NCBI RefSeq assembly: GCF_014218335.1
Contig: NZ_AP023367.1
Location: forward strand, 3,901,501 to 3,965,500
Source of the DNA: Anaerocolumna cellulosilytica
GTDB lineage: Bacteria; Bacillota; Clostridia; Lachnospirales; Lachnospiraceae
Length of the DNA stretch: 64,000 nt
Reading direction: 5' to 3'
How positions within the stretch are numbered: position 1 is the stretch's first letter; each line of letters begins with the position of its first letter. A model generated the notes under the pieces. It saw only the letters and a program-made list of their open reading frames with translations. It was not told the origin of the DNA and did not search any database. Shown here piece after piece: positions 1 to 64,000 of the stretch. A program made the position numbers and the translations under genes.

Positions 1-1023
1 TTCGTAGACGAATATGTTATGCCATGTGTAAAAGCAGGTGCCGTATATGAAAATAAATATCTATTAGGAACATCCATGGCAAGACCTGTTATTGCCAAAC
101 GCCTTGTTGAAATTGCAAGACTTGAAAATGCCACTGCTATTTGTCACGGTGCTACCGGTAAAGGTAATGACCAGGTGCGTTTTGAACTTGGTATTAAAGC
201 TTTGGCTCCTGATTTAAAAATTATTGCACCTTGGAGAATCTGGGATGTTTCCTCCAGGGAAGAAGAAATTGAGTATTGTAAGAACCATGGCATTGATCTT
301 CCTTTTTCCGCTGATAATAGCTACAGCCGTGACAGAAACCTATGGCATATCAGTCATGAAGGACTGGAACTTGAAGATCCTGCCAATGCACCTGACTATA
401 ACCATCTTCTGGTACTTGGTGTAGCTCCTGAAAAAGCTCCGAATGAAAGTGAAACTATAACTCTTACCTTTAAAAAAGGTATCCCTGTTTCTCTTAATGG
501 AAAGGAATTAAAACCTTCTGCTATTATAGATGAATTAAATAAAATTGGTGGTAAACATGGTATCGGTATTGTAGATATCGTTGAAAACCGTGTTGTAGGT
601 ATGAAATCCAGAGGTGTGTATGAAACTCCCGGCGGCACTATTTTGATGGAAGCACACGCACAACTTGAGGAATTGATTCTTGACAGGGCAACCTTAACCT
701 GCAAAAAAGAAATCGGTAACAAATTTGCAGATGTGGTATATGAAGGAAAATGGTTTACACCTTTGCGCGAAGCACTTCAGGCTTTTGTAGATGTTACACA
801 GGAATATGTAACCGGTGAAGTAAAGATAAAATTATATAAAGGAAATATCATCAAGCAGGGAACTACCTCCCCATACTCTTTATATAATGAAAGCATTGCA
901 TCCTTTACGACGGGTGATTTATATGATCATCACGACGCAGAAGGCTTTATCAACTTATTCGGTCTTTCCTTGAAAGTCCGTGCGATGAAAATGGCTGCTG
1001 CCGAGGCAGACAACAATAAATAG
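1..1023 (+). CDS. argG: argininosuccinate synthase, 3' part (C-terminal 340 residues)
   Basis: This is the C-terminal 340 residues of argininosuccinate synthase, the cytosolic enzyme that joins citrulline and aspartate using ATP in arginine synthesis. The frame is open from the first base of the window, so the gene starts upstream and the first Met at position 19 is internal. The family is about 400 residues long, so roughly 60 are missing, including the N-terminal ATP pyrophosphatase loop. Diagnostic segments seen are [32 protein letters not shown] and [13 protein letters not shown]. The gene ends in TAG and is followed by a strong hairpin terminator. The arginine repressor gene argR is at the far right end of the window, not adjacent. 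I am very sure of the family. Confidence 0.97.
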
Positions 1024-1063
1024 TTTACTCTTTTCAACTTAATCATTTCATGAATTTGTAAAA

Positions 1064-1127
1064 ATTCCGGGTATTCTTTTGTTACACTTAGTTACTAATG
1101 TAAAAAAGAATGCCCGGAACTTTTTTG
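1064..1127 (+). terminator. rho-independent terminator of argG
   Basis: A long stem (TTCCGGGTATTCTTTT pairing with AAAAGAATGCCCGGAA) is followed by CTTTTTTG. It lies about 40 bases after the argG stop codon, so argG ends its transcript here. Confidence 0.88.
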
Positions 1128-1426
1128 TTTTAATGAAAACTTAATGGTTCTTTTATTTCATTGTAAGCTATATGTTTTATAATAAATTACATGAAACGAA
1201 ATTGTATTATCTAATATTTTATATATTTCCAGTAAAACCTATTCATATAATATTTTATGTGAAATTATGCTTAATTTTCACACCCTGATTTAAGGCAGTG
1301 CCCATATATATCTGCTAGCAGATTTGGCATGCAACGGGAGCTTTTATAAAAGAAATTTAATGAAAGAAAGGAATGCCACATATTATATTCATTATACTTT
1401 GATTTGTGGCGGTAATGGGTATTATT
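1128..1426 (+). other. non-coding leader upstream of the YbjQ-family gene
   Basis: About 300 bases of AT-rich DNA without a convincing gene. It contains one copy of the GGGAGC leader repeat (1312-1342, listed separately). A possible tiny reading frame (ATG at 1373, GAAAGGA in front, stop at 1400) would encode 9 residues and is not called. No clear promoter was identified. Confidence 0.5.
1312..1342 (+). repeat. GGGAGC leader repeat, copy A
   Basis: A palindrome CTGCTAGCAG runs into CAGATTTGGCATGCAACGGG and then AGCT. The 24 bases at 1319-1342 match the reverse complement of 28738-28761 at 22 of 24 positions. It lies about 85 bases upstream of the YbjQ-family start. See the repeat-family finding. 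Confidence 0.6.
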
Positions 1427-1747
1427 ATGATTATAACTACAACCCCTTCCATTGAAGGGAAAAACATTATCGAATATAAAGGAGTTGTTTTCGGAGAGGT
1501 AATTTCAGGTATAAACTTTATTAAGGATTTTGCAGCCGGTTTATCTAACTTTTTTGGAGGCCGTTCAAGTACTTATGAAGATGAATTGATTCAGGCACGT
1601 GAAAATGCCTTAAGAGAGATGGAAAGCCGTGCCAGACAACTTGGTGCAGACGCTATTGTAGGTGTTGACATTGACTATGAAGTGCTAGGTTCTGATAATG
1701 GAATGCTTATGGTAACAGCTTCAGGTACAGCCGTTAGAATCAATTAA
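1427..1747 (+). CDS. YbjQ/UPF0145 family protein (putative heavy-metal-binding domain)
   Basis: A 106-residue protein of the YbjQ (UPF0145, DUF74) family, whose members form small oligomeric beta-rich rings of uncertain function, sometimes called heavy-metal-binding. The typical N-terminus [20 protein letters not shown] and the later segments [27 protein letters not shown] are present. The frame extends upstream to a GTG at 1406. I chose the ATG at 1427 because family members begin with this MIITTT segment and are 103-108 residues long. The RBS (GGGT) is weak for either start. It is a single-gene unit with its own terminator. Confidence in the family is high; the physiological role is unknown. 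Confidence 0.85.
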
Positions 1748-1784
1748 AATTACAAAAACACAACTTATAAGAGTCTATCTATTT

Positions 1785-1823
1785 GCTAACCTGGTGTCTA
1801 GATCACCTGGTTAGCTTTTTTTA
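1785..1823 (+). terminator. terminator after the YbjQ-family gene
   Basis: The stem GCTAACCTGGTG...CACCTGGTTAGC has one mismatch and is followed by TTTTTTT, about 40 bases after the stop codon. Confidence 0.88.
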
Positions 1824-1894
1824 GAGAGTAAGATATATAAAATTATTGCAAGGACGGTATATACAAGCAGATTATTATTATACTATCCGAACAC

Positions 1895-2848
1895 TCAGAA
1901 CTTGTTATCCGTAAAATAATATTTATTTAAAAACTGATTAAGCTTATCCTGATATTCTTTCCTGTTCGTTTGGCAGGAAACCGCATGTCCCGCCCCTTGG
2001 GCAAGATAGATTTCTTTCTTTCCCTTTTTCATATCATACATATCCATAGACATGGTATATGGAACGTAATTGTCTTCCGCCCCATGGACAAACATAATTG
2101 GAACATTGCTATGTACCACACCTTCCCAAGGTTCCACATCATCTATCCAAAATCCTGTTCTTAACTTAACAATCAGTTTTGCAACGTGTAAAAAGGGGAA
2201 AGCCGGTAAGTGGTAATTGGTTTTTAGCTGATGCTTTAATAAACGTTCCAGAGAGGAATAACCGCAATCGGCAATAGTACAGCGCACTCTGCCGTCAATT
2301 GCGAGATGTAAAAGCACCGTTGCGGCTCCCATAGATTCTCCATGGGTTACAATAGCCAGATTTGCTCCATATTCTTCATAACACCAGTCTAAAACGGTCT
2401 GCAAATCAAATTTTTCATAATATCCCATAGTAGTGCTGGCTTTACCGCTTAAGCCATGGTTTCTATGATCATAAGCCAGGACGGTAATGCCTCGTTGTAA
2501 AAACATATCTGCATATATCATGCTGCTGTACTTACCACAAGTATATCCATGGCAAAGTATGGCTAATTTTCGCTTTTCAGTCGGATTTTCAAGCTGCTCT
2601 TTGCTTTTATCATTGTTAATTAACTGACAAGATATATCATACCCATATCTTGACTTTATAATAAAATCTTCTTTTATCCAACTGTCATACAGTTCTTTCT
2701 TCATTCTGCCTTCGTCTATTTCCTTTTGCAGTAAGGTATCATAGGGTATAACCTTGGGCTTTAATATTATATTTGATAATAACCAACAGGCTATAAATAA
2801 TGCAAACATGAATACAAATAAAATACCTAAAATAATGTAACCTGACAT
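1895..2848 (-). CDS. membrane-anchored alpha/beta hydrolase
   Basis: A 317-residue alpha/beta-hydrolase-fold protein. Residues 3-27 form one hydrophobic N-terminal segment, so the catalytic domain is probably membrane-anchored. Catalytic features seen are the oxyanion HG (residues 100-101, LCHGYTCGKYSS), the nucleophile elbow GESMG (Ser172), the acid loop VHGAEDNYVPY and the final His in GAGHAVS. This resembles YqkD-type esterase/peptidase-like hydrolases of Firmicutes; the substrate cannot be deduced. A good ribosome site (AAGGAGTAGAA) precedes the ATG. The gene is divergent from the GGDEF gene to its right, with about 210 bases between them. Esterase or lipase-like activity is inferred from fold only. 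Confidence 0.85.
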   Translation of the reverse strand: MSGYIILGILFVFMFALFIACWLLSNIILKPKVIPYDTLLQKEIDEGRMKKELYDSWIKEDFIIKSRYGYDISCQLINNDKSKEQLENPTEKRKLAILCHGYTCGKYSSMIYADMFLQRGITVLAYDHRNHGLSGKASTTMGYYEKFDLQTVLDWCYEEYGANLAIVTHGESMGAATVLLHLAIDGRVRCTIADCGYSSLERLLKHQLKTNYHLPAFPFLHVAKLIVKLRTGFWIDDVEPWEGVVHSNVPIMFVHGAEDNYVPYTMSMDMYDMKKGKKEIYLAQGAGHAVSCQTNRKEYQDKLNQFLNKYYFTDNKF

Positions 2849-2970
2849 TTCTACTCCTTCTTCTTATATATTTATTCTATTGTATCATAAAATCAACAAA
2901 AAAGTATTGAATATTCATTAAGATTTTCTTTCGTCTTCTCCCGCCAAAAGTACATTTAATATTTATTATG

Positions 2971-2997
2971 TTGAATTTTTCGCGAAAATGCTATAAT
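2971..2997 (+). promoter_or_regulatory. probable sigma-A promoter of the GGDEF gene with a palindrome in the spacer
   Basis: TTGAAT (2971-2976) and TATAAT (2992-2997) are 15 bases apart. Part of the spacer is the perfect 12-base palindrome TTTTCGCGAAAA (2977-2988), which looks like an operator. The short spacing could itself mean activator dependence. Confidence 0.5.
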
Positions 2998-3059
2998 ATA
3001 AATCTATATGTGCAAGAACTAATGGTAACTGCCCACGAATTATTACAAGGAGAGACTGT

Positions 3060-3971
3060 ATGGATAAAGACATTGTTTTAGTAGTTGATGATAGCGAAAT
3101 TATATGCAGCATCATTAAAGATATCCTTGAAACACCAACACTGCATATAGCCATTGCCCATTCCGGCGAAGAAAGCATCGTTATCGCAAAACAACTCCGT
3201 CCAACGCTTATCCTGCTTGATATAATAATGAACGGTATTGACGGTTATGAAACCTGTCGAATTCTTAAAGAAGATAAAGAAACCATGGATATTCCTGTTA
3301 TATTTATAACAGGCAACAACGATTCTGATTCAGTTCTTCGTGGCTTTGAAGTGGGGGCTGCTGATTATGTCTCTAAACCATTTATACCAGAGGAATTAAA
3401 GGCCCGTGTAAAAGTACACATGCAGAACGTGAAAAACCAGAGAGAACTACAAATTTTAATGCAGGAGCTTAAAGAAATGGCAATTACTGATTATTTAACA
3501 AAGGTATATAATCGTCGTTACTTTATGGATCAGCTCCAACTATACGTTACACAGGATATGAAAAACTTGTCTCTAATACTTTTTGATGTGGATAATTTCA
3601 AGAAAATTAATGACTCATATGGTCACAATACAGGTGATTTTGTATTAGTTACCATCTCTAATATCTTCCGCTTACTACTGCGCGAGGAAGATATCTTAAG
3701 CAGATGGGGCGGAGAGGAATTTATGATTTGCCTGCCTGATACAGATATACCGGAAGCTGTCTTCCTTGCCAATAAATTAAGAAATGAAGTTAGTAAATAT
3801 TATTTTCGTTGCGATGAATTTGAATTTCATTGTACTGTTACCGGCGGAGTGGTTTTATATGACTGGGAAAAAACAACTGAAAAAAATATTACCGAGGCTG
3901 ACCAAGCTTTATATCTAGGAAAATCCTCTGGTAAAAATTGCTGTGTATCAAATTATGAAGTTACTGGTTAA
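3060..3971 (+). CDS. response regulator with GGDEF output (diguanylate cyclase)
   Basis: A 303-residue cytosolic signalling protein of PleD-like layout. An N-terminal receiver domain (about 1-122; acidic pair D10/D11, phospho-acceptor D54, Lys in SKPF) is joined by a short helical linker to a GGDEF domain (about 138-300). The active site is GGEEF, so cyclic-di-GMP synthesis from two GTP is expected. An RxxD inhibitory site (REED) sits exactly five residues before GGEEF, so product feedback is likely. No kinase gene is adjacent, so the phosphodonor is unknown. The ribosome site is AAGGAGAG. The promoter region contains an unusual palindrome, and a terminator follows the stop. Confidence 0.93.
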   Translation: MDKDIVLVVDDSEIICSIIKDILETPTLHIAIAHSGEESIVIAKQLRPTLILLDIIMNGIDGYETCRILKEDKETMDIPVIFITGNNDSDSVLRGFEVGAADYVSKPFIPEELKARVKVHMQNVKNQRELQILMQELKEMAITDYLTKVYNRRYFMDQLQLYVTQDMKNLSLILFDVDNFKKINDSYGHNTGDFVLVTISNIFRLLLREEDILSRWGGEEFMICLPDTDIPEAVFLANKLRNEVSKYYFRCDEFEFHCTVTGGVVLYDWEKTTEKNITEADQALYLGKSSGKNCCVSNYEVTG

Positions 3972-3972
3972 T

Positions 3973-4026
3973 AAGGTATTTGTCCTGTTTTACACGAAAA
4001 GGCTGGACAAATACCTTTATTTTGTG
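3973..4026 (+). terminator. terminator of the GGDEF gene
   Basis: The stem AAGGTATTTGTCC...GGACAAATACCTTT is followed by ATTTTG, directly after the stop codon. The 13-base stem is perfect; the T tract is short. Confidence 0.75.
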
Positions 4027-4174
4027 TATTATTTTGTTGAAATAAAGTATATTTAGAAAACAAGAAGTGTGGAAGAAAATTTAAACAGGAAAGGCTGCCA
4101 CAACAGGTTCTTTCACTCTTTTTTATTCGTGGCAGTATTCCGGGTAAACCCGGGATATTCAATGGGTATAAATT

Positions 4175-4987
4175 ATGGCTTATGAAATACTGGTTTTAGA
4201 TATAGATGGTACTTTGACTAATTCAAAAAAAGAAATTACAAAACAGACAGAAGATGCAATAATGGCTATTCAAGAAAGAGGACATATAGTTGTACTTGCA
4301 TCCGGTCGTCCGACTCCTGGTATTGTTCCATTGGCTAAGAAGTTAAGACTTTCCGAATACAACGGCTATATTCTTTCATATAATGGTGCCAAAATAATAA
4401 ACTGTAAATCCGGCGAGGTTATCTACCAAAAGGTTCTTCCTAAGGATATCATCCCACAGCTACATGCCGCAGCGCTTAAGCATTCTGTTGGTATAATTTC
4501 TTATGAAAATGACTGTGTAATAACAGATATGGAAATTGATGAATATATGGATAAAGAAGCCCGGTTAAACGGTATTGCTATTCGAAAGATAGAAAATTTT
4601 TCAACCTACATTACCTTTGATGTAAACAAATGTCTAATGACAGGACACGGACATGTTCTTGAAAAGATAGAACCTGAAATGAAAAAGGAATTTGGACATC
4701 TATTAAATATTTATCGTTCCGAACCTTTCTTCTTAGAAATAATGCCTCATAATATAGATAAAGCTCACTCTCTAAGCAAACTCTTAGAACACCTTGGCTT
4801 ATCCAAGGAGCAAATGATAAGTTGTGGTGATGGTTTTAATGATTTATCGATGATTCAATATGCAGGTATGGGAGTTGCCATGTCAAATGCTCAGGAAATT
4901 GTCAAAGAATCAGCAGATTACATCACACTTTCCAATGATGAAGATGGAGTTGCCCACGTAATTGAAAAGTTCATTCTAAATGTATAG
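4175..4987 (+). CDS. Cof-type HAD-IIB family phosphatase
   Basis: A 270-residue haloacid-dehalogenase-superfamily hydrolase of the Cof type (subfamily IIB), which dephosphorylates small sugar phosphates or similar metabolites in the cytosol. Motif I is LDIDGTL (nucleophile D9, acid D11). Motif II is the Ser of ASGRP. A Lys lies in the DKAHSL segment, and motif IV is GDGFNDLSM. The cap domain between about residues 85 and 190 is of the C2B kind. The start ATG at 4175 has only a weak ribosome site (ATGGGTATAAATT). It converges with pflA across a large hairpin. The substrate is not predictable. Confidence 0.92.
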   Translation: MAYEILVLDIDGTLTNSKKEITKQTEDAIMAIQERGHIVVLASGRPTPGIVPLAKKLRLSEYNGYILSYNGAKIINCKSGEVIYQKVLPKDIIPQLHAAALKHSVGIISYENDCVITDMEIDEYMDKEARLNGIAIRKIENFSTYITFDVNKCLMTGHGHVLEKIEPEMKKEFGHLLNIYRSEPFFLEIMPHNIDKAHSLSKLLEHLGLSKEQMISCGDGFNDLSMIQYAGMGVAMSNAQEIVKESADYITLSNDEDGVAHVIEKFILNV

Positions 4988-5014
4988 AAGTCCCTATTGT
5001 ACGTTAGTATTGTA

Positions 5015-5085
5015 TAAAGCTGTTACTATGCTGTTATCACACTCCCTATCACAAGAAGTAAAATAACAGTATGGCAACAGCTTTA
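5015..5085. terminator. large hairpin between convergent HAD and pflA genes
   Basis: An imperfect 23-base stem (TAAAGCTGTT... with ...AACAGCTTTA) surrounds a 25-base loop. There is no long T tract on either strand, but its position between two convergent stops suggests a bidirectional terminator. Confidence 0.55.
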
Positions 5086-5125
5086 CTCTATTATATTCTG
5101 AAGATAAGCCAAATACTTAAAACCT

Positions 5126-5866
5126 TTAGGCGTTAAAAGTAACCGGCTTTCCACTGGTTCGTAAAATACTTTCTACTTTTAGCATTAAGTCTTTACTAGG
5201 TTCTTTCGTATCAGCCAGCATGTATTCCATCCCAAGTTCTTTCCACTTGTATTCTCCCATTTTGTGAAAACCTAATAATTCTATTTTTGATACATTGGGA
5301 TACCCTTTTAAGTGATCTGCTAATTCCTGTATACTATCTAAATTATCTGTAAGCGCAGGAACTAGTACATAACGAACCCAGGTATTGATTTTCTTGTCTC
5401 TCAAATAATCTAAGAATTCCAAAGTCGGTGATAAAGCAACTCCTGTTACAGTTTTATAAACCAATGGATTGAAATTCTTTATATCCAGAAGAACTAAATC
5501 AGTATATTCTAAAGCTTCTATTACGGTTTTATTAAACACAAATCCAGAGGTATCAAGCGCAACCGATATCCCTTCTTCTCTGCACAATTTTACCATTTCC
5601 AGGATAAATTCTGCCTGAATCAAAGGCTCTCCTCCTGTAAAAGTCACTCCACCTCCAGAAAAACCCATATAGGACTTATATTTTACAATTTCATTCATTA
5701 ACTGTTTGGGTGTAAATTGATTTCCCTTATTCACATCCCATGTATCCGGATTGTGACAAAATTGACAGCGTAATACACATCCCTGCATAAAAACTACAAA
5801 CCGGACTCCTGGACCATCAACTGTTCCACAACTTTCAAGCGAATGAATTCTACCTATTGTACTCAT
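5126..5866 (-). CDS. pflA: pyruvate formate-lyase activating enzyme
   Basis: A radical-SAM enzyme that installs the glycyl radical on pyruvate formate-lyase. The CxxxCxxC iron-sulphur motif is CVLRCQFC (C30, C34, C37 from this start), followed by HNPDTW. GGGVTFTGGEPL is the SAM-contacting segment. At 246 residues it matches the usual PflA length. The frame opens three codons earlier at a TTG; I chose the ATG at 5866 because it gives the family N-terminus and has AAAGG upstream. It lies directly downstream of its substrate gene pflB, with an intercistronic hairpin between them. Confidence 0.96.
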   Translation of the reverse strand: MSTIGRIHSLESCGTVDGPGVRFVVFMQGCVLRCQFCHNPDTWDVNKGNQFTPKQLMNEIVKYKSYMGFSGGGVTFTGGEPLIQAEFILEMVKLCREEGISVALDTSGFVFNKTVIEALEYTDLVLLDIKNFNPLVYKTVTGVALSPTLEFLDYLRDKKINTWVRYVLVPALTDNLDSIQELADHLKGYPNVSKIELLGFHKMGEYKWKELGMEYMLADTKEPSKDLMLKVESILRTSGKPVTFNA

Positions 5867-5967
5867 ATTTATCAAACCTTTCCATTATACATTTGATATC
5901 CTGTCTCGACAGAGGATATCATTATCTTAAGTTTTACCATGATTATCCATAAAATACTTAAGAACAA

Positions 5968-6019
5968 GCAGAATCGAGCTTGCTCCAATCCTCTTTGAAT
6001 TAGAACAAGCTCTTTCTGC
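5968..6019 (-). promoter_or_regulatory. intercistronic hairpin between pflB and pflA
   Basis: GCAGAAAGAGCTTGTTC can pair with GAGCAAGCTCGATTCTGC (minus-strand sense), with small bulges. No proper T tract follows. It may reduce read-through or protect the pflB end, which would give less activase than lyase; this is inference. Confidence 0.5.
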
Positions 6020-6039
6020 ATTCTATTTATCGAATTATT

Positions 6040-8265
6040 TTATCTTTCATGGAAAGTACGGTTAATAACATCTAACTGCTGTTCTCTGTTTAACTTAATG
6101 AAGTTAACAGCGTATCCGGATACACGGATAGTAAGCTGAGGATATTTTTCCGGATGATCCATAGCATCTAATAATGTTTCACGATCGAAAACATTAACAT
6201 TAATATGGTGTCCTTTATCAAAGAAATAACCATCTAATAAACCGGCAAGATTTTTTACTCTTTCTTCCTTATCTTTACCTAATGCTTTTGGAACGATGGA
6301 GAAGGTATATGAAATACCGTCTTCTGCATGTTTGTAAGGTAATTTAGCAACAGAAGCCATAGATGCAATCGCACCTTTTTTGTCTCTTCCATGCATAGGG
6401 TTTGCACCCGGTGCAAAAGGTTCTCCAGCTTTACGTCCGTCAGGGGTATTACCGGTTTTCTTACCATAAACTACATTTGAAGTAATGGTTAAAATTGATA
6501 ATGTATGCTTTGCTTCACGGTAAGTTTTAACTTTACGAAGTTTGTTCATAAAACGTTCTACAATGTCTACAGCAATCTGGTCTACACTATCATCATTGTT
6601 ACCGAATGCAGGATATTCTCCTTCGATTTCATAATCAACTGCTAAACCTTCTTCATTTCTGATTACCTTAACCTTAGCATGCTTAATAGCAGATAAAGAG
6701 TCAGCTACTACAGAAAGTCCAGCGATACCGCAAGCTTCCGTACGTAAGATAGAGATATCATGTAAAGCCATCTGTAAGTTTTCATAGTTATATTTGTCAT
6801 GCATGTAATGGATAACATTTAATGTATTAATGTATAATTCAGACAACCAATCCATAGTCTGATCAAATTTAGCCATTACCTCATCATAATCTAAATATTC
6901 ACTTGTAATTGGAGCAAATAAAGGTCCGACTTGTTCGCCGTATTTTTCATCTTTGCCACCGTTGATAGCATATAATAATGCTTTGGCAAGGTTAGCTCTT
7001 GCTCCGAAGAACTGCATCTGTTTACCAATTCTCATAGCAGATACACAACAAGCGATTCCGTAGTCATCACCCCATACTTCTCTCATGATATCATCGCTTT
7101 CATACTGAATGGAGCTGGTATCAATTGATACTTGGGAACAGAATTTTTTGAAATCCTCAGGTAAAAATGTTGACCATAATACCGTTAAGTTAGGTTCTGG
7201 CGCAGGTCCTAAATTATATAAGGTTTGCAGTACACGGAAACTGCTCTTTGTTACAAGCGTTCTTCCGTCAAGGCCCATACCACCGATGGATTCTGTTACC
7301 CAAGTAGGATCTCCTGAGAATAAATCATTGTAAGAAGGTGTTCTAAGGAAACGAACCATTCTTAACTTCATAACAAACTGATCCATGATTTCCTGAACTT
7401 CTTCTTCTGTGATAAGACCATTCTTTAAATCTCTTTCATAGTAGATATCAAGGAAAGTTGTTACTCTTCCAAGACTCATTGCCGCACCATCTTGCTCTTT
7501 GATAGCGCCAAGATAACCAAAATATGTCCACTGCGTAGCTTCTTGGGAGTTCTTTGCAGGCAAGCTGATATCAAAACCATAAGAAGCTGCCATAGCCTTT
7601 AATTGCTTTAACGCTTTAATCTGCTCAGAAATTTCTTCTCTCAGACGAATTTCAGGAGATTCCAACGTATTTCTTTCGAGTAATTTTTTCTGTTCAACTT
7701 TTTCTTCAATTAGAAAATCTACACCATATAAAGCTACACGTCTGTAATCTCCAATGATACGACCTCTGCCGTAAGCATCCGGAAGACCTGTAATGATGCC
7801 GGTATGTCTTGCTTTTCTCATAGCATCGGTGTAGGCATCAAAGACACCATCATTATGTGTCTTTCTATTGTTTGTATAGATTTCTTCTGTTTTCTTATCC
7901 AAAGTATAACCATAAGATTCTAATGCGCTTTTTACTACACGCACACCACCATTTGGCATGATACCTCTTTTTAAAGGCTTATCTGTCTGAAAACCAACGA
8001 TAACTTCGTTATCTTTATCTAAATATCCAGCTCCAAAAGTTGTAATAGTAGATGGTTTTTCTGTCTCAGCGTCAACAATACCTTTTTCTGTTTCTATCTT
8101 CATTAATTCTAATACTTTGTTCCATAAATCAGTTGTTCTCTTTGTAGGACCTGCCAAAAATGAAGCATCGCCTTCATAGGGAGTATAGTTATGCTGAATA
8201 AAACTTCTGACATTAATATCAGTGGTCCAGCTTCCGGGTTGAAAATCATTCCATTCCTGTCTCAT
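6040..8265 (-). CDS. pflB: formate C-acetyltransferase (pyruvate formate-lyase)
   Basis: The oxygen-sensitive glycyl-radical enzyme that converts pyruvate and CoA to acetyl-CoA and formate in fermentation. From the start used here it is 741 residues, close to the usual 740-760. The catalytic cysteine pair is in [11 protein letters not shown], and the radical loop near the C-terminus is RVSGYAVNF, with the radical glycine at about residue 717. The frame opens further upstream, but the ATG at 8265 follows AGGAGGA at the right distance and begins MRQEWNDF, as in homologues. The cognate activase pflA is just downstream. The cysteine pair and glycyl loop mark it as a true PFL and not a diol dehydratase or CutC relative. 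Confidence 0.97.
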
Positions 8266-8770
8266 AGGAAATCCTCCTGCTATTTTACTTAATTTTTCCA
8301 TATATTCAAATTTTATGTTTAGGAGCAATTAAATGCTAACCTTTGAAAGTAAATATCTATATATTTAGTAGTTAAAAAAGATTTTTAGCATTAAAGCTTC
8401 TATATATTGTATTATAGTAAATAAAATGCCCTTGCTTGTCAATAGTTTTCTTGTGGAATAATTATCATTAAATTCACAAAATTTGCAATTTTTAATTGAC
8501 TGTCTATAGACATTCATAGGAATGTTATGTTGCCTGTAAAATGACTTATCGTTATTAGACAAAAAAGCCTTAAATCTTTCATTGATTCACTGCACATTTA
8601 CTAAAACTTTCGAATCCAGTTCAATACAAATTCAGCACTTTTTTGAACACCAAAAAGAAACTTTCTCTTTTCTATCCTTTTTAAACAGCAACTTAACTAT
8701 CTTCTGCAAATGATGAGAAAGTAATTACATTATCCTATATTTATAACTACATTTTATAGTCTGATAGCTT
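8266..8770 (-). other. non-coding region upstream of pflB
   Basis: About 500 bases of AT-rich DNA. In minus-strand sense there is a TTGACA (8437-8442) and a TATAAT (8411-8416), but the 20-base spacing is poor, so I do not call it a promoter. I saw no clear Rex or CRP/FNR palindrome. The minus-strand frame at 8365-8562 has low-complexity content and no ribosome site, and is not called. Confidence 0.4.
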
Positions 8771-9493
8771 TTATAATACTTTTGACAAGAAATCTTTCAA
8801 TCTTGGATTCTGTGGTGCTTCAAAAAAAGCTTTTGGTTCATTTTGTTCTTTAATTTCACCTTCATCAATGAACATTACTCTGGTAGCTACCTCTCTAGCA
8901 AACCCCATTTCGTGAGTAACTACAACCATAGTCATCCCATCTTCAGCCAGCTCTTTCATAAGCTCTAATACCTCTCCAACCATTTCCGGGTCCAGTGCTG
9001 AGGTAGGTTCATCAAAGAGCATTACATCAGGATTCATTGCTAAAGCACGTATAATTGCAATACGCTGCTTCTGACCACCTGATAACTGCCTGGGATAAGC
9101 GTTTGCCTTGCTGCTAAGGCCAATCCTCTCAAGAAGTTCCAACGCTCTTTTATCTGCTGCTGTTTTATCCATCAGACCTAATTTTATCGGTGCTAAGGTA
9201 ATATTTTCTTTAACCGTCAAATGCGGAAACAGGTTAAACTGCTGGAACACCATTCCCATCTTTCTGCGAAGAAGATTCATATTAGTCTTAGGATCTGTAA
9301 TATTTTCACCTTCAAACCAGATTTCACCTTCCGAAGGTGTTTCTAGTAAGTTTAAACAACGTAGGAAAGTTGACTTACCTGAGCCGGAAGGTCCGATAAT
9401 GACTACTTTTTCACCTTTTCTAATCGTTTGGTTAATTCCATTCAATACAACATGGGTACCGAACTGTTTTTTTAGATTCTTAGTTTCGATCAC
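8771..9493 (-). CDS. polar amino acid ABC transporter, ATP-binding protein
   Basis: A 240-residue ATPase subunit of a GlnQ/HisP-type importer. Seen: Walker [10 protein letters not shown] (34-42), Q-loop region [12 protein letters not shown], signature LSGGQKQR, Walker [13 protein letters not shown] and H-loop VVTHEM. It energises the membrane permease encoded just upstream and overlaps its stop by 14 bases. The start is a GTG within the end of the permease gene, with AAGGAGG 15-20 bases upstream, so translational coupling is likely. The amino acid carried cannot be read from the sequence; glutamine, cystine and arginine systems look alike here. Confidence 0.95.
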
Positions 9494-10193
9494 CTTGACT
9501 CATCCTCCTTTCCAAATAACCCAGCAATTTTGTTAAACCAAGTACAATTATCAAGTAGAATATTGCCGAAATAATAAGCGGCGGCAATATATCCCATGTT
9601 CGGGAGCCTATATACTGTGCAGCTTTAGTCAAGTCTGTTACAGCTATAACACTTGCTACTGAAGTTTCTTTTATTAATACAATAAATTCATTACCAAGTG
9701 CCGGAAGAATATTTTTTATTGCTTGAGGCATAATAATATAAAACATTGTTTGGTTAGAATTAAATCCCAAGGAACGTCCAGCCTCATATTGCCCTTTATC
9801 GATAGATTCAATTCCGGCACGAACAATTTCTGCTACATAAGCACCTGAATTAATACCAAAGCAAATAGCAGCTACCACAACTTCATTGGTATTTCTTGAA
9901 GTAAAAACCAAATTATAAATAATTAACAACTGCAAAAGTACCGGTGTTCCTCTGATAATATTAATATATCCATTACAGATAGAACCAAGCCAGCGTAACC
10001 CCTTTACTCTGGAAGCAGATTCCTTTACCATTGCCACTACGATTCCTATAAATGCTCCTAACAGAATCGCTAGCAAAGATATGGAAAGGGTAATTTTAAG
10101 CCCCTCCAAATAATACTTATATCTATCTTCAACTATAAATGCATTATAATAGCTGTCTCCTACACTTACAATCCACTCTCTAAGACTCTCCAA
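9480..10193 (-). CDS. polar amino acid ABC transporter, permease
   Basis: A 237-residue inner-membrane permease of the HisM/GlnP family with about five hydrophobic segments. It carries the EAA loop [22 protein letters not shown] (split here as EAGRSLGF and FYIIMPQAI) that docks the ATPase, and the early [11 protein letters not shown] segment typical of the His/Glu/Gln/Arg family. The start is a TTG preceded by AGGAGAAGATAAG. It lies between the binding-protein gene, separated by a hairpin-bearing gap of 147 bases, and the overlapping ATPase gene. One permease gene suggests a homodimeric channel. Confidence 0.94.
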
Positions 10194-10277
10194 CTTATCT
10201 TCTCCTATTCTTAAAAACTAGCAATGCATAAATTAACATTACTCTAAGGTATTATTTATACATCCTTACACATAAGA

Positions 10278-10307
10278 AGCAGCAGACAATTAACAACATC
10301 TGCTGCT
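10278..10307 (-). promoter_or_regulatory. intercistronic hairpin after the binding-protein gene
   Basis: AGCAGCAGA pairs with TCTGCTGCT around a 12-base loop, between the binding-protein and permease genes, without a T tract on the minus strand. Such hairpins often stabilise the upstream part of the message so that more binding protein than permease is made; this is inference here. Confidence 0.55.
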
Positions 10308-10340
10308 CTTTTGGGATTACTTAAGTAAGTAAAGTAACCT

Positions 10341-11123
10341 TTATTGTGCATTTGTATGGTTTGCGGTAAATTCTTCAATTTTACCATCTTCGATTAACTG
10401 ATTAATAACTCCGTTGATATCCTCTAATAACTCTGTATTTCCTTTTTGAACAGCAATGGCATACTTATCTTCAAATAAGGTTCCGTCAATAATTGTTAAA
10501 GTATCATTGGCAGCTACCAATTCTTCCGCAGGATAGAAATCCATTACGATACAATCAATCTTTCCGTTCTTTAAATCTTCTGCTGCCTGAGCAAATTTAG
10601 TGTAACGCTTTACTTCCTTAGGTGTTACATTCTCTTCATTAGATACCCAGAAATCTGCAATGTTACCCTGCTGAACACCGATTACTTTGTCATTTAAGTC
10701 TTCCAAATCAGAAACACCTGGATTTTCTTTGCTTACAACTACTACTTCCTTAGAATTTACGTAGTCAACTGAAAAATCCATAACCTTTTCTCTTTCAGAA
10801 TCAACAGATACTCCTGCTGCTACAAAGTCAACTTTTCCCTGCTGAACTGCCAATAATGCCCCGTCAAAGTCCATCTGCTTAATTTCAAGCTTCTTTCCTA
10901 ATGCATCTGCTATAGCCTGCGCTATATCCATATCAATACCCACAACCTGATCACCCTTAATATATTCATATGGAGCAAAACCCGGTTCTGTGGCTACAAT
11001 AAGAGTATCCGTACCGCCATTAGATGTATTGTCTTTTGATGTACTGTTGTTTGATTTGGTCCCGCAGCCAGCCAAAGAAACAACTACTGCAACAGTTAAA
11101 ATTGCACATAATAATTTTTTCAT
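10341..11123 (-). CDS. amino acid ABC transporter, substrate-binding lipoprotein
   Basis: A 260-residue solute-binding protein of the polar amino acid family (SBP_bac_3 fold). A lipoprotein signal peptide ends in VSLAGC, with lipidated Cys20, followed by a Ser/Asn/Thr-rich linker. The mature fold starts at LIVATEPGFAPYEY and includes VGIDMDIAQAIADALG and DFVAAGVSVDSEREKVMDFS (split), typical of this family. It is anchored outside the membrane and feeds the permease/ATPase encoded downstream. The ribosome site GGAG belongs to a dispersed leader repeat (copy E). Confidence 0.95.
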   Translation of the reverse strand: MKKLLCAILTVAVVVSLAGCGTKSNNSTSKDNTSNGGTDTLIVATEPGFAPYEYIKGDQVVGIDMDIAQAIADALGKKLEIKQMDFDGALLAVQQGKVDFVAAGVSVDSEREKVMDFSVDYVNSKEVVVVSKENPGVSDLEDLNDKVIGVQQGNIADFWVSNEENVTPKEVKRYTKFAQAAEDLKNGKIDCIVMDFYPAEELVAANDTLTIIDGTLFEDKYAIAVQKGNTELLEDINGVINQLIEDGKIEEFTANHTNAQ

Positions 11124-11126
11124 AAC

Positions 11127-11213
11127 AACTCCTATCTGTGTGCTCTAGTGCATACATTACACTTACACACGTGTAAATCAAGATGTTGAAAAACAGTTTT
11201 CGTTTTCCAACCT
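11127..11213 (-). repeat. GGGAGC-type leader repeat, copy E
   Basis: In minus-strand sense this has a hairpin GTTGGAAAAC...TTTTTCAAC, then CTTGATTTACACGTGTGTAAGTG, then TAGAGCACACAGATAGGAG just before the ATG of the binding-protein gene. The start-proximal 21 bases match copy D (19822-19842) at 19 of 21 positions. The distal CTTGATTT...CGTGTG.AAGTG module is also shared with copy D, and the hairpin module with copy C at 53.4 kb. Confidence 0.65.
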
Positions 11214-11502
11214 AATCCTTCCAAATATAAGCTTATCGTAATCTTTTATTAGTCCGTTTCTTAAAATAAATCATGCCGGTCGCTGGACATTTTCCATCAA
11301 AGCTTCACTGCTCATATTTATAAAAAAATACTTATATTAATGCTTAGTATTGTATCACGTTTATAAAAAAATTCAAGTATAAATTTATTTTTTTTCATAG
11401 TTTCTGTATTAACTTACATGTATTTCAATGTTTTTTTACATATTCCTACCTTAAAATAGATCAATACTGTCATGAACAAAAATTTATATAGCTATCTCTG
11501 CC
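11214..11502 (-). other. non-coding region between the transporter leader and the anion permease gene
   Basis: AT-rich DNA of about 290 bases with no gene. It should contain the promoter of the amino acid ABC operon, but I could not pick a convincing -35/-10 pair. Confidence 0.35.
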
Positions 11503-12642
11503 TTATAAAAACAACATAGAATTAATGCCTAATAATAGAAGCAAAAATCCTGCATTAGCCAATGTAAAAAAAACTATATATTTTCTTCTTGAAGAATTAT
11601 CTGTCTTTATGTATATCTTAAAAGAAATTAAACTTGCTAAAGAAGCAACCAAAGTACCAAGTCCCCCCAGATTCGTACCAATGACCAATGCCTGATAATT
11701 GGCTGTAAATTTAGAAAGTAAAACAGCCGCTGGAACATTACTAATTATCTGACTTAACAAAACAGACAGCAACAATTCTTTACCCTCTATAACAGAAGAA
11801 AGATAGATACGAATCGAATCAATTGAACCTATATTACCCACAAAAACAAAAAAGCAGATAAAAGTTACCAGCAGGGAATAGTCAACATTCTTAAAAACCT
11901 TCCTATCAACCAGTAAAAATGCTGTAATTACTAGTAATAACAGTATCTTGTAATCCAGTACATGAAGTACAGTCATAAGGCATAACAGAAAAAGAATCAC
12001 ATATGCAACCAGAACAAATGGTCTTTTTGATACTTGTCCTGATGGTACCTGTAACTTTACAACTGTATCAATCGGCTTCTTTTTTATCCATAGATTTATT
12101 CCCCAGAGTACTAGCAATGAAACAACTGTATATGGTAAGGTTATTATTAAAAATTCCAGGATGCTCATTTCATAATTAGAATATAAATAGAGGTTCTGTG
12201 GATTTCCTACCGGTGTCAGCATACTTCCAAGATTGGCAGCAATTGTCTGCATTACAATCACATAGGTAAGATACTGATTAAGCCCGGTCATAGATAACAG
12301 AAGCACCGTAAAGGGCACAAATGTAATTAATGCAACGTCATTGGTAATCCACATTGCTGAAATAAAGCACAACATAATAAGCATCATACAAATTCCTCTT
12401 GTTGTCTTTACACTCTGTAATACCTTCTCCGCCAAATATAAAAATACTCCCTGTTGCTGAAATCCGGCAACAACTGCCATCAGACAGAATAATAAAGCCA
12501 GCACTCTGAAATCGATATATTCCAGATAAGCACCGGAAGGCGGTACAATTAACATAGTAGCTGCTGCAAAACTGCCTGCCGTTAATAATACGCCTTCCGT
12601 TTTTAATTTCTCTATAAACTTTTTTAACATAATTTTATTCAT
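11503..12642 (-). CDS. SLC13/ArsB-NhaD superfamily anion or cation permease
   Basis: A polytopic membrane protein of about 379 residues with around ten hydrophobic segments. TPVGNPQNLYLY is the conserved loop of the ion-transporter superfamily that includes CitMHS, ArsB and NhaD; a second half-repeat carries GTNLGGLGTLVASLAS. The loop AMWITNDVALITFVPF is also typical. The frame extends to a GTG at 12660, but the ATG at 12642 has GGCAGAG upstream. Length is slightly shorter than most members (about 420). The ion carried (dicarboxylate, arsenite, Na+/H+) is not predictable. It stands alone between the ABC operon and a histidine phosphatase gene. Confidence 0.8.
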   Translation of the reverse strand: MNKIMLKKFIEKLKTEGVLLTAGSFAAATMLIVPPSGAYLEYIDFRVLALLFCLMAVVAGFQQQGVFLYLAEKVLQSVKTTRGICMMLIMLCFISAMWITNDVALITFVPFTVLLLSMTGLNQYLTYVIVMQTIAANLGSMLTPVGNPQNLYLYSNYEMSILEFLIITLPYTVVSLLVLWGINLWIKKKPIDTVVKLQVPSGQVSKRPFVLVAYVILFLLCLMTVLHVLDYKILLLLVITAFLLVDRKVFKNVDYSLLVTFICFFVFVGNIGSIDSIRIYLSSVIEGKELLLSVLLSQIISNVPAAVLLSKFTANYQALVIGTNLGGLGTLVASLASLISFKIYIKTDNSSRRKYIVFFTLANAGFLLLLLGINSMLFL

Positions 12643-12720
12643 ATGTACTCTGCCTAACACCCATGGGATTCCACGATAGTATAACCCTTTCTTGACGTTT
12701 TATTTGCTTTCTTTTCGAGT

Positions 12721-13347
12721 CTACCAGCTTTTTCGTAACAAAACCGGTTCACCCTCTAAATGTCCGTAATCATTAAAACGCTGTAAATAAAAGCGTTTTC
12801 TTTTTCCCTCATATACCAATTGTGTAATACCTGTATTTTCTAAGGACGAGGCAAATAAAAGTTTTTGACTCATATCAAGTCCTAAGACACCAGCTAATAC
12901 TGCTCTGATTACACCACCATGTGTAATCACTACTATATTTTCTTTCTCACTTTTTGTAATTTCATTTATAGTTACCATAGCGCGGTTATAAACCTGTCTG
13001 CCATTTTCACCACCGGGGTATGGAATATCCTCCTTTAATTCCATCTGTTCTAATTTAAAATCCTTATAATGCTCATTTATGTATTCATCAGATTTACCTT
13101 CCAGTTCACCAAAGGATATTTCTTGAATATTTTCCCTAATCTGATGCTTAAGTCCCAGATACCGATTGACAATCTCTGCTGTCTGTACAGCTCGAATCAG
13201 GTGACTGGAATAAAGTGCATCTATCCCAAAACAGGAAAGCCTTTTCCCTAAAAGCTCCGCCTGTATGATTCCTTCTTTTGCAAGTTCCACATTTACATTG
13301 CAAAGAGTACTATTCTGCCTGCCATGACGTATCAGGTATATATTCAT
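12721..13347 (-). CDS. histidine phosphatase family protein (phosphoglycerate-mutase-like)
   Basis: A 208-residue cytosolic phosphatase of the 2H (phosphoglycerate mutase-like) family. The phospho-acceptor His is in IYLIRHGRQN at the extreme N-terminus. YSSHLIRAVQTAEIV supplies the second arginine and VVITHGGVIRAVLAG the second His. The general acid region is EISFGELEGKSDE. The frame opens 11 codons upstream; the ATG at 13347 gives the standard N-terminus and has AAAGGA upstream. Relatives include CobC/GpmB-like phosphatases; nothing nearby points to cobalamin. A second family member is encoded at 14.0-14.6 kb. Confidence 0.88.
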   Translation of the reverse strand: MNIYLIRHGRQNSTLCNVNVELAKEGIIQAELLGKRLSCFGIDALYSSHLIRAVQTAEIVNRYLGLKHQIRENIQEISFGELEGKSDEYINEHYKDFKLEQMELKEDIPYPGGENGRQVYNRAMVTINEITKSEKENIVVITHGGVIRAVLAGVLGLDMSQKLLFASSLENTGITQLVYEGKRKRFYLQRFNDYGHLEGEPVLLRKSW

Positions 13348-13494
13348 GCTGCCATATCCTTTCATTCTCGTTTGACTCACACTACAAAATCTGATTATTT
13401 ATCTTTTACAATATGAAATCTCTCTCTGCTCATACCTGTCATTTAGTTAGGTTAAATCGTATTAAACTATACCAGCGTACACTGGTAAAACACC

Positions 13495-13974
13495 TTATTT
13501 GTGGTAAGGCTCATTGGTATTAATTCGATATGCTCTATAAATCTGTTCTAATAGTATTACACGCATTAGCTGATGTGGGAATGTCATTTTAGAAAAGCTT
13601 AACTGCAAGTTTCCTCTTGCAATAATTTCCTGACTAAGTCCTAAAGAACCGCCTATAATAAAAATGATATGACTGGTTCCATCCACTCCCAGTTTTTCAA
13701 TCTGTCCTGCCAATTCTACAGAATCAACCACCTTACCCTGTATATTTAAAACAATTACATACGCACCATCTTTTACGTACTTTAGAATTCTCTCGCCTTC
13801 CAGCTTTTTAATCTGTGTTTCCTCTGCCGCACTTGCCTGGTCAGGTGTTTTTTCGTCGTTTACTTCTATCATTTCTAATTTGCAATAACGGCTCAATCTT
13901 TTACTATATTCTTGAATAGCTTCTATAAAATATTTCTCTTTTATCTTTCCCACACCGATAATTGTAATCTTCAT
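13495..13974 (-). CDS. rlmH: 23S rRNA (pseudouridine1915-N3)-methyltransferase RlmH
   Basis: A 159-residue SPOUT-class methyltransferase that methylates pseudouridine 1915 in helix 69 of 23S rRNA, using SAM. The trefoil-knot SAM site is FIIGGSLGLSQ, followed by SFSKMTFPHQLMRVILLEQIYRAYRI and the C-terminal NEPYHK that ends nearly all family members. The N-terminus MKITIIGVGKIKEKYF is also typical. Length matches the family (155-160). It sits between two histidine phosphatase genes on the same strand. Confidence 0.97.
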   Translation of the reverse strand: MKITIIGVGKIKEKYFIEAIQEYSKRLSRYCKLEMIEVNDEKTPDQASAAEETQIKKLEGERILKYVKDGAYVIVLNIQGKVVDSVELAGQIEKLGVDGTSHIIFIIGGSLGLSQEIIARGNLQLSFSKMTFPHQLMRVILLEQIYRAYRINTNEPYHK

Positions 13975-14021
13975 TAAACTTAATTCCTTCTTTCTGCTTT
14001 TATGCCTTTCCTGTAGCAGTT

Positions 14022-14558
14022 TTATTCCTTAAGGTATTGATATAATACCCCATTTTTAACTACTCTAACTTTCTCTCCTGTAAAACCGCGCTTTCTCAAT
14101 TCACGCTGAAAGTTAAACAACATAAAGCCGTGAAAAACAATTAATATATTTTCCTTGGACCAGTCAATCCTGTCTAAAAATTGATTGATTCTTCTTCTAG
14201 TTCCCTCAACTGTTTCCGGTTGACTTCTGGATTTAAAAAACCAGGCCAACCTGCCACATATATGCCAAATCTCAAACGGAAGACGAATCCGTTCAGAATG
14301 TATAAACGGAGCATTATCTACTTCCCGAAGTAATTTATCTATATGAAGATTTCCGCTATATACTTCCTTTGCAGTAGTAATAGCCCGGGGTAAATCACTT
14401 ACATAGCATATATCCCATTTAATTCCATACATTTCCACCTTGTTTTTTATTACTTTTGATTTTTCATATCGTTCTGACCACTCTCTGAATTCCTTAGAAG
14501 TCATCATCTTTTTATGCGGGCAGTTTACTTTAAAGTGTCTTAATAGTCCAATTCTCAT
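14022..14558 (-). CDS. histidine phosphatase family protein, second copy
   Basis: A 178-residue member of the histidine phosphatase family. The N-terminal motif is RIGLLRHFKVN, with RHF in place of the usual RHG. YVSDLPRAITTAKEV supplies the second Arg and ILIVFHGFML the second His. It is more diverged from phosphoglycerate mutases than the 12.7-kb paralogue. The frame opens at an ATG at 14570, but that ATG is part of ATGGGAGCTAAG, which carries the ribosome site for the ATG at 14558; I use the latter. It is downstream of no obvious operon partner. Substrate unknown. Confidence 0.8.
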   Translation of the reverse strand: MRIGLLRHFKVNCPHKKMMTSKEFREWSERYEKSKVIKNKVEMYGIKWDICYVSDLPRAITTAKEVYSGNLHIDKLLREVDNAPFIHSERIRLPFEIWHICGRLAWFFKSRSQPETVEGTRRRINQFLDRIDWSKENILIVFHGFMLFNFQRELRKRGFTGEKVRVVKNGVLYQYLKE

Positions 14559-14561
14559 CTT

Positions 14562-14575
14562 AGCTCCCATGCATA
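14562..14575 (-). repeat. GGGAGC leader motif, copy F
   Basis: TATGCATGGGAGCTAAGATG in minus-strand sense: the conserved ATGGGAGCT core provides the ribosome site of the second histidine phosphatase. Only this core is clearly shared with the other copies. Confidence 0.45.
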
Positions 14576-14728
14576 CCGCTAAACAATTTATACTTGTTTC
14601 TATAACGGATCTAATGCTTTATTTTTCACTTACAGTCCTAATATTCATATACTATTTTTTATGACATCAGGTATTAACATTCTAACTTTTTCTTGATAGA
14701 AATGCAAGAAAAGTTTCCCGTACCTGTA

Positions 14729-15151
14729 TTAGTTTTTTTGGAAGATTCGAAATATTGTATCCATTACAAAAATAGCCAATGCTATCATTCCTGCAATGAG
14801 CAAAGTTTCGGTAAAATAATGTGCTGCCATGCCACTATTATTTGTTATTAAATTATACGCAATTCGGTACATGCCCACTCCTGGAACCAATGGAAGGATA
14901 CCCGCAATTAGAAATAAAGTAACAGGAGTCTTTTTGATTCTAGCAAAGCTGTGAGAAATCAAAGAAACCACTAAAGCAGCATAAAACATCCTTGCCACAA
15001 CACTCAGTCCTACGTTCCCCAGAATTAAATATACAAACCAACCTACAGCACCGACAAAACCTGCATGACCTAAGAATTGTCTTGGAACACCAATTATGAT
15101 AGCAAAGGATATAACTGCTGCAAATGTACCTATAACCTGAATTAGTATCAT
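14729..15151 (-). CDS. threonine/serine exporter family protein, small subunit (ThrE_2/DUF3815)
   Basis: A 140-residue membrane protein with about four or five transmembrane segments, matching the C-terminal half of ThrE-type threonine/serine exporters. In many Firmicutes this half is a separate gene of the DUF3815 kind. LFLIAGILPLVPGVGMYRIAYNLI contains the conserved PLVPG motif. The ATG is four bases inside the stop of the upstream partner gene (ATGA-type overlap), so the two are translationally coupled and probably form one two-subunit exporter. A good GGAGG ribosome site is present. Confidence 0.88.
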   Translation of the reverse strand: MILIQVIGTFAAVISFAIIIGVPRQFLGHAGFVGAVGWFVYLILGNVGLSVVARMFYAALVVSLISHSFARIKKTPVTLFLIAGILPLVPGVGMYRIAYNLITNNSGMAAHYFTETLLIAGMIALAIFVMDTIFRIFQKN

Positions 15152-15924
15152 AAAATTAATCCTCCCATCACAAATGAATATAGAGCTATACCAATACCAA
15201 TCCCCGCAGCGGTCGAAGCCGCCAGTACGAAGGCTTCTATTGCTCTTGCTGTTCCTGATACATAATCTCCCTGTAAAGTATCACGAATTGCATTGGTTAT
15301 TGCAACACCGGGCAGTAAAGGCATGACTGAACCACCAATCAAAGTATCCAGTTGTAGATTTGTTCCTAATTCGTGCAGAAAAAACATACTATTAAAAGCA
15401 ATAAGAATGGAGGCGGACAAATTTTTAATAAATGTATTGATTCGCATCTTTCTGGTTATCAATGTAATTAAAACGATTAAACTCCCGTTTAAACCTGCGA
15501 TAAGGCTGTTAAGCCAATCTCCTCCAAGCAAAATAGTAAAGGCTGACGAACCTATGATTGTACAGATATGCTGTAAACGTACATCGTATTCCTTTTGACT
15601 TTTGATTTCCTTTAGTTCACTGTAAGCCTCCTCTAACGATATGGCTCCACTGCATAATTTTCTGGATATGTTATTTGTACGGTATATATGGGACATGTTG
15701 GTTATCCGATTGTCCACTCTCTTAACAAGCGTAATAAAATCAATACTGGAATCACCTAACGTTAAAAATATACCTGTTGGAGTAACGAAGGTTTCTGTTT
15801 TTTCCAAGCCTGAGATTTTTAAAATCCGGCTCATAGTGTCCTCCACTCGATAGGTCTCTGCACCGCCAATCAGCATGATTTCACCTGCCAGCATTGCAGT
15901 ATCTACTAAAAGTTTATAATTCAT
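15148..15924 (-). CDS. threonine/serine exporter family protein, large subunit (ThrE/DUF1212)
   Basis: A 258-residue protein of the ThrE (DUF1212) family. An N-terminal cytosolic domain (about 1-115; AGEIMLIGGAETYRVEDTMSRI and TPTGIFLTLGD regions) is followed by about five membrane segments with MPLLPGVAITNAIRDTLQGD, the counterpart of the PLVPG motif in the small subunit. It probably exports threonine and serine by proton exchange together with the overlapping downstream gene. AGGAA lies just before the ATG. Substrate is by family analogy only. Confidence 0.88.
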   Translation of the reverse strand: MNYKLLVDTAMLAGEIMLIGGAETYRVEDTMSRILKISGLEKTETFVTPTGIFLTLGDSSIDFITLVKRVDNRITNMSHIYRTNNISRKLCSGAISLEEAYSELKEIKSQKEYDVRLQHICTIIGSSAFTILLGGDWLNSLIAGLNGSLIVLITLITRKMRINTFIKNLSASILIAFNSMFFLHELGTNLQLDTLIGGSVMPLLPGVAITNAIRDTLQGDYVSGTARAIEAFVLAASTAAGIGIGIALYSFVMGGLIL

Positions 15925-16331
15925 TTCCTAAACTCCATTCTTCTAACCTTTTGTTTTTGAAGTTGATACGTATTTTATTTAGTAAAAATATGAACGAAAA
16001 AGTTAACAATTTATCTTTATAATCTTCATACTTTAATCATATATTAATTTTATAATAAACTCAAGAAAGTGAAAATATACTTCACTCTCTCCTCCCCCAT
16101 ATTAATATAAATTGAGCAAGCGGTAAATATTTTATTTATCGCTTTCTCTTTTTTAATATTTTATAGATAAAATGAAAGTAACCAAAAACAGAAATCAAAT
16201 ACTCAAAAAAAACAGCCCATGAGCCAAATGGTACATGTACTGTTTTGGTTATGTACAGCCTTGTACATAGCTCCAATTATGCAAGAAGAAAGGACAAGCA
16301 ATAGATTTAACTATTAACTCGTCCTGTTCTA
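15925..16331 (-). other. non-coding region between thrE-like and PH-domain genes
   Basis: About 400 bases of AT-rich DNA. It contains the terminator of the PH-domain gene (16205-16244) and presumably the promoter for the exporter pair, which I could not resolve. Confidence 0.4.
16205..16244 (-). terminator. terminator downstream of the PH-domain gene
   Basis: In minus-strand sense AACAG...CCATTTGGCTCATGG...CTGTT is followed by TTTTTTT. It is about 90 bases after the stop. Confidence 0.7.
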
Positions 16332-16703
16332 TTATTCTAACTCCTCCAAGGGAACATCAATATTGTTGATATCCATGGTATGAAGTGTACGTCTCTTTCG
16401 TCTAGCCTCTTCAGAAGAATTCATGATAAAATCCTTAATCTCGCTAGCATTGCGGATATGCAAAAGCTTTAGTTCCGGATGCGTTGTATCACCTGTATAA
16501 CAAGTCACTGTACCCAACTTAAATATTCGTTCTACAAAGCTTCTAGTCAGCTTAACGTCCTGCACCTTGTACATATATGCATCATCCACTGTAATATCCA
16601 AAAAACCGCTGGTAATAGTAATTTTATCATCCGATAAAGTATAGGTAGTAAAACACATTGGCAGCCCCAGGAATTTGGTCCGTTTCTTTTCAACGTAAAT
16701 CAT
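16332..16703 (-). CDS. bacterial PH-domain protein
   Basis: A 123-residue soluble protein consistent with a bacterial pleckstrin-homology domain (YdbS/YdbT, DUF304-like). Features are TTYTLSDDKITITSGFLDITVDDAYMYKVQDVKLTRSFVERIFKLGTV (read in pieces), with the typical strand order and the segment I.DV.L..S...RIF.LGTV seen in this family. Unlike most YdbS proteins it lacks membrane segments. A charged tail with ARRKRR follows the domain. AAGGAG precedes the ATG. It lies 22 bases after a lipoprotein gene, so they are probably co-transcribed. Function unknown. Confidence 0.7.
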   Translation of the reverse strand: MIYVEKKRTKFLGLPMCFTTYTLSDDKITITSGFLDITVDDAYMYKVQDVKLTRSFVERIFKLGTVTCYTGDTTHPELKLLHIRNASEIKDFIMNSSEEARRKRRTLHTMDINNIDVPLEELE

Positions 16704-16725
16704 GGTCTTGCTCCTTTAGGAAATC

Positions 16726-17445
16726 TTATTCACTTAATTCTATAACTGCTGCTTCGCCATTGTATGAAGCATTAAACTTCAAACCATTCTTAGAAATGTC
16801 CTTTGATACTTCAAACAGTAAAACAGCTTCTTTACTCTTGCCCTTAGGGATGCTTAGATTCAAAAACTGGAAATCATTTTCCAATAAAGTCAGCATTGAA
16901 GCGTAGACATTGCCCTGGCTGTCAGTTAATTCGTAACTAACATTCTTCTTAATTAGGTTTATGGCCAGATTTTTTCCTGAAAGATTCGTAAGCTTAAAGG
17001 TAATCTCAAGAATCTTTTTACCCTTGGCAGGTTCCATTGTAAAATAACCGTTGGTTTCCGGATAACTGTCATAGAAGGCATACCCTTTATATGCCACCGT
17101 ATATTCACCACCACTAATATCCTTAAATAACCTGTCAATACTGACGTTACTATCTTGCTTTACCGTTTCATTGCTTTGATTCACTTTAAGTCCTGTATTT
17201 ATTAAGTTATTGACTGTCTGTTCCTGTTCCTTGGTTGTAACAGTTTGTGCTTCCTTTTTTGTGTCTTCGGCTGTCTCTACCGGATATATCAAAGCTTCTT
17301 CATAATTGGTTGAATGCCTCAATACTGTTCCAGCCATATACTCTGCTATCATATCACTTTGATTTTCATCTAAAGTCACTAACTGAGCGCATCCCGTCAT
17401 AAGTATTCCACAAAGTGCAATTAACATAAAGAATAACTTCCTCAC
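16726..17445 (-). CDS. putative lipoprotein with DUF4352-like C-terminal domain
   Basis: A 239-residue predicted lipoprotein: the signal peptide VRKLFFMLIALCGILMTGC has a lipobox ending at Cys. A low-complexity Thr/Gln/Glu-rich linker (about residues 60-105) leads to a beta-sandwich-like domain (about 125-235: YFTMEPAKGKKILEITFKLTN, IPKGKSKEAVLLFEVS) resembling the DUF4352 family of exported Ig-like domains. I chose the GTG at 17445 because AGGAGG lies eight bases upstream; an in-frame upstream start has no such site. It is co-directional with the PH-domain gene. Role unknown. Confidence 0.72.
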   Translation of the reverse strand: MRKLFFMLIALCGILMTGCAQLVTLDENQSDMIAEYMAGTVLRHSTNYEEALIYPVETAEDTKKEAQTVTTKEQEQTVNNLINTGLKVNQSNETVKQDSNVSIDRLFKDISGGEYTVAYKGYAFYDSYPETNGYFTMEPAKGKKILEITFKLTNLSGKNLAINLIKKNVSYELTDSQGNVYASMLTLLENDFQFLNLSIPKGKSKEAVLLFEVSKDISKNGLKFNASYNGEAAVIELSE

Positions 17446-17599
17446 CTCTTTATCCTCCTGTAGCAATCATATAATTATTTACATAATACCACTATTTGCA
17501 TAAATGGGCAATCATAATCTTTTAATATAGGGATTTTTGTGTCTAATTCCCTATGTTTTTCTGTTATCTCAAATACTATTAGGGATTTTTTTAATATAT

Positions 17600-19144
17600 T
17601 TAAAAACTATCCATCTGTGTATCTAACTCAAACCAGAATTCAACACCAGCTTCATGGTTCATAACACCACATTTTTGGTTATGAGAGTCCATAATAGCTT
17701 TAACAATAGATAAACCGATACCATTTCCGCCATATTCCCTGGTTCTTGCCTTATCCACCTTATAGAATTTAATCCATATATTATTTAGCTCTTCTTCCGG
17801 TATATTGCAGCCTGTATTAAATATGGCGACCCTTACGACTTTCTCTTTTTGAATCAGCTTAATTTCAATGATACGGGCACCGTCAATATGATTTAAGGCA
17901 TTGCTGATATAATTAGTAATAACCTCTTCTATCATATACTCGTCTGCCCATACATATAACGGTTCTTCCGCTTCAAAATACAGTGTGACATCCTTTTGCT
18001 CAAAAATTAATTTTGTAGAATCTGCTACTGATTGTAATAATGCAATCAAGTCAAACCGTTCTAAATTGATCTGGTTTTGGCCAGATTCAATTTGGTTTAG
18101 TGATAAAAGTTTTTTTACCATAGTATTCATCTTCTGCGCTTCATCTATTATTACCTCACAGTAAAACTCCTTGCTTTCTGGGTCATCACTGATATTATCT
18201 TTCAGCCCTTCTGCATAGCCTTGTATTAATGCAATGGGGGTCTTAAGTTCATGAGTAACATTGGATAAAAACTCTTTTCGCATTTCGTCAATCTGTACTT
18301 TATTTTCAAGATCAGTTAATAATTCATTATTCGCACTTTTTAGTTCAGATATGGTCTTCTCTAACTTGTCTGATAATACATTAATACTATATCCCAGTTC
18401 GCCGATTTCGTCCTGGGTGGTAACCGGATACTTTGCCTCAAAATCTAAATCGCTTATTCTTCTTGCTATTCCTGACAGCTGTAAAATGGGATTGGAAAAG
18501 CGTTTACTAATATACAGCATAATTCCAGAGGATAAAATAACAACGACAGCCCCCACATAAGCCAAGAACTGATTCGATATTGCCGTACTTTCCTTCATAC
18601 TCTCAAGATTTGAGCGAATATAAATAATATAATCATTATCCAGAAAACCAATTAGTTCCATATAATTAGCCTGTTTCTTGACATCATATCTCTGATACGT
18701 AATATAACCTGTAATATAGGGCTTATTCAGCTGTAATGCATAGTCTCTAATCATCTCCAAAGTCTCCCAATAGCTATTCCCATATTGTAGAAAGGAAACC
18801 GGTTTCCATTTCGACTGGTCAAACCATATGATAGGCTTTTTTTCCGTCGGCAATATATTAATACTTACATTACGGTTGTCCTCCATCCGCTCAATATTCA
18901 GTTCATTCTCAAGTATTTGACTATCTGAAAAATTGATGATTTTTGTATTTTTCGGAAACATGGCATTAATATCTGAATAGGTTTTACCTAGAATATTATT
19001 CTTGCTATGGAGGTAATAACCTCCAAGGAATGTTCGGTTTAGTACCCAAAGAATTACTATTATTAAAAGTATACTGATAGTCAGAGTTATGGTCAACTTC
19101 ATTCTTATGGAATGTTTACTGACTGTTTTCAGACGGAATTTCAT
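17600..19144 (-). CDS. sensor histidine kinase
   Basis: A 514-residue membrane sensor kinase. Transmembrane segments at about 17-37 and 193-212 enclose an extracytoplasmic domain. HAMP is about 213-265, and a coiled segment leads to the dimerisation/phosphotransfer box VTHELKTPIALIQGY (phospho-acceptor His298). The ATPase domain has N-box ITNYISNALNHI and G-boxes GNGIGLSIVKAIM. It overlaps the upstream response regulator gene by four bases and phosphorylates that regulator in all likelihood. The signal sensed is unknown; the downstream lipoprotein and PH-domain genes may be targets or co-factors, which is inference. Confidence 0.94.
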   Translation of the reverse strand: MKFRLKTVSKHSIRMKLTITLTISILLIIVILWVLNRTFLGGYYLHSKNNILGKTYSDINAMFPKNTKIINFSDSQILENELNIERMEDNRNVSINILPTEKKPIIWFDQSKWKPVSFLQYGNSYWETLEMIRDYALQLNKPYITGYITYQRYDVKKQANYMELIGFLDNDYIIYIRSNLESMKESTAISNQFLAYVGAVVVILSSGIMLYISKRFSNPILQLSGIARRISDLDFEAKYPVTTQDEIGELGYSINVLSDKLEKTISELKSANNELLTDLENKVQIDEMRKEFLSNVTHELKTPIALIQGYAEGLKDNISDDPESKEFYCEVIIDEAQKMNTMVKKLLSLNQIESGQNQINLERFDLIALLQSVADSTKLIFEQKDVTLYFEAEEPLYVWADEYMIEEVITNYISNALNHIDGARIIEIKLIQKEKVVRVAIFNTGCNIPEEELNNIWIKFYKVDKARTREYGGNGIGLSIVKAIMDSHNQKCGVMNHEAGVEFWFELDTQMDSF

Positions 19145-19818
19145 GCTTCCACCTCAAACTTATAGCCCATTCCCCATATTGTCTTAATATAGTCCCCTTG
19201 GGCACCCATTTTACTTCTTAACTTTTTGACGTGAGTATCGATTGTCCTGGCATCTCCAAAATAATCATAGTTCCATACATTATTGAGTATCCTTTCCCTT
19301 GAAAGGGCAACACCCTGATTGGTTATAAAATACGTAAGCAATTCAAATTCTTTATAACTTAGATCAACTGCCACTCCATCAATCTTCACCTGATGTGCAG
19401 CTTTATCAAGTAGTATTCCTCCGATTTCTATTACTTCGTCTTCTAAAGTGTTCGTTCTCCTTAAAATAGCTTCTACTCTTGCAACTAAAATCTTCGGACT
19501 AAAGGGCTTTGATATGTATTCATCCACTCCAAGCTCAAAACCTAAAAGTTCATCTTTTTCATCGCTTTTTGCTGTCAGCATAATAATGGGTACTTTAGAA
19601 TACTGTCTGATTTCTCTGCAAACCTGCCAGCCATCCATCTTAGGCATCATAACATCAAGGATGATTAAAGAGATATCTTTATTTTCGAAGAATATATCAA
19701 CAGCCTTCTCACCATTTTCGGCTTCTATTACATCATAATTCTTCTTGCTTAAAAAATCTTTGACCAATTTCCTCATACGACTTTCATCATCTACAACTAA
19801 TATTCTAATTTTATCCAT
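19141..19818 (-). CDS. OmpR/PhoB-family response regulator
   Basis: A 225-residue DNA-binding response regulator. The receiver domain has acidic pair D10/D11, phospho-acceptor D55 (IILDVMMPKMDG) and Lys in SKPFSP. The C-terminal winged helix (about 130-225) contains LSYKEFELLTYFI and ARTIDTHVKKLRSKMG, typical of the OmpR/PhoB class. The frame opens at 19830 with MGAIM, but that first ATG lies in ATGGGAGCTATT, which is the ribosome site of the ATG at 19818, so I start there. It is encoded first in an operon with the overlapping kinase gene. Confidence 0.95.
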   Translation of the reverse strand: MDKIRILVVDDESRMRKLVKDFLSKKNYDVIEAENGEKAVDIFFENKDISLIILDVMMPKMDGWQVCREIRQYSKVPIIMLTAKSDEKDELLGFELGVDEYISKPFSPKILVARVEAILRRTNTLEDEVIEIGGILLDKAAHQVKIDGVAVDLSYKEFELLTYFITNQGVALSRERILNNVWNYDYFGDARTIDTHVKKLRSKMGAQGDYIKTIWGMGYKFEVEA

Positions 19819-19821
19819 AAT

Positions 19822-19934
19822 AGCTCCCATCTGTGTGCTCTATTTCTATTTGCAAAAGTACTAATCGGAAAAATACCGAATGGAAAAGTACTAAAGGCAT
19901 AAGTGCTAATCGCACTTGCACACGAAAAATCAAG
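19822..19934 (-). repeat. GGGAGC leader repeat, copy D
   Basis: In minus-strand sense CTTGATTTTTCGTGTGCAAG starts the element. A small hairpin AAGTGC-GATTA-GCACTT follows, then two diverged internal repeats containing TTAGTACTTTT, and finally TAGAGCACACAGATGGGAGC seven bases before the regulator ATG. GTGTGC near the start and GCACAC near the end can pair. Both ends match copy E at 11.1 kb; the middle differs. Confidence 0.65.
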
Positions 19935-20052
19935 TTATAATTTATTCTTTCGACTCAGTTCATTTTGCCCTTATTTTGGAGCTATTATAGCATATAAATG
20001 TGAAAATAGTATGTTTCCGTTTGATTTTTATAATCTTTACAGCTCCTGGTTG

Positions 20053-20730
20053 TTACTCTTTATATTCAAAAATAGTAATAGCCTCAATTATAACATTATC
20101 TTGCGGTTTTCCATTTCCATCAGCCTCAACTGCTGCCACAGCATCCAATACATCTAACCCTTCGTAAACCTGTCCAAATACGGTATGGGCTCTATATAAC
20201 CAAGGTGTACCACCGATTGTTCTAAATTTTTCAACTGCAATGTCATTAAACTTAACACCTAATTCTTTTTCTGCCTGCGTGAGGATATCCTTATCATAGG
20301 TCTGTCCTGTCTGTACTATGAAAAATTGGCTTCCATTCGTGTCTGGTCCAGCATTTGCCATACATAGAGAGCCTCTTACAGGCTGCAGAATATCAGAGAA
20401 CTCATCTTTAAATTCTTTCCCCCAGATACTTTCTCCCCCTGTCCCAGTTCCGGTTGGATCTCCTCCTTGTATCATAAAATCGTTAATAATCCGATGAAAA
20501 GTGAGTCCGTTATAATAGCCGTCCTTTGCATGAGTAACAAAATTTTCAACTGCTTTTGGTGCTTCTGTTTTAAAAAATCGAACATAAATAGAGCCATACT
20601 CTTTTATTTTAATTTCTGCTACAGTCTCTCCTTTTTGAGGTGATGCCATCTGGTCTGTCTTTAAGGAGCAGCCGCCTAATAATACAAAAGCTGTAACTAC
20701 TATAAGATAAAAACTGATTCTTTTTCTCAT
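20053..20730 (-). CDS. cyclophilin-type peptidyl-prolyl isomerase, lipoprotein
   Basis: A 225-residue extracytoplasmic cyclophilin that accelerates cis-trans isomerisation of proline bonds in exported proteins. The lipoprotein signal ends in VLLGGC (Cys21). The cyclophilin domain includes GLTFHRIINDFMIQGGDPTG, with the catalytic Arg in FHRI, and GSLCMANAGPDTNGSQFFI, both diagnostic. An insertion of about 25 residues around DKDILTQAEKELGVKFNDI is common in Firmicute members. It appears to be a single gene (start preceded by GAAAGGA), upstream of a two-component operon on the same strand and downstream of an oxidoreductase gene. Confidence 0.95.
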   Translation of the reverse strand: MRKRISFYLIVVTAFVLLGGCSLKTDQMASPQKGETVAEIKIKEYGSIYVRFFKTEAPKAVENFVTHAKDGYYNGLTFHRIINDFMIQGGDPTGTGTGGESIWGKEFKDEFSDILQPVRGSLCMANAGPDTNGSQFFIVQTGQTYDKDILTQAEKELGVKFNDIAVEKFRTIGGTPWLYRAHTVFGQVYEGLDVLDAVAAVEADGNGKPQDNVIIEAITIFEYKE

Positions 20731-20756
20731 TCTTTTATAATCCTTTCCCTAGGTTT

Positions 20757-21746
20757 TTAATTGTTTTCCTGAGGATAATGTATACCCCATTCTTTTCTTA
20801 AGTCGTCCATTATTTTCATAACATCCAGAGTATCTTTTAAAGGCACTCTTTTGCTTTCTAAGAGTCCTTCACGAATACACTGATTCACCTCATATGCTTC
20901 AAATTCATACCCATTTACTCTATCAGCTTCTTTATAGGTCTCTATCAATTTTCCTTCGTTGTCATAAACATAAGCCTTATCAGCCTTCCAGAAGTTTGGG
21001 ACTCTGATTCTTCCTTTATCGCCTATGATTAGTGCCTCTTTTCCTACCTCGACAGCTACCGCTGAACTTAACATAGCAATGGCCTGACCCGGAAATTGAA
21101 ACAGTATACAGTTCTGTTCATCAATACCATTTTCTAATTTAGATACCATGGAACATATTTTATCCGGATTGCTTTCCATTAAATCTATGGCATAAGTAAT
21201 AGGATAGATTCCAACATCAAGCAAAGCTCCTCCACCTAAGTTAAAATTAAAGTACCGATGTGCTTCATTAAATTCATTAAAAAAACCAAAGCCTATCTGC
21301 ATTTTTTTAACTATCCCAATTTTTCCTTCATTTAACCACCTTTTAACCTGAATGGTAGTTGGCAGGAATTTTGTCCACATTGCTTCCATTAGAAATACCT
21401 TATTATCTTTGGCAAGTTCAACTAAATATTTGGAATCTCTTTCATTCAGGGTAAAAGGCTTTTCACATAATACTGCTTTTTTGTTTTTTATCATCAACGC
21501 AGCATTCACCAAGTGTTCGGTATGGGGGGTTCCAATATATACTACATCAATGTCTGTAGCCTCAGCTAATTCTTCATAACTTCCATAAGCTTTTAAAGCT
21601 CCAAATTCCTTTGCAAACTTTGAGGCTTTTTCAAGATTCCTGGAAGCAACTCCTGCCAGACTTGTGTCTTCCATTCCCTGTAAAGCCTCAGCAAATTTTG
21701 ATGCAATATTACCTGTGCCGATAATTCCCCATTGGATTGTTCTCAT
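20757..21746 (-). CDS. Gfo/Idh/MocA family oxidoreductase
   Basis: A 329-residue NAD(P)-dependent oxidoreductase of the Gfo/Idh/MocA family. The N-terminal Rossmann domain begins IQWGIIGTGNIASKFAEAL, and VVYIGTPHTEH and LCEKPFTLN are the classic EKP motif region. The C-terminal domain has GGGALLDVGIYPI, with the usual catalytic His replaced by Tyr (DVGIYP), as in several trans-dihydrodiol-dehydrogenase-like members. Substrates are typically sugars or polyols; none can be named. AAAGTGAGGAAG precedes the ATG. It is 24 bases after the YciI-like gene, so the two are probably one operon. Confidence 0.92.
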   Translation of the reverse strand: MRTIQWGIIGTGNIASKFAEALQGMEDTSLAGVASRNLEKASKFAKEFGALKAYGSYEELAEATDIDVVYIGTPHTEHLVNAALMIKNKKAVLCEKPFTLNERDSKYLVELAKDNKVFLMEAMWTKFLPTTIQVKRWLNEGKIGIVKKMQIGFGFFNEFNEAHRYFNFNLGGGALLDVGIYPITYAIDLMESNPDKICSMVSKLENGIDEQNCILFQFPGQAIAMLSSAVAVEVGKEALIIGDKGRIRVPNFWKADKAYVYDNEGKLIETYKEADRVNGYEFEAYEVNQCIREGLLESKRVPLKDTLDVMKIMDDLRKEWGIHYPQENN

Positions 21747-21770
21747 ACATTCTTCCTCACTTTCTTTTTA

Positions 21771-22046
21771 TTAATTCGTTTTCCTTTCGTTTAAACCATA
21801 ATTATTTTCTTTATGTACCCATTCCATTGTCCGTATTTCATAAGTTTTATAGCCATTAGCGATAAACGGGTCTTCCTTTGCCAAGCTATGTGCTTCTTCA
21901 AGGTCTTTTGCTTTTAGTACTACAACGCCTCCCTCATAATCCAAGCATGGACCACATAACACAAGTTTTTCACTCTTCTCCATTCTTTTTAAATATTCCA
22001 CATGTTCGCATACGGCCTCCCCGGATAAGGGCTTTACATTACTCAT
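21771..22046 (-). CDS. YciI-like protein
   Basis: A 91-residue ferredoxin-like-fold protein of the YCII family. The central segment GGVVVLKAKDLEEAHSLAKEDPF and the ending YEIRTMEWV are characteristic: the family shares a conserved Asp-Pro-Phe and a terminal W. Members are dimeric, of largely unknown function, and some are enzyme-like dehalogenase relatives. A clear ribosome site is missing before this ATG. It precedes the oxidoreductase gene and may be co-transcribed. Confidence 0.8.
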   Translation of the reverse strand: MSNVKPLSGEAVCEHVEYLKRMEKSEKLVLCGPCLDYEGGVVVLKAKDLEEAHSLAKEDPFIANGYKTYEIRTMEWVHKENNYGLNERKTN

Positions 22047-22237
22047 TAAAATAATATCACATAAATTTACTGTTTTGTAATCATCGGCTCACCTATTACT
22101 TAAATGAGTATAGGTTTATTATCACTTTTTATTTTATTATATTCTTTTTTTACCTAATCCTGGTCGTTTTTATTGTATCACGAATTTTATTAAAATAAAA
22201 TATGGAAGTTATTTTGTATATTGTCTGACATTTCCTA

Positions 22238-22266
22238 TTGCTATTTCTTGTTTTATTGTATATAAT
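22238..22266 (+). promoter_or_regulatory. probable sigma-A promoter of ssrA
   Basis: TTGCTA (22238-22243), 17 bases and TATAAT (22261-22266), about 68 bases upstream of the mature tmRNA 5' end, which implies a short processed leader. Confidence 0.6.
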
Positions 22267-22334
22267 AAGCTCATAAGATTTCAAAAGTCTGCAAAACCAA
22301 TTTGTTATATATCATATAACAACAACCAATATTA

Positions 22335-22680
22335 AGGGGTTGTACTGGTTTCGACGGGGGTTTTGAAGTTGTGGAAGCCATTCGCGGCCTAGGACCGCGT
22401 CACCAACTTAGAATTAAATTTAAACGCAGACGATAATTTAGCGTACGCTGCCTAGCGGCAGCTGTCGAACTTAAGTTACTTGCGACTTAAGACCTCGGCA
22501 TCAAATTAGCAAGGCACTTTGCTTTCAAAGCTTTGAGAAAGTAAAAGAATTTATGAAGCTACTAAAGTCCATAGCCTGTCAATCGGCGATGTGACGGAGG
22601 GAATGTTAAAAGACTGACTGTAATGGGAGATGCCGCAATGAATGGGCTTTCGGACAGGGGTTCGATTCCCCTCAGCTCCA
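22335..22680 (+). ncRNA. ssrA: transfer-messenger RNA (tmRNA)
   Basis: The ribosome-rescue RNA. The 5' end GGGGTTG pairs with the 3' end CAGCTCC to form the tRNA-like acceptor stem (one G-U and one U-G pair). GGTTTCGACGGG near the 5' end and GGGGTTCGATTCCCC (T arm) near the 3' end are hallmark tmRNA sequences. The tag reading frame is at 22426-22455 and would add ADDNLAYAA before TAG. CCA is not encoded after the discriminator A, so it must be added. The partner smpB is in this window at 30.2 kb. Confidence 0.96.
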
Positions 22681-22740
22681 TATACGGCGGTAGCGTCCGA
22701 CCATTTTAAGGTCGTTACCAATGTGGGATACGTAATTGTA

Positions 22741-22768
22741 AAAGCCTAGTAACTAGGCTTTTTTTTAT
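22741..22768 (+). terminator. terminator of ssrA
   Basis: AAAGCCTAG-TAA-CTAGGCTTT hairpin followed by eight Ts, about 60 bases after the mature tmRNA end. Confidence 0.92.
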
Positions 22769-22932
22769 TGCAATACAAATTCTATTATTCGTAACTTTAC
22801 TTAAAAATAGAAATGAATGCTCCAATAATTTGTCTGAATTATCTCAATAAATCCTCCCACATCTTTTGCTTTAATAACCATATATGCTACAATTCCAAAA
22901 GTCATCATCTGATTCTTATTAGTAAGGTGTTA

Positions 22933-23475
22933 TTAGCCCACTATGTCAAACGTAAATACAACTGGATTTACAATATTCTCACTAAGGGGAGACACATCAA
23001 CTGACTTAATCCTTAGTCTAATTCCCAATGCTTTTTGGTATTCATACAAACGTCCGCCTGCACATCTTTCAAAATATGTTTCAATTGATGCCGGAAATCG
23101 AAACATTCCTTTTGGTGCATGTTTGTAGTAACCGTGCTTACAGGCAAAAGTGACTGTGATTGTATTATCATCATTCAATACGGCTGTTCTGCCAAAGGTC
23201 CTTTTAAATAATTCCAGCCGTTCGGCAAGGGGCTTGTCAGCGTGTTCATGTGCGAAAGCTTTGCGTTCTTTATCATGCCCTGTACCGCTACAACTTCCGT
23301 TTTGTTCGTATAGCCGGAAGCGTTGTTCCTTGGTGAGATGTTCTTCCATTGCTTTTATAAATTTTTCTTCGCATTCAGCTCCTTTATATGTTCGGACAAT
23401 ATCCTCAAATAAAAGCAATATATCAACAGGAATTTCGTTTTTACGCATTCGCATAATTTTCAACATAGTATTCAT
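22933..23475 (-). CDS. conserved-looking protein of unknown function
   Basis: I do not recognise this 180-residue protein. It starts with a basic segment and a helix, then EQRFRLYEQNGSCSGTGHDK, a helical stretch rich in Glu/Lys, and a C-terminal part with FACKHGYYKHAPKG and ETYFERCAGGRLYEYQKALG. The Cys and His residues (GSCSGTGH, ACKHGYYKH, ERCAGG) could bind a metal or be redox-active; this is a guess. No signal peptide or membrane segment is seen, so it is probably cytosolic. AGGAGGG lies before the ATG. The gene is monocistronic, convergent with ssrA. Confidence 0.75.
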   Translation of the reverse strand: MNTMLKIMRMRKNEIPVDILLLFEDIVRTYKGAECEEKFIKAMEEHLTKEQRFRLYEQNGSCSGTGHDKERKAFAHEHADKPLAERLELFKRTFGRTAVLNDDNTITVTFACKHGYYKHAPKGMFRFPASIETYFERCAGGRLYEYQKALGIRLRIKSVDVSPLSENIVNPVVFTFDIVG

Positions 23476-23739
23476 TTATAGACCCTCCTCTTTTAATACC
23501 CAACACTAGGTAACAAAAATCTTTTGTTCTTGTATATTTATTATATCTGTCCAAATATATCTATTCTACCGTCTATCAATCATATTAATTTAACCGACTT
23601 GTATAGTATACCACATTCTTTAATAAATTACATTATTTTCTAATAAATCCCTTTTTAAGAACTACCTACATTTATTTTATTAATTAACCGACTTTATACT
23701 TTTACATATATTATGTAGTATAAATAATCAGAGGTTGCC

Positions 23740-25044
23740 ATGGAAATACATGTTGTACAGCCAGGAGAAACCATTGATAGCATCGCTAACAGGTATAATA
23801 TACCTGTGAACATACTAATCAGAGAGAATGGTTTGGAATTCGATAATATAAACAATTTGGTGATAGGTCAGACTATTATCATTGCTTACCCTAAATCTAT
23901 AGATACTGTACAAGAAGGTGATACGCTGTCAAGCATTGCAGAGAGAAACCAAATTACATTAATGGAGCTGCTTCGAAATAATCCGTTTCTCTCTGAAATG
24001 GATTCTATTTACCCCGGAGAAGTTCTGGTTATTCAGTACCAGACCAATCGAATCAGGCCAATTGCAACTATTGGATATGCACTGCCGTATATTACATCAA
24101 ATATATTAAAGCAGACTCTTCCATATCTGACTTATTTATCTATACTTAATTATCAAATTACAATTGAGGGTGAAGTAATTGGTACTGATGATACGGAAAT
24201 CGTTCAAGTGGCAAAAGCCTACGGGGTTGCTCCTTTGATGTTCGTTTCTACAATGGCATCCGTGGGATTTAGCACCAGCGATATCGTTTACAGTATAATA
24301 AATAATCCCCAAGTACAAAATCGGGCAATTAGTCAGATTTTACAAATTCTAAAGTCAAAAAATTATTATGGTATTAACATTTATGTTGAGGATATCACAT
24401 TGGATAATTTTATTGATCAGGTCAATTTATTTGCTAGGGTTGCCGCATTATACCACTCAGAAGGCTTTAAGGTATTTGTTACTATAGCTCCAATCATTAA
24501 TATTGATAATCTGCCTATCCGGTTTTCACAACTAGATTATTCTAAATTTGCTGTATCAGCAGATGCAATTATCTTTGCTACTTATGAAAGAGGCGTTGCA
24601 TATGGATGCCCCAGTTCTATTACTCCTGTTAATCAATGGGATGAATTTTTAGATTTTGTAACGAAACTAGTACCCTCCGATAAAATATTTGTAGGTCTTA
24701 TTCCATTTGGCTATGACTGGCCGATACCTTATGTCCCCGGTTACACAAGAGCAAATGCTATTACCTCTAACGGAGCAATCCAAATTGCTGGAGAAAAAGG
24801 TGTGCCTATAGAATATAATGAGATAGCAAAAGCTCCTTATTTCTTTTATTATGGATATGATGATTTTCACCTTCTATGGTTTAAAGATGCCAGAAGTTTT
24901 AATGCCATTGTCGAATTAGTTCCCAAACATGTCCTTCAAGGGGTTACTATCTGGACTATCATGAATTTTAATACTCAAATGTGGTTTGTTATTAATTTGC
25001 AGTACGAGTTAGAAAAAATTACAGATCCTTTTTATTTTTCCTAG
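23740..25044 (+). CDS. LysM/GH18-type spore-lytic-like protein with an altered active site
   Basis: A 434-residue protein with two N-terminal LysM peptidoglycan-binding modules (about 2-48, HVVQPGETIDSIANRYNI; about 55-100, DTVQEGDTLSSIAERNQI). A GH18-type barrel (about 105-430) of the SleL/YaaH kind follows. Known members are N-acetylglucosaminidases acting on spore cortex. The catalytic signature, usually DGxNxDxE, reads YGINIYVE (residues 210-217) here: Glu217 is kept but both Asp positions are Tyr, so activity is doubtful. No signal peptide, as in spore-coat SleL proteins. It is convergent with a subtilase-like gene. Confidence 0.82.
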   Translation: MEIHVVQPGETIDSIANRYNIPVNILIRENGLEFDNINNLVIGQTIIIAYPKSIDTVQEGDTLSSIAERNQITLMELLRNNPFLSEMDSIYPGEVLVIQYQTNRIRPIATIGYALPYITSNILKQTLPYLTYLSILNYQITIEGEVIGTDDTEIVQVAKAYGVAPLMFVSTMASVGFSTSDIVYSIINNPQVQNRAISQILQILKSKNYYGINIYVEDITLDNFIDQVNLFARVAALYHSEGFKVFVTIAPIINIDNLPIRFSQLDYSKFAVSADAIIFATYERGVAYGCPSSITPVNQWDEFLDFVTKLVPSDKIFVGLIPFGYDWPIPYVPGYTRANAITSNGAIQIAGEKGVPIEYNEIAKAPYFFYYGYDDFHLLWFKDARSFNAIVELVPKHVLQGVTIWTIMNFNTQMWFVINLQYELEKITDPFYFS

Positions 25045-25089
25045 TATTTATTTGAAATTGCTTGATACAGGAGTAATATTCAAACTCTG

Positions 25090-25149
25090 CTATAGAAGCT
25101 CTATGACTTTCAGGCGATACACCGCCAGTAAGCTATGGAACTTCTATAG
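25090..25149. terminator. hairpin between convergent LysM/GH18 and subtilase-like genes
   Basis: CTATAGAAG pairs with CTTCTATAG around a loop that has its own GGCG/CGCC hairpin. There is no T tract on either side, but its location suits a bidirectional terminator. Confidence 0.5.
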
Positions 25150-25212
25150 TTCATATCATTAATATATAGATAAACAAACAGCTGTTATTCTCGCTTTTAC
25201 AAGCTCTTTTTA

Positions 25213-26904
25213 TTATTCTCTATTAAGATATTGTTTTATATCATCTTCTACTATTCCAAAACCCCAATTTGGATTTGGCCAATCTATCCTATCATTTCTC
25301 TGGGCATATCTTGTTAATAAATAGCGTATAAAAGTACAGTTCATACTTGGTAGGTTACGTCTTACAACCCCCCACTCCAGTAACAGGGCTGAGATTCCTG
25401 CTACATATGCTGCTGCCATACTGGTTCCGGTAAATGATTCAAATTCCGCCCGACGGATTGGTGCCACCATATTGACTCCTGGTGCTGTAATATCCGGTTT
25501 TACCTCAAAACTCTTAGTATATCCTCGGCTTGCATAATAATATAACTCCTGGTCAATGGGATTATATGCGGTCACAGTAATTAAATTTGTTGTATTACCT
25601 GGTATAGATATAGTGGTATACATATTAGGCAATAAAAAAAAGGTACCATTAGAAATATATTGATGTATAGGCAGCCATATATGAAATCGTTCTTCTAACT
25701 TATAATGTCCTTTTACCCGAAAACGCCATACACCTTCCTCCATATTGAAGAATCGCATCATAATAAGCTGATCTCCTGCAAAAGGTTCCTGTAATCTATT
25801 GTCTATAAATATAGAAGTGTTATTGTAAACTACCGGAATGGTATTTTCCTGTATAATAACTTCCTTCATTTGATATACTAAGGAACCGTTAGGAGCAATA
25901 ATGTCAACCGTCAGGATATTGGGCGAGAATCCCCAAAGTTCCATAGTAAAACTCTCATTTGGCGATACATTAAGTTCAACAAGACGGTAATCTTCCTCTT
26001 TTAAAATTTCATCGTAGAAGTGGTTACCACGATTTCCTTCCTCTCCAGATCCCACAGATACTGCCACTCCCTGCCTTGTACTTAACTGTGAAATATATTT
26101 GCTTATAATATCTTCTCCTTTATGTGAACCCTGCCAGGAGCCAAGTCCAATACAAATTACTATAGGTCTTTGTAATCTATCTGCCGTTTCTATTAAATAT
26201 TTTATACCGAGCATTACGTCATTTTCCTGATATGTTAATGTATCCTCTGGAATGCCAAAATACGTTTTCAGATAAGACTTTGCAGCCTTTAGTTTAACAA
26301 TTACAAGCTCAGACTCCGGTGCTATTCCTGAATAGCGAAACGTTTCCATTGCATATCCTGCTGCTATTCCAGCCATAGCACTCCCCTGTCCTGAAAGTTC
26401 AATACTGGGGACCACTTCCAAGGGGTTCTCTGACATTAGTGCCTGATTAATCTGCTCTTTTGTGAATTCTGTCCCATAATAGAATCCTTCCGGATAACCT
26501 CCAAAATTTTCTATAGACTGATCCCATATCGAGACAATCCTAGTTGTCTTATCCAGATTTTGAAATACCGGATTACGATAATCAATTCCTCCATCTACAA
26601 AACCAATTAAAACTCCATTCCCCCGCAAATCAATCTCAGTGTTAGAGTGTACATAATAGCTTTCATCAATTTTATCTGACTCGGAATACATTAGTCCATA
26701 ACATTTTGGAATCGCTGTATATCCAAATTCATAAACCGCATTATAAGTCATATTTTCTACCGGAATATATAGAATTGAGTATTCATTGTTTAACGGGAGA
26801 TAAGATATATCCTGTATCGCCTGATACTGTTCCCATTCCGCATTTTCTATCACTAAATCCGCATAATTCTCATCCATAATCTTAAAGCGTTCTAACTCCG
26901 TCAT
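25213..26904 (-). CDS. S8 family Csp-like subtilase homologue lacking the catalytic His (probable pseudoprotease)
   Basis: A 563-residue protein of the subtilisin family, closest in architecture to the clostridial Csp proteases that act in spore germination. The catalytic Asp is in GFVDGGIDYR (D104) and the Ser in FTGTSMAAAYVAG (Ser495). The His motif, normally GHGTHVAG, reads GQGSAMAG: Gln173 replaces the catalytic His and Ala replaces the second His. Beta-rich insertions lie between about 290 and 430, as in Csp proteins. There is no signal peptide and no obvious prodomain cleavage site. In C. difficile the Csp protein CspC is a pseudoprotease with a lost triad and acts in germinant sensing; a similar regulatory role here is inference. 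Confidence 0.88.
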   Translation of the reverse strand: MTELERFKIMDENYADLVIENAEWEQYQAIQDISYLPLNNEYSILYIPVENMTYNAVYEFGYTAIPKCYGLMYSESDKIDESYYVHSNTEIDLRGNGVLIGFVDGGIDYRNPVFQNLDKTTRIVSIWDQSIENFGGYPEGFYYGTEFTKEQINQALMSENPLEVVPSIELSGQGSAMAGIAAGYAMETFRYSGIAPESELVIVKLKAAKSYLKTYFGIPEDTLTYQENDVMLGIKYLIETADRLQRPIVICIGLGSWQGSHKGEDIISKYISQLSTRQGVAVSVGSGEEGNRGNHFYDEILKEEDYRLVELNVSPNESFTMELWGFSPNILTVDIIAPNGSLVYQMKEVIIQENTIPVVYNNTSIFIDNRLQEPFAGDQLIMMRFFNMEEGVWRFRVKGHYKLEERFHIWLPIHQYISNGTFFLLPNMYTTISIPGNTTNLITVTAYNPIDQELYYYASRGYTKSFEVKPDITAPGVNMVAPIRRAEFESFTGTSMAAAYVAGISALLLEWGVVRRNLPSMNCTFIRYLLTRYAQRNDRIDWPNPNWGFGIVEDDIKQYLNRE

Positions 26905-27146
26905 ATATCTTATCTCTTTACTTCGTATTTAATTTATTCTATGTGTTCTATTTTAAAAGTTGCTAAAGAAAGAAAATTACAATATTTTTTTGTTTATTTA
27001 CGTAAACACTCTGTACTTACAGTAATTTGTCGGAAAAAATTAACAGTATCTTTATGATTTATTCAAATCCTATACATATATGAACAGTATAATATAATCA
27101 TAAACACAAGGTTCCCAGACCTTGTTACTATAATTTTTTTTTCATA

Positions 27147-27171
27147 AAGCCAGCAGGTAATCCTGCTGGCT
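27147..27171 (-). terminator. hairpin after the YwqK-like repeat gene
   Basis: AGCCAGCAG and CTGCTGGCT form a perfect nine-base stem just after the stop codon. The T tract on the minus strand is poor. A second hairpin (ACAAGGT/ACCTTGT) follows further along. Confidence 0.55.
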
Positions 27172-27178
27172 CCTCCTA

Positions 27179-28138
27179 TTATATACACCCCTGACAGTTT
27201 TCACAGCTTCCGCATTTTTTAACTAGGTCAAAGCCGTTGTTTATTACTGTGATTTTATACGTTCTGATAGAATACTTATTTTCTTTTTTATTATGAAAGC
27301 AGATATAATCACCTTGAAATTGGATGTGCAAAGGAAGCATTTCCAGCTCTTCTTCCCCCAACATTCCTGCAGAATATTCGGGTTTAAAAATCATTTCTTC
27401 ACCTTTTACATTCGTCACAATAATTACATCCGTTGAGGTTACTAACGAGCATATACTTCCGTCTTCATATAAATTCAGTGAATTTATATCCCCATTAACA
27501 CCATTCGCATTCATATCAAAGGCAGTTATTTTACCAATGGGTGTTTCAACCACTACCGGATAAGCAGGTTCAAACGATCGTATCTTTCCTGATTCATATA
27601 AACCTAACCCATAACGTACTCCTATCTTTCCTATTGGTATATTGATTGTAAAGAACTCCTTTGGCCAGAATGTTATACTTTTAATATTACCACTTTTATA
27701 AAATAAAATATTCATTGCTTTCAGCTCATAGATACCAAAATCAAGTTCAAATTTAATATTTTTTGCAAGTTCAAATTCGTTATCTTCCGTCCAATATCCT
27801 GTTATTTTCCCGTTTAAAGGGAAAACTCTCTTTATCTTACCATTTTCATAGAAATGAATTAATTCAGCACTCAACGAGCCTATGCTCGTTTCTATAACTG
27901 TTTGTTCCTCCAATGCTATTTTTTTTAATATTCCGTTCGGATAAAAAGCTAGTGTTTTTATAAATCTTCTCCTTACACCTTCATTTTCATATTGTGGAAT
28001 TAAATTTCCATAATCCGTTTTAAGTATAAGCTTTTCATTGGTGGTACATTCCTTAATCCCTCCGTCAGAGTAATATTCAACATTAGTTATACCCTGTAAT
28101 GTACCATATTTTGTTTCTACACCCTCTTCATTCTTCAT
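27179..28138 (-). CDS. YwqK/MORN-like repeat protein with a CxxCxxCxxC tail
   Basis: A 319-residue protein built of irregular repeats of about 40 residues. Each has a short motif such as YYSDGGIKE, FYPNGILKKI, FYENGKIKRV, FYKSGNIKSI, LYESGKIRSF or LYEDGSICSL, preceded by a strand ending in TxxG (ETSIGSLSA, ETPIGKITA). The (Y/F)x(N/S/D)Gxx(K/R) core is that of MORN-type and YwqK-like repeat proteins. The C-terminus carries CGSCENCQGC, four cysteines spaced by two residues, which could bind metal. There is no signal peptide. A sound AAAGGAG ribosome site is present. Role unknown. Confidence 0.75.
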   Translation of the reverse strand: MKNEEGVETKYGTLQGITNVEYYSDGGIKECTTNEKLILKTDYGNLIPQYENEGVRRRFIKTLAFYPNGILKKIALEEQTVIETSIGSLSAELIHFYENGKIKRVFPLNGKITGYWTEDNEFELAKNIKFELDFGIYELKAMNILFYKSGNIKSITFWPKEFFTINIPIGKIGVRYGLGLYESGKIRSFEPAYPVVVETPIGKITAFDMNANGVNGDINSLNLYEDGSICSLVTSTDVIIVTNVKGEEMIFKPEYSAGMLGEEELEMLPLHIQFQGDYICFHNKKENKYSIRTYKITVINNGFDLVKKCGSCENCQGCI

Positions 28139-28446
28139 AGTAATACTCCTTTCTGACCTATTTATTCTATATTATTGCAAAATTCTTATGTTGTATAAGA
28201 ACCATCACGTTAAATAACTGTTTAGTAATTGCCTATACATTCCCAATCAATAAAGAAAGACTTTTGTAATTCTAAAACGAATTGCGTAATACCGCCTTTC
28301 ATCTTGGAATTGCAAAAGCCTTTGCCTACTTTCTATTTGTTTTATCATATCATTAGTTTATCAATGAATCAATCGTCTATATTTTCTTATTTTTCACCGA
28401 TTATTCTATCTTTTTGGTGCAATTTTAAGAACCTATTATGTAATCC
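28139..28446 (-). other. non-coding region with the terminator of the 83-residue gene
   Basis: About 300 bases, AT-rich, with a terminator-like hairpin (28255-28318). The promoter of the repeat-protein gene should be here but was not resolved. Confidence 0.35.
28255..28318 (-). terminator. terminator-like hairpin after the 83-residue gene
   Basis: CTTTTGCAATTC pairs with GAATTACAAAAG (one mismatch), followed by TCTTTCTTTATT on the minus strand. Confidence 0.55.
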
Positions 28447-28698
28447 TTAACCCTTAAAGATTACTTTGGAAAGCCTTATTCCTGGAGGTAAGTCTCTTTC
28501 TTTTTTCATTGCCTGATGCGCTTTATCAATTAAGTGTTTTTTTAAATCCTCCGGCAATGGTTCATCAAATTCATATAGATATTCTTTATTTATTTCTTCC
28601 AAGGCTATATTTAGCAATGAACCACCTTTATCACAATATTCTTTCACTGCTTCAGTAATGATTAGCTTATACTCATCAAACGTCATTATTTTTCCCAT
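28447..28698 (-). CDS. small protein of unknown function
   Basis: An 83-residue acidic-to-neutral protein that I do not recognise. It is mostly helical by inspection (FDEYKLIITEAVKEYCD, LPEDLKKHLIDKAHQAMKKE) with one Cys and no signal peptide. GAAGAGGGTTGATGTGA precedes the ATG; an internal ATG four codons on is an alternative start. A copy of the GGGAGC leader repeat lies 40 bases upstream. The codon usage and ribosome site support a real gene; I propose no function. Confidence 0.6.
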   Translation of the reverse strand: MGKIMTFDEYKLIITEAVKEYCDKGGSLLNIALEEINKEYLYEFDEPLPEDLKKHLIDKAHQAMKKERDLPPGIRLSKVIFKG

Positions 28699-29072
28699 TC
28701 ACATCAACCCTCTTCTTTTTTCTCTTTTATTCACGGTAGCTCCCATTGCATGCCACATCTGCTTTCAGATAACCAGCACTGCTTCTAATCAGAGTGTGAT
28801 TTATGATTTTATAATTCACAATCACTGAACCGATATTTTACTTGTTTTTTGCAGATTTATACTATCGTATTATAAATTTTTACAGCATACAACAGTCTAT
28901 AAACCAACCTAGTATATTAGTATATGCTTTATGATCTGCTTTTTTACCTTTTCTTTATGAAAATACATTAAATTTCCCCATTAGCTAAAGCTTTAATAAA
29001 AAGTTCTGTTATTCTCATTCCTTTCACATCATATGATAAATTAAAGACACTACATTCTCTCAGGAGGCAAAT
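28699..29072. other. divergent intergenic region with leader repeat copy B
   Basis: About 370 bases between divergent small genes. It holds the leader repeat at 28738-28761 and a diffuse inverted repeat around 28800-28830 (GTGATTTATG...CACAATCAC). Promoters for both flanking genes are expected here, but none is clear. Confidence 0.4.
28738..28761 (-). repeat. GGGAGC leader repeat, copy B
   Basis: In minus-strand sense CAGATGTGGCATGCAATGGG then AGCT: 22 of 24 bases agree with copy A at 1319-1342. It is about 40 bases upstream of the 83-residue gene and is not that gene's immediate ribosome site. Confidence 0.6.
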
Positions 29073-29624
29073 ATGGATTCTAATACAATAAATACTTACT
29101 ATTCCAAAGAAGATTTACATAATGTCTTAAGATTATTATGGAGCCAGTATGTCATGTGGACACGTTTTGCACTGATTAGCAGAACTTCCGGAACCAACGA
29201 CACTGAAATCATAGATAATCGGTTAAACGAATTCCCCAGAGATCTTGCCGGTGTAATTGCTATTTATTACGGTGAAGAAGCTGCCGGCAGCCTACAAGCT
29301 CTTTTACAAGAAAACATAAAAATTCTTCTTTCCATAATGGAATCCATCTTAGCAGATAATTCCCAGGAAACGATAATACTTGAACAACAGTGGCAGGAAA
29401 ATGGTGAGAAAATCAGCCGCTTGCTCCATACACTGAACGAGTACTATGACGAAGAAAATATTAAAAATCTTCTGAATAATCTACTTTATATGACAGAAGA
29501 TGAAATCACCAAACGCAAAAATAAACAATACTATCAGGATGTATACCAATACGATTTTATTGAATATCATAGCCTTATGATAGCCGACATATTATGGGAT
29601 GGTTTTATTAAAAAATTCTATTAA
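29073..29624 (+). CDS. conserved helical protein, function unknown
   Basis: A 183-residue, predominantly helical cytosolic protein. The opening SKEDLHNVLRLLWSQYVMWTRFALIS, with L-W-x-Q-x-V-x-W-T-R, and the later MTEDEITKR segment recall a Firmicute family of small helical-bundle proteins that databases sometimes mislabel as acetylglutamate kinase; there is no kinase motif here. No membrane segment or signal peptide. CAGGAGG precedes the ATG. It is followed 90 bases later by a Cys-rich small gene on the same strand. Biological role unknown. Confidence 0.72.
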   Translation: MDSNTINTYYSKEDLHNVLRLLWSQYVMWTRFALISRTSGTNDTEIIDNRLNEFPRDLAGVIAIYYGEEAAGSLQALLQENIKILLSIMESILADNSQETIILEQQWQENGEKISRLLHTLNEYYDEENIKNLLNNLLYMTEDEITKRKNKQYYQDVYQYDFIEYHSLMIADILWDGFIKKFY

Positions 29625-29713
29625 TAGTCTTCTCCTCTCACATATATCTATATTGCGACATATACTAAAACTAAAGAGGCGACACAGTTTTACTGCATAA
29701 AGGAGGTTAACCT

Positions 29714-30043
29714 ATGCTTGGGGTTAAGGAATTTTTAAATAAAACCTGTTCCGATGTAATTGTTACCATTCTGGTAAGGTCGGGAAAGGAACCGGGTTGT
29801 ATTTTTAGGACAGAAGAGTTTTGTCTGAAGGTATTTGAGTGTAAAAAAATATGCTATGGAAATGAAGTCAATTGCTTTTTAGATGGCGTCCGCGTCTGTG
29901 CCAGTACTTTCAGCCAATGTGCCCAAACAGAACTAGTAGTAAGAAAATGCGGCTGTGAGGCTGACCGGATTATTAATAAGTACGACCGGATTATTTTTAT
30001 CAATGCCGGTCCCAACATCGTAATTACTGCCTCCTGGTGCTAA
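29714..30043 (+). CDS. cysteine-rich small protein of unknown function
   Basis: A 109-residue protein with eleven cysteines scattered along its length (TCSD, GCIF, FCLK, ECKKIC, NCFL, VCAST, QCAQ, KCGC, SWC at the end). No signal peptide is evident, so it is either cytosolic and metal-binding or a spore-coat protein cross-linked by disulphides; neither is shown. AAAGGAGG sits nine bases before the ATG, which strongly supports translation. It shares its strand with the helical 183-residue gene and may be co-transcribed. I do not recognise the family. Confidence 0.7.
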   Translation: MLGVKEFLNKTCSDVIVTILVRSGKEPGCIFRTEEFCLKVFECKKICYGNEVNCFLDGVRVCASTFSQCAQTELVVRKCGCEADRIINKYDRIIFINAGPNIVITASWC

Positions 30044-30091
30044 TATCTTTACTATGATTCGTATTGAGTCAATTATACCAGTGACTTGTCA

Positions 30092-30140
30092 GGGCTGTGG
30101 GAAATATTTGAAACCGGGTTTCTATTTCCACAAGCAGCCC
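30092..30140. terminator. hairpin between the Cys-rich gene and smpB
   Basis: GGGCTGTGGGAAATA pairs with TATTTCCACAAGCAGCCC with a small bulge, between convergent stops. It lacks a T tract on both strands, so efficiency is uncertain. Confidence 0.55.
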
Positions 30141-30193
30141 GCTTACATAGACTTATGTAGTGCAAATGTTTGCATTGTTACAATACATTTTTG

Positions 30194-30661
30194 CTAATAC
30201 AGGTTTTTAACCTTAAAGTCTTTTTCTGCTTCTCTTCTTTGATCTTTTTTGGCAATATCTTCGCGCTTATCGTATAGTTTTTTACCTCTTGCAAGACCCA
30301 CTTCAACTTTTACCAAGCTGCCTTTTAAATAGACAGTCAACGGTACTAATGTAAAGCCTTTCTGGGCCACTTTTCCTAAAATCTTATTGATTTCATAGCG
30401 GTGCAGCAGTAGTTTTTTTATCCTTAGCGGGTCTTTATTAAAGATATTTCCTTTTTCATAAGGACTGATATGCATATTATAGACATATACTTCGCCATTC
30501 TCAATCCTTATAAAGGCCTCTTTCACACTGCATCTACCCATTCTCAAAGATTTTACCTCTGTGCCGTGAAGTACGATTCCAGCTTCAAAGGTTTCCTCTA
30601 TAAAATAATCAAAGCGGGCTTTTTTATTATTTGCAATCATTTTTATGCTGTCTTTAGCCAT
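30194..30661 (-). CDS. smpB: SsrA-binding protein SmpB
   Basis: The 155-residue tmRNA-binding protein needed for trans-translation on stalled ribosomes. Characteristic segments: [31 protein letters not shown], the N-terminal OB-barrel ([23 protein letters not shown]) and the basic C-terminal tail [20 protein letters not shown]. Length and layout are standard. AGGGAGGATAT precedes the ATG. It follows rnr at about 100 bases on the same strand, a common pairing. Its RNA partner ssrA is 8 kb away on the other strand. Confidence 0.97.
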
Positions 30662-30763
30662 ATATCCTCCCTGCTACATTCCGAAATATCCAATATAAAG
30701 TCGTTCATCTCTTATCAATTGATAACCCCTTATCAATTCATAATTCCTTATTATTCCTTAAAA

Positions 30764-32896
30764 CTACTCTTCCTCGTCAACAAATTCAAAATCGATTGTT
30801 TTTAAAAGTTTATCGGTTCCGACAACCTCTACCTTAACTTTTTCGCCCAGCTTATACGTTTTTCTTGTATGTTCTCCTATCATGGTGTAGTGTTCTTCAT
30901 CATAAATATAATAATCATCCTGCATTTCAGAAACTCTTACCATTCCTTCTACCGTATTCGGTAATTCCACATACAAACCCCAATTAGTAAGTCCTGATAT
31001 AACTCCCTCAAAAACCTCTCCGATAAACTGGCTCATATATTCAACTTTTTTCAGCTTTTCTACATCCCGCTCTGCGTCATCTGCACGTCTTTCCATTAGG
31101 CTTGACTGCCTTGCAACGTCAGGAACGATTTTATAATAATGATTCACTCTTTTTTCATTTAACTTACCATGAAGATTTTCCTTAATAATTCTGTGTATCT
31201 GTAAATCGGGATATCTTCTGATAGGGGATGTAAAATGACAATAATATTTTGTTGCCAATCCAAAATGTCCATCACTGGAAGCCGTATATTTTGCCCGTTT
31301 CATAGAACGAAGGGTTAATCGGCTGATTAGTGCTTCCTCGGGAGTGTTGTCTATTTTTATTAATAACTTCTGTAATTCTTTCGGGTGAATCTCCTCCTGA
31401 CTTACTTTTATACTATAACCGAAGTTGTTAATAAAAATGCCCAGTTGTTTAATCTTATCAGAATCCGGATTCTCATGACTGCGGTATACAAAGGGAAGCT
31501 CCTGCCAGAAAAAATCCTCTGCAACAGTTTCATTCGCAAGTAACATAAAGTCTTCAATTATTTTTGTTGCCTTATTTCTTTCATAAGGATTGATTTCAAT
31601 CGGACGTCCTTTTTCATCTAATCTTATCTTGCTTTCCGGAAAATCAAAATCAATTGAGCCTCTTTTTCTACGTTTTTCCCTTAAAATATCTGCTAATTCA
31701 AGCATAAGTTCAAAGATGGGGACATATTCTTCATATTGTTTTCTTTCTTCCTCATCCTTATCTTCAAGAATCTTTTTTACACTGGTATAAGTCATCCGCT
31801 TATTTACCTGGATTACGGTTTCTGCAATTTCATGACCAACTACATTACCTTTTTCGTCAATATCCATAAAGCAACTTAAAGCAAGCCTGTCTGTTCCTGC
31901 ATTTAAAGAACATATTCCATTTGAAAGTTTATGGGGAAGCATTGGTATAACACGGTCCACCAAATAAACACTGGTACCTCGTTTTAGCGCTTCTTTATCT
32001 AGTGGGGAGTTTTCTGTTACATAATGCGTTACATCCGCTATATGAACTCCGAGATGATAGATACCATTTTCTCTTGAAAGAGTTATGGCATCATCTAAAT
32101 CCTTCGCATCTTCTCCATCTATAGTCACTGTTGGAAGATTTCTAATGTCTTTTCTGCCAGTTATCTCATTTGGATTAATTTCATCCTCCACATGTTCCAC
32201 CTGCTCCATGACTTCCTCTGGAAATTCCTGTGGAAGATTATATGCCAAGATTACTGACTTAATATCAACTCCCGGGTCATTCATATGCCCCAGAATTTCT
32301 ATTACTTTTCCTTCCGGATTTTTATCCCGATCCCCGTAATTTGTCAATTGAACCACTACCTTATGACCATTAACAGCCCCCTTGGTATGCTCTTTTTGTA
32401 TAAAGATATCCTTACCGAATTTTTGATTATCTGCAATAACAAATCCATAGTTTTTACTTTTTTCAAAGGTACCAACTACAATGCTGTTAGCTCGCTCCAG
32501 AATACGTATAATTTCACCCTCTTGGCGCTTTCCGGTTTTATCCCGCTTCACACTTACCATTACCTTGTCGTTATGAAGGGCACCTTTAGTAGCATTCTCC
32601 GGTATAAAAATATCATCGGGTTCACCTTCTATCACAACAAAGCCATAACCTCTTTGGGTTCCATTAAAGATACCGGTTTTGGTGCTGGCATCTGCTAACT
32701 TGTACCGCCCCGCATTATCAACCTCTATCTTCCCTTCTGATAGCAAAGATTCCAGAGTCTCTCGCAAATCCTGCTTTTCATTTCTGGGTACCTGCAATAC
32801 TGTTCCGATTTCTTTCAACTTCATCGGTTGGTACTCTTTACTGTTAATAAAATCTATCAATATTCTTTTTTTCTCTTCCAATATATATTTATCCAT
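30764..32896 (-). CDS. rnr: ribonuclease R
   Basis: A 710-residue 3'-5' exoribonuclease that degrades structured RNA and cooperates with trans-translation. Order: an N-terminal winged-helix/cold-shock region (GTQRGYGFVVIEGEPDDIFIPE), a second cold-shock domain (GTFEKSKNYGFVIADN), the RNB catalytic domain (VTIDGEDAKDLDDAITL with the metal-binding Asp cluster; RSHENPDSDK; HFTSPIRRYPDL) and a C-terminal S1 domain (FEGVISGLTNWGLYVEL). The frame opens 45 codons upstream, but the ATG at 32896 follows GGAGGCAGA and gives the usual MDKYILEEKK start. It is downstream of secG and upstream of smpB. Confidence 0.96.
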   Translation of the reverse strand: MDKYILEEKKRILIDFINSKEYQPMKLKEIGTVLQVPRNEKQDLRETLESLLSEGKIEVDNAGRYKLADASTKTGIFNGTQRGYGFVVIEGEPDDIFIPENATKGALHNDKVMVSVKRDKTGKRQEGEIIRILERANSIVVGTFEKSKNYGFVIADNQKFGKDIFIQKEHTKGAVNGHKVVVQLTNYGDRDKNPEGKVIEILGHMNDPGVDIKSVILAYNLPQEFPEEVMEQVEHVEDEINPNEITGRKDIRNLPTVTIDGEDAKDLDDAITLSRENGIYHLGVHIADVTHYVTENSPLDKEALKRGTSVYLVDRVIPMLPHKLSNGICSLNAGTDRLALSCFMDIDEKGNVVGHEIAETVIQVNKRMTYTSVKKILEDKDEEERKQYEEYVPIFELMLELADILREKRRKRGSIDFDFPESKIRLDEKGRPIEINPYERNKATKIIEDFMLLANETVAEDFFWQELPFVYRSHENPDSDKIKQLGIFINNFGYSIKVSQEEIHPKELQKLLIKIDNTPEEALISRLTLRSMKRAKYTASSDGHFGLATKYYCHFTSPIRRYPDLQIHRIIKENLHGKLNEKRVNHYYKIVPDVARQSSLMERRADDAERDVEKLKKVEYMSQFIGEVFEGVISGLTNWGLYVELPNTVEGMVRVSEMQDDYYIYDEEHYTMIGEHTRKTYKLGEKVKVEVVGTDKLLKTIDFEFVDEEE

Positions 32897-33062
32897 TCTG
32901 CCTCCATTAGTTTCGTTTCGACGGATGTATAGGAAAGTTTTAAAAATGCGTTTAACTTTAGTATACCATATTTCTCCTATAATTAGTACAATTTTTTTAT
33001 AGATTCCTATGAAAACATTGTTTATTTTCAAATAAAAATTTTATATAAGCTAGAATAAAACA

Positions 33063-33109
33063 TAAAAAATACGCTGCCTTGTCACAGTATCAGACAATAG
33101 CAGCGCATT
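33063..33109 (-). terminator. terminator between secG and rnr
   Basis: In minus-strand sense ATGCGCTGC...GCAGCGTAT is followed by TTTTTTATG. An internal GTC/GAC pairing extends the stem. Partial read-through into rnr is possible. Confidence 0.75.
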
Positions 33110-33128
33110 TTAAGAATGCATGTATTCT

Positions 33129-33365
33129 TTATAATATATTAAGCACGATGGAAAGAAGGATGAAACCTGCTGCAAGGAACTTTGTGGACTTCTCTAAAGC
33201 ACCTTCCATAGATCTTCCTTTGTTCTTACCCCAATAAGTATCAGCAACACCACTGATTGAACCTGTCAGTCCAGCAGATTTACCTTCCTGCATTAATACG
33301 ATTGCCGCTAATGCAACACAAACTATAACGTATACTACGGTTACGATTATTTTAACTACTTCCAT
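33129..33365 (-). CDS. secG: preprotein translocase subunit SecG
   Basis: A 78-residue SecG, the small accessory subunit of the SecYEG channel. Two hydrophobic helices (about 4-26 and 57-76) surround LMQEGKSAGLTGSISGVADTYWGKNKGRSMEGALEKSTKF, which carries the family's GKSAGL and W-x-K-N-K-GRS motifs. The codons GTG-ATG-ATG follow AGGAGG almost directly; the third gives the best spacing (seven bases) and is used. The gene lies between gpmI and rnr on the same strand. Confidence 0.93.
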   Translation of the reverse strand: MEVVKIIVTVVYVIVCVALAAIVLMQEGKSAGLTGSISGVADTYWGKNKGRSMEGALEKSTKFLAAGFILLSIVLNIL

Positions 33366-33429
33366 CATCACACCTCCTAAGCATTACTTTAATAATAACA
33401 TAAATTTACTGAGAATTCAACTTATTTGT

Positions 33430-34971
33430 TTATTTTTTAATTAGAAGGGATTTCCCTGTCATTTCAACCGGTTTTGTAAGACCCATCATCTCAATCATGG
33501 TAGGTGCGATATCAGCAAGACAACCACCTTCTTTTAATGTAAACTCTTTGTCATAGTTAACCAGGATAAAAGGTACCGGATTGGTGGTATGAGCTGTTAA
33601 AGGCTCACCAGTTATATAGTCTATCAACTGCTCTACATTACCATGATCTGCACAAATAAACATTTGTCCATCAACGGAAAGTAATGCTTCTAAAGACTTC
33701 CCTACACACTCATCTATCGCTTCTACTGCTTTCACTGCTGCATTTTCTATGCCAGTGTGACCAACCATATCCGGATTCGCAAAGTTTACAATGATTACAT
33801 CATATTTTAAGGATTTAATTGCTTCTACCAAGTTATCAGCTACCGCATATGCACTCATTTCAGGCTGTAAATCATAAGTTGCAACATTGGGTGATTTTAC
33901 TAATACTCTCTCTTCACCTGTATTGGGTACTTCGACACCACCATTAAAGAAGAAGGTTACATGGGCATATTTTTCGGTTTCTGCTAGTCTTAACTGTTTT
34001 AAGTTATTTTCAGCTAAAAATTGACCAAACGTTTTATCAATAGATACTTTATGGAATGCCACTATTTTATTTGGAATTGTTACATCATATTCAGAGAAGC
34101 ATACGTAAGTAAGTGGTATTCTGTTTTCTCTGGCAAATCCTTCGAACTTTTCATCACAAAATGCTCTGGTGATTTCCCTTGCACGGTCTGGTCTGAAATT
34201 AAAGAAGATTACTGAGTCATTTTCCTTAACCGTAGCTACTGGCTTCCCATTCTCTATAATTACAGTAGGTACTACGAACTCATCATTTACATTTTCATCA
34301 TAAGAAGCTTGAATTGCTGCTACTGCATCTTCTGCTGTCGCACCTTCACCAAATGCAATTGCTCTGTATGCTTTTTCTACTCTATCCCATCTGTTATCAC
34401 GGTCCATTACATAATAACGTCCCATAACAGTTGCAATTTTACCAACACCAAGTTCTTCACATTTTTTAGTCAGAGCTTCTGCAAATCCTTTGCCGGAAGT
34501 AGGTGCTGTATCTCTACCGTCTAAAAAGGCATGAATATATACCTTCTGTACGCCTTCTTTTTTAGCCAGCTCCAATAAACCATATAAATGTGTAATATGG
34601 CTGTGCACACCACCATCAGACAACAGTCCGTAGAGATGAAGGTCCGAATTATTTTTCTTACAATTATCTATTGCTTTAAGTAAAGCTTCGTTTTTAAAGA
34701 AATCTCCATCCTGGATTTCTTTTGTAATTCTTGTTAATTCCTGATAGATAATTCTTCCGGCACCCATATTTAAATGTCCAACTTCGGAATTACCCATCTG
34801 ACCTTCCGGTAAACCCACTGCCATACCGCTTGCGTAGCCTTTCACAAAAGGATAATCCGCCATAATTTTATCCATTACAGGAGTTTTTGCTAATTTAATA
34901 GCATTTCCTTCTGTTTTTTCATTTAATCCATAGCCATCTAATATCATTAATACTGTAGGTTTTTTACTCAT
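33430..34971 (-). CDS. gpmI: 2,3-bisphosphoglycerate-independent phosphoglycerate mutase
   Basis: A 513-residue Mn-dependent enzyme interconverting 3- and 2-phosphoglycerate in glycolysis. It belongs to the alkaline-phosphatase superfamily: KPTVLMILDGYG starts the phosphatase domain, the nucleophile Ser is in MGNSEVGHLNMGAG, and ADHGN and TAHTTNPVPF supply metal ligands. The frame opens eight codons earlier; the ATG at 34971 has AAGGTG upstream and matches the family N-terminus. It is the last glycolytic gene of the gap-pgk-tpiA-gpmI series. Confidence 0.96.
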   Translation of the reverse strand: MSKKPTVLMILDGYGLNEKTEGNAIKLAKTPVMDKIMADYPFVKGYASGMAVGLPEGQMGNSEVGHLNMGAGRIIYQELTRITKEIQDGDFFKNEALLKAIDNCKKNNSDLHLYGLLSDGGVHSHITHLYGLLELAKKEGVQKVYIHAFLDGRDTAPTSGKGFAEALTKKCEELGVGKIATVMGRYYVMDRDNRWDRVEKAYRAIAFGEGATAEDAVAAIQASYDENVNDEFVVPTVIIENGKPVATVKENDSVIFFNFRPDRAREITRAFCDEKFEGFARENRIPLTYVCFSEYDVTIPNKIVAFHKVSIDKTFGQFLAENNLKQLRLAETEKYAHVTFFFNGGVEVPNTGEERVLVKSPNVATYDLQPEMSAYAVADNLVEAIKSLKYDVIIVNFANPDMVGHTGIENAAVKAVEAIDECVGKSLEALLSVDGQMFICADHGNVEQLIDYITGEPLTAHTTNPVPFILVNYDKEFTLKEGGCLADIAPTMIEMMGLTKPVEMTGKSLLIKK

Positions 34972-35189
34972 AATAGTCACCTTGCCTGATACCACTTATT
35001 CTGTACCACTGCCACAATTACAAAGGCTGAAAGAATTCTTATGTGGCAATCCTTTCTTTTACTGTATTTCCTTCAACCTTCCATTTTCATTATATATGTT
35101 ATTATACTGACTTAATATACAAATGTCCAGTTAAGTTTCTTTACATCAATCGGTATAAAGAACGAAACTTTAGAAGCCAGTTTTGAATT

Positions 35190-35218
35190 CTTATATAGGG
35201 TTCTGCACCCTATATAAG
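35190..35218 (-). promoter_or_regulatory. perfect hairpin between tpiA and gpmI
   Basis: A 12-base perfect stem CTTATATAGGGT/ACCCTATATAAG with a five-base loop lies just after the tpiA stop. No T tract follows on the minus strand, so it is more likely an RNA-processing or stabilising hairpin than a terminator. Confidence 0.6.
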
Positions 35219-35232
35219 ATATTGTAAATGCT

Positions 35233-35979
35233 TTATTTATAGTTTACGATTTTGCCGAAATCAGGTTTTAAGCTGGCACCGCCTACTAAACCACCATCGA
35301 TGTCAGGCTGTGAAAATAATTCCGCAGCACTTGCAGCTGTTACACTGCCGCCGTACTGAATACGAATATTTGCAGCAGTCGCAGTATCATAAATTTCTGC
35401 AATACAATCACGAATGGCTTTACATACTTCTTGTGCCTGTTCCGTAGTTGCAACTTTACCAGTTCCGATTGCCCAGATTGGTTCATATGCAATCACTGCT
35501 GCTTTTGCCTGATCAGCATTAACGCCAAGGAAAGCAATCTTAATCTGCTGACGAATGAAATCAATTGTTACACCTTGTTCTCTTTGAGTTAATGATTCAC
35601 CACAGCAGATAATTGGAGTAATTCCATGTTCAAATGCTTTTAATACTTTTTTATTTACAGTTTCGTCTGTTTCGCCAAAGTATTCTCTTCTTTCAGAGTG
35701 ACCGATGATAACATATTTTACTCCGATATCATCTAACATTCCAGGAGCAATTTCTCCTGTATAAGCACCGTTTTCTTCATAGTGCATATTTTCTGCACCA
35801 ATATTGATATTAGTACCTTTTGCTGCTTCGATTGCTGTAGTTAAAGAAATGGCAGGAACGCAAAATATTACATCCGCTTCCTCTGTTGCCACTAAAGGTT
35901 TCAATTCATTGATTAATGTAACGGTTTCGCTTGGAGTTTTATTCATCTTCCAGTTTCCCGCAATAATTTTTCTGCGCAT
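35233..35979 (-). CDS. tpiA: triosephosphate isomerase
   Basis: A 248-residue TIM-barrel enzyme converting dihydroxyacetone phosphate to glyceraldehyde 3-phosphate. Seen: [14 protein letters not shown] (active-site Asn and Lys), VIIGHSERR (catalytic His), [15 protein letters not shown] (catalytic Glu and flexible loop) and [19 protein letters not shown] for phosphate binding. AAAGGAGAAAAGCG precedes the ATG. It lies between pgk and gpmI. Confidence 0.98.
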
Positions 35980-36020
35980 CGCTTTTCTCCTTTAAATATT
36001 GTTAATTTAGATTGAACCTG

Positions 36021-36061
36021 AAAAAGGGACGGTAATCCGCATAACACCACTTACCTGTCCC
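36021..36061 (-). terminator. terminator-like hairpin after pgk
   Basis: In minus-strand sense GGGACAGGTAA...TTACCGTCCC is followed by TTTTTC. It would attenuate transcription from pgk into tpiA. Confidence 0.75.
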
Positions 36062-36072
36062 TTCTTAATATC

Positions 36073-37266
36073 TTATTTATCGTTAGCTGCTGCTACACCT
36101 GGAAGTTCTTTTCCCTCCAAGAATTCAAGAGAAGCACCACCACCAGTTGAAATATGAGTCATCTTATCTCCGAAGCCTAAGATATTAACAGCCGCTGCTG
36201 AGTCACCACCACCGATAATAGTGATAGCATCGATTTCTGATAAAACTTTAGCAACAGCAATCGTTCCTTTTGCAAAATTAGGCATTTCGAATACACCCAT
36301 AGGTCCATTCCAAACAACTGTCTTCGCATTCTTAATGGCATCAGCGTATAAAGCCTGTGTTTTTTCACCGATATCAAGACCAAGCCATTCCGGTTCAATT
36401 CCACCCTGTTCAACAGTTTTGAATTCAGCATCATTTGAGAATTCTTTTGCAACTACAGAATCCACAGGGATTAATAAATTAACACCTTTTGCTTTTGCTT
36501 TTTCAATCATTTCTTTTGCGTAGTCAAGGTAATCTGCCTCTAATAAGGATTTACCTACTTCTTCACCCATTGCTTTCATAAAGGTATAGGACATACCCCC
36601 ACCAATGATTAAGGTGTCAACTTTATCTAGTAAATTATTGATAACTGATATTTTGCTAGATACTTTAGAACCGCCAAGGATTGCTACAAAAGGTCTTTCA
36701 GGAGTATTAACTGCATTTCCTAAGAAATCGATTTCTTTCTGCATTAAATACCCAACCACAGCAGTATCTACGTATTTGGTAACTCCTACATTAGAACAAT
36801 GTGCTCTGTGGGCAGTACCAAAAGCATCATTAACAAATATATCACAGATGGATGCTAAATCTTCACTGAAGGAATCAACATTTTTTGTTTCCTCTGCTCT
36901 GTAACGAGTATTTTCAAGAAGCACCACTTCTCCGTCTTTCATTACCGCTACAGCAGTTTTTGCATTTTCTCCAACTACATTGGCATCTGCTGCAAAAGTA
37001 ACAGTCTGTCCTAATAATTCCTGTAATCTTACTGCTACGGGAGCTAAAGATAATTCAGGTTTAGGCTCACCCTTTGGCTTACCAAGATGGGAGCAAAGAA
37101 TAACCTTTCCTCCATCGTTTATTAACTTCTTAATTGTAGGCAGTGCTGCAACCAGACGGTTTTCATCTGTAATTCTTCCTTCCTGTAAAGGAACATTAAA
37201 ATCACATCTAACTAACACTCTTTTGCCTTTTACATTGATATCATCTACTGATTTCTTGTTAAGCAT
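36073..37266 (-). CDS. pgk: phosphoglycerate kinase
   Basis: A 397-residue monomeric two-domain kinase making ATP from 1,3-bisphosphoglycerate and [27 protein letters not shown], the central hinge region with [19 protein letters not shown] and the nucleotide-binding GGGDSAAAV are all present. The ATG at 37266 follows AAAGGAGTAACACAG; an upstream ATG six codons earlier overlaps that ribosome site and is rejected. It is downstream of gap with a terminator-like region between. Confidence 0.97.
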
Positions 37267-37320
37267 CTGTGTTACTCCTTTCAATCACTTTTCATTTTAC
37301 TTCTAGAATCTCTTAATAAA

Positions 37321-37392
37321 AAAATCCGGCCTTGGAATAACAGTCAAGGAGGGTTCGGTTAACGTTCCTCGACTTTATTCACAAAGACCGGA
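37321..37392 (-). terminator. double hairpin between gap and pgk
   Basis: In minus-strand sense TCCGGTCTTTG pairs with CAAGGCCGGA (followed by TTTTTTTATT) and encloses a second hairpin GTCGAGGA...TCCTTGAC. It has terminator form, so gap can be expressed in excess of pgk. Confidence 0.75.
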
Positions 37393-37432
37393 CCCATTAA
37401 GGATCAATATGATATATTTTAAACTTTAAAAA

Positions 37433-38446
37433 TTAAGCTAATTCAGCAAAATATTTAATTGTTCTTACCATCTGACTTGTGTAAGAATTTTCGTTGTCAT
37501 ACCAAGCAACAACTTTAACTAAAGTCTTGTCCCCATCAAGAGGCGTTACTTTTGTCTGTGTTCCATCGAATAAAGAACCTTCAGAAATACCGATGATATC
37601 GGAAGATACTAATTCTTCTTCTGTGTATCCGAAAGAAGGATTCGCTGCTGCTTTCATAGCTGCATTAACGTCATCTTTAGATACTTTGCCTTTAACTACT
37701 GCTACTAATTCAGTAATAGAACCGGTAGGAGTAGGTACACGCTGAGCTGCTCCATCTAATTTACCGGATAATTCAGGAATAACAAGACCGATTGCTTTTG
37801 CTGCACCAGTTGAGTTAGGTACAATGTTTTCAGCAGCTGCACGAGCTCTTCTTAAATCACCCTTAGGATGAGGACCATCTAATGTCATCTGATCACCAGT
37901 ATATGAGTGAATTGTAGTCATGAAACCTTTTTCAACTTCTACAAGATTATTTAATGTATAAGCCATAGGAGCTAAACAGTTTGTTGTACAGGATGCTGCA
38001 GAGATGATAGTATCGGAAGATGTTAATGTTTTTTCATTTACACCAAATACGATTGTAGGAAGATCATCACCAGCTGGAGCGGAAATAACAACCTTCTTAG
38101 CACCAGCATCGATATGTGCCTGAGATTTAGCTTTAGATACATAGAAACCTGTACACTCAAGAACTACGTCTACACCGATTTCTCCCCAAGGAAGATCTGC
38201 TGCATTTTTTTCTGCATAGATTTTAATTTCTTTTCCGTCAACTACGATGGAAGATTCTTTTGCTTCTACTTTATCTGCTAAAGCGTATCTTCCCTGTGCT
38301 GTATCATATTTTAATAAATGTGCAAGCATTTTAGGGTTAGTTAAATCGTTGATAGCTACAACTTCATAACCTTCTGCTCCAAACATTTGTCTGAATGCAA
38401 GACGTCCAATACGTCCAAAACCATTAATTGCTACTTTTACTGCCAT
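37433..38446 (-). CDS. gap: glyceraldehyde-3-phosphate dehydrogenase, type I
   Basis: A 337-residue NAD-dependent glycolytic dehydrogenase. The N-terminal Rossmann domain starts [16 protein letters not shown]; the catalytic cysteine is in [12 protein letters not shown], the catalytic His in [10 protein letters not shown], and [20 protein letters not shown] binds phosphate. [13 protein letters not shown] near the C-terminus is diagnostic. AGGAGG lies before the ATG. It is first in the glycolytic series gap-pgk-tpiA-gpmI. Confidence 0.98.
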
Positions 38447-38862
38447 GATTTTAATTCCTCCTAATTGTTAATTTTATAATATGCTGCCAGAATTCACATA
38501 AACGGAAGGCTGTGACAACTGTTATATGTATTAAAGACAGCTATTAACCAAAATTATGATTGACAAAAAATTCTCAAACACTATCTTATTTTACCTTTTT
38601 TAGATAAAAATATCAAGTGCAAAATATATATTTCATGCAATATTCATAGATAGAACATAAAAGCAGAGCAAACGAAAGATTCTTTGTGCAAAACTTCTGT
38701 TAAATTTTGTATTTTAGTATTTGCTATATAAATCTTTTATCTTGTCCAAATTCAGTGTGTACATTTTATAACATATACTTATAATTTTCACTAATTATAA
38801 ATAATTCGGAGCGTTTTCTCATACCACAAAAAGTAGTAAGAGAAAACTTCCGAATTAATAGA
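38447..38862 (-). other. non-coding region upstream of gap
   Basis: About 415 AT-rich bases. It contains the terminator of the coat genes (38803-38856) and the gap leader; a promoter could not be assigned with confidence. No CggR-type operator was recognised. Confidence 0.35.
38803..38856 (-). terminator. terminator of the coat-protein gene pair
   Basis: AATTCGGAAGTTTTCTCTT pairs with the distal ATGAGAAAACGCTCCGAATT (few mismatches). The T tract after it is weak (ATTATTTAT). Confidence 0.65.
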
Positions 38863-39186
38863 TTATCTCATATGATTCTGTCCGTGCTGACCGGATAATC
38901 CAGCCTGTCCCCCTTGACTGGCCTGTCCTGACTGGCTTGTCAAGGTATTTACTAATTCCTTAACGCTCATGATTTCTTCCTGTGTTGCTTTCTGAGCTGG
39001 CTGATAGTAATTTTTACTCTTTGCGATAGTGTATAACTCCTGCTGGCAGGTTTCAGCACCATTACGCATTTGCACTAATGTTTGTCTTAACTGCTGGTCT
39101 TCTGTCTGTGAAATCATATCAGCTAAGCTTTTTAAGCCTGCGTTAATAGAATTTAAGGCATCTGTTACCATCATTTTTTCTTGCAT
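38863..39186 (-). CDS. CotF-like spore coat protein
   Basis: A 107-residue protein of the coat-F type: a helical region (MMVTDALNSINAGLKSLADMISQTEDQQLRQTLVQMRNGAET, read in pieces) followed by KNYYQPAQKATQEEIMSVKELV, the conserved coat-F ending. A Gln/Gly/Ser-rich tail (about 85-105) follows, with SGQASQGGQAGLSGQHGQ. Such proteins assemble in the coat in the mother cell. AGGAGGCCGAAT precedes the ATG. It is ten bases after a 61-residue gene of similar type, surely one operon. Confidence 0.82.
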   Translation of the reverse strand: MQEKMMVTDALNSINAGLKSLADMISQTEDQQLRQTLVQMRNGAETCQQELYTIAKSKNYYQPAQKATQEEIMSVKELVNTLTSQSGQASQGGQAGLSGQHGQNHMR

Positions 39187-39196
39187 ATTCGGCCTC

Positions 39197-39382
39197 CTAT
39201 TGTAAGAACTGTATTAATGTCTGTTTCTTTTGCTCTGCTGATTGTACTTCTTTTTGGAAGAATTGCTTTACATAAGGATCTGTGCAATTTTCTGCATAGG
39301 TTTTGTATTTTTCCCTATCAGTTTCACCAAATAACAAGAGGTGTCTTAAATTCTGTACGTCCATTTTTGATAAATTACTCAT
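39197..39382 (-). CDS. small coat-associated helical protein
   Basis: A 61-residue helical protein: MDVQNLRHLLLFGETDREKYKTYAENCTDPYVKQFF, read in pieces, resembles the N-terminal helical pair of CotF-like and ferritin-like small coat proteins. It begins after AAGGAGGACAAAC and is directly followed by the coat-F-like gene, so a sporulation role is inferred from that neighbour. Too short for a firm family call. Confidence 0.65.
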   Translation of the reverse strand: MSNLSKMDVQNLRHLLLFGETDREKYKTYAENCTDPYVKQFFQKEVQSAEQKKQTLIQFLQ

Positions 39383-39580
39383 GTTTGTCCTCCTTAATTC
39401 ATATTTCCATAGAATTTTATACAGAAAAATTCTTAAAGCAATTGCTTAAACTCTTACGAAGTAATCCTTATCAAATTACTTAAAAGAATTTTTTCTATAG
39501 TAAGTGATTCAGATAAAGGCAGATGAATTTGTTATCTAAGCTTTTATCTAAGAATATTATGACTTAGGAGGACGTTTATT

Positions 39581-39700
39581 ATGCAGATTTTTTTGAATCT
39601 TAAAGTGGTTTTTTTGTTAATTTTTGAATATGATAATCTGGTGCATATATCTTATGATAATAGACTGGTATATAGCTCTTCATATTGTTTTACCGCATAA
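39581..39700 (+). CDS. possible 39-residue peptide antisense to the glgA end
   Basis: TTAGGAGG is nine bases before an ATG (39581) that opens a 39-residue frame rich in Leu, Phe and Val at its start and ending in SSSYCFTA. It runs into the 3' end of glgA on the opposite strand. The ribosome site is textbook, but the length, overlap and lack of homology make this speculative. Confidence 0.2.
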   Translation: MQIFLNLKVVFLLIFEYDNLVHISYDNRLVYSSSYCFTA

Positions 39701-41094
39701 TTCCAGGAAAAGTCTTTTGCCATCCCTCTATCAATGATTTTATTCCATTCTCTTTTTTTATGAAAAAATATATCTTTCGCGTAACGGATACTGTGTAACA
39801 TTTCATGTGCATTGTAATTATGAAAGCTAAAACCGGTTCCTGTACTTTCAAACTCATTGTAAGGCTCTATAGTATCCTGTAATCCACCTGTTTCCCTTAC
39901 AATTGGAACTGTCCCATATCGTAAGCTAATGAGTTGGCTTAAACCACATGGCTCAAATAAAGAAGGCATTAGAAAACTATCACAGGAGCCGTATATTTTA
40001 TGTGCCAGTTCATCTGAATAAAATATATGAGACGAGACCCTATCCGGATACTTCCAGTTATAATGCCGAAACATATTTTCGTACCGCATATCTCCGGTTC
40101 CTAATACGATTAACTGAGTATCTTCTGTGCATAATTCTTCCATGATGTAATCTATTAAATCTAACCCTTTCTGGTCTGTCAGCCTCGATACAATTCCGAT
40201 AAGAAATTTCTTCTCATCCATAGGCAGACCCAGCTCCTTTTGTATATTTCTTTTGTTTTTTGGTTTTTCTTTTCTATAATTCTTTGTATTGTACTTGTAG
40301 TATAAATAAATATCTGTTTCCGGATTGTACTCATCATAATCAATTCCATTGAGTATTCCAAAAATCTGTCTTGCCTTTGCCCGCATAAGTCCATCCAACC
40401 CTTCTCCATAGAAGGGAGTTTTTATTTCCTTGGCATAGGTTTTGCTTACGGTTGTCACTCTGTCCGCGTAGACAATACCTCCTTTTAGATAATTGGCAGC
40501 TCCGTAGGCTTCCAGTTTATCCGGGGTAAAGTACGAATCAGGTAACCCTGTAATGTCTTTTACTGTTTTTACGTCCCAAACTCCTTGATACTTAAAATTA
40601 TGTATCGTCATTATGGATTTCATGTTCTTAAAATAATCTCCTCTTATAAAGGAGTCTTTGTGATAGACCGGAATTAAACCGGTCTGCCAATCATGGCAAT
40701 GAAGTATATCAGGCTGAAAGCCGATTAGTGGCAACGCAGACAAGCAAGCCTTACAAAAATACGCAAATTTTTCTACATCTTCATAAATATTCCCATAAGG
40801 GGTATGCCCGTTAAAATAGTATTCATTATCAATGAAGTAAAAATGAATTCCTGCTACCTCCGCTTCAAAAACTCCAACATACTGGCTTCTCCAGGCTAAC
40901 TCCATATAGAATTGGGTTTTATATACCATTTTTTCTTTTAACTCTTTTGGAATTATTTTGAACATCGGCAGCATTACCCGAATATCATACTTGTTCTTAT
41001 CCACATATTTCGGCAGCGCTCCCACTACATCAGCCAAACCTCCGGTTTTTATAAATGGTACACATTCTGAGGATACATAAAGTATTCTAATCAT
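39652..41094 (-). CDS. glgA: glycogen synthase (ADP-glucose type)
   Basis: A 480-residue GT5 glycosyltransferase that extends alpha-1,4-glucan using ADP-glucose. The N-terminal KTGGLADVVGALP is the ADP-glucose-binding motif; LHCHDWQTGLIPVY, the central hinge GIVSRLTDQKGLDLI and the C-terminal LMPSLFEPCGLSQLISLRYGT motif with the catalytic Glu are all visible. No strong ribosome site before the ATG. No other glg genes are adjacent. Glycogen synthesis often accompanies sporulation in clostridia, which suits the flanking coat and spo0A genes; that link is inference. Confidence 0.96.
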   Translation of the reverse strand: MIRILYVSSECVPFIKTGGLADVVGALPKYVDKNKYDIRVMLPMFKIIPKELKEKMVYKTQFYMELAWRSQYVGVFEAEVAGIHFYFIDNEYYFNGHTPYGNIYEDVEKFAYFCKACLSALPLIGFQPDILHCHDWQTGLIPVYHKDSFIRGDYFKNMKSIMTIHNFKYQGVWDVKTVKDITGLPDSYFTPDKLEAYGAANYLKGGIVYADRVTTVSKTYAKEIKTPFYGEGLDGLMRAKARQIFGILNGIDYDEYNPETDIYLYYKYNTKNYRKEKPKNKRNIQKELGLPMDEKKFLIGIVSRLTDQKGLDLIDYIMEELCTEDTQLIVLGTGDMRYENMFRHYNWKYPDRVSSHIFYSDELAHKIYGSCDSFLMPSLFEPCGLSQLISLRYGTVPIVRETGGLQDTIEPYNEFESTGTGFSFHNYNAHEMLHSIRYAKDIFFHKKREWNKIIDRGMAKDFSWNYAVKQYEELYTSLLS

Positions 41095-41459
41095 AAATAC
41101 ACTCAGCCGTATACGAGGTGCTTCTATTCTGTCACGGCATCCTTTCTGTATATTTCTATCCTGGATTTCCTTACTTTAACAAATAACGTTTTATTACCAC
41201 TCTTGATACTATTTTTACCCATGGTATGATTTTTCATCCTCATATTTGATTATTGTTTTATATAAAGTCTATTGTTAAAGCCGGTTTTTAACTATTATGC
41301 AATTTTTCATATGAATAGAATCATTGTTTTCATTATATCTCATACACTGAATACGGGTCTGACTACAAGCTGTATACTCATTCATGGTTTTCCATAAATG
41401 TCACTATACAACTTGAGTCAGACCCGCTATATATAACAATTAAAAGTTTTTTTAAGCTG
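41095..41459 (-). other. non-coding region between spo0A and glgA
   Basis: About 365 bases, with the large hairpin downstream of spo0A (41355-41425) and the glgA leader. No promoter was resolved. Confidence 0.35.
41355..41425 (-). terminator. large hairpin downstream of spo0A
   Basis: GGGTCTGACT...TATAC pairs with GTATA...AGTCAGACCC in a stem of about 20 bases with small bulges. The T tract is weak. It probably ends the recN-spoIVB-spo0A region transcript. Confidence 0.6.
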
Positions 41460-42263
41460 TTATGCTCTTAATTTATATTCTAACCTTATTTTATCTGCAA
41501 TTAAGGCAACGAATTCTGAGTTAGTAGGCTTTCCTTTGCCATTACTAACCGTATAACCGAATAGCTCATCGATTGTGTCCATTTTTCCTCTGCTCCACGC
41601 TACTTCTATTGCGTGTCTGATTGCCCGCTCAACCCGGCTAGGTGTTGTCTTATGTCTTTTTGCAATAGACGGATACAGTAATTTTGTAATGGAATTAAGC
41701 ATTTCATTATCATTTACCGACATCATAATTGCATCTCTTAGGTACTGGTATCCTTTAATATGTGCAGGGACACCAATTTCATGGATTATATTTGTAACAT
41801 CAGACTCTAGATTTCTTTCCTTGTAATCATCTTTGCTTTCGTAAGCACTTACCCGATGATTATCAATTAGTTTGTTATTATGTATATCCCCGCGGATTTG
41901 TTTAATCCTAGTTAAAACCATATTGTTATCGAATGGCTTCATGATATAATAACTTGCACCAAGTTCAAAAGCATTTTCTGTAACACCTTCCTGACCGATA
42001 GCTGTAATAACTATAAATGCAGGTGTTTTCTTAAAAGAATCATCTAATCTGACTTTTTCCATAACACCCAACCCATCTAATTTAGGCATTATTAAGTCTA
42101 GTAAAACTACATCTGGTTTCTTTTCTTTAATCATGTCCAGTGCGTCAATTCCGTTTTCAGAAGTACCCACTACTTCGATATCGGAATCTCCTTTGAGAAT
42201 CTCTTCTAATAATTTTACGATTCTTTCATTATCATCCACAATTGCTACATTAATCTTACCCAC
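41460..42263 (-). CDS. spo0A: sporulation master regulator Spo0A
   Basis: The 267-residue phosphorylation-dependent transcription factor that starts sporulation. The receiver domain has D10/D11 and phospho-acceptor D56 ([13 protein letters not shown]) and Lys in MKPFDN. After a variable linker (about 128-150) the C-terminal DNA-binding domain has [48 protein letters not shown] and [15 protein letters not shown], which are near-invariant. The start is GTG, preceded by GGGAGGA. It follows spoIVB as in nearly all spore formers. A sigma-A-like promoter lies about 120-145 bases upstream. Confidence 0.98.
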
Positions 42264-42754
42264 GTTGATTTCCTCCCAAAATATTACCTGTTACGGTATT
42301 TTTTATTTCTTTTAATTTTTAATAATGTTTTATCCTCCTTTTTCTTTTTTCATTCCAAAAATATGATTCATCCGTACTACATTATAACTCGTTAAAATGC
42401 CCTAGTCAATATTTTCCATATTTTTTTCCATTATTTTGATACATTTTACTAAGTTATAGTATATACCTGCAAAATACAGTCAGCTTTTACATTATTTTTT
42501 AGCATGTAACAACAGCACTAAATTTTGATATTTTTTAATTTGTAAAAACTTACCATATTTGCATTATATACATTTATTTCCATATTATCAATTGTTTCTT
42601 ATCGCAATTTACGACATGAAGCCAATGGTCTTTAAGCAATTATTAAGTAATATATACTATTTTGCATAATTGTCAGCAAATGTGTTTGAGTAAAATGGAC
42701 TTTCATAGCATTTTTTTATGAATCCTTTTGTTTTCCGTCGATAATTTAATAGAT
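42264..42754 (-). other. spo0A regulatory region
   Basis: About 490 bases, very AT-rich, separating spoIVB from spo0A. It holds a good sigma-A-like promoter (listed separately) and a second AGGAGGATAAAAC ribosome-like site near 42330 with no long frame behind it. I could not identify sigma-H or Spo0A-box sequences with confidence. Confidence 0.45.
42381..42409 (-). promoter_or_regulatory. probable vegetative promoter of spo0A
   Basis: In minus-strand sense TTGACT, 17 bases, TATAAT. Only one -35 position departs from consensus. It lies about 120 bases upstream of the spo0A GTG. Confidence 0.72.
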
Positions 42755-44050
42755 TTAATTATCTTCTAAGTTATTAATCATATTTTCAATAAATGTACCG
42801 TAACCTTTGGTAGAATCCTGTATAAATACGTGTGTAACCGCGCCAATTATTTTACCACTCTGAATTATGGGACTGCCACTCATGCCTTGAACTATACCTC
42901 CTGTCATTTCCAGAAGTTTTTCATCGGTTATCTTAATAACCATTCCTTTATTAGGACTCTGGCTATTTAGGTCAATCTTTTCAATCTGAATCTTATATTC
43001 TTTGACTTCATTGTCTACACAACTTAAAATTGTGGCTGGTCCTATTTCTATTTCCTGTTTTAATCCCACAGGTATGGCTTTTATATGATTAGCAGTTACA
43101 TAGTTATTACTTACAGTTCCAAAGATTCCCTGACTTGTGTTTTTATTGATATCACCGATTTTATCACCTTCATTTTGATTAATCAATCCAATAAGTTCAC
43201 CGGGTACACCATTTTTTCCTTTTACTATAGTCATAATATCAGCGGAATATAAATATCCTTTTTCTATTTCCATAATAAGGCTGGTATCAATATCCGTTAT
43301 TCCATGTCCGAGAGCTCCAAAATCACCTTCCTGAGTAATAAAGGTCAAGGTGCCAATACCTTGTGTATTATCCCTTATCCAGGCTCCTATTTTATATTCG
43401 CCATCCGCAGTTTTAATAGGTTTTATAACAAAATGCGTTGTTTTGTTCTCTCTGCGAATATTTATTTTGAGGTCTTTTCCATCACATTCTTGTATGGCTT
43501 TGATTAAATCTTCCTTGTTCCTTATGATACTATCATTTATACCTGTAATATAGTCACCGGTTTTAAGCTTATTTAGTGCCGGTTCATAATTGAGTCCATC
43601 CGCTCCATTAATAACACCGGTTCCCAATACCATTACTCCATCTGTTTCCACATAGATACCAATTGGATTACCACATGGTATTAGTTCTTGAGTATCAATT
43701 ACCCCCAATTCCACTTGTTTAAAAGTTAGAAAACCAAAAAGCTTTAAATTTATAACATATTTTCCGGTTTCAGTAGATTTTAAAGAAAATGGTTTATTTA
43801 AGTCTAATTTAAGCTGATTCGTCGGTACTTTTTTATTATTTACACTGATTACACCAATATCCTCTTCTGAGGCAGTCAGATTTCCTTCAATTGGAAGGTT
43901 AAAATCGAAAGCTTCATCTTTTCCGACCATAATTCGTATGGTATCAGGTATACTATTATCCAGTTCCCTGTAAGTAAAATATAGTAAAACTACTAGGTTG
44001 ATACAGAAAACCAGAATTAGGATTTTTCGATATATAGACTTTCTATTCAT
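42755..44050 (-). CDS. spoIVB: SpoIVB serine peptidase
   Basis: A 431-residue sporulation signalling protease that is made in the forespore and activates sigma-K processing in B. subtilis. One N-terminal membrane segment (about 9-25), a PDZ domain (about 125-215: GVINGADGLNYEPALNKLKTGDYITGI, read in pieces) and an S55 peptidase domain with His in GALGHGITDIDT and Ser in VQGMSGSPII are present. Its leader contains a GGGAGC-type repeat (copy G), used as ribosome site. Gene order recN-spoIVB-spo0A is the canonical one. Confidence 0.97.
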   Translation of the reverse strand: MNRKSIYRKILILVFCINLVVLLYFTYRELDNSIPDTIRIMVGKDEAFDFNLPIEGNLTASEEDIGVISVNNKKVPTNQLKLDLNKPFSLKSTETGKYVINLKLFGFLTFKQVELGVIDTQELIPCGNPIGIYVETDGVMVLGTGVINGADGLNYEPALNKLKTGDYITGINDSIIRNKEDLIKAIQECDGKDLKINIRRENKTTHFVIKPIKTADGEYKIGAWIRDNTQGIGTLTFITQEGDFGALGHGITDIDTSLIMEIEKGYLYSADIMTIVKGKNGVPGELIGLINQNEGDKIGDINKNTSQGIFGTVSNNYVTANHIKAIPVGLKQEIEIGPATILSCVDNEVKEYKIQIEKIDLNSQSPNKGMVIKITDEKLLEMTGGIVQGMSGSPIIQSGKIIGAVTHVFIQDSTKGYGTFIENMINNLEDN

Positions 44051-44055
44051 AAGTT

Positions 44056-44070
44056 GGCTCCCATCTTGCG
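44056..44070 (-). repeat. GGGAGC leader motif, copy G
   Basis: In minus-strand sense CGCAAGATGGGAGCCAACTT precedes the spoIVB ATG. A hairpin GAATGTGT-GTCAAG-ACACATTC lies about 70 bases upstream, similar in layout to copies D and E. Confidence 0.45.
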
Positions 44071-44211
44071 TTATCGCTATTTAATACAGTTATGAAAGAA
44101 CGTACGATGAATGTGTCTTGACACACATTCTCCGCGCTGAACGAATTCATGAAGTGCTGTTTTTATGCCATGAATACGTTTTTGATACTAGAAAATTCTT
44201 ATATTAAACAT

Positions 44212-44243
44212 AAAAAAGGATATACACCGGAGTGTATATCCTT
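44212..44243 (-). terminator. terminator of recN
   Basis: The perfect hairpin AAGGATATACAC/GTGTATATCCTT is followed by TTTTTTATG on the minus strand, about 45 bases after the recN stop. Confidence 0.92.
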
Positions 44244-44287
44244 AAATATTATCTACTGATAGTATGTGTATTTAATTAATTTTCAAA

Positions 44288-45970
44288 CTAGTATTTTTTA
44301 GTTCTTTTTGCCAGTTCTTTCATTTCTTCTGCACTTTGTATGACGGTATCGGTGATTTTGGCTCCACCTAAAATTCTTGCAATTTCTTCAACTGATTCCT
44401 TTTCTTTTAAACTTCGTATAGATGTATGAGTCGTTATTCCATCGGATTGCTTTTCTATAATATAATGGGCATCAGCCATTGCCGCTATTTGAGGAAGATG
44501 TGTAATACATAGAATCTGATGTTTATCTGCTATCATAGATAGTTTTTCGGATACTTTCTGTGCAGTTCTTCCACTTACTCCAACATCTATTTCGTCAAAA
44601 ATCAAGGTATTTATTTCATCTTTATGAGCTAGTACTGACTTAATAGCCAGCATAATTCTTGATAATTCACCACCGGAAGCTACCTTAGATAAAGGCTTTA
44701 GCTCTTCTCCGGGATTAGTCGATATGATAAATTCTGCATCGTCATAACCATTACCTGTATAATGCCCGGTATAGCGGAAAATTATTTCAAATTTAACTTC
44801 TAAAAAATTCAAATCTATTAATGCTTCTTTAATTTTAGAAGCAAGTTCTTTAGATTTTTCTTGCCGAATTACTGACAATTGTTCAGATAACTTTCTTACC
44901 TTTTCTTCCTGTTTTACATACTCAAGATTTAAAGCTGATAACGTTTCTTCATAATTTTCATACTGGGTTAATTTTTCTTCTCTTGACTTTAGGTATTGTA
45001 ATATCTCTTCAATACTACTTCCATATTTTGCTTTTAAATGATTTACTAAGTTCAATCTTTGTTCCGTTATTGTAAAATCATCTTCGTATCCGTTAATATC
45101 TGCAATATAGTCTGACAGATCACGGTTAAAATCATTCACCAACGTCTCAATGTCCATAATCTGGCTGTAGAAGCCTTTAATTGTCTCATCATACTCTGTC
45201 AGTCTGGACAGTTGTTTTACGCTGCGTCCAATATTATTTCCTGCAGAGCTTAAATTCTCATATCCGATTAAATCGTAAACCTGATTTAAGCCTTCCGCGA
45301 TTGTTTTTGCATTAGAAAATTTTTTATAATCTGCTGTCAGTATTTCGTCTTCTCCTGACTTCAGGGCAGCATTTTTGATTTCGTTAATTTCATATTCTAA
45401 AAAAGACATTTCTCTAAGTCGTTTGTCTTCATCTATTTTTAATTCTTTTAGACTGTTACCGATATCAATATATTTACGGTATTCAACTTCCAGATTATTT
45501 TTAATATCATAAATATTTTCTTTAGCAAAACGGTCGATAATATCTAAGTGCTTGTCTTTATATAGCAGGGACTGGTGCTCATGCTGTCCGTGAATATCAA
45601 TTAAAAGTCCTGCGATTTCTTTTAAATTAGCAGCTGTAACTGTCTCCCCATTTACTTTACTAATACTTTTACCGCTCATGATTTTCCGGGTAATTATAAT
45701 CTGCCCGTCTTCTACCGGTAAGTCCAATTCTTTAATTCTGTTCAGTATGTAGTCATTGTCGGTATGAAAAAGCAGTTCTACCAAGGCATAATCGGCACCC
45801 TTACGGATAATGTCCTTACTTACTTTTCCTCCTAATGCTACATTGACTGACCCAATAATAATTGATTTACCCGCTCCGGTTTCACCAGTTAAGATATTGA
45901 GATTATCCCGAAAGGTTACATCTACTTCATCAATAATAGCAAAATTTTTCACATGCAAATTCAGTAACAA
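44288..45970 (-). CDS. recN: DNA repair protein RecN
   Basis: A 560-residue SMC-like ATPase that binds double-strand breaks early in recombinational repair. Walker A GETGAGKS (about 29-36), long coiled-coil arms (about 150-370), signature VASGGELSRIMLAIK and Walker B TLIFDEIDVGVSG. The start is a TTG following TAGGAGGAACAAC. Usually this gene directly follows argR; here argR is about 17.5 kb away, with cheA, cheY, other genes and a mobile element between. Confidence 0.96.
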   Translation of the reverse strand: MLLNLHVKNFAIIDEVDVTFRDNLNILTGETGAGKSIIIGSVNVALGGKVSKDIIRKGADYALVELLFHTDNDYILNRIKELDLPVEDGQIIITRKIMSGKSISKVNGETVTAANLKEIAGLLIDIHGQHEHQSLLYKDKHLDIIDRFAKENIYDIKNNLEVEYRKYIDIGNSLKELKIDEDKRLREMSFLEYEINEIKNAALKSGEDEILTADYKKFSNAKTIAEGLNQVYDLIGYENLSSAGNNIGRSVKQLSRLTEYDETIKGFYSQIMDIETLVNDFNRDLSDYIADINGYEDDFTITEQRLNLVNHLKAKYGSSIEEILQYLKSREEKLTQYENYEETLSALNLEYVKQEEKVRKLSEQLSVIRQEKSKELASKIKEALIDLNFLEVKFEIIFRYTGHYTGNGYDDAEFIISTNPGEELKPLSKVASGGELSRIMLAIKSVLAHKDEINTLIFDEIDVGVSGRTAQKVSEKLSMIADKHQILCITHLPQIAAMADAHYIIEKQSDGITTHTSIRSLKEKESVEEIARILGGAKITDTVIQSAEEMKELAKRTKKY

Positions 45971-46190
45971 AGTTGTTCCTCCTACTCAGTATTGAATCTT
46001 CTCCAACCACCATAAACATATGTTCTGTTTTTATCATATCATATTGTTACTGAAACCGCAAATGTTTTTTTATATCAGAAAGCCTTGCCCATCTTGAAAT
46101 AATATATGGTTATCATAGGATACATGAAATTTTATCAGCAAAAGAGGAAAGAGATTGATTGTCGTGAAGAGTATGAACTCTACATATATA

Positions 46191-46214
46191 ACCGACTTGG
46201 GGGAACAAGCCGGT
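46191..46214 (-). terminator. hairpin after cheA
   Basis: ACCGGCTTG and CAAGTCGGT pair around a six-base loop, 14 bases after the cheA stop; what follows is TATATATG, a weak tract. Confidence 0.5.
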
Positions 46215-46227
46215 ATCCGGAAAGTGC

Positions 46228-48294
46228 TTAAGATATTAACCCAGGAATATCAAGTATTAAACTAATTCTTCCATCACTTAGTAAAGTACATCCCTCTAAA
46301 ATCTTCCGCTCACTTGCTTCTTGTATATACTCCGGCAATGCCCTTACTACTACCTGCTGCTGTCCAGTGAGATGGTCTGCAAAAAGACATGCAGATTTTT
46401 CATCCCTGCTAACCATTATTAATATTCCTTCGGAATAGTTCAAGGCATTTGCTCTTACATTAAAAATCTTGTGAAGACTTAAAATCGGGTACAGTTTACT
46501 CCTGATTCTTATCATATCATTCCCGTTTGGATGGAATATAATATCTTCCTCCTTTGGATGGAAGGATTCCTTTATTACATTGATTGGTATTATATAGTTT
46601 GAATCACCAACAGATAAATTCATCCCCTCCATAACGGCAAGGGTTAGAGGAATTTTTAAAGTTATAGTGGTTCCTTCACCAGCCCGGCTTTCAACTCCTA
46701 AAGAGCCTCCAATGGTTTCAAGATTCTTCATAACCACATCCATACCAACACCCCTTCCGGAGAATTCTGTACTCTTTTCCTTGGTGGAAAAACCAGGAAG
46801 GAGTATCAGTTTATATATTTCTTTATCCGTTAAATTACTTTCCCTTTTATCTAACAGTCCGGTTTTTTTCGCCTTTGTTAAAATTTTATCTTTGTTAAGT
46901 CCTCTTCCGTCATCTTTTATGGTTATAAGAACTTCACTGCCTGAATTCTCTGCTTTTAAGGTGATGGTACCAATAGCTGTTTTTCCCAGACTTACTCTCT
47001 CCTCAGGATTCTCTATACCATGATCTAACGCATTTCTTACCAAATGCATTAGAGGATCTGAGATATGTTCAATAATATTTTTATCTACCTCTGTATCTTC
47101 ACCCACTAGAATAAGATTCACTTCTTTTTCAAGTTTTTTACTCATATCTCTTACGACACGGTTCATCTTGTGGAAGGTGACTGATAAAGGAAGCATACGA
47201 ATCGCCATAACAATATCCTGTAAATCACTAGTTATTTTACTTAATTGCCTTGCAGACTTATGAAAAATGTCTAACGTCATTTCCTCTATATCCAGTTTTT
47301 TTAGTACCGCGGCTTCGGTAATAACCAACTCACCCATTAAGTCCATAAGCTTATCGAGTTTTGCTACGCTTACACTTATCATACTGTGATAGGCTGTGCG
47401 TTCTTTCTTCTTAACTCTAATTTCTGTTTCATTTTTTTCTTCAGTCAGCTCTGTTTCATTCAATACGTCACTTATATGACTGCCGTTATCTTCATTGGCT
47501 GACTTATTAAGCTGCTTTAATTTTAATTCTTTTAAAAAGACAGTACTCATAAGTAAATGATGCAATGCATGATAGCCTAAGTTAGAAGTCAGATCTATTC
47601 GAAATCCATTTGCCTGTATAGCTTCAATAGACGCATCCGTACCAATATTCTCAGGCAGATAGGTAATTGAGTGCACCATATCTTTAAGTGCATGAACTAT
47701 TCCATATGCTCTGACATGTTCCATTCCGCAATTTTCTTCGAAATATATAACTACTTCAAAACGATTTCCTTCCTCTTTCACGTCCTGTCCAAAATTCGAT
47801 ACTTTTTTTGTACTACTCTGAACAAATTGTGTAGTATGATTCTCAGAATTAACTGTATTCTTGTGCGTTACGGCATCTCTTTGATTCTTTTTTATAGAGG
47901 TAAGATACTTTTTTAAAGCAGTAATGATTTCCGAAGAGCTTCCATCTGCCCTCATATCATTCTCTATCTTTTCTAATTCAGATTTTATAAAATCTACACT
48001 ATCCAACAACAGGTCACAAAGTAAAGAATCCCCTGATTTTGTCGAAGAATTCTCCCTTAATATAAAGAATACGTCTTCGATTGTATGAGCCAGAGTCGAA
48101 ATATCCTGAAATCGCATCATTGACGCTGAACCCTTTATAGTGTGCATTATTCGAAATACTTTATTTATTTCCTCCGGCAGAAATCCACCTTTACCTTCAC
48201 TGGCAATTACCGTTTGCTCTAATTGTTCTGTCAGTTGTATTGTTTCGTATATGAATGACTCAAGAAGAGCATCATTAGAATATTGCTCAGACAT
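46228..48294 (-). CDS. cheA: chemotaxis histidine kinase CheA
   Basis: A 688-residue CheA. The N-terminal Hpt domain has phospho-acceptor His51 in MHTIKGSASMM. A middle domain (about 185-275) corresponds to the CheY-binding P2, and the P3 dimerisation helices contain KLDKLMDLMGELVITEAAV. The ATPase domain has LVRNALDHGIE, DDGRGLN, FSTKEKSTEFSGRGVGMDVV, and a CheW-like P5 domain ends the protein. It couples chemoreceptors to CheY phosphorylation. Only cheY is adjacent; no cheW, cheB, cheR or receptor gene is near. The ATG follows GGGGGCTGTT. Confidence 0.95.
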   Translation of the reverse strand: MSEQYSNDALLESFIYETIQLTEQLEQTVIASEGKGGFLPEEINKVFRIMHTIKGSASMMRFQDISTLAHTIEDVFFILRENSSTKSGDSLLCDLLLDSVDFIKSELEKIENDMRADGSSSEIITALKKYLTSIKKNQRDAVTHKNTVNSENHTTQFVQSSTKKVSNFGQDVKEEGNRFEVVIYFEENCGMEHVRAYGIVHALKDMVHSITYLPENIGTDASIEAIQANGFRIDLTSNLGYHALHHLLMSTVFLKELKLKQLNKSANEDNGSHISDVLNETELTEEKNETEIRVKKKERTAYHSMISVSVAKLDKLMDLMGELVITEAAVLKKLDIEEMTLDIFHKSARQLSKITSDLQDIVMAIRMLPLSVTFHKMNRVVRDMSKKLEKEVNLILVGEDTEVDKNIIEHISDPLMHLVRNALDHGIENPEERVSLGKTAIGTITLKAENSGSEVLITIKDDGRGLNKDKILTKAKKTGLLDKRESNLTDKEIYKLILLPGFSTKEKSTEFSGRGVGMDVVMKNLETIGGSLGVESRAGEGTTITLKIPLTLAVMEGMNLSVGDSNYIIPINVIKESFHPKEEDIIFHPNGNDMIRIRSKLYPILSLHKIFNVRANALNYSEGILIMVSRDEKSACLFADHLTGQQQVVVRALPEYIQEASERKILEGCTLLSDGRISLILDIPGLIS

Positions 48295-48350
48295 AACAGC
48301 CCCCTTATCTTCCAGTAATTAACACTCAAGTACTCCCAGGGTAAAATGTT

Positions 48351-48713
48351 TTAACTTTCTAAAATTTTATTTAAAACCTGAACAACCTTCTCTTCCTGAA
48401 ACGGCTTAACAATAAATGATTTTGCTCCGTTTAATATTGCTTCCTTCACCTGGGTATCCTGCCCAAGTGCTGATATCATCAAGACTTTTGCATTGGGATC
48501 CAGTTTCATGATTTCCTTTAATGCCTCTAAACCTGACATAACAGGCATGGTAATGTCCATTGTTACGGCATCCGGCTTTAGAAGCTTATATTGTTCAATG
48601 GCTTCTTTTCCGTCTTCAGCTTCTCCAGCTACTTCGAATCCACTATTTACAAGGGCTTCGTTTATTGCCAGTCTCATAAATGATGCATCGTCAACAATTA
48701 GTATTCTCTTCAT
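48351..48713 (-). CDS. cheY: chemotaxis response regulator CheY
   Basis: A 120-residue single-domain receiver. Acidic residues D8/D9, phospho-acceptor D53 (VTMDITMPVMSG) and Lys in VKPFQ are present, with no output domain. The frame opens 31 codons earlier without support; the ATG at 48713 follows GAAGGGATTACTT and gives the usual MKRILIVDDA start. It is directly upstream of cheA on the same strand, so CheA phosphorylates it in all likelihood. Confidence 0.93.
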   Translation of the reverse strand: MKRILIVDDASFMRLAINEALVNSGFEVAGEAEDGKEAIEQYKLLKPDAVTMDITMPVMSGLEALKEIMKLDPNAKVLMISALGQDTQVKEAILNGAKSFIVKPFQEEKVVQVLNKILES

Positions 48714-49250
48714 AAGTAATCCCTTCACAGATATCTGTGATATAGCCACTGCTGATAGTCTACAGGAATAGTAAGTGGCTTCCTTTCTATTTTTTGATTT
48801 TCCCATAGACTTATATCAAGCCGCCTTAAAATACAGCCAATCTCCTGTTATCATGCATCTTACTACTATTCTTCATCTAATATAATAGATGCTTACATCT
48901 ATCTTATTGATATTCATTCTAGTAAGCGCATATATCTTGTAAATACTTGTTTAATTATAAAATAAATGCCATTAAATTTAAACTTTCATACTAAAAAAGT
49001 TCTGTAGTAGTATTTTTCTGCCTCTTATTCTGATGACTGAAATACTATTACAGAACTTAGTTTTTACCACAATAACATACACTTCCAGGGAGTGTCTGAA
49101 AATCACATGTTCTGGATTAAGCGTTCCGTTTGTTTGCCGCACAAGCAACTTTTACCTGAGTAGTATTACATGCCTAAATTCATGACACATAATGATACTA
49201 TGCCTTCAAAACGAGAGAATATTACCCTTAGTAACATTCAGAATACTATA
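48714..49250 (-). other. non-coding region between the Ig-like repeat gene and cheY
   Basis: About 540 bases, AT-rich. It contains a strong terminator for the Ig-like gene (48991-49062). The cheY-cheA promoter must lie between that and 48713 but was not pinned down. Confidence 0.4.
48991..49062 (-). terminator. terminator of the Ig-like repeat gene
   Basis: AAGTTCTGTAATAGTATTT pairs with AAATACTACTACAGAACTT (18 of 19), followed by TTTTAG on the minus strand. The stem is very strong and sits about 190 bases after the stop. Confidence 0.82.
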
Positions 49251-52200
49251 CTATCTTATCTTAACTACCCTTAAGGTACAAGTTAGTTTCCTACCATTGA
49301 CGGTTGCAGTTATCGTTGTTGTTCCAAGTCTTCTTGAGCTTACCAACCCATTTGTAACCACTGCTATGGTATTGTCATCGATATCCCAGGTTACACCGCT
49401 ATTAATTCCTATTACTGATAATCGATAAGTAGAATATTGTTCCAATTCAAGATAAGTTGTATTTAAACCAACTACAGTTACCTTGGCTGTAGCTGTTTTA
49501 CCGGATTCCGTCATTATCGTAACATTGGCAATACCAGGGGTACGCGCCGTAACTTTTCCGGTTGATGAATCTACAGTAGCCACTGTTCTATTATCGCTTT
49601 GCCAAGTAAATGTGTCCGTTGAGTTCGTCGGATTGATTGCTTTTTGCAGGGTGTTAGTCTCACCAACTACCATTGTTAAATTCTGATTGATAATGGTAAC
49701 ACTGTTGGAAGGCACTCTAGGCTGTATCATAAAAAATGCTGTTGCAGATTTGCCGCTGCTGTCTTTGGCTGAGGCTTTAATCGTCACGTTCCCTGCCTTC
49801 AAAGCAGTTACAACACCATCTGAATCAACAATAGCTATGCTTTCATCACTGGAAGACCAGTTCACAGTTTTGTAAGTTGCATTGCTTGGTCTTACTGTTG
49901 CCTTTAGCTTATAGGAACGACCAACTATCGTGGTTACTGATGTTTTATTCAAGGATATGGATGTTACCGCTCTGACTACTCTTACAGATGCGGTTGCCTT
50001 CACTCCACTTCCATCTTGTGCCGCAGCCGTAATAGTTACTGTACCTAACTTTTTACCGGTAATTTTACCATTCGCATCCACTGTGGCAATTTTAGTATTA
50101 CTGGAAGTCCATTTTAGCTTTGGATTAGTTGCGGCATTGGTTTTAACAGTAGCTGTCAGCGTTGTAGTCTTACCCACACCAAGTTTTAAACTTGTTTTAT
50201 TTAATTTAATACTGGTTACCCGTTCTACTACTGTTACAACACACCATTCTGAATATTTTCCGTCGGACGTCTTAACAGAAATAATTGAAGTACCGCCTTT
50301 TAATCCCTTCACAGTTCCGTTAGCTGCAACGGTGGCTATTTTTGCTTTTGAACTGGTGAAATTGTATGTTACCTGTTGAGATGCTGAACTAGGTATAATA
50401 GATGCTTTTAATTCGAAGGACTCTCCTATTACAATGGTTTTCTCCGTAAAATTAAGCTGCATGCCCGTTGGCCTTGCCTTTACGGTTACATTACAGTATA
50501 TAACCGTCCCAATGGAAGTCTTTGCAATAATTATGGTTTTGCCGTTTGCTTTACCGGTTACATTACCCTGATTATCAACTGTTGCTATCGCATTATCTGC
50601 TGATTCCCAGGTTAAAGAATAATCCGTACTGTTAGCAGGTGTTACACTTACCTTAATCTGATGCGTTTGGTCAACGAATAATTCCAAGTCCGTTACATCA
50701 AAGACAATACCTGTTGCTTTTTGTACTACATTAATGGTACAGGTCGACATATACGCACCATCTGCTGTTTTTAGTATAATGATAGCTACACCAGCTGCAT
50801 TTGCTTTTAATAAACCACCTGCGTCTACACTGACAACGGAATTATCTGTGGAAGTCCAGGTTACTCCTTTATTTGAAGCATTCGTAGGAGTTATCAGATA
50901 AGAGAGTCTGGTTGTATCACCTACATACATTGTTTTCTTACTGTCATCCAGTTTAATAGAAGTAACAGATAACCCTACTGTAATATTACAGTAGGCTGAA
51001 ACACTGGGATTATCATCTGATGTCGCTACAATGGATACAGTACCAGAACTTAGTAAAGTAACTAAACCGTTACTGTCTACCGTTGCAACTTTAGTATTCG
51101 TTGATTTCCAGGTAACAGTCTTATTTGTAGCTTTATCCGGTGCTATAATAGCCCTTAACTGATAACTCTTGTCTGATAAATTAAGGCTTAATTCAGTAGC
51201 AGATAAGGTTATACCGGTCACCTGCTGTTTTACAGTTACCGTACAATATCCAACAACTACGTTTTCCTGATTTATAGCAGTAATTACAGCTGTTCCGCCA
51301 GCTATACCCTGAATGGTTGCCGTAACATCACCATAATCTGTTATTTTAACTACATCTTCATTCGATGAAGTCCATTTTAACTTTACGTTATTTAAGTCTT
51401 TTGGCTCAATAACTGCCTTAATAGTTTTATACTCAGTAATGTTAAGTACCACTTCTGAAGGATCTAGAGTAATCTTGTTAACAGAATCCTGTACATGCAC
51501 TGTACAAGAGGCAGTTTTAACAATACCGTTAATAATCTGGGTAGCGGTTATTACTGCTGATCCTTTGCTAACACCGGTCACCAGACCCTTTTTATCTGTA
51601 TTATCAACAGTCGCCACACTCGGGTTACTACTTGTCCATGTTACTACTGTTCTTCTGTCTGAGGTTAAAGCTTCTAACTGATATGTACCAGATGTATATA
51701 TATTTATTGAAGATGCATTTAATGCAATTCCATCTATAACAGTTACTTTTATAGTATGGGAAGTACCGTCACCAATTTTGGTTACAATTATTTCAGCAGT
51801 ACCTTTTGATAAACCTTTAATAATACCACTGCTGCTTACAGAAGCTGCACCGCTTGTCGTATCCTTAAGACTAAAATTGTATTGTGAAGCACTAGGAATG
51901 TTAGAATTATCTACAATGTTATAGGTATCACCGACACCCATTATAATAGCGTCATCATAGAATTTTAACGGAACTTCTAATAAGATTTCTAAGTAGGGAA
52001 CAGCAGAACTTGGATCTCCTAAATTAAAATCCGTGGGTATGTACTTTGAATCAACAAAAGCTCTTATATAGTATGTGCCCGCTTTTGCACTGTTAATCGT
52101 AAAGTTTTTATCATTAAATACAGAATAGTCTATTAATCCCTTAGGGTCAATTTCCGTTTTACCATTGGAATCATAAAATTTCCATACTAATTTTGAGGTA

Positions 52201-53003
52201 TCCATTGAATTAGTTGATATCTGTGTTTTTTCATTTGATACTAATTTGAAATAGGATAAGTAATCTCCTGCTGTCCCTGTCGGATTAATCGCCTGGGGAC
52301 TTACAATTACATCGAAGTATACTTCTAGTGGGTCAACTTCCTTAGATACGGAATTGGTTGTAATCTTAACCTGTGTCATACCTGCTCCCACAGCCGTAAC
52401 AACACCATTAGCAACCGTAACAACTTTATCATCCATAGTAGTCCATGTCAGAGAAGGATTATTATTGGCAATCGTCTGACTTGGACCATTGTCATTTGTG
52501 TATTTAAGAACTATAGTCTTGGGGTTTTCTGCGGAATTATCAATTTCTTTAAATAATAAAGCCTTTTCACCAGATATTAATACTTCTGAAAAATTAGACT
52601 GGTCAACTTGAAAACCAACTTTTAGTTTACACTGTATATTATATGTAACGCCATTTCTGACTATTAAAGCAGTAATATCTGAATAACCAGGCCCTTTACG
52701 TGTAATATCCGCTTTCAGTGGATTGGTAGTATCCGGTTTTAATTCTATTACATCTGAACCGAACCATTTCCAGGTAATGCTGTCTGAGGTACCCAAGGCA
52801 ATACCCTCATCATTAGACACCCAAATTTCACCATTAGCAGATTTTAATTCAATGGTATCACCATCTTTATATATCTGATTGTTGTATTTGAAATAAAAAT
52901 CTTCGGTAGCAGCATTTACACTGTTATATCCCAATATGCCCAAAACCATTATTGTGACACACCCTAGAATTGCGAGTACATATTTCTTGGTAACTTTTTT
53001 CAT
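49251..53003 (-). CDS. large secreted protein with multiple BIG_2-type Ig-like domains
   Basis: A 1250-residue exported protein. A signal peptide (about 1-32, VLAILGCVTIMVLGILGYN then VNAATED) is followed by about 13 Ig-like domains of roughly 80 residues each. At least ten are clear BIG_2 modules with the pattern V-T-x-I-x-L ... L.A.V.P..A..K.VTW.SS......V...G.V.....G...I.A. Typical segments: TWTSSNPSVATVD, KWTSSNEDVVKI, TWKSTNTKVATVDSNG. N-terminal domains are more divergent. It ends TCTLRVVKIR with no LPxTG, SLH or other obvious cell-wall anchor, so it may be released or bound non-covalently. Such proteins are adhesins or cell-surface scaffolds; no specific role is shown. Confidence 0.92.
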   Translation of the reverse strand: MKKVTKKYVLAILGCVTIMVLGILGYNSVNAATEDFYFKYNNQIYKDGDTIELKSANGEIWVSNDEGIALGTSDSITWKWFGSDVIELKPDTTNPLKADITRKGPGYSDITALIVRNGVTYNIQCKLKVGFQVDQSNFSEVLISGEKALLFKEIDNSAENPKTIVLKYTNDNGPSQTIANNNPSLTWTTMDDKVVTVANGVVTAVGAGMTQVKITTNSVSKEVDPLEVYFDVIVSPQAINPTGTAGDYLSYFKLVSNEKTQISTNSMDTSKLVWKFYDSNGKTEIDPKGLIDYSVFNDKNFTINSAKAGTYYIRAFVDSKYIPTDFNLGDPSSAVPYLEILLEVPLKFYDDAIIMGVGDTYNIVDNSNIPSASQYNFSLKDTTSGAASVSSSGIIKGLSKGTAEIIVTKIGDGTSHTIKVTVIDGIALNASSINIYTSGTYQLEALTSDRRTVVTWTSSNPSVATVDNTDKKGLVTGVSKGSAVITATQIINGIVKTASCTVHVQDSVNKITLDPSEVVLNITEYKTIKAVIEPKDLNNVKLKWTSSNEDVVKITDYGDVTATIQGIAGGTAVITAINQENVVVGYCTVTVKQQVTGITLSATELSLNLSDKSYQLRAIIAPDKATNKTVTWKSTNTKVATVDSNGLVTLLSSGTVSIVATSDDNPSVSAYCNITVGLSVTSIKLDDSKKTMYVGDTTRLSYLITPTNASNKGVTWTSTDNSVVSVDAGGLLKANAAGVAIIILKTADGAYMSTCTINVVQKATGIVFDVTDLELFVDQTHQIKVSVTPANSTDYSLTWESADNAIATVDNQGNVTGKANGKTIIIAKTSIGTVIYCNVTVKARPTGMQLNFTEKTIVIGESFELKASIIPSSASQQVTYNFTSSKAKIATVAANGTVKGLKGGTSIISVKTSDGKYSEWCVVTVVERVTSIKLNKTSLKLGVGKTTTLTATVKTNAATNPKLKWTSSNTKIATVDANGKITGKKLGTVTITAAAQDGSGVKATASVRVVRAVTSISLNKTSVTTIVGRSYKLKATVRPSNATYKTVNWSSSDESIAIVDSDGVVTALKAGNVTIKASAKDSSGKSATAFFMIQPRVPSNSVTIINQNLTMVVGETNTLQKAINPTNSTDTFTWQSDNRTVATVDSSTGKVTARTPGIANVTIMTESGKTATAKVTVVGLNTTYLELEQYSTYRLSVIGINSGVTWDIDDNTIAVVTNGLVSSRRLGTTTITATVNGRKLTCTLRVVKIR

Positions 53004-53481
53004 TTTGACCTCCCTGTCTGACTTTTCGCTGAATGCACCTTTATAGTATATCGGTAATTTCTTTCTTATACCTTAGCAACATATAAAAATTTAACTAATA
53101 TTTTTTGTCATTTATGTGTCACATTATGGTTAATATTGGCGGTTTCCTGCAAACTTTAAAGCATCTGCAAGTTTCGTACACAATAAAAAAACTCATAGCA
53201 TCTTTTTTTATTAACGTTAAAGCCTTGTATTATGGGGCTTTAGGGATTTAATTAAAATCTTTACTTCTAAAGCATTTACTTTTCTTTAAAACAGCCAGGT
53301 TAATACGAGTCAATACGGATAGGACTAAAGTAGGACAGGGTTACTAGTATATAATAAGATAAAAGTTAAGTATACCTGTTGTATGAATTAATCGTTTAAG
53401 CTCCCGCCTTTGTGCCATTGCGCTAGCTGTGGTTACATGCATAAGAATTAGGATGTTGAAAAAGTATCCCGTTTTCTCAAC
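53004..53481 (-). other. non-coding region between the DUF2680-like gene and the Ig-like gene
   Basis: About 480 bases. Holds leader-repeat copy C next to the upstream stop codon and the Ig-like gene leader (AGGGAGGTCAAA before the ATG). No confident promoter and no riboswitch recognised. Confidence 0.4.
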
Positions 53482-53483
53482 CT
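53399..53483 (-). repeat. GGGAGC leader repeat, copy C
   Basis: In minus-strand sense AGGTTGAGAAAACGGG...CTTTTTCAACATCC (hairpin), then TTATGCATGTAACC, a GCTAGC palindrome, and GCACAAAGGCGGGAGCTTAA. The hairpin module closely matches copy E. This copy follows a stop codon and is not next to a start codon. Confidence 0.55.
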
Positions 53484-53874
53484 ACTTTCCTTTTGGTCCT
53501 ATAAGAGGAAATTCTCCACTTTCCTTTACCTTGTTATAACTGTCCGACATGCGGGCTTTGAAATTTTTTGCATCCTTACTATCCATAATTTCGAGTTCCA
53601 CAAGTTTGTCTACCAATCGGTTTTTAATTTGTAATTCTTCTTCTAAAAGTGCATAAACCCCTGCCTTCTGTTCCTCATTCAGTGCATTCCATTTTTCGCT
53701 GGCTTCTTTCAGCTTTTTATCAAATGCTGCCTTCTTGTTTCTATGGTTTGAATTTGATTCAGACAGTGTAACTGATACGTTACCAGCATCCGCTGCATAG
53801 ATGTGTAATGGACTCATTCCGGACAATCCGATTATACCTGCTATTGCAATACTACATAACTTCGCTTTTAACAT
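53482..53874 (-). CDS. small exported protein, DUF2680-like
   Basis: A 130-residue protein with a signal peptide (KLCSIAIAGIIGLSGMSPLHIYAADA) and a helical mature part. NEEQKAGVYALLEEELQIKNRLVDKLVELEIMDSKDAKNF, read in pieces, resembles the YckD/DUF2680 exported family (two helices plus an L-x-x-E-x-A motif). Mature chain is highly charged. Function unknown. It is divergent from the pentapeptide-repeat gene and upstream of the Ig-like gene on the same strand. Confidence 0.68.
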   Translation of the reverse strand: MLKAKLCSIAIAGIIGLSGMSPLHIYAADAGNVSVTLSESNSNHRNKKAAFDKKLKEASEKWNALNEEQKAGVYALLEEELQIKNRLVDKLVELEIMDSKDAKNFKARMSDSYNKVKESGEFPLIGPKGK

Positions 53875-54203
53875 TCAGTATCCTCACTTTCTTTATATAC
53901 AACAAGTATACTAACTTTACGTATAGTATTTCCCAGTCCAGTAAAGATATCTTACTATTTACGAATTACAATTATTTAACAAATACCAGGAACATTTGTT
54001 TGTATATTGTGTAATAACATGTTATACTTAAATATATTAACAATTGGGAAACACTATCTCTAGTCAGGAAGTAGGCTAAATAAGCAAAATAAAGGTGACT
54101 TTCACTGCACCGGAATCTGTTTTTAGTGATTTAACTATTTCCATCACATTCAAAGACTGTTTCACAATTGCCTAAATTATTCTAAGAACAAAAGGAGAAT
54201 GGG
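53875..54203. other. divergent intergenic region
   Basis: About 330 AT-rich bases between the DUF2680-like gene and the pentapeptide-repeat gene. No repeats, RNA or clear promoters seen. Confidence 0.35.
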
Positions 54204-54791
54204 ATGGCAGAAAAATTTTATGAAAATGAGAACTTTGATAATTTGAAAATGGAATATGAAAGAATAGAAAGTTATGAGTTCTATAATTGTACTTTTAAAA
54301 ACTGTTCATTTGAAGAGTGTATATTGGCTTATTGTTCTTTAATTGAATGTAAATTTATTAATTGTAAGATTGTAAGTCTTAAGGTTGAGTTCTCACAAAT
54401 TAAATATACAGAATTTGAGAAGTGCAACTTAATCGGAGTCAACTGGTATGATTTATCGCCAACAGGAGGTATAGCTGACCCTATAACCAAATTTAAAGAT
54501 TGTATATTAAAGTATAATAGTTTTATGCATATAAATTTTAGAAAATTTAACTTCTCTTTGAATTCAATACAGGACTCAGGATTTGATGAATGTAATTTGA
54601 TGGAAAGCAGCTTTAATAACTGTTGTTTGGAAGCCACACAGTTTTCAAAATGTGATATGAGAAAAGCCGATTTTAGGGAAGCAACTGGATATCAAATAAG
54701 TATAACCACGAATAAATTAGCTGACGCTAAATTCTCTTTTCCGGAAGCAATTAAATTACTAAGTGAATTGGGAATTAAATTGAGTTACTAA
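54204..54791 (+). CDS. pentapeptide-repeat protein
   Basis: A 195-residue protein with repeats of the A(D/N)LxF type, here mostly with Cys or Phe in the core: CTFKNCSFEECILAYCSL, ECKFINCKI, KYTEFEKCNLIG, then a break and FDECNLMESSFNNCCLEATQFSKCDMRKADF. It should form a right-handed quadrilateral beta-helix, like the Qnr and McbG proteins that protect DNA gyrase, but the family is broad and no role can be assigned. GGAG precedes the ATG. It lies just outside the left att copy, convergent to the original end of yebC. Confidence 0.85.
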   Translation: MAEKFYENENFDNLKMEYERIESYEFYNCTFKNCSFEECILAYCSLIECKFINCKIVSLKVEFSQIKYTEFEKCNLIGVNWYDLSPTGGIADPITKFKDCILKYNSFMHINFRKFNFSLNSIQDSGFDECNLMESSFNNCCLEATQFSKCDMRKADFREATGYQISITTNKLADAKFSFPEAIKLLSELGIKLSY

Positions 54792-54851
54792 ATTATTACC
54801 TTATTTGTTGCCAAATTCATGGAATGTCTGAACAAATATATCTTTATAAAA

Positions 54852-54896
54852 CAAAAAAATCCCTCCAATACACCAATTATGATGTACAAGAGGGAT
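54852..54896 (-). terminator. stranded original terminator of yebC
   Basis: In minus-strand sense ATCCCTC...GAGGGAT is followed by TTTTTTTG. It lies about 80 bases beyond the left copy of the yebC end and has no other gene to serve on that strand, so it is most simply the original yebC terminator, separated by the insertion. Confidence 0.78.
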
Positions 54897-54977
54897 AAAA
54901 AAATTTTGTTATAGTAAACTACTGGTAGTTAGGATTTTCTGTGAAATCTCTGAAACCTCTGAAATTACAGTTTTTCT

Positions 54978-55018
54978 TACTCATCCCAGTTATGATATAC
55001 TTCCTGTACATCATCATC
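54978..55018 (-). repeat. left att copy (duplicate of the yebC 3' end)
   Basis: Forty of 41 bases equal 62605-62645. In minus-strand sense it still encodes the YebC ending [13 protein letters not shown] followed by TAA. One base differs (55007). This is the element's far junction. Confidence 0.88.
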
Positions 55019-55059
55019 CAGAAGTAAGTTAGCAAGCTGTTAGGATATACTGTAATCAC

Positions 55060-55113
55060 CTTAAATCTCTGATAAATCAAGGTAAATCGACGATAAATCA
55101 ACTGATAAATGAC
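55060..55113. repeat. left arm-type repeats
   Basis: GATAAATCA (55071), GGTAAATCG (55081), GATAAATCA (55092) and GATAAATGA (55104) are direct repeats about 11 bases apart, some 50-95 bases inside the left att copy; a TTAAATC precedes them. They mirror the right-hand cluster. Confidence 0.65.
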
Positions 55114-55253
55114 TCGCAAAACTACTATATCTGTACACCATTACTGACTGCTTTTAAACGTCTTAATTGGTGACAAGTACATCATAGCAAAAGTGTGTGA
55201 CAGATATTTGTCAGGTTATTATGAACAAATAGTTTTTACGCAATTATCTCATT

Positions 55254-55697
55254 TTATCTCTCCTGTGGTTTTAATCCTGCCCAAATACTTAAAATCGGCA
55301 TTTCTCTGCTGCCATCTAATGGTATTAAATTATAATCTATTATTATTTGATTATCATGATAATTACGCTTATTAACTGTAATGTAATTCCCATAATAAGT
55401 ATAAAATTCATTAGTTGGATAGCGAGTGTCATCCACTACATAAATAACAATATTGCCATCAAAATATAAAATAGATGTTGTTGCGGGTCCATCCACTCCG
55501 AATTTAGTTATTCTTATCTTATCGGGAATACCTTTATTGTAATTATCCATAAATATAAGAAATCTTCCAATATTAAAATTTAATATTAAGTCAATTAATA
55601 CGTCCCAGTTTCGTGTCGCCATTTGTCTTGTGTAATCACGTGGTAATTCTTCTAGTTCTTTTCTTAATTGCATACTGAAATCTTCATAATATTCCAT
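55254..55697 (-). CDS. DUF4362-like protein
   Basis: A 147-residue protein without a signal peptide. KGIPDKIRITKFGVDGPATTSILYFDGNIVIYVVDDTRYPTNEF, read in pieces, resembles the core of DUF4362 proteins, in which DxIRIxxxTxxGDPxxxxLxYDGxxIxYxxDxxRD is conserved. Known members are usually lipoproteins; this one has only a cytosolic form, with helical segment RKELEELPRDYTRQMATRNWDVLIDLILN, read in pieces, in front. The ribosome site is weak. It is cargo of the yebC element. Function unknown. Confidence 0.6.
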   Translation of the reverse strand: MEYYEDFSMQLRKELEELPRDYTRQMATRNWDVLIDLILNFNIGRFLIFMDNYNKGIPDKIRITKFGVDGPATTSILYFDGNIVIYVVDDTRYPTNEFYTYYGNYITVNKRNYHDNQIIIDYNLIPLDGSREMPILSIWAGLKPQER

Positions 55698-55904
55698 TAC
55701 TTTATTTCCAGGATCTTTTTTTAATATATAATATGGAATATATTTATACTAAGTGAGTAATCCTTTAGCCCGATTGTTATAAGTCCTAATTCATATGTAA
55801 CATAGATTGTTGTTTCTATTAGTTAGAGCAAAGTGTTGAAAACCAATGGAAAAACATGTAAGATATTATTAACTAAAATCTTTACTGTTTGAAAGTGAGA
55901 ACAA

Positions 55905-56732
55905 ATGAAAACATATTTTATCTGTAATAATTGTGGAAATATAATTGATTATAACTCCAAAGATTTTGATGAGATCTTAGATGATATCTGTAATAGAGTA
56001 CATACTTGTACATGTGGTGAAGTATTAACAATGGATAACAGCTATCCCACATTATCAGCACAAGATTTTATATTCTCAGCTGATTTACTTTTTGGTAAAT
56101 CAAAAGAAATAGATAAGAAAATCTTAAACGAGATACACGACATTATTCAGGCAGAAAATTATGTAGTAGATAATACCAGGTTAGATAAGTACTTAAATAA
56201 ATATGAAGAAATAAAAGAGAGATACCCTGATAATAACAAAGCATACTATTTGACAATATCAGATGAATTCGACAGTTATTTAGTAAAACAAGAAAATGAT
56301 TATGACATGGTTGATATCATATCATTAAATATGCTTCTATCAAGAAACCGTTTCAGAAAGCCATATGTTATTATGGCACTTTCTATTATTGAACAATTAT
56401 TTAATAATTATTTTACGAAATTATCCGAATCAAAATTATCTCCATTTGGAGCTTCTACTTTTATTAAGGCATATGATACTTCTGGCATACAATCTTGTCT
56501 TAATATAATAGATTCGCTTTTAAATGAAGAATTAAAAAATAAAATGGATAATTATTTACTAGGATTTTATGATAGGTGGGCTACTTTTAGAAAGATAAGA
56601 AATGATATCATACATAGCAATAGCAAATATATTTCTAAAATCACATTAAAAAAAGTACAAAAATTATTAGATGATAGCATAGATGTTTTCGCCAATTTAA
56701 AAAGTGAGTTATATAAGAATAATAAAGGATAG
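55905..56732 (+). CDS. zinc-ribbon protein with a HEPN-like Rx4H C-terminus
   Basis: A 275-residue protein. An N-terminal zinc ribbon (C7xxC10, then C35xC37 in HTCTCGEV) is followed by a long helical region (about 60-270). The C-terminal helices contain FRKIRNDIIHSNSKYIS, where R232-N-D-I-I-H237 fits the Rx4-6H motif of HEPN ribonucleases (toxin and anti-phage proteins). Other HEPN-like traits are an all-helical fold and the RKxRNDIIH context. A nuclease role in defence or addiction is inference. No antitoxin gene is adjacent. GTGAG precedes the ATG. Cargo of the yebC element. Confidence 0.62.
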   Translation: MKTYFICNNCGNIIDYNSKDFDEILDDICNRVHTCTCGEVLTMDNSYPTLSAQDFIFSADLLFGKSKEIDKKILNEIHDIIQAENYVVDNTRLDKYLNKYEEIKERYPDNNKAYYLTISDEFDSYLVKQENDYDMVDIISLNMLLSRNRFRKPYVIMALSIIEQLFNNYFTKLSESKLSPFGASTFIKAYDTSGIQSCLNIIDSLLNEELKNKMDNYLLGFYDRWATFRKIRNDIIHSNSKYISKITLKKVQKLLDDSIDVFANLKSELYKNNKG

Positions 56733-56782
56733 ATGAGATATATCCCAGAACTCATCCTGTGTAAATTACCGATTACTATTAA

Positions 56783-57005
56783 TGAGTCTGTGAAAGTTTT
56801 TCTGTAAATAAGGATTTATTAGGTCTTCTATGATAAAATATTAAATCATAGGAGGCCTTTTATTATGGCAAGAGAAAAGAAACCAGTACACAGAGTACAA
56901 ATGACGGACGGAAAACGCAACATCATTCAACAACTTCTGCAGGAGTACGACATCCAGTCTGCAGAAGACATTCAGGATGCACTCCTATTTTTCTTCGATA
57001 GTTAA
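56783..57005 (+). pseudogene. IS256-family transposase remnant (5' end only)
   Basis: An ATG at 56865 after GGAGGCCTTTTATT opens a 46-residue frame starting MAREKKPVHRVQMTDGKRN and containing QQLLQEYDIQSAEDIQDAL, which is the N-terminus of IS256-family (mutator) transposases common in Lachnospiraceae. It then diverges and stops at 57005; the catalytic DDE domain (about 350 residues) is missing. The preceding GAGTCTGTGAAAGTTTTTCT at 56783 could be the left inverted repeat. No right end seen. Confidence 0.8.
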
Positions 57006-57089
57006 TTTAATATCAACTTTAAAAAAGCTCTTAACATGACGTAAATAAAAGTCGAAGCAAAAAACATTATATAAGGTTGATGATAGTAT

Positions 57090-57533
57090 TCAATGTAAAT
57101 ATAGATCCTTATAACGTTCTGGCAACGGATAGTCTTCTATATGTTCAAATTTTAGTATTTTTGGTATTCCAGGGTATGAAAGATCTAATGAAATTCTGTC
57201 TTTACCCACAGCTATATGCGGTCCGATAAATGGTTCAACTTCTATATCAATGATAAAATGCCAAGTACGATTGCCATTCGGTCGGTCAATATTCAAAATT
57301 TTAATGAACGAACTATCATAACCTGGTAAATAAGTCAAAACATTTTTATAATACTCGTCTATTGCTTTATCAATCGTAGGAGCTAGAGCAGTAATGATAA
57401 CATCTTGATACAATATATCCTGAGACTCTTCTTCAATTTGCTTTGCTGTAGTATTAACATAAGGATTATTTATAGTTAAGACAACCACAATTAATGTAGA
57501 TATAGTTGCGATTAAAATACACCTTTTTTTCAT
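57090..57533 (-). CDS. DUF3888-like exported protein
   Basis: A 147-residue protein with an N-terminal membrane/signal segment (RCILIATISTLIVVVLTINN) and an extracytoplasmic domain. DVIITALAPTIDKAIDEYYKNVL, FIKILNIDRPNGNRTWHFIIDIEVEPFIGPHIAVGKDRI and KFEHIEDYPLP, read in pieces, match the DUF3888 pattern (P-x-I-x-K-A-I-x-x-Y-Y; G-P-H-I-x-V-G). I chose the ATG at 57533, six codons into the open frame, because TGGAGTGAGCC precedes it. Cargo of the yebC element. Function unknown. Confidence 0.75.
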   Translation of the reverse strand: MKKRCILIATISTLIVVVLTINNPYVNTTAKQIEEESQDILYQDVIITALAPTIDKAIDEYYKNVLTYLPGYDSSFIKILNIDRPNGNRTWHFIIDIEVEPFIGPHIAVGKDRISLDLSYPGIPKILKFEHIEDYPLPERYKDLYLH

Positions 57534-57551
57534 TGGCTCACTCCATTTCAA

Positions 57552-58068
57552 ATTCTTTTTATATATTATGCTAATACGTAATTAGAAGTATTCCAATACA
57601 ATCGTTACTATCGAACAAGCAAGTTTATTTGTATCCTCGAACAGACAATTCCAAAAATATAAGGAGTCTCTCTAACTTTATGAGATCTCCTCTCATACAG
57701 CAAATTCATTATTGTAACCTGTGATGGCAGCAGTTTTTGGTATGCAACATAACATCTTGCCTATGATAGTCAAACGCTGTATTTTCCTAGCGTATTTTAC
57801 TTTAGGGATAAGATTTAGTTGCGTCTAGTTGAATAGATACTATTATCTGCTGCCATGCTTACAATAATAATTTCAGATTTTCACAAATTTCGTGTTACAA
57901 ATCACTCATATTTTCCGTATAATTACTGTAAAAGCTAAGGGGAAGAACCTCCGATAAATAAAATATAAAGGCACAGTATTAATTGTCTTACAGTTACTAC
58001 TCCTCATATCAGTATCTAATAGTTACGGATAATAAATAAAATAAAGATGAGTACCGCCATTAATAGAT
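57552..58068. other. non-coding stretch inside the mobile element
   Basis: About 515 bases without a gene. ATGGCAGCAG (near 57725) and CTGCTGCCAT (near 57850) form an inverted repeat with a loop of about 115 bases. An imperfect AGGAGTCTC.../...GAGATCTCCT dyad is near 57661. Their meaning is unknown. Confidence 0.4.
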
Positions 58069-58761
58069 TTAATCGTTTAGTATGGTCTGTAGCTTTTTCA
58101 CATACCTTGATAGTTTCATTCTGTCTTCTTTGTTAGACCAGTTCAATACATATGGGATATCCTTTTTATCAATTTCTCCTGTAGCTATTCCAATTAGTAT
58201 TCGTTTATCTTCTGGTGAAATATCTTTCATATTTTCCAAATCCATTAAAATGTTAATATCGTCATATTGGTTTTTATTATCTTTATGCTTTTCTAATTCT
58301 TCTTTAGGTTTACAATTCCAATCGTCTTTTCTTTTCTTTGCGTTATAATAATCCCTTAAATCTAGTGCCTCACATTTAAGCTGAACATAAAGGTTATCAA
58401 TAAATGGCATGTTAATGTTATACACTTTATCAGAAACACCATCAAGCATATTATAAAGATGTACTTGAAAGTCGCTAAATAATTCGTTACTCTCCAAATG
58501 ATACATTTTAGCAAATATTTTAGCCCATCCCTCCACTACTCCATCTTGATTTAGAAGTAGTTCATAAATTGGCTCGTATTCTTTTGCTCTGTATAATTCC
58601 TCAACTTTAATTATAATTTCCTTACTGCACTTTTTGTAATTACTCCTCATTATTGTTTCTCTAAAACATTCAAATGAGTTAACTGGAGTCTCCTGTAAGC
58701 TTCTGTTGACTATACCATTCTTTCTGCCGTTTCCTCTTATACACAATTGTCTTTTTGACAT
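58069..58761 (-). CDS. unknown protein, faintly sigma-factor-like
   Basis: A 230-residue cytosolic protein, mostly helical and highly charged, that I do not recognise. The middle (LLNQDGVVEGWAKIFAKMYHLESNELFSDFQVHLYNMLDG, read in pieces) and the ending (SPEDKRILIGIATGEIDKKDIPYVLNWSNKEDRMKLSRYVKKLQTIL) have the look of region 2 and region 4 helices of small sigma-like proteins found on integrative elements, but no diagnostic residues prove it. Basic N-terminus MSKRQLCIRGNGRKNG. GGAAAGGTGATA precedes the ATG. Cargo of the yebC element. Confidence 0.55.
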   Translation of the reverse strand: MSKRQLCIRGNGRKNGIVNRSLQETPVNSFECFRETIMRSNYKKCSKEIIIKVEELYRAKEYEPIYELLLNQDGVVEGWAKIFAKMYHLESNELFSDFQVHLYNMLDGVSDKVYNINMPFIDNLYVQLKCEALDLRDYYNAKKRKDDWNCKPKEELEKHKDNKNQYDDINILMDLENMKDISPEDKRILIGIATGEIDKKDIPYVLNWSNKEDRMKLSRYVKKLQTILND

Positions 58762-58877
58762 ATTATCACCTTTCCTATTCGCTGATTGTTATAGTTCTCT
58801 GCAAAAGCGATGTAGGAATTTTTGATAGAGTGTGACATGACTTTGAATGGTAGTTTTTGTAATATCAAAAAGTATAA

Positions 58878-58912
58878 TAAAAAGAAGCTAACAGTAATTC
58901 ACTGTCGGCTTC
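58878..58912 (-). terminator. terminator of the recombinase-like/HNH pair
   Basis: In minus-strand sense AGAAGCCGACAG...CTGTTAGCTTCT is followed by TTTTATT. It lies 28 bases after the HNH stop. Confidence 0.8.
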
Positions 58913-58939
58913 TAAATTAACTTTATAAATAATATTCGA

Positions 58940-59485
58940 CTAGGTAAGATTTATATAAGCCCACAACTTGTTTTCGGACCAAATCATCTCATTTAATAAC
59001 ACCTCTTTATCTCCAATAACCATAACCCTCTTGCCCTCTTTTGTACTTTTGATAATTACATTATTAGTTGCATAATGAAACAACCTATGATGGTTAGGGC
59101 AGAGAATTACAACATTTTCTGGTGATTGCGAGCCTCCTTGTGATAGTGATTTTATATGGTGAGCCTCACAGTAATAATTTCCGTTGTCTATTAGAAAATT
59201 ATAGCCACATACTTGACATTTATAGTCATGTTTTTTCTTTAGTTCTTTAACAATTCGTTGGTATCTTTTTATTCTGTTTATTTTTTCTTCTTCTGTCTGA
59301 TTATCTGGGAGATCTACATCCTCCAAATAATCCCTCTGAATTATCAAGTCTATTTCTTCATCATAAGTACTTGGGTTAGTATCTGAATATTTCTCTTGAC
59401 TTGATTTAACATCAATACTATGAACATATGAAATAGTTGGTAAGATATCTTCCAGATTAAATAATTTATATAATGTGGTTTCCAT
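58940..59485 (-). CDS. HNH endonuclease
   Basis: A 181-residue protein with a C-terminal HNH nuclease domain: a CxxC zinc knuckle (KCQVCGYNFL), CEAHHIKSLSQGG (catalytic HH), ENVVILCPNHHRLFH (Asn and the second CxxH). This is the McrA/type IV-like HNH class found in defence systems and mobile elements. The N-terminal 85 residues have no recognised fold. The frame begins at a GTG two codons earlier; the ATG is preferred. It overlaps the upstream gene end by about 20 bases, so the pair is translationally coupled. Confidence 0.88.
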   Translation of the reverse strand: METTLYKLFNLEDILPTISYVHSIDVKSSQEKYSDTNPSTYDEEIDLIIQRDYLEDVDLPDNQTEEEKINRIKRYQRIVKELKKKHDYKCQVCGYNFLIDNGNYYCEAHHIKSLSQGGSQSPENVVILCPNHHRLFHYATNNVIIKSTKEGKRVMVIGDKEVLLNEMIWSENKLWAYINLT

Positions 59486-60659
59486 TTTCACCTTTACACT
59501 TTCTACAAGCTAAATATTTTTTTCCATCTTCTTTTAGCTGTACTAAAACCCATTCTTCACTTACAGCTTCCACCAAACTACCACAAAAAGGACACTTTAC
59601 TTCTGGCGTTCCACCTTTTTTAACTATATACTTTCTATCAATTTTTGTGTCACCATAAAAGAACTGATGTATTTTCTTGTTAATATTTTCTTTACTATAA
59701 ACGTCATCCATAAGGTTATAAAATTTTTGGGTAGACTTTTCTGTTAATTTTAACACAGTAAAGATATCCATACCTTTATCAAGCATTTCAACAATTCTTC
59801 TGACAGCAAATATTTCTCCTGATTGACTACCTATAAAGTCTTTCATTATTTTTAGAAAGTTGCCATAATCCGGAGAGTTACTTCTTTCTTTTTCAGATTT
59901 AATATAAGGTACGCCATTATGCTTTATAAATAACTTGTTTTCTTGTTTTGAATAAAGTTCTAAAATGTGATCTCTGACTTTTAAATAACTCTTAAAATGT
60001 TTAATCAGTTCATAATCAAGAGGTAATTCGAAACCATTAACCATTATTAGTTCATTTTCTAAATCCAAATCATTTAGCTCTAATAAGACCACTGTCAAAT
60101 CTTTAAGGGCGAATTTAAGGATAAGCATAACTGGTAAAACTGAAACAAATCGATGGTACTTTTGTATGTATTTCTTAATTCCTGTTTGTTCACCCTCATA
60201 GTATTCATTTACTTCGTCATAAATTTCAGTTATATCATATGTATTTAAATATTCATTCAAACCATTGGTAAGTAATTCATATTGTTCATCGGTAGCTATA
60301 TCTTTGCTTTCTGTCTTTCTCAATCCAGCGATTATCTCTTTGTATCTAAATATAAATTGATTATACAGCTCATAATTTGTAAAAATATCGTTCCTTATGC
60401 CATAATTATCTGATAAGAACTTAAAAAAATCTATTAACTTTGCAATATACGTGTTAGCAGTATTCTGGGCAGTTATACTACTATTAATAATATAGTAGCT
60501 AAGGCTTTCAATAAGGTCATCAACAGTTAAAATTGTAAAATAGTTATTGTCAAATTCATTGTTATCATTACCGCACTTTTCAAATAAGTACTCAATAAAC
60601 ACCTTAAGCTTTGTATTTTTGTTTTCCTTACTATAATCATATAAATTAAAATCAGCCAT
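59466..60659 (-). CDS. degenerate tyrosine-recombinase-like protein with a C-terminal zinc ribbon
   Basis: A 397-residue protein. Residues about 1-120 look like the helical core-binding domain of phage integrases; about 170-335 follow the catalytic-domain layout (beta-hairpin VNGFELPLDYELIKHFKSYLKVRDHIL, then FAVRRIVEMLDKGMDIFTVLKLTEKSTQKFYNLM). The box I Arg and the box II His positions are not recognisable; one Arg and a Tyr (KFYNL) remain. A four-Cys zinc ribbon (C356xxC359, C385xxC388) ends the chain. Probable DNA-binding partner of the overlapping HNH nuclease gene, catalytically altered. Not recognised as a named family. Confidence 0.65.
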   Translation of the reverse strand: MADFNLYDYSKENKNTKLKVFIEYLFEKCGNDNNEFDNNYFTILTVDDLIESLSYYIINSSITAQNTANTYIAKLIDFFKFLSDNYGIRNDIFTNYELYNQFIFRYKEIIAGLRKTESKDIATDEQYELLTNGLNEYLNTYDITEIYDEVNEYYEGEQTGIKKYIQKYHRFVSVLPVMLILKFALKDLTVVLLELNDLDLENELIMVNGFELPLDYELIKHFKSYLKVRDHILELYSKQENKLFIKHNGVPYIKSEKERSNSPDYGNFLKIMKDFIGSQSGEIFAVRRIVEMLDKGMDIFTVLKLTEKSTQKFYNLMDDVYSKENINKKIHQFFYGDTKIDRKYIVKKGGTPEVKCPFCGSLVEAVSEEWVLVQLKEDGKKYLACRKCKGENGNHII

Positions 60660-60710
60660 TATCCACCACCATCTATTTTCAAACCATTATATCACAAATT
60701 ATTCCAATTG

Positions 60711-60745
60711 AAAAGGAAGCTAACAGCTAAAATCCGCCAACTTCC
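60711..60745 (-). terminator. terminator of the serine recombinase gene
   Basis: GGAAG...CTTCC in minus-strand sense, with an inner GTTGGC/GTTAGC partial pairing, followed by TTTTCAATT. It resembles the hairpin after the HNH gene (both carry GCTAACAG/CTGTTAGC), so they may be related. Confidence 0.6.
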
Positions 60746-60823
60746 TCTAAATACATACTTCTATTATTTGCTTATGTCGACTACTTTTTCGTTTCTAACA
60801 GTTTTCCCTCGGCTTCTCGCTTT

Positions 60824-61462
60824 TCATATGGATACTCCTTTGAATGACGTTTCAATTTGTCCAGTAAGACCCAGTTCTTTCAATCGTCTACAGAGAGTAG
60901 CCTTGCTTACCCCTGTGTATTCACAGATTTTACGGACGGACATTTTCTTCTCCTTGTACAGCTCTATAGCCAGCTCTAGGGGCTTACTATTCTTCTTCGG
61001 TCTACCCATAGGCACTCCACGCTTAATAGCCATAGCTCTGCCCTCTTTACAGCGTTCTAGCAGCAATCTACGCTCAAACTGTGATAGTCCAGAGAACACG
61101 GTCAGCATAAACTCCCCAGATGGGGAAGCAGTGTCCAGCCATGCCTCATTCAAGGACTTAATATAACAGCCCTTTTCTGTAATCTGTGCTACTAGCTCCA
61201 GCATATCTCTGGTAGAACGTGATACCCTTGTCAGCTCTTTTACAATCACAGTATCCCCAGCCTGTAACTCTGATAACATTTTCTGTAGCTCCTGTCTATC
61301 CATCTTAGTTCCTGCAATCTTTTCTTGATAGATAATCTCACAGCCAGCTTCCTGTAGTGCTTCAATCTGACGGTCAAGGTTCTGGTGGTCTGCCGATACT
61401 CTGGAGTAACCTATCTTTCTACCAGTTACTTTGATTTCTGTTTCTGATGTTTTCTTCTTCAT
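60824..61462 (-). CDS. serine recombinase (resolvase/invertase family)
   Basis: A 212-residue small serine recombinase. The catalytic Ser is in KIGYSRVSADHQNLDRQ, the Arg residues in DRQELQKML and ELTRVSRSTRDM, and the E helix/linker in SGLSQFERRLLLERCKEG. The C-terminal helix-turn-helix is SVRKICEYTGVSKATLCRRLKE. Such enzymes resolve or invert DNA. The ATG follows AGGAGGAACGGAGA, 24 bases after the end of the integrase frame, so they form one operon. A serine and a tyrosine recombinase together in so small an element is noteworthy. Confidence 0.93.
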   Translation of the reverse strand: MKKKTSETEIKVTGRKIGYSRVSADHQNLDRQIEALQEAGCEIIYQEKIAGTKMDRQELQKMLSELQAGDTVIVKELTRVSRSTRDMLELVAQITEKGCYIKSLNEAWLDTASPSGEFMLTVFSGLSQFERRLLLERCKEGRAMAIKRGVPMGRPKKNSKPLELAIELYKEKKMSVRKICEYTGVSKATLCRRLKELGLTGQIETSFKGVSI

Positions 61463-61485
61463 TCTCCGTTCCTCCTACATATCCA

Positions 61486-62422
61486 CTAGATTGCTAACGC
61501 ATTTAAAGGGCTTGTTCTAGCTCCTATTTCTACAGTAGTTACACTTTCCATTGATTGTAGATATATTTTCGTAACATCTATCTTGCTGTGTCCTAACAAT
61601 CGAGAAAGAGTGTATAAATCACAGCCATTTTAATTGTGTTTGTGCATAATAGTGCCTTGCCGTATGTGGGCTGATACGAATTTCCTCTCTGACATTACAA
61701 GCTGAACCACATTCAAGTATAATCCTCTCTACTGTTTCAACTGTAAGGATTTTACCTTTTTGAGATAGAAATAAATACTCCGTGTCATATCCTGTCTTGT
61801 CTTTAATGTAATTTTCTCTAACCCTAAGATATTTTAACAGATACTTATTAATCGAAGCTGTGATAGGAACGTGACGTATCTTTTTCCCTTTACCCAGTAT
61901 ATTTATATAGATTGTGCGAATGTCTGACATCTTAAGATTACATAATTCTGAATTACGGATACTAGAGTCAAATAACATTATTAAGATGAACTTATTGCGT
62001 ATATCTAAGAAGCGTGAACCATTGTAGTACCTAATCATATCTTTAACTTCACCGTCATTAAAAGTACTTATAAGATTTAGTGGCTGTTTTTGACTTCTTA
62101 CTCTGTCAACTGGATTGTCTGTAATATATCTCTCATTAACACAGTAAGTAAAGAAAGCACGAAAGCATTTAATCAATCCGTTAATGTAGCTCTCTTTCAA
62201 TCCCTTATCAGCCAGATAATTTACATAAGCTTGAATTACCTTATGGCTTACTTCACATACCTCTGTTAACTCGTATTCTACCTCAATGTAGCGGAAGAAA
62301 GATAGATTATTATTCTTGTAGCTCTTTGTTGTTCGTTCTGACAACTTGCGTAGTTTACAGTCGAATAAAAATTCCGTTAATACCTCTTGTAACGATAGTT
62401 TCTCTTTGAGAGATTTAGACAT
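61486..62422 (-). pseudogene. tyrosine integrase, interrupted by a frameshift near its catalytic end
   Basis: The integrase of the yebC element. An intact frame of 267 residues from the ATG at 62422 (AGG ribosome site GGAGG) covers the core-binding domain and catalytic Arg (SSIRNSELCNL), Lys region (GKGKKIRHVPI) and box HTARHYYA. It then stops at 61619 (QLKWL*). Another frame continues without a break (NGCDLYTLSRLLGHSKIDVTKIYLQSM... to TAG at 61486) and holds the missing His (LLGH) and Tyr (KIY). The switch is at CAATTAAAATGGCTGTG, an A-run, and needs +1 (or -2). It is either a real mutation, a sequencing error or programmed frameshifting. Confidence 0.85.
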
Positions 62423-62519
62423 AAAAATAACCTCCATACATTCCGCCAGTGACGGTGTACAGAGGTTCTAGTAGTATATGCTATTACAGTTTTCAAAATG
62501 TCCAGTACATCATCACTGG

Positions 62520-62584
62520 GCAATAAATCACTGTTAAATCACTTTGTAAATCATTAATAAATCGCTTCAAATACCGATAAATAA
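62520..62584. repeat. right arm-type repeats
   Basis: AATAAATCA (62522), TTAAATCAC (62534), GTAAATCAT (62546), AATAAATCG (62557) and GATAAATA (62576) form direct repeats about 11-12 bases apart between the integrase start and the att copy, a typical site for an integrase's arm-binding domain. Confidence 0.68.
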
Positions 62585-62603
62585 AGGCTTCCAGACTTCC
62601 AAC

Positions 62604-63332
62604 CTACTCATCCCAGTTATGATATACTTCCTGCACATCATCATCTTCATCCAGTAAGTCCAGAGTACGGTTCATCATCTTAATATCCTGTTCATTGGTC
62701 AATGCTACCCAAGTTTGGGGAATCATAGTTACATCTGCCTGCACCATAGGTATTCCAGCCGTTTCTAAAGCTTCACGAACAACGCTGAAGGAATCCGGAT
62801 CAGTAAGCACTTCAAAGCTGTCTTCTTCCTCAGCGAAATCTTCTGCGCCGGCATCAAGAGCAATCATCATCAGTTCATCTGCTTCCAGACTGCATTCTTC
62901 CTTATCTATAATAATCTGACCTTTTTTATCAAACATAAAGGATACACAGCCAGGAGTTCCAACATTACCGTTTCCTTTTGTAAATGCATTTCTTACGTTG
63001 GAAGCTGTACGGTTTTTATTATCGGTAAGCGCTTCAACGATAATAGCTATACCATTAGGTCCATAGCCTTCATAAGTAACTAACTCATAATTTACTGCGT
63101 TTGCATCTCCGGCTGCCTTTTTAATACTTCTATCAATGGTATCATTAGGCATGTTATTGGATTTTGCCTTCGCTATTATGTCTTTTAAACGGCTGTTACT
63201 GTTAGGATCAGGTCCGCCTTCTTTAACAGCTACTGCAATTTCTCTACCTAATTTAGTGAATATCTTTCCCTTGGCAGAGTCGTTTTTTTCTTTTTTATGC
63301 TTAATATTGGCAAACTTGGAATGTCCTGACAT
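62604..63332 (-). CDS. yebC: YebC/PmpR family regulator
   Basis: A 242-residue protein of the YebC family. It is widely annotated as a transcriptional regulator; recent work on relatives links them to translation of proline-rich stretches. [18 protein letters not shown] is the family N-terminus, and the ending [12 protein letters not shown] is standard. The frame opens 27 codons earlier; the ATG at 63332 follows AAAAGGAGAAAGAAT. The 3' end overlaps the right att copy and was rebuilt by the integration, so the gene is intact. It has lost its original terminator. Confidence 0.95.
62605..62645 (-). repeat. right att copy (within the yebC 3' end)
   Basis: The 41 bases that match 54978-55018 (40 of 41). 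They encode the last residues of YebC and lie about 180 bases from the integrase start. Confidence 0.88.
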
Positions 63333-63393
63333 ATTCTTTCTCCTTTTACGTATTTCTTTAAAAAATTGCTGTATTATATTTTCTGATACAACT

Positions 63394-63433
63394 ACGTGGT
63401 AAAATAAATCCACAGTAGATTATTTTACCACGT
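63394..63433. promoter_or_regulatory. long palindrome between argR and yebC
   Basis: ACGTGGTAAAATAAAT and ATTATTTTACCACGT form a stem of about 15 base pairs with a 9-12 base loop. On the minus strand it follows argR and precedes yebC without a T tract, so it might be a processing hairpin or a binding site. Confidence 0.5.
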
Positions 63434-63444
63434 TGCTTTTCATT

Positions 63445-63906
63445 TTACAAGCTTTTTGAGTTTATGAGTTTGTTTAATTTTTCCATAACCCCTACAGTTT
63501 CTTCTGTCGTTTTAATAACGCACATTACGGTATCATCGCCTGCGATACATCCCATGATTCCCTGTATATGTAATGCATCCAAAGCTGCAGCTACCGCCAT
63601 TGCCATACCGGATACAGTTTTAACTATAATTATATTCTGCGCCATATCCATTGACAAGAAACCATCCCTTAAAACACGTACATATTTTTCACTTAAACCG
63701 GTTTCTGTATTATTTAGAACAATGTATTTTTGTCTTCCGTCATCTACTGCAACCTTCGTTAATTTTAATTCACGTATATCTCTGGAAATAGTTGCCTGGG
63801 TAACATTATATCCTGCCTTAGTCAGCAAATCCGCTAATTCTTCCTGTGTTTCAATATCGTGCTTATTAATAAGCTCGATAATTTTACTTTGTCTTCCAAC
63901 CTTCAT
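63445..63906 (-). CDS. argR: arginine repressor ArgR/AhrC
   Basis: A 153-residue hexameric repressor/activator of arginine metabolism. The N-terminal winged helix has LINKHDIETQEELADLLTKAGYNVTQATISRDIRELKL, read in pieces. The C-terminal oligomerisation/arginine-binding domain has the GIMGCIAGDDTVMCVIKT pattern (GTIAGDDT in most). ATG at 63906 follows GGCGGAGAATAGAT, overlapping the end of the upstream NAD kinase frame region. It can be expected to control argG at the left edge of the window, but the ARG boxes are outside it. Normally recN follows argR; here yebC does. Confidence 0.96.
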   Translation of the reverse strand: MKVGRQSKIIELINKHDIETQEELADLLTKAGYNVTQATISRDIRELKLTKVAVDDGRQKYIVLNNTETGLSEKYVRVLRDGFLSMDMAQNIIIVKTVSGMAMAVAAALDALHIQGIMGCIAGDDTVMCVIKTTEETVGVMEKLNKLINSKSL

Positions 63907-63908
63907 AT

Positions 63909-64000
63909 CTATTCTCCGCCTTGTCCGATTTTTGTTCTAAGAATTCCAAAAAAGCCCTTTTGGTTTATCTTTACCAGTTTGGTTTCTTCTCTTGCCTGAT
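63909..64000 (-). CDS. nadK: NAD kinase, 3' fragment
   Basis: Only the last 29-30 codons are in the window; the frame ends in TAG at 63909 and runs off the right edge. The residues ETKLVKINQKGFFGILRTKI fit the C-terminus of NAD kinases (polar helix then S/F-F-x-x-L-R-x-K-x). The position just before argR is where nadK lies in many clostridia, which supports the call. Too short for certainty. Confidence 0.68.
   Translation of the reverse strand, partial: QAREETKLVKINQKGFFGILRTKIGQGGE

Follow-up and report, generated by a model that had tools for sequence, protein, structure and literature searches.

Among the ICEs and IMEs of the Firmicutes, integration at the 3' ends of housekeeping genes has been described for targets that include rplL, rpmE, rpsI, rpmG, lysS, and guaA (PMC4701971, PMC5704250). 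As these papers present them, such elements carry a tyrosine integrase beside the target, have direct repeats that contain the 3' end of the conserved gene, and accrete in tandem with decayed elements; most of the integrases are given as ~400 aa (PMC4701971). The gene yebC is absent from the main text of both papers, and a literature search on yebC and integration yielded no publication on yebC as an integration target among the matches listed. Xer-related simple tyrosine recombinases, which are XerC/XerD-like and have a core-binding and a catalytic domain only, are counted in 27 phages and 12 ICEs, versus 410 and 211 for enzymes with an arm-binding domain (PMC8138268). Members of the YebC family ease ribosome stalling at polyprolines, as reported for B. 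subtilis YebC2 (PMC11990639); a role at such stalls is also described in PMC12234827.

A rebuilt yebC gene

Within the window (the whole 64-kb stretch of DNA analysed here), the segment at 54978-62645 is best explained as a site-specific integrative element at the 3' end of yebC, a reading that the sequence supports with a probability of about 0.9. The target gene (62604-63332, minus strand) encodes a 242-aa product with TACO1/YebC Pfam domains (3e-33 and 1.6e-61 in a profile search). Its 3' end is duplicated: a mechanical repeat search recovers a proximal copy made of yebC codons (62605-62645) and a distal copy (54978-55018), both on the minus strand, which form a 41-bp direct repeat with 40 of 41 positions identical and a spacing of 7627 bp. 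The initial annotation had reported just such a duplicate of the yebC terminus in direct orientation 7.6 kb away, and had asked whether the copies might belong to a common repeat; even when as many as 3 mismatches are allowed, the whole 5.43-Mb genome contains no copy besides these two, and the reversed control pattern gives 0 matches.

The stop codon is TAG after the proximal copy and TAA after the distal one, the YebC protein is identical with either 3' end, and computed removal of the element, with the flanks rejoined, gives the identical 242-aa YebC. The segment is thus bounded at both ends by direct repeats of the target end, and yebC is rebuilt. We take the last 13 yebC codons and the stop to have come with the element, and the distal copy to be the original 3' end of yebC; a terminator-like hairpin seen by eye beyond the latter (54852-54903, minus strand) would then be the native yebC terminator.

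Inside both ends lie the arm-like repeats that had been proposed from the sequence. A motif search places four TAAATC repeats at the left end (55062-55099; starts at 55062, 55073, 55083, and 55094, 10-11 bp apart) and four at the right end (62524-62563; starts at 62524, 62535, 62547, and 62558, 11-12 bp apart), so that the spacing at the ends is 10-12 bp overall; 5 more occur in the interior at 55131-62479, and the same strand of the 64-kb window holds 48. A second candidate for a core and arm motif, TTATGATAWAC, occurs 10 times in the end segments, where 200 shuffles give 0.75 on average and at most 5, but it was chosen from the same sequences as were scored, and it was therefore set aside and is not relied on here. 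(TTATGATAWAC is also similar to a -10 box.) In the proposed mechanism, an attP with roughly the last 13 yebC codons would have recombined with the chromosomal yebC 3' end (attB) by means of a simple XerC/D-type integrase, with the conserved VQxVYHN codons as the probable core site and the phased TAAATC repeats within each end perhaps assisting the integrase.

Comparison of yebC loci within the family, which the initial annotation had suggested, gave both occupied and unoccupied sites. The distance from yebC to the next conserved gene is 393 bp in G002 and 1.1-1.2 kb in G014 and G011, versus 8.7 kb here; these three unoccupied sites are in other species of the same genus. The exact empty junction of this strain was not among them, since the nearly empty sites belong to other species and the pentapeptide gene that flanks the element is present in 0 of 12 compared loci.

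Recurrence of the arrangement

Eight genomes have yebC, an integrase directly after it, cargo, and a second copy of the yebC 3' end (41-153 bp). Besides the element in the window (41-bp repeat, 40/41 identical, 7.6 kb), these are, from other Clostridia, L021 (153 bp, 150/153, 6.6 kb), L022/L062 from Anaerosporobacter faecicola (137 bp, 120/137, 12.5 kb), L064 (116 bp, 96/116, 7.1 kb), G404 (62/62, 18.0 kb), G578 (54/55, 12.1 kb), G356 (50/53, 8.45 kb), and G982, a Herbinix MAG (~42 bp, 13.3 kb), which also has the tandem accretion with decayed elements that is seen among Firmicutes ICEs and IMEs. The pairs of yebC-end copies have only synonymous differences, or none, in five of the eight; over all eight pairs, 38 codons differ synonymously (changed stops included) versus 11 non-synonymously. 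Occupancy within the family is low. Among 107 sampled family genomes the yebC site is occupied in one, the genome studied here, and an integrase match at E 1e-40 or better is found in 10 family genomes and adjoins yebC in 3. (G399, whose integrase starts 180 bases from a contig end, was left out of the neighbour assignment.) Tiny integrase remnants follow yebC in G006 and G008, by eye, and in G010 (E 5e-5) and G004 (E 0.002), by tblastn. Three surveyed genomes have an integrase gene 0.8-1.0 kb downstream of yebC; these were rejected as elements, as they look like native xerD genes; such xerD-like genes sit behind spoIIM-like or proC-like genes (named by eye).

The same arrangement of target and integrase is also found in a phage. 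The 72-kb contig L039 carries yebC 3' codons beside an integrase of the yebC-element kind, with phage ligase, endolysin, and tail genes on two sides of the integrase, and the record has no match to the yebC gene, so that the codons and integrase have the appearance of an attP-like site. These data bear on a rival account, in which the 41-bp repeat would be an ordinary duplication or a product of homologous recombination and the integrase a bystander. Conserved yebC 3' ends and the native xerD-like gene found 0.8-1 kb downstream in some family genomes lend this account something, but it leaves unexplained why the same gene forms the boundary in eight genomes with an integrase directly after it in each, and why an attP-type site exists in L039; it is considered very improbable. 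Taken together, the repeats, the eight genomes, the attP-like contig, and the short distances in relatives argue that the element is site-specific and rebuilds a protein-coding gene, as the initial annotation had claimed.

The integrase and the hairpin at its start

The gene adjoining the proximal copy, as had been noted, is that of a tyrosine integrase of the XerC/D type, identified by domain search and frame comparison (61619-62437, minus strand). Its frame is incomplete, stopping at 61619 before the catalytic tyrosine is reached; the C-terminal portion containing this residue follows just downstream and out of frame (61489-61629, minus strand). Because the frame is broken before this residue, the copy in the window is probably stranded and no longer self-mobile. 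The integrases of L022 and L064 are also frame-broken and that of G404 has an internal stop; complete frames are present in L021, G578, G356, and G982. Complete relatives are ~300 aa, shorter than the ~400 aa of most ICE/IME integrases (PMC4701971), and consist of a core-binding and a catalytic domain with no arm-binding domain. They thus resemble the simple XerC/XerD-like enzymes of PMC8138268, as far as these are described there, with the differences that the enzymes here are found at gene 3' ends and that the element in the window has phased repeats within its ends. A tree unites five yebC-adjacent integrases with the phage integrase and one found beside htpG (support 97/98).

Between the proximal copy and the integrase, a hairpin search finds a terminator-like hairpin (62429-62467, minus strand) whose 3' arm contains the Shine-Dalgarno sequence GGAGG and which is followed by a T run and then by the probable integrase start codon (62420-62422). 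A scripted rule requiring a hairpin with a Shine-Dalgarno sequence in its 3' arm before the start picks out 13 of 14 integrase relatives (L064 fails) and 1 of 216 other ORFs (0/49 in the window, 1/167 in 13 other loci), counts to be read with the rule having been formulated after the hairpins were seen and with several of the 14 integrases being close relatives. The sequences of the hairpins vary from element to element.

We infer that this hairpin serves both as a new terminator for the rebuilt yebC and as a lid on integrase translation: by hiding the ribosome-binding site of the integrase, it would allow yebC to be transcribed without triggering excision. A narrower reading, tentative and the less favoured of the two, is that the hairpin does no more than replace the terminator of yebC, and that overlapping the ribosome-binding site has no regulatory role. 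A new terminator would be useful to any element that separates a gene from its own, and the lack of a constant hairpin sequence would fit; against this stand the overlap with both Shine-Dalgarno sequence and start codon in nearly all relatives, as compared with the other ORFs, and the fact that it recurs next to htpG, guaA, and a DUF59-like gene.

Cargo, phages, and other target genes

The remaining genes of the window's element include a small serine recombinase of the resolvase/invertase type (60824-61462, minus strand; Pfam; phrog_125, 3.6e-60), none of which was found in L064. Next come a 397-aa protein with C-terminal CxxC pairs (59466-60659, minus strand) and, overlapping its gene, an HNH endonuclease (58940-59491, minus strand; Pfam, PHROGs). 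The initial annotation had called these two a recombinase-like/HNH pair; the HNH half stands, but the 397-aa protein has no Pfam family above cut-off and no PHROG, profile comparison gives a probability of 2.5% for a tyrosine recombinase, and its AlphaFold model is unusable (pLDDT 36.7), so that the idea of a degenerate tyrosine recombinase was dropped. Outside its own genome, this protein has one relative (25%) in 61 genomes and one (27%) in 392, and a sequence search of viral contigs, plasmids, and phages added no further one. (One relative precedes an HNH gene and apparent terminase genes, a hint only.) Further minus-strand genes encode a 230-aa protein (58069-58761) with a 36% relative in the yebC element of the Herbinix MAG (sequence search), a DUF3888 protein (57090-57551; Pfam 2.1e-22), and a 147-aa protein from the ORF list with no Pfam family match (55254-55697). 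On the plus strand are an N-terminal transposase-like fragment (56865-57005), a relic recognized by eye against a transposase-like ORF in L182 and presumably of IS256 type, and a 275-aa helical protein (55905-56732) with an RNDIIH motif that may be HEPN-like; the PHROG match of the latter, to a virion structural family, is weak (E 0.0059), and its model (pLDDT 51.8) matches no fold at E 0.001 or better.

Unlike ICEs and IMEs, the element has no relaxase or other conjugation gene among its 8 ORFs scanned with Pfam, which bears out the earlier statement that conjugation genes are absent. Phage satellites such as PICIs are likewise small integrated islands, and G578 has a terminase-small-subunit-like gene and antirepressor genes; apart from the one weak virion-family match, the PHROG scan of the window shows nothing of a PICI regulatory or packaging module. 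That the element is a decayed prophage and not a separate small island is judged unlikely. The integrase and att of one phage (L039) are of this kind, and the phage-type genes of G578 and the virion-family match of the 275-aa protein point the same way, but a PHROG scan of 28 ORFs (window 7, L021 4, G578 7, G356 3, G404 1, and G982 6, with L062 and L064 left out) gives no strong capsid or tail match, and elements of 6.6-18 kb turn up repeatedly in widely separated lineages. Three of the eight yebC elements have genes matching known phage-defence families, and Avs4, type I restriction, and SIR2 genes are among the cargo of yebC elements elsewhere. Least firmly of all, the lack of a relaxase among the scanned ORFs and the phage-type genes in some relatives suggest that the yebC elements may serve to carry cargo, in some cases phage defence, and may travel chiefly with phages or through their action. 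Other viral matches to the integrase are weak (29-30%) or absent, which leaves L039 as the one record of phage use, and all integrase relatives in the phage and plasmid collections are below 60% identity.

A distant integrase relative lies after guaA, whose 3' end is repeated exactly over 155 bp at a spacing of 16.9 kb; in its site it resembles the published guaA-specific genomic islands. The DNA available for the relatives linked to htpG and to the DUF59-like gene (5.7 and 9.5 kb) shows no duplicate of the respective target end, so that guaA is the only target besides yebC for which a repeat gives confirmation. On one joint reading, to which we give roughly even odds, a lineage of simple XerC/D-type integrases has become specialized on the 3' ends of conserved protein genes (yebC, guaA, and probably htpG and the DUF59-like gene) and brings a self-contained repair cassette of replacement codons and a new terminator whose hairpin doubles as an RNA lid on the start of the integrase, a cassette which would be common to phages, defence islands, and satellite-like elements and in which the lid would couple silence of the integrase to transcription of the host gene.

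With these findings, yebC joins the documented integration sites of mobile DNA in the Clostridia. Short, arm-domain-free integrases with a conserved-gene target may be useful as insertion tools in gut anaerobes, and the idea of the terminator as a lid opens to testing the general question of how an element located directly downstream of a host gene silences its integrase. Given the defence-family genes in three of the eight elements, the uncharacterized cargo genes at the yebC site are candidates for new defence systems.

Ends of the element and the rebuilt yebC gene

The element at the 3' end of yebC is bounded by a 41-bp direct repeat (54978-55018 and 62605-62645), whose two copies lie in the same orientation, 7627 bp apart, and are identical at 40 of 41 positions, just as the initial annotation had described them. 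The proximal copy forms the end of yebC itself, and a terminator-like hairpin is seen by eye outward of the distal copy. When the part of yebC upstream of the repeat is joined by script to the distal copy, the 242-aa protein is unchanged; this bears out the proposal of a site-specific integration that rebuilds its protein-coding target. The concern that the copies might be a common, unrelated repeat falls away: a search of the whole genome (one contig of 5,430,627 bases), allowing up to 3 mismatches, finds the sequence at these two places only. The arm-like repeats proposed inside both ends are likewise present, with TAAATC occurring four times at one end and four at the other, spaced 10-12 bp, versus five times in the interior of the element. 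Elsewhere in the window lies a tmRNA gene (22336-22683) with the tag ADDNLAYAA.

In the genus, of which 15 genomes were searched, argR, yebC, a variable stretch and the gene of a large protein (1250 aa) follow one another in conserved order. The interval between yebC and the conserved gene that follows was measured between match ends, that gene being the large gene or, in G006, G008, G010 and the window, the 130-aa gene preceding it. Its length is 8.7 kb in the window, against 393 bp (G002), 1.1 kb (G014), 1.2 kb (G011), 2.6 kb (G012), 3.1 kb (G005, containing an integrase relic), 3.6 kb (G009), 5.6 kb (G006), 6.4 kb (G008) and 9.1 kb (G010) elsewhere in the genus; the interval is therefore variable, and nearly empty in other species. 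The initial annotation had called for an uninterrupted yebC-terminator junction. The pentapeptide gene that lies left of the element in the window was not found in the compared yebC loci of the genus; G009 has a 75% DNA relative of this gene at another place in its genome. Upstream of the pentapeptide gene is a dispersed repeat (54041-54180) with 16 further partial matches in the same genome (36-160 bp, 71-86% identity) and no Rfam family at gathering score.

Related elements after yebC

Eight genomes have such an integrase directly 3' of yebC plus a second copy of the yebC 3' end. Beside the window's, the repeats (identity and extent in brackets) are 153 bp in Lachnospiraceae MAG RGIG4233, L021 (150/153; 6.6 kb); 137 bp in Anaerosporobacter faecicola, L022/L062 (120/137; 12.5 kb; integrase broken); 116 bp in L064, from another family of the same order (96/116; 7.1 kb; with a broken, more distantly related integrase, at 33%); 62 bp in G404 (62/62; 18.0 kb; a stop within the integrase frame); 55 bp in G578 (54/55; 12.1 kb); 53 bp in G356 (50/53; 8.45 kb); and about 42 bp in the Herbinix MAG G982 (13.3 kb), whose integrase is complete and 68% identical to that of the window. 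Behind the distal copy in G982 (L191 14853-15145) is the decayed start of a second integrase, and hence two yebC-site elements in tandem, resembling the tandem accretion described for IMEs (PMC5704250). At two further loci, L023 and L024, integrase relics follow yebC, with no second yebC copy within the 10 kb examined.

Compared codon by codon, with an altered stop scored as synonymous, five of the eight repeat pairs have synonymous differences only or none (window 2, L021 3, G404 0, G578 2, G356 3); the others have 2 synonymous and 1 non-synonymous (G982), 12 and 4 (L022), and 14 and 6 (L064). The elements thus bring along yebC ends that can be translated.

The cargo of the window element comprises a serine recombinase, a 397-aa protein with an overlapping HNH gene, a 230-aa protein, DUF3888, an IS256-type relic, and 275-aa and 147-aa proteins. 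A small serine recombinase is present in seven of the eight elements, and was looked for and not found in L064. Defence genes occur among the cargo of relatives: L064 carries Avs4 (2.5e-188), A. faecicola carries type I restriction-modification, a TIR/SpbK-like gene and a DpdB/DndB-like gene, and G404 a SIR2 protein; the PADLOC scan covered ten proteins of these three elements and, from the others, the window's 8. G578 has terminase-small-subunit-like and antirepressor genes, and L021 and G404 have replication-initiator-like genes. PADLOC matches to the window HNH nuclease cover its HNH part, and a defence role for the window cargo, based on this nuclease, is a guess. By eye, a 25% relative of the 397-aa protein (L041 1054-2433) precedes HNH and terminase-like genes of a prophage.

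The integrase, its leader and a phage relative

The window integrase is XerC-like (NCBIfam 2.6e-42, under the family cut-off) with core-binding and catalytic domains only, and its frame stops ahead of the last active-site part; complete relatives are about 300 aa. In a tree of 24 integrases, from which that of L064 was left out, five yebC-adjacent, the phage and the htpG-linked integrases form one clade (support 97/98), within which the target label switches.

A hairpin and T run precede the integrase start codon in all 11 leaders folded (window, L021, L022, L023, L024, L039, L064, L044, G404, G578, G356), with the Shine-Dalgarno on the 3' arm; that of L044 appears at 125 bases folded and not at 75. 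Of 14 family members, among them three near-identical ones (window, L023, L024), a scripted rule written after the feature was seen detects it in 13 and misses L064. The same rule picks out 1 of 50 window ORFs of at least 150 aa, the integrase itself, and 1 of 167 ORFs at 13 other loci. Any function of this hairpin is inferred.

An integrase of the same kind (46% identity) lies on the IMG/VR contig L039 (72,221 bases, 18.6 kb examined), preceded by the codons QNVYHNAEFPEGWDE-stop and surrounded by phage-type ligase, ribonucleotide reductase, endolysin and tail genes. The whole record lacks a yebC match, and the arrangement is the one expected of an attP. No second such viral contig was found, other viral scans giving nothing or weak relatives; phage and plasmid record collections gave only integrase relatives below 60% identity. 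On an Enterococcus faecium plasmid (L053 4001-4908), an integrase of 36% identity is annotated as two pieces and adjoins type I restriction genes.

Target genes and occupancy of the yebC site

Three profile searches, each counting the window's own genome, found such integrases in 10 of 250 genomes of the family (E 1e-40 or better), 5 of 391 of the class (E 1e-50) and 3 of 398 of the phylum (E 1e-60). In the family three lie next to yebC and one next to htpG, with yebC absent from the flanks at hand of the remaining six; in the class four lie next to yebC and one (G399) at a contig end; in the phylum the window's lies beside yebC, one beside guaA and one beside a DUF59 (SufT-like) gene named by eye. 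At the guaA relative (L207-L208, genome G1312) the end of guaA is repeated without mismatch over 155 bp, at a spacing of 16.9 kb, and the integrase shares the leader hairpin; a further degraded guaA-end piece lies just inside this repeat. Some family genomes (L141, L151, L134) have a native xerD-like gene 0.8-1.0 kb after yebC.

Of 110 genomes sampled irrespective of the integrase, with a completeness of at least 90, 107 had a yebC match; among these, the stretch of about 1.5 kb downstream of yebC, or just 308 and 575 bp at two loci, contained such an integrase in the window's own genome only.

The initial annotation knew of no description of yebC as a target, and we too found it nowhere described as a protein-coding target: no paper on such a target appeared among the matches listed, two ICE/IME papers leave it unnamed in their main text, and so does a 2026 integrase-prospecting paper (PMC12884075), whose database or supplements may list yebC sites.

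Taken together, the integrative element at a protein-coding target is real and belongs to a wider family, and its yebC site is specific but rarely occupied.
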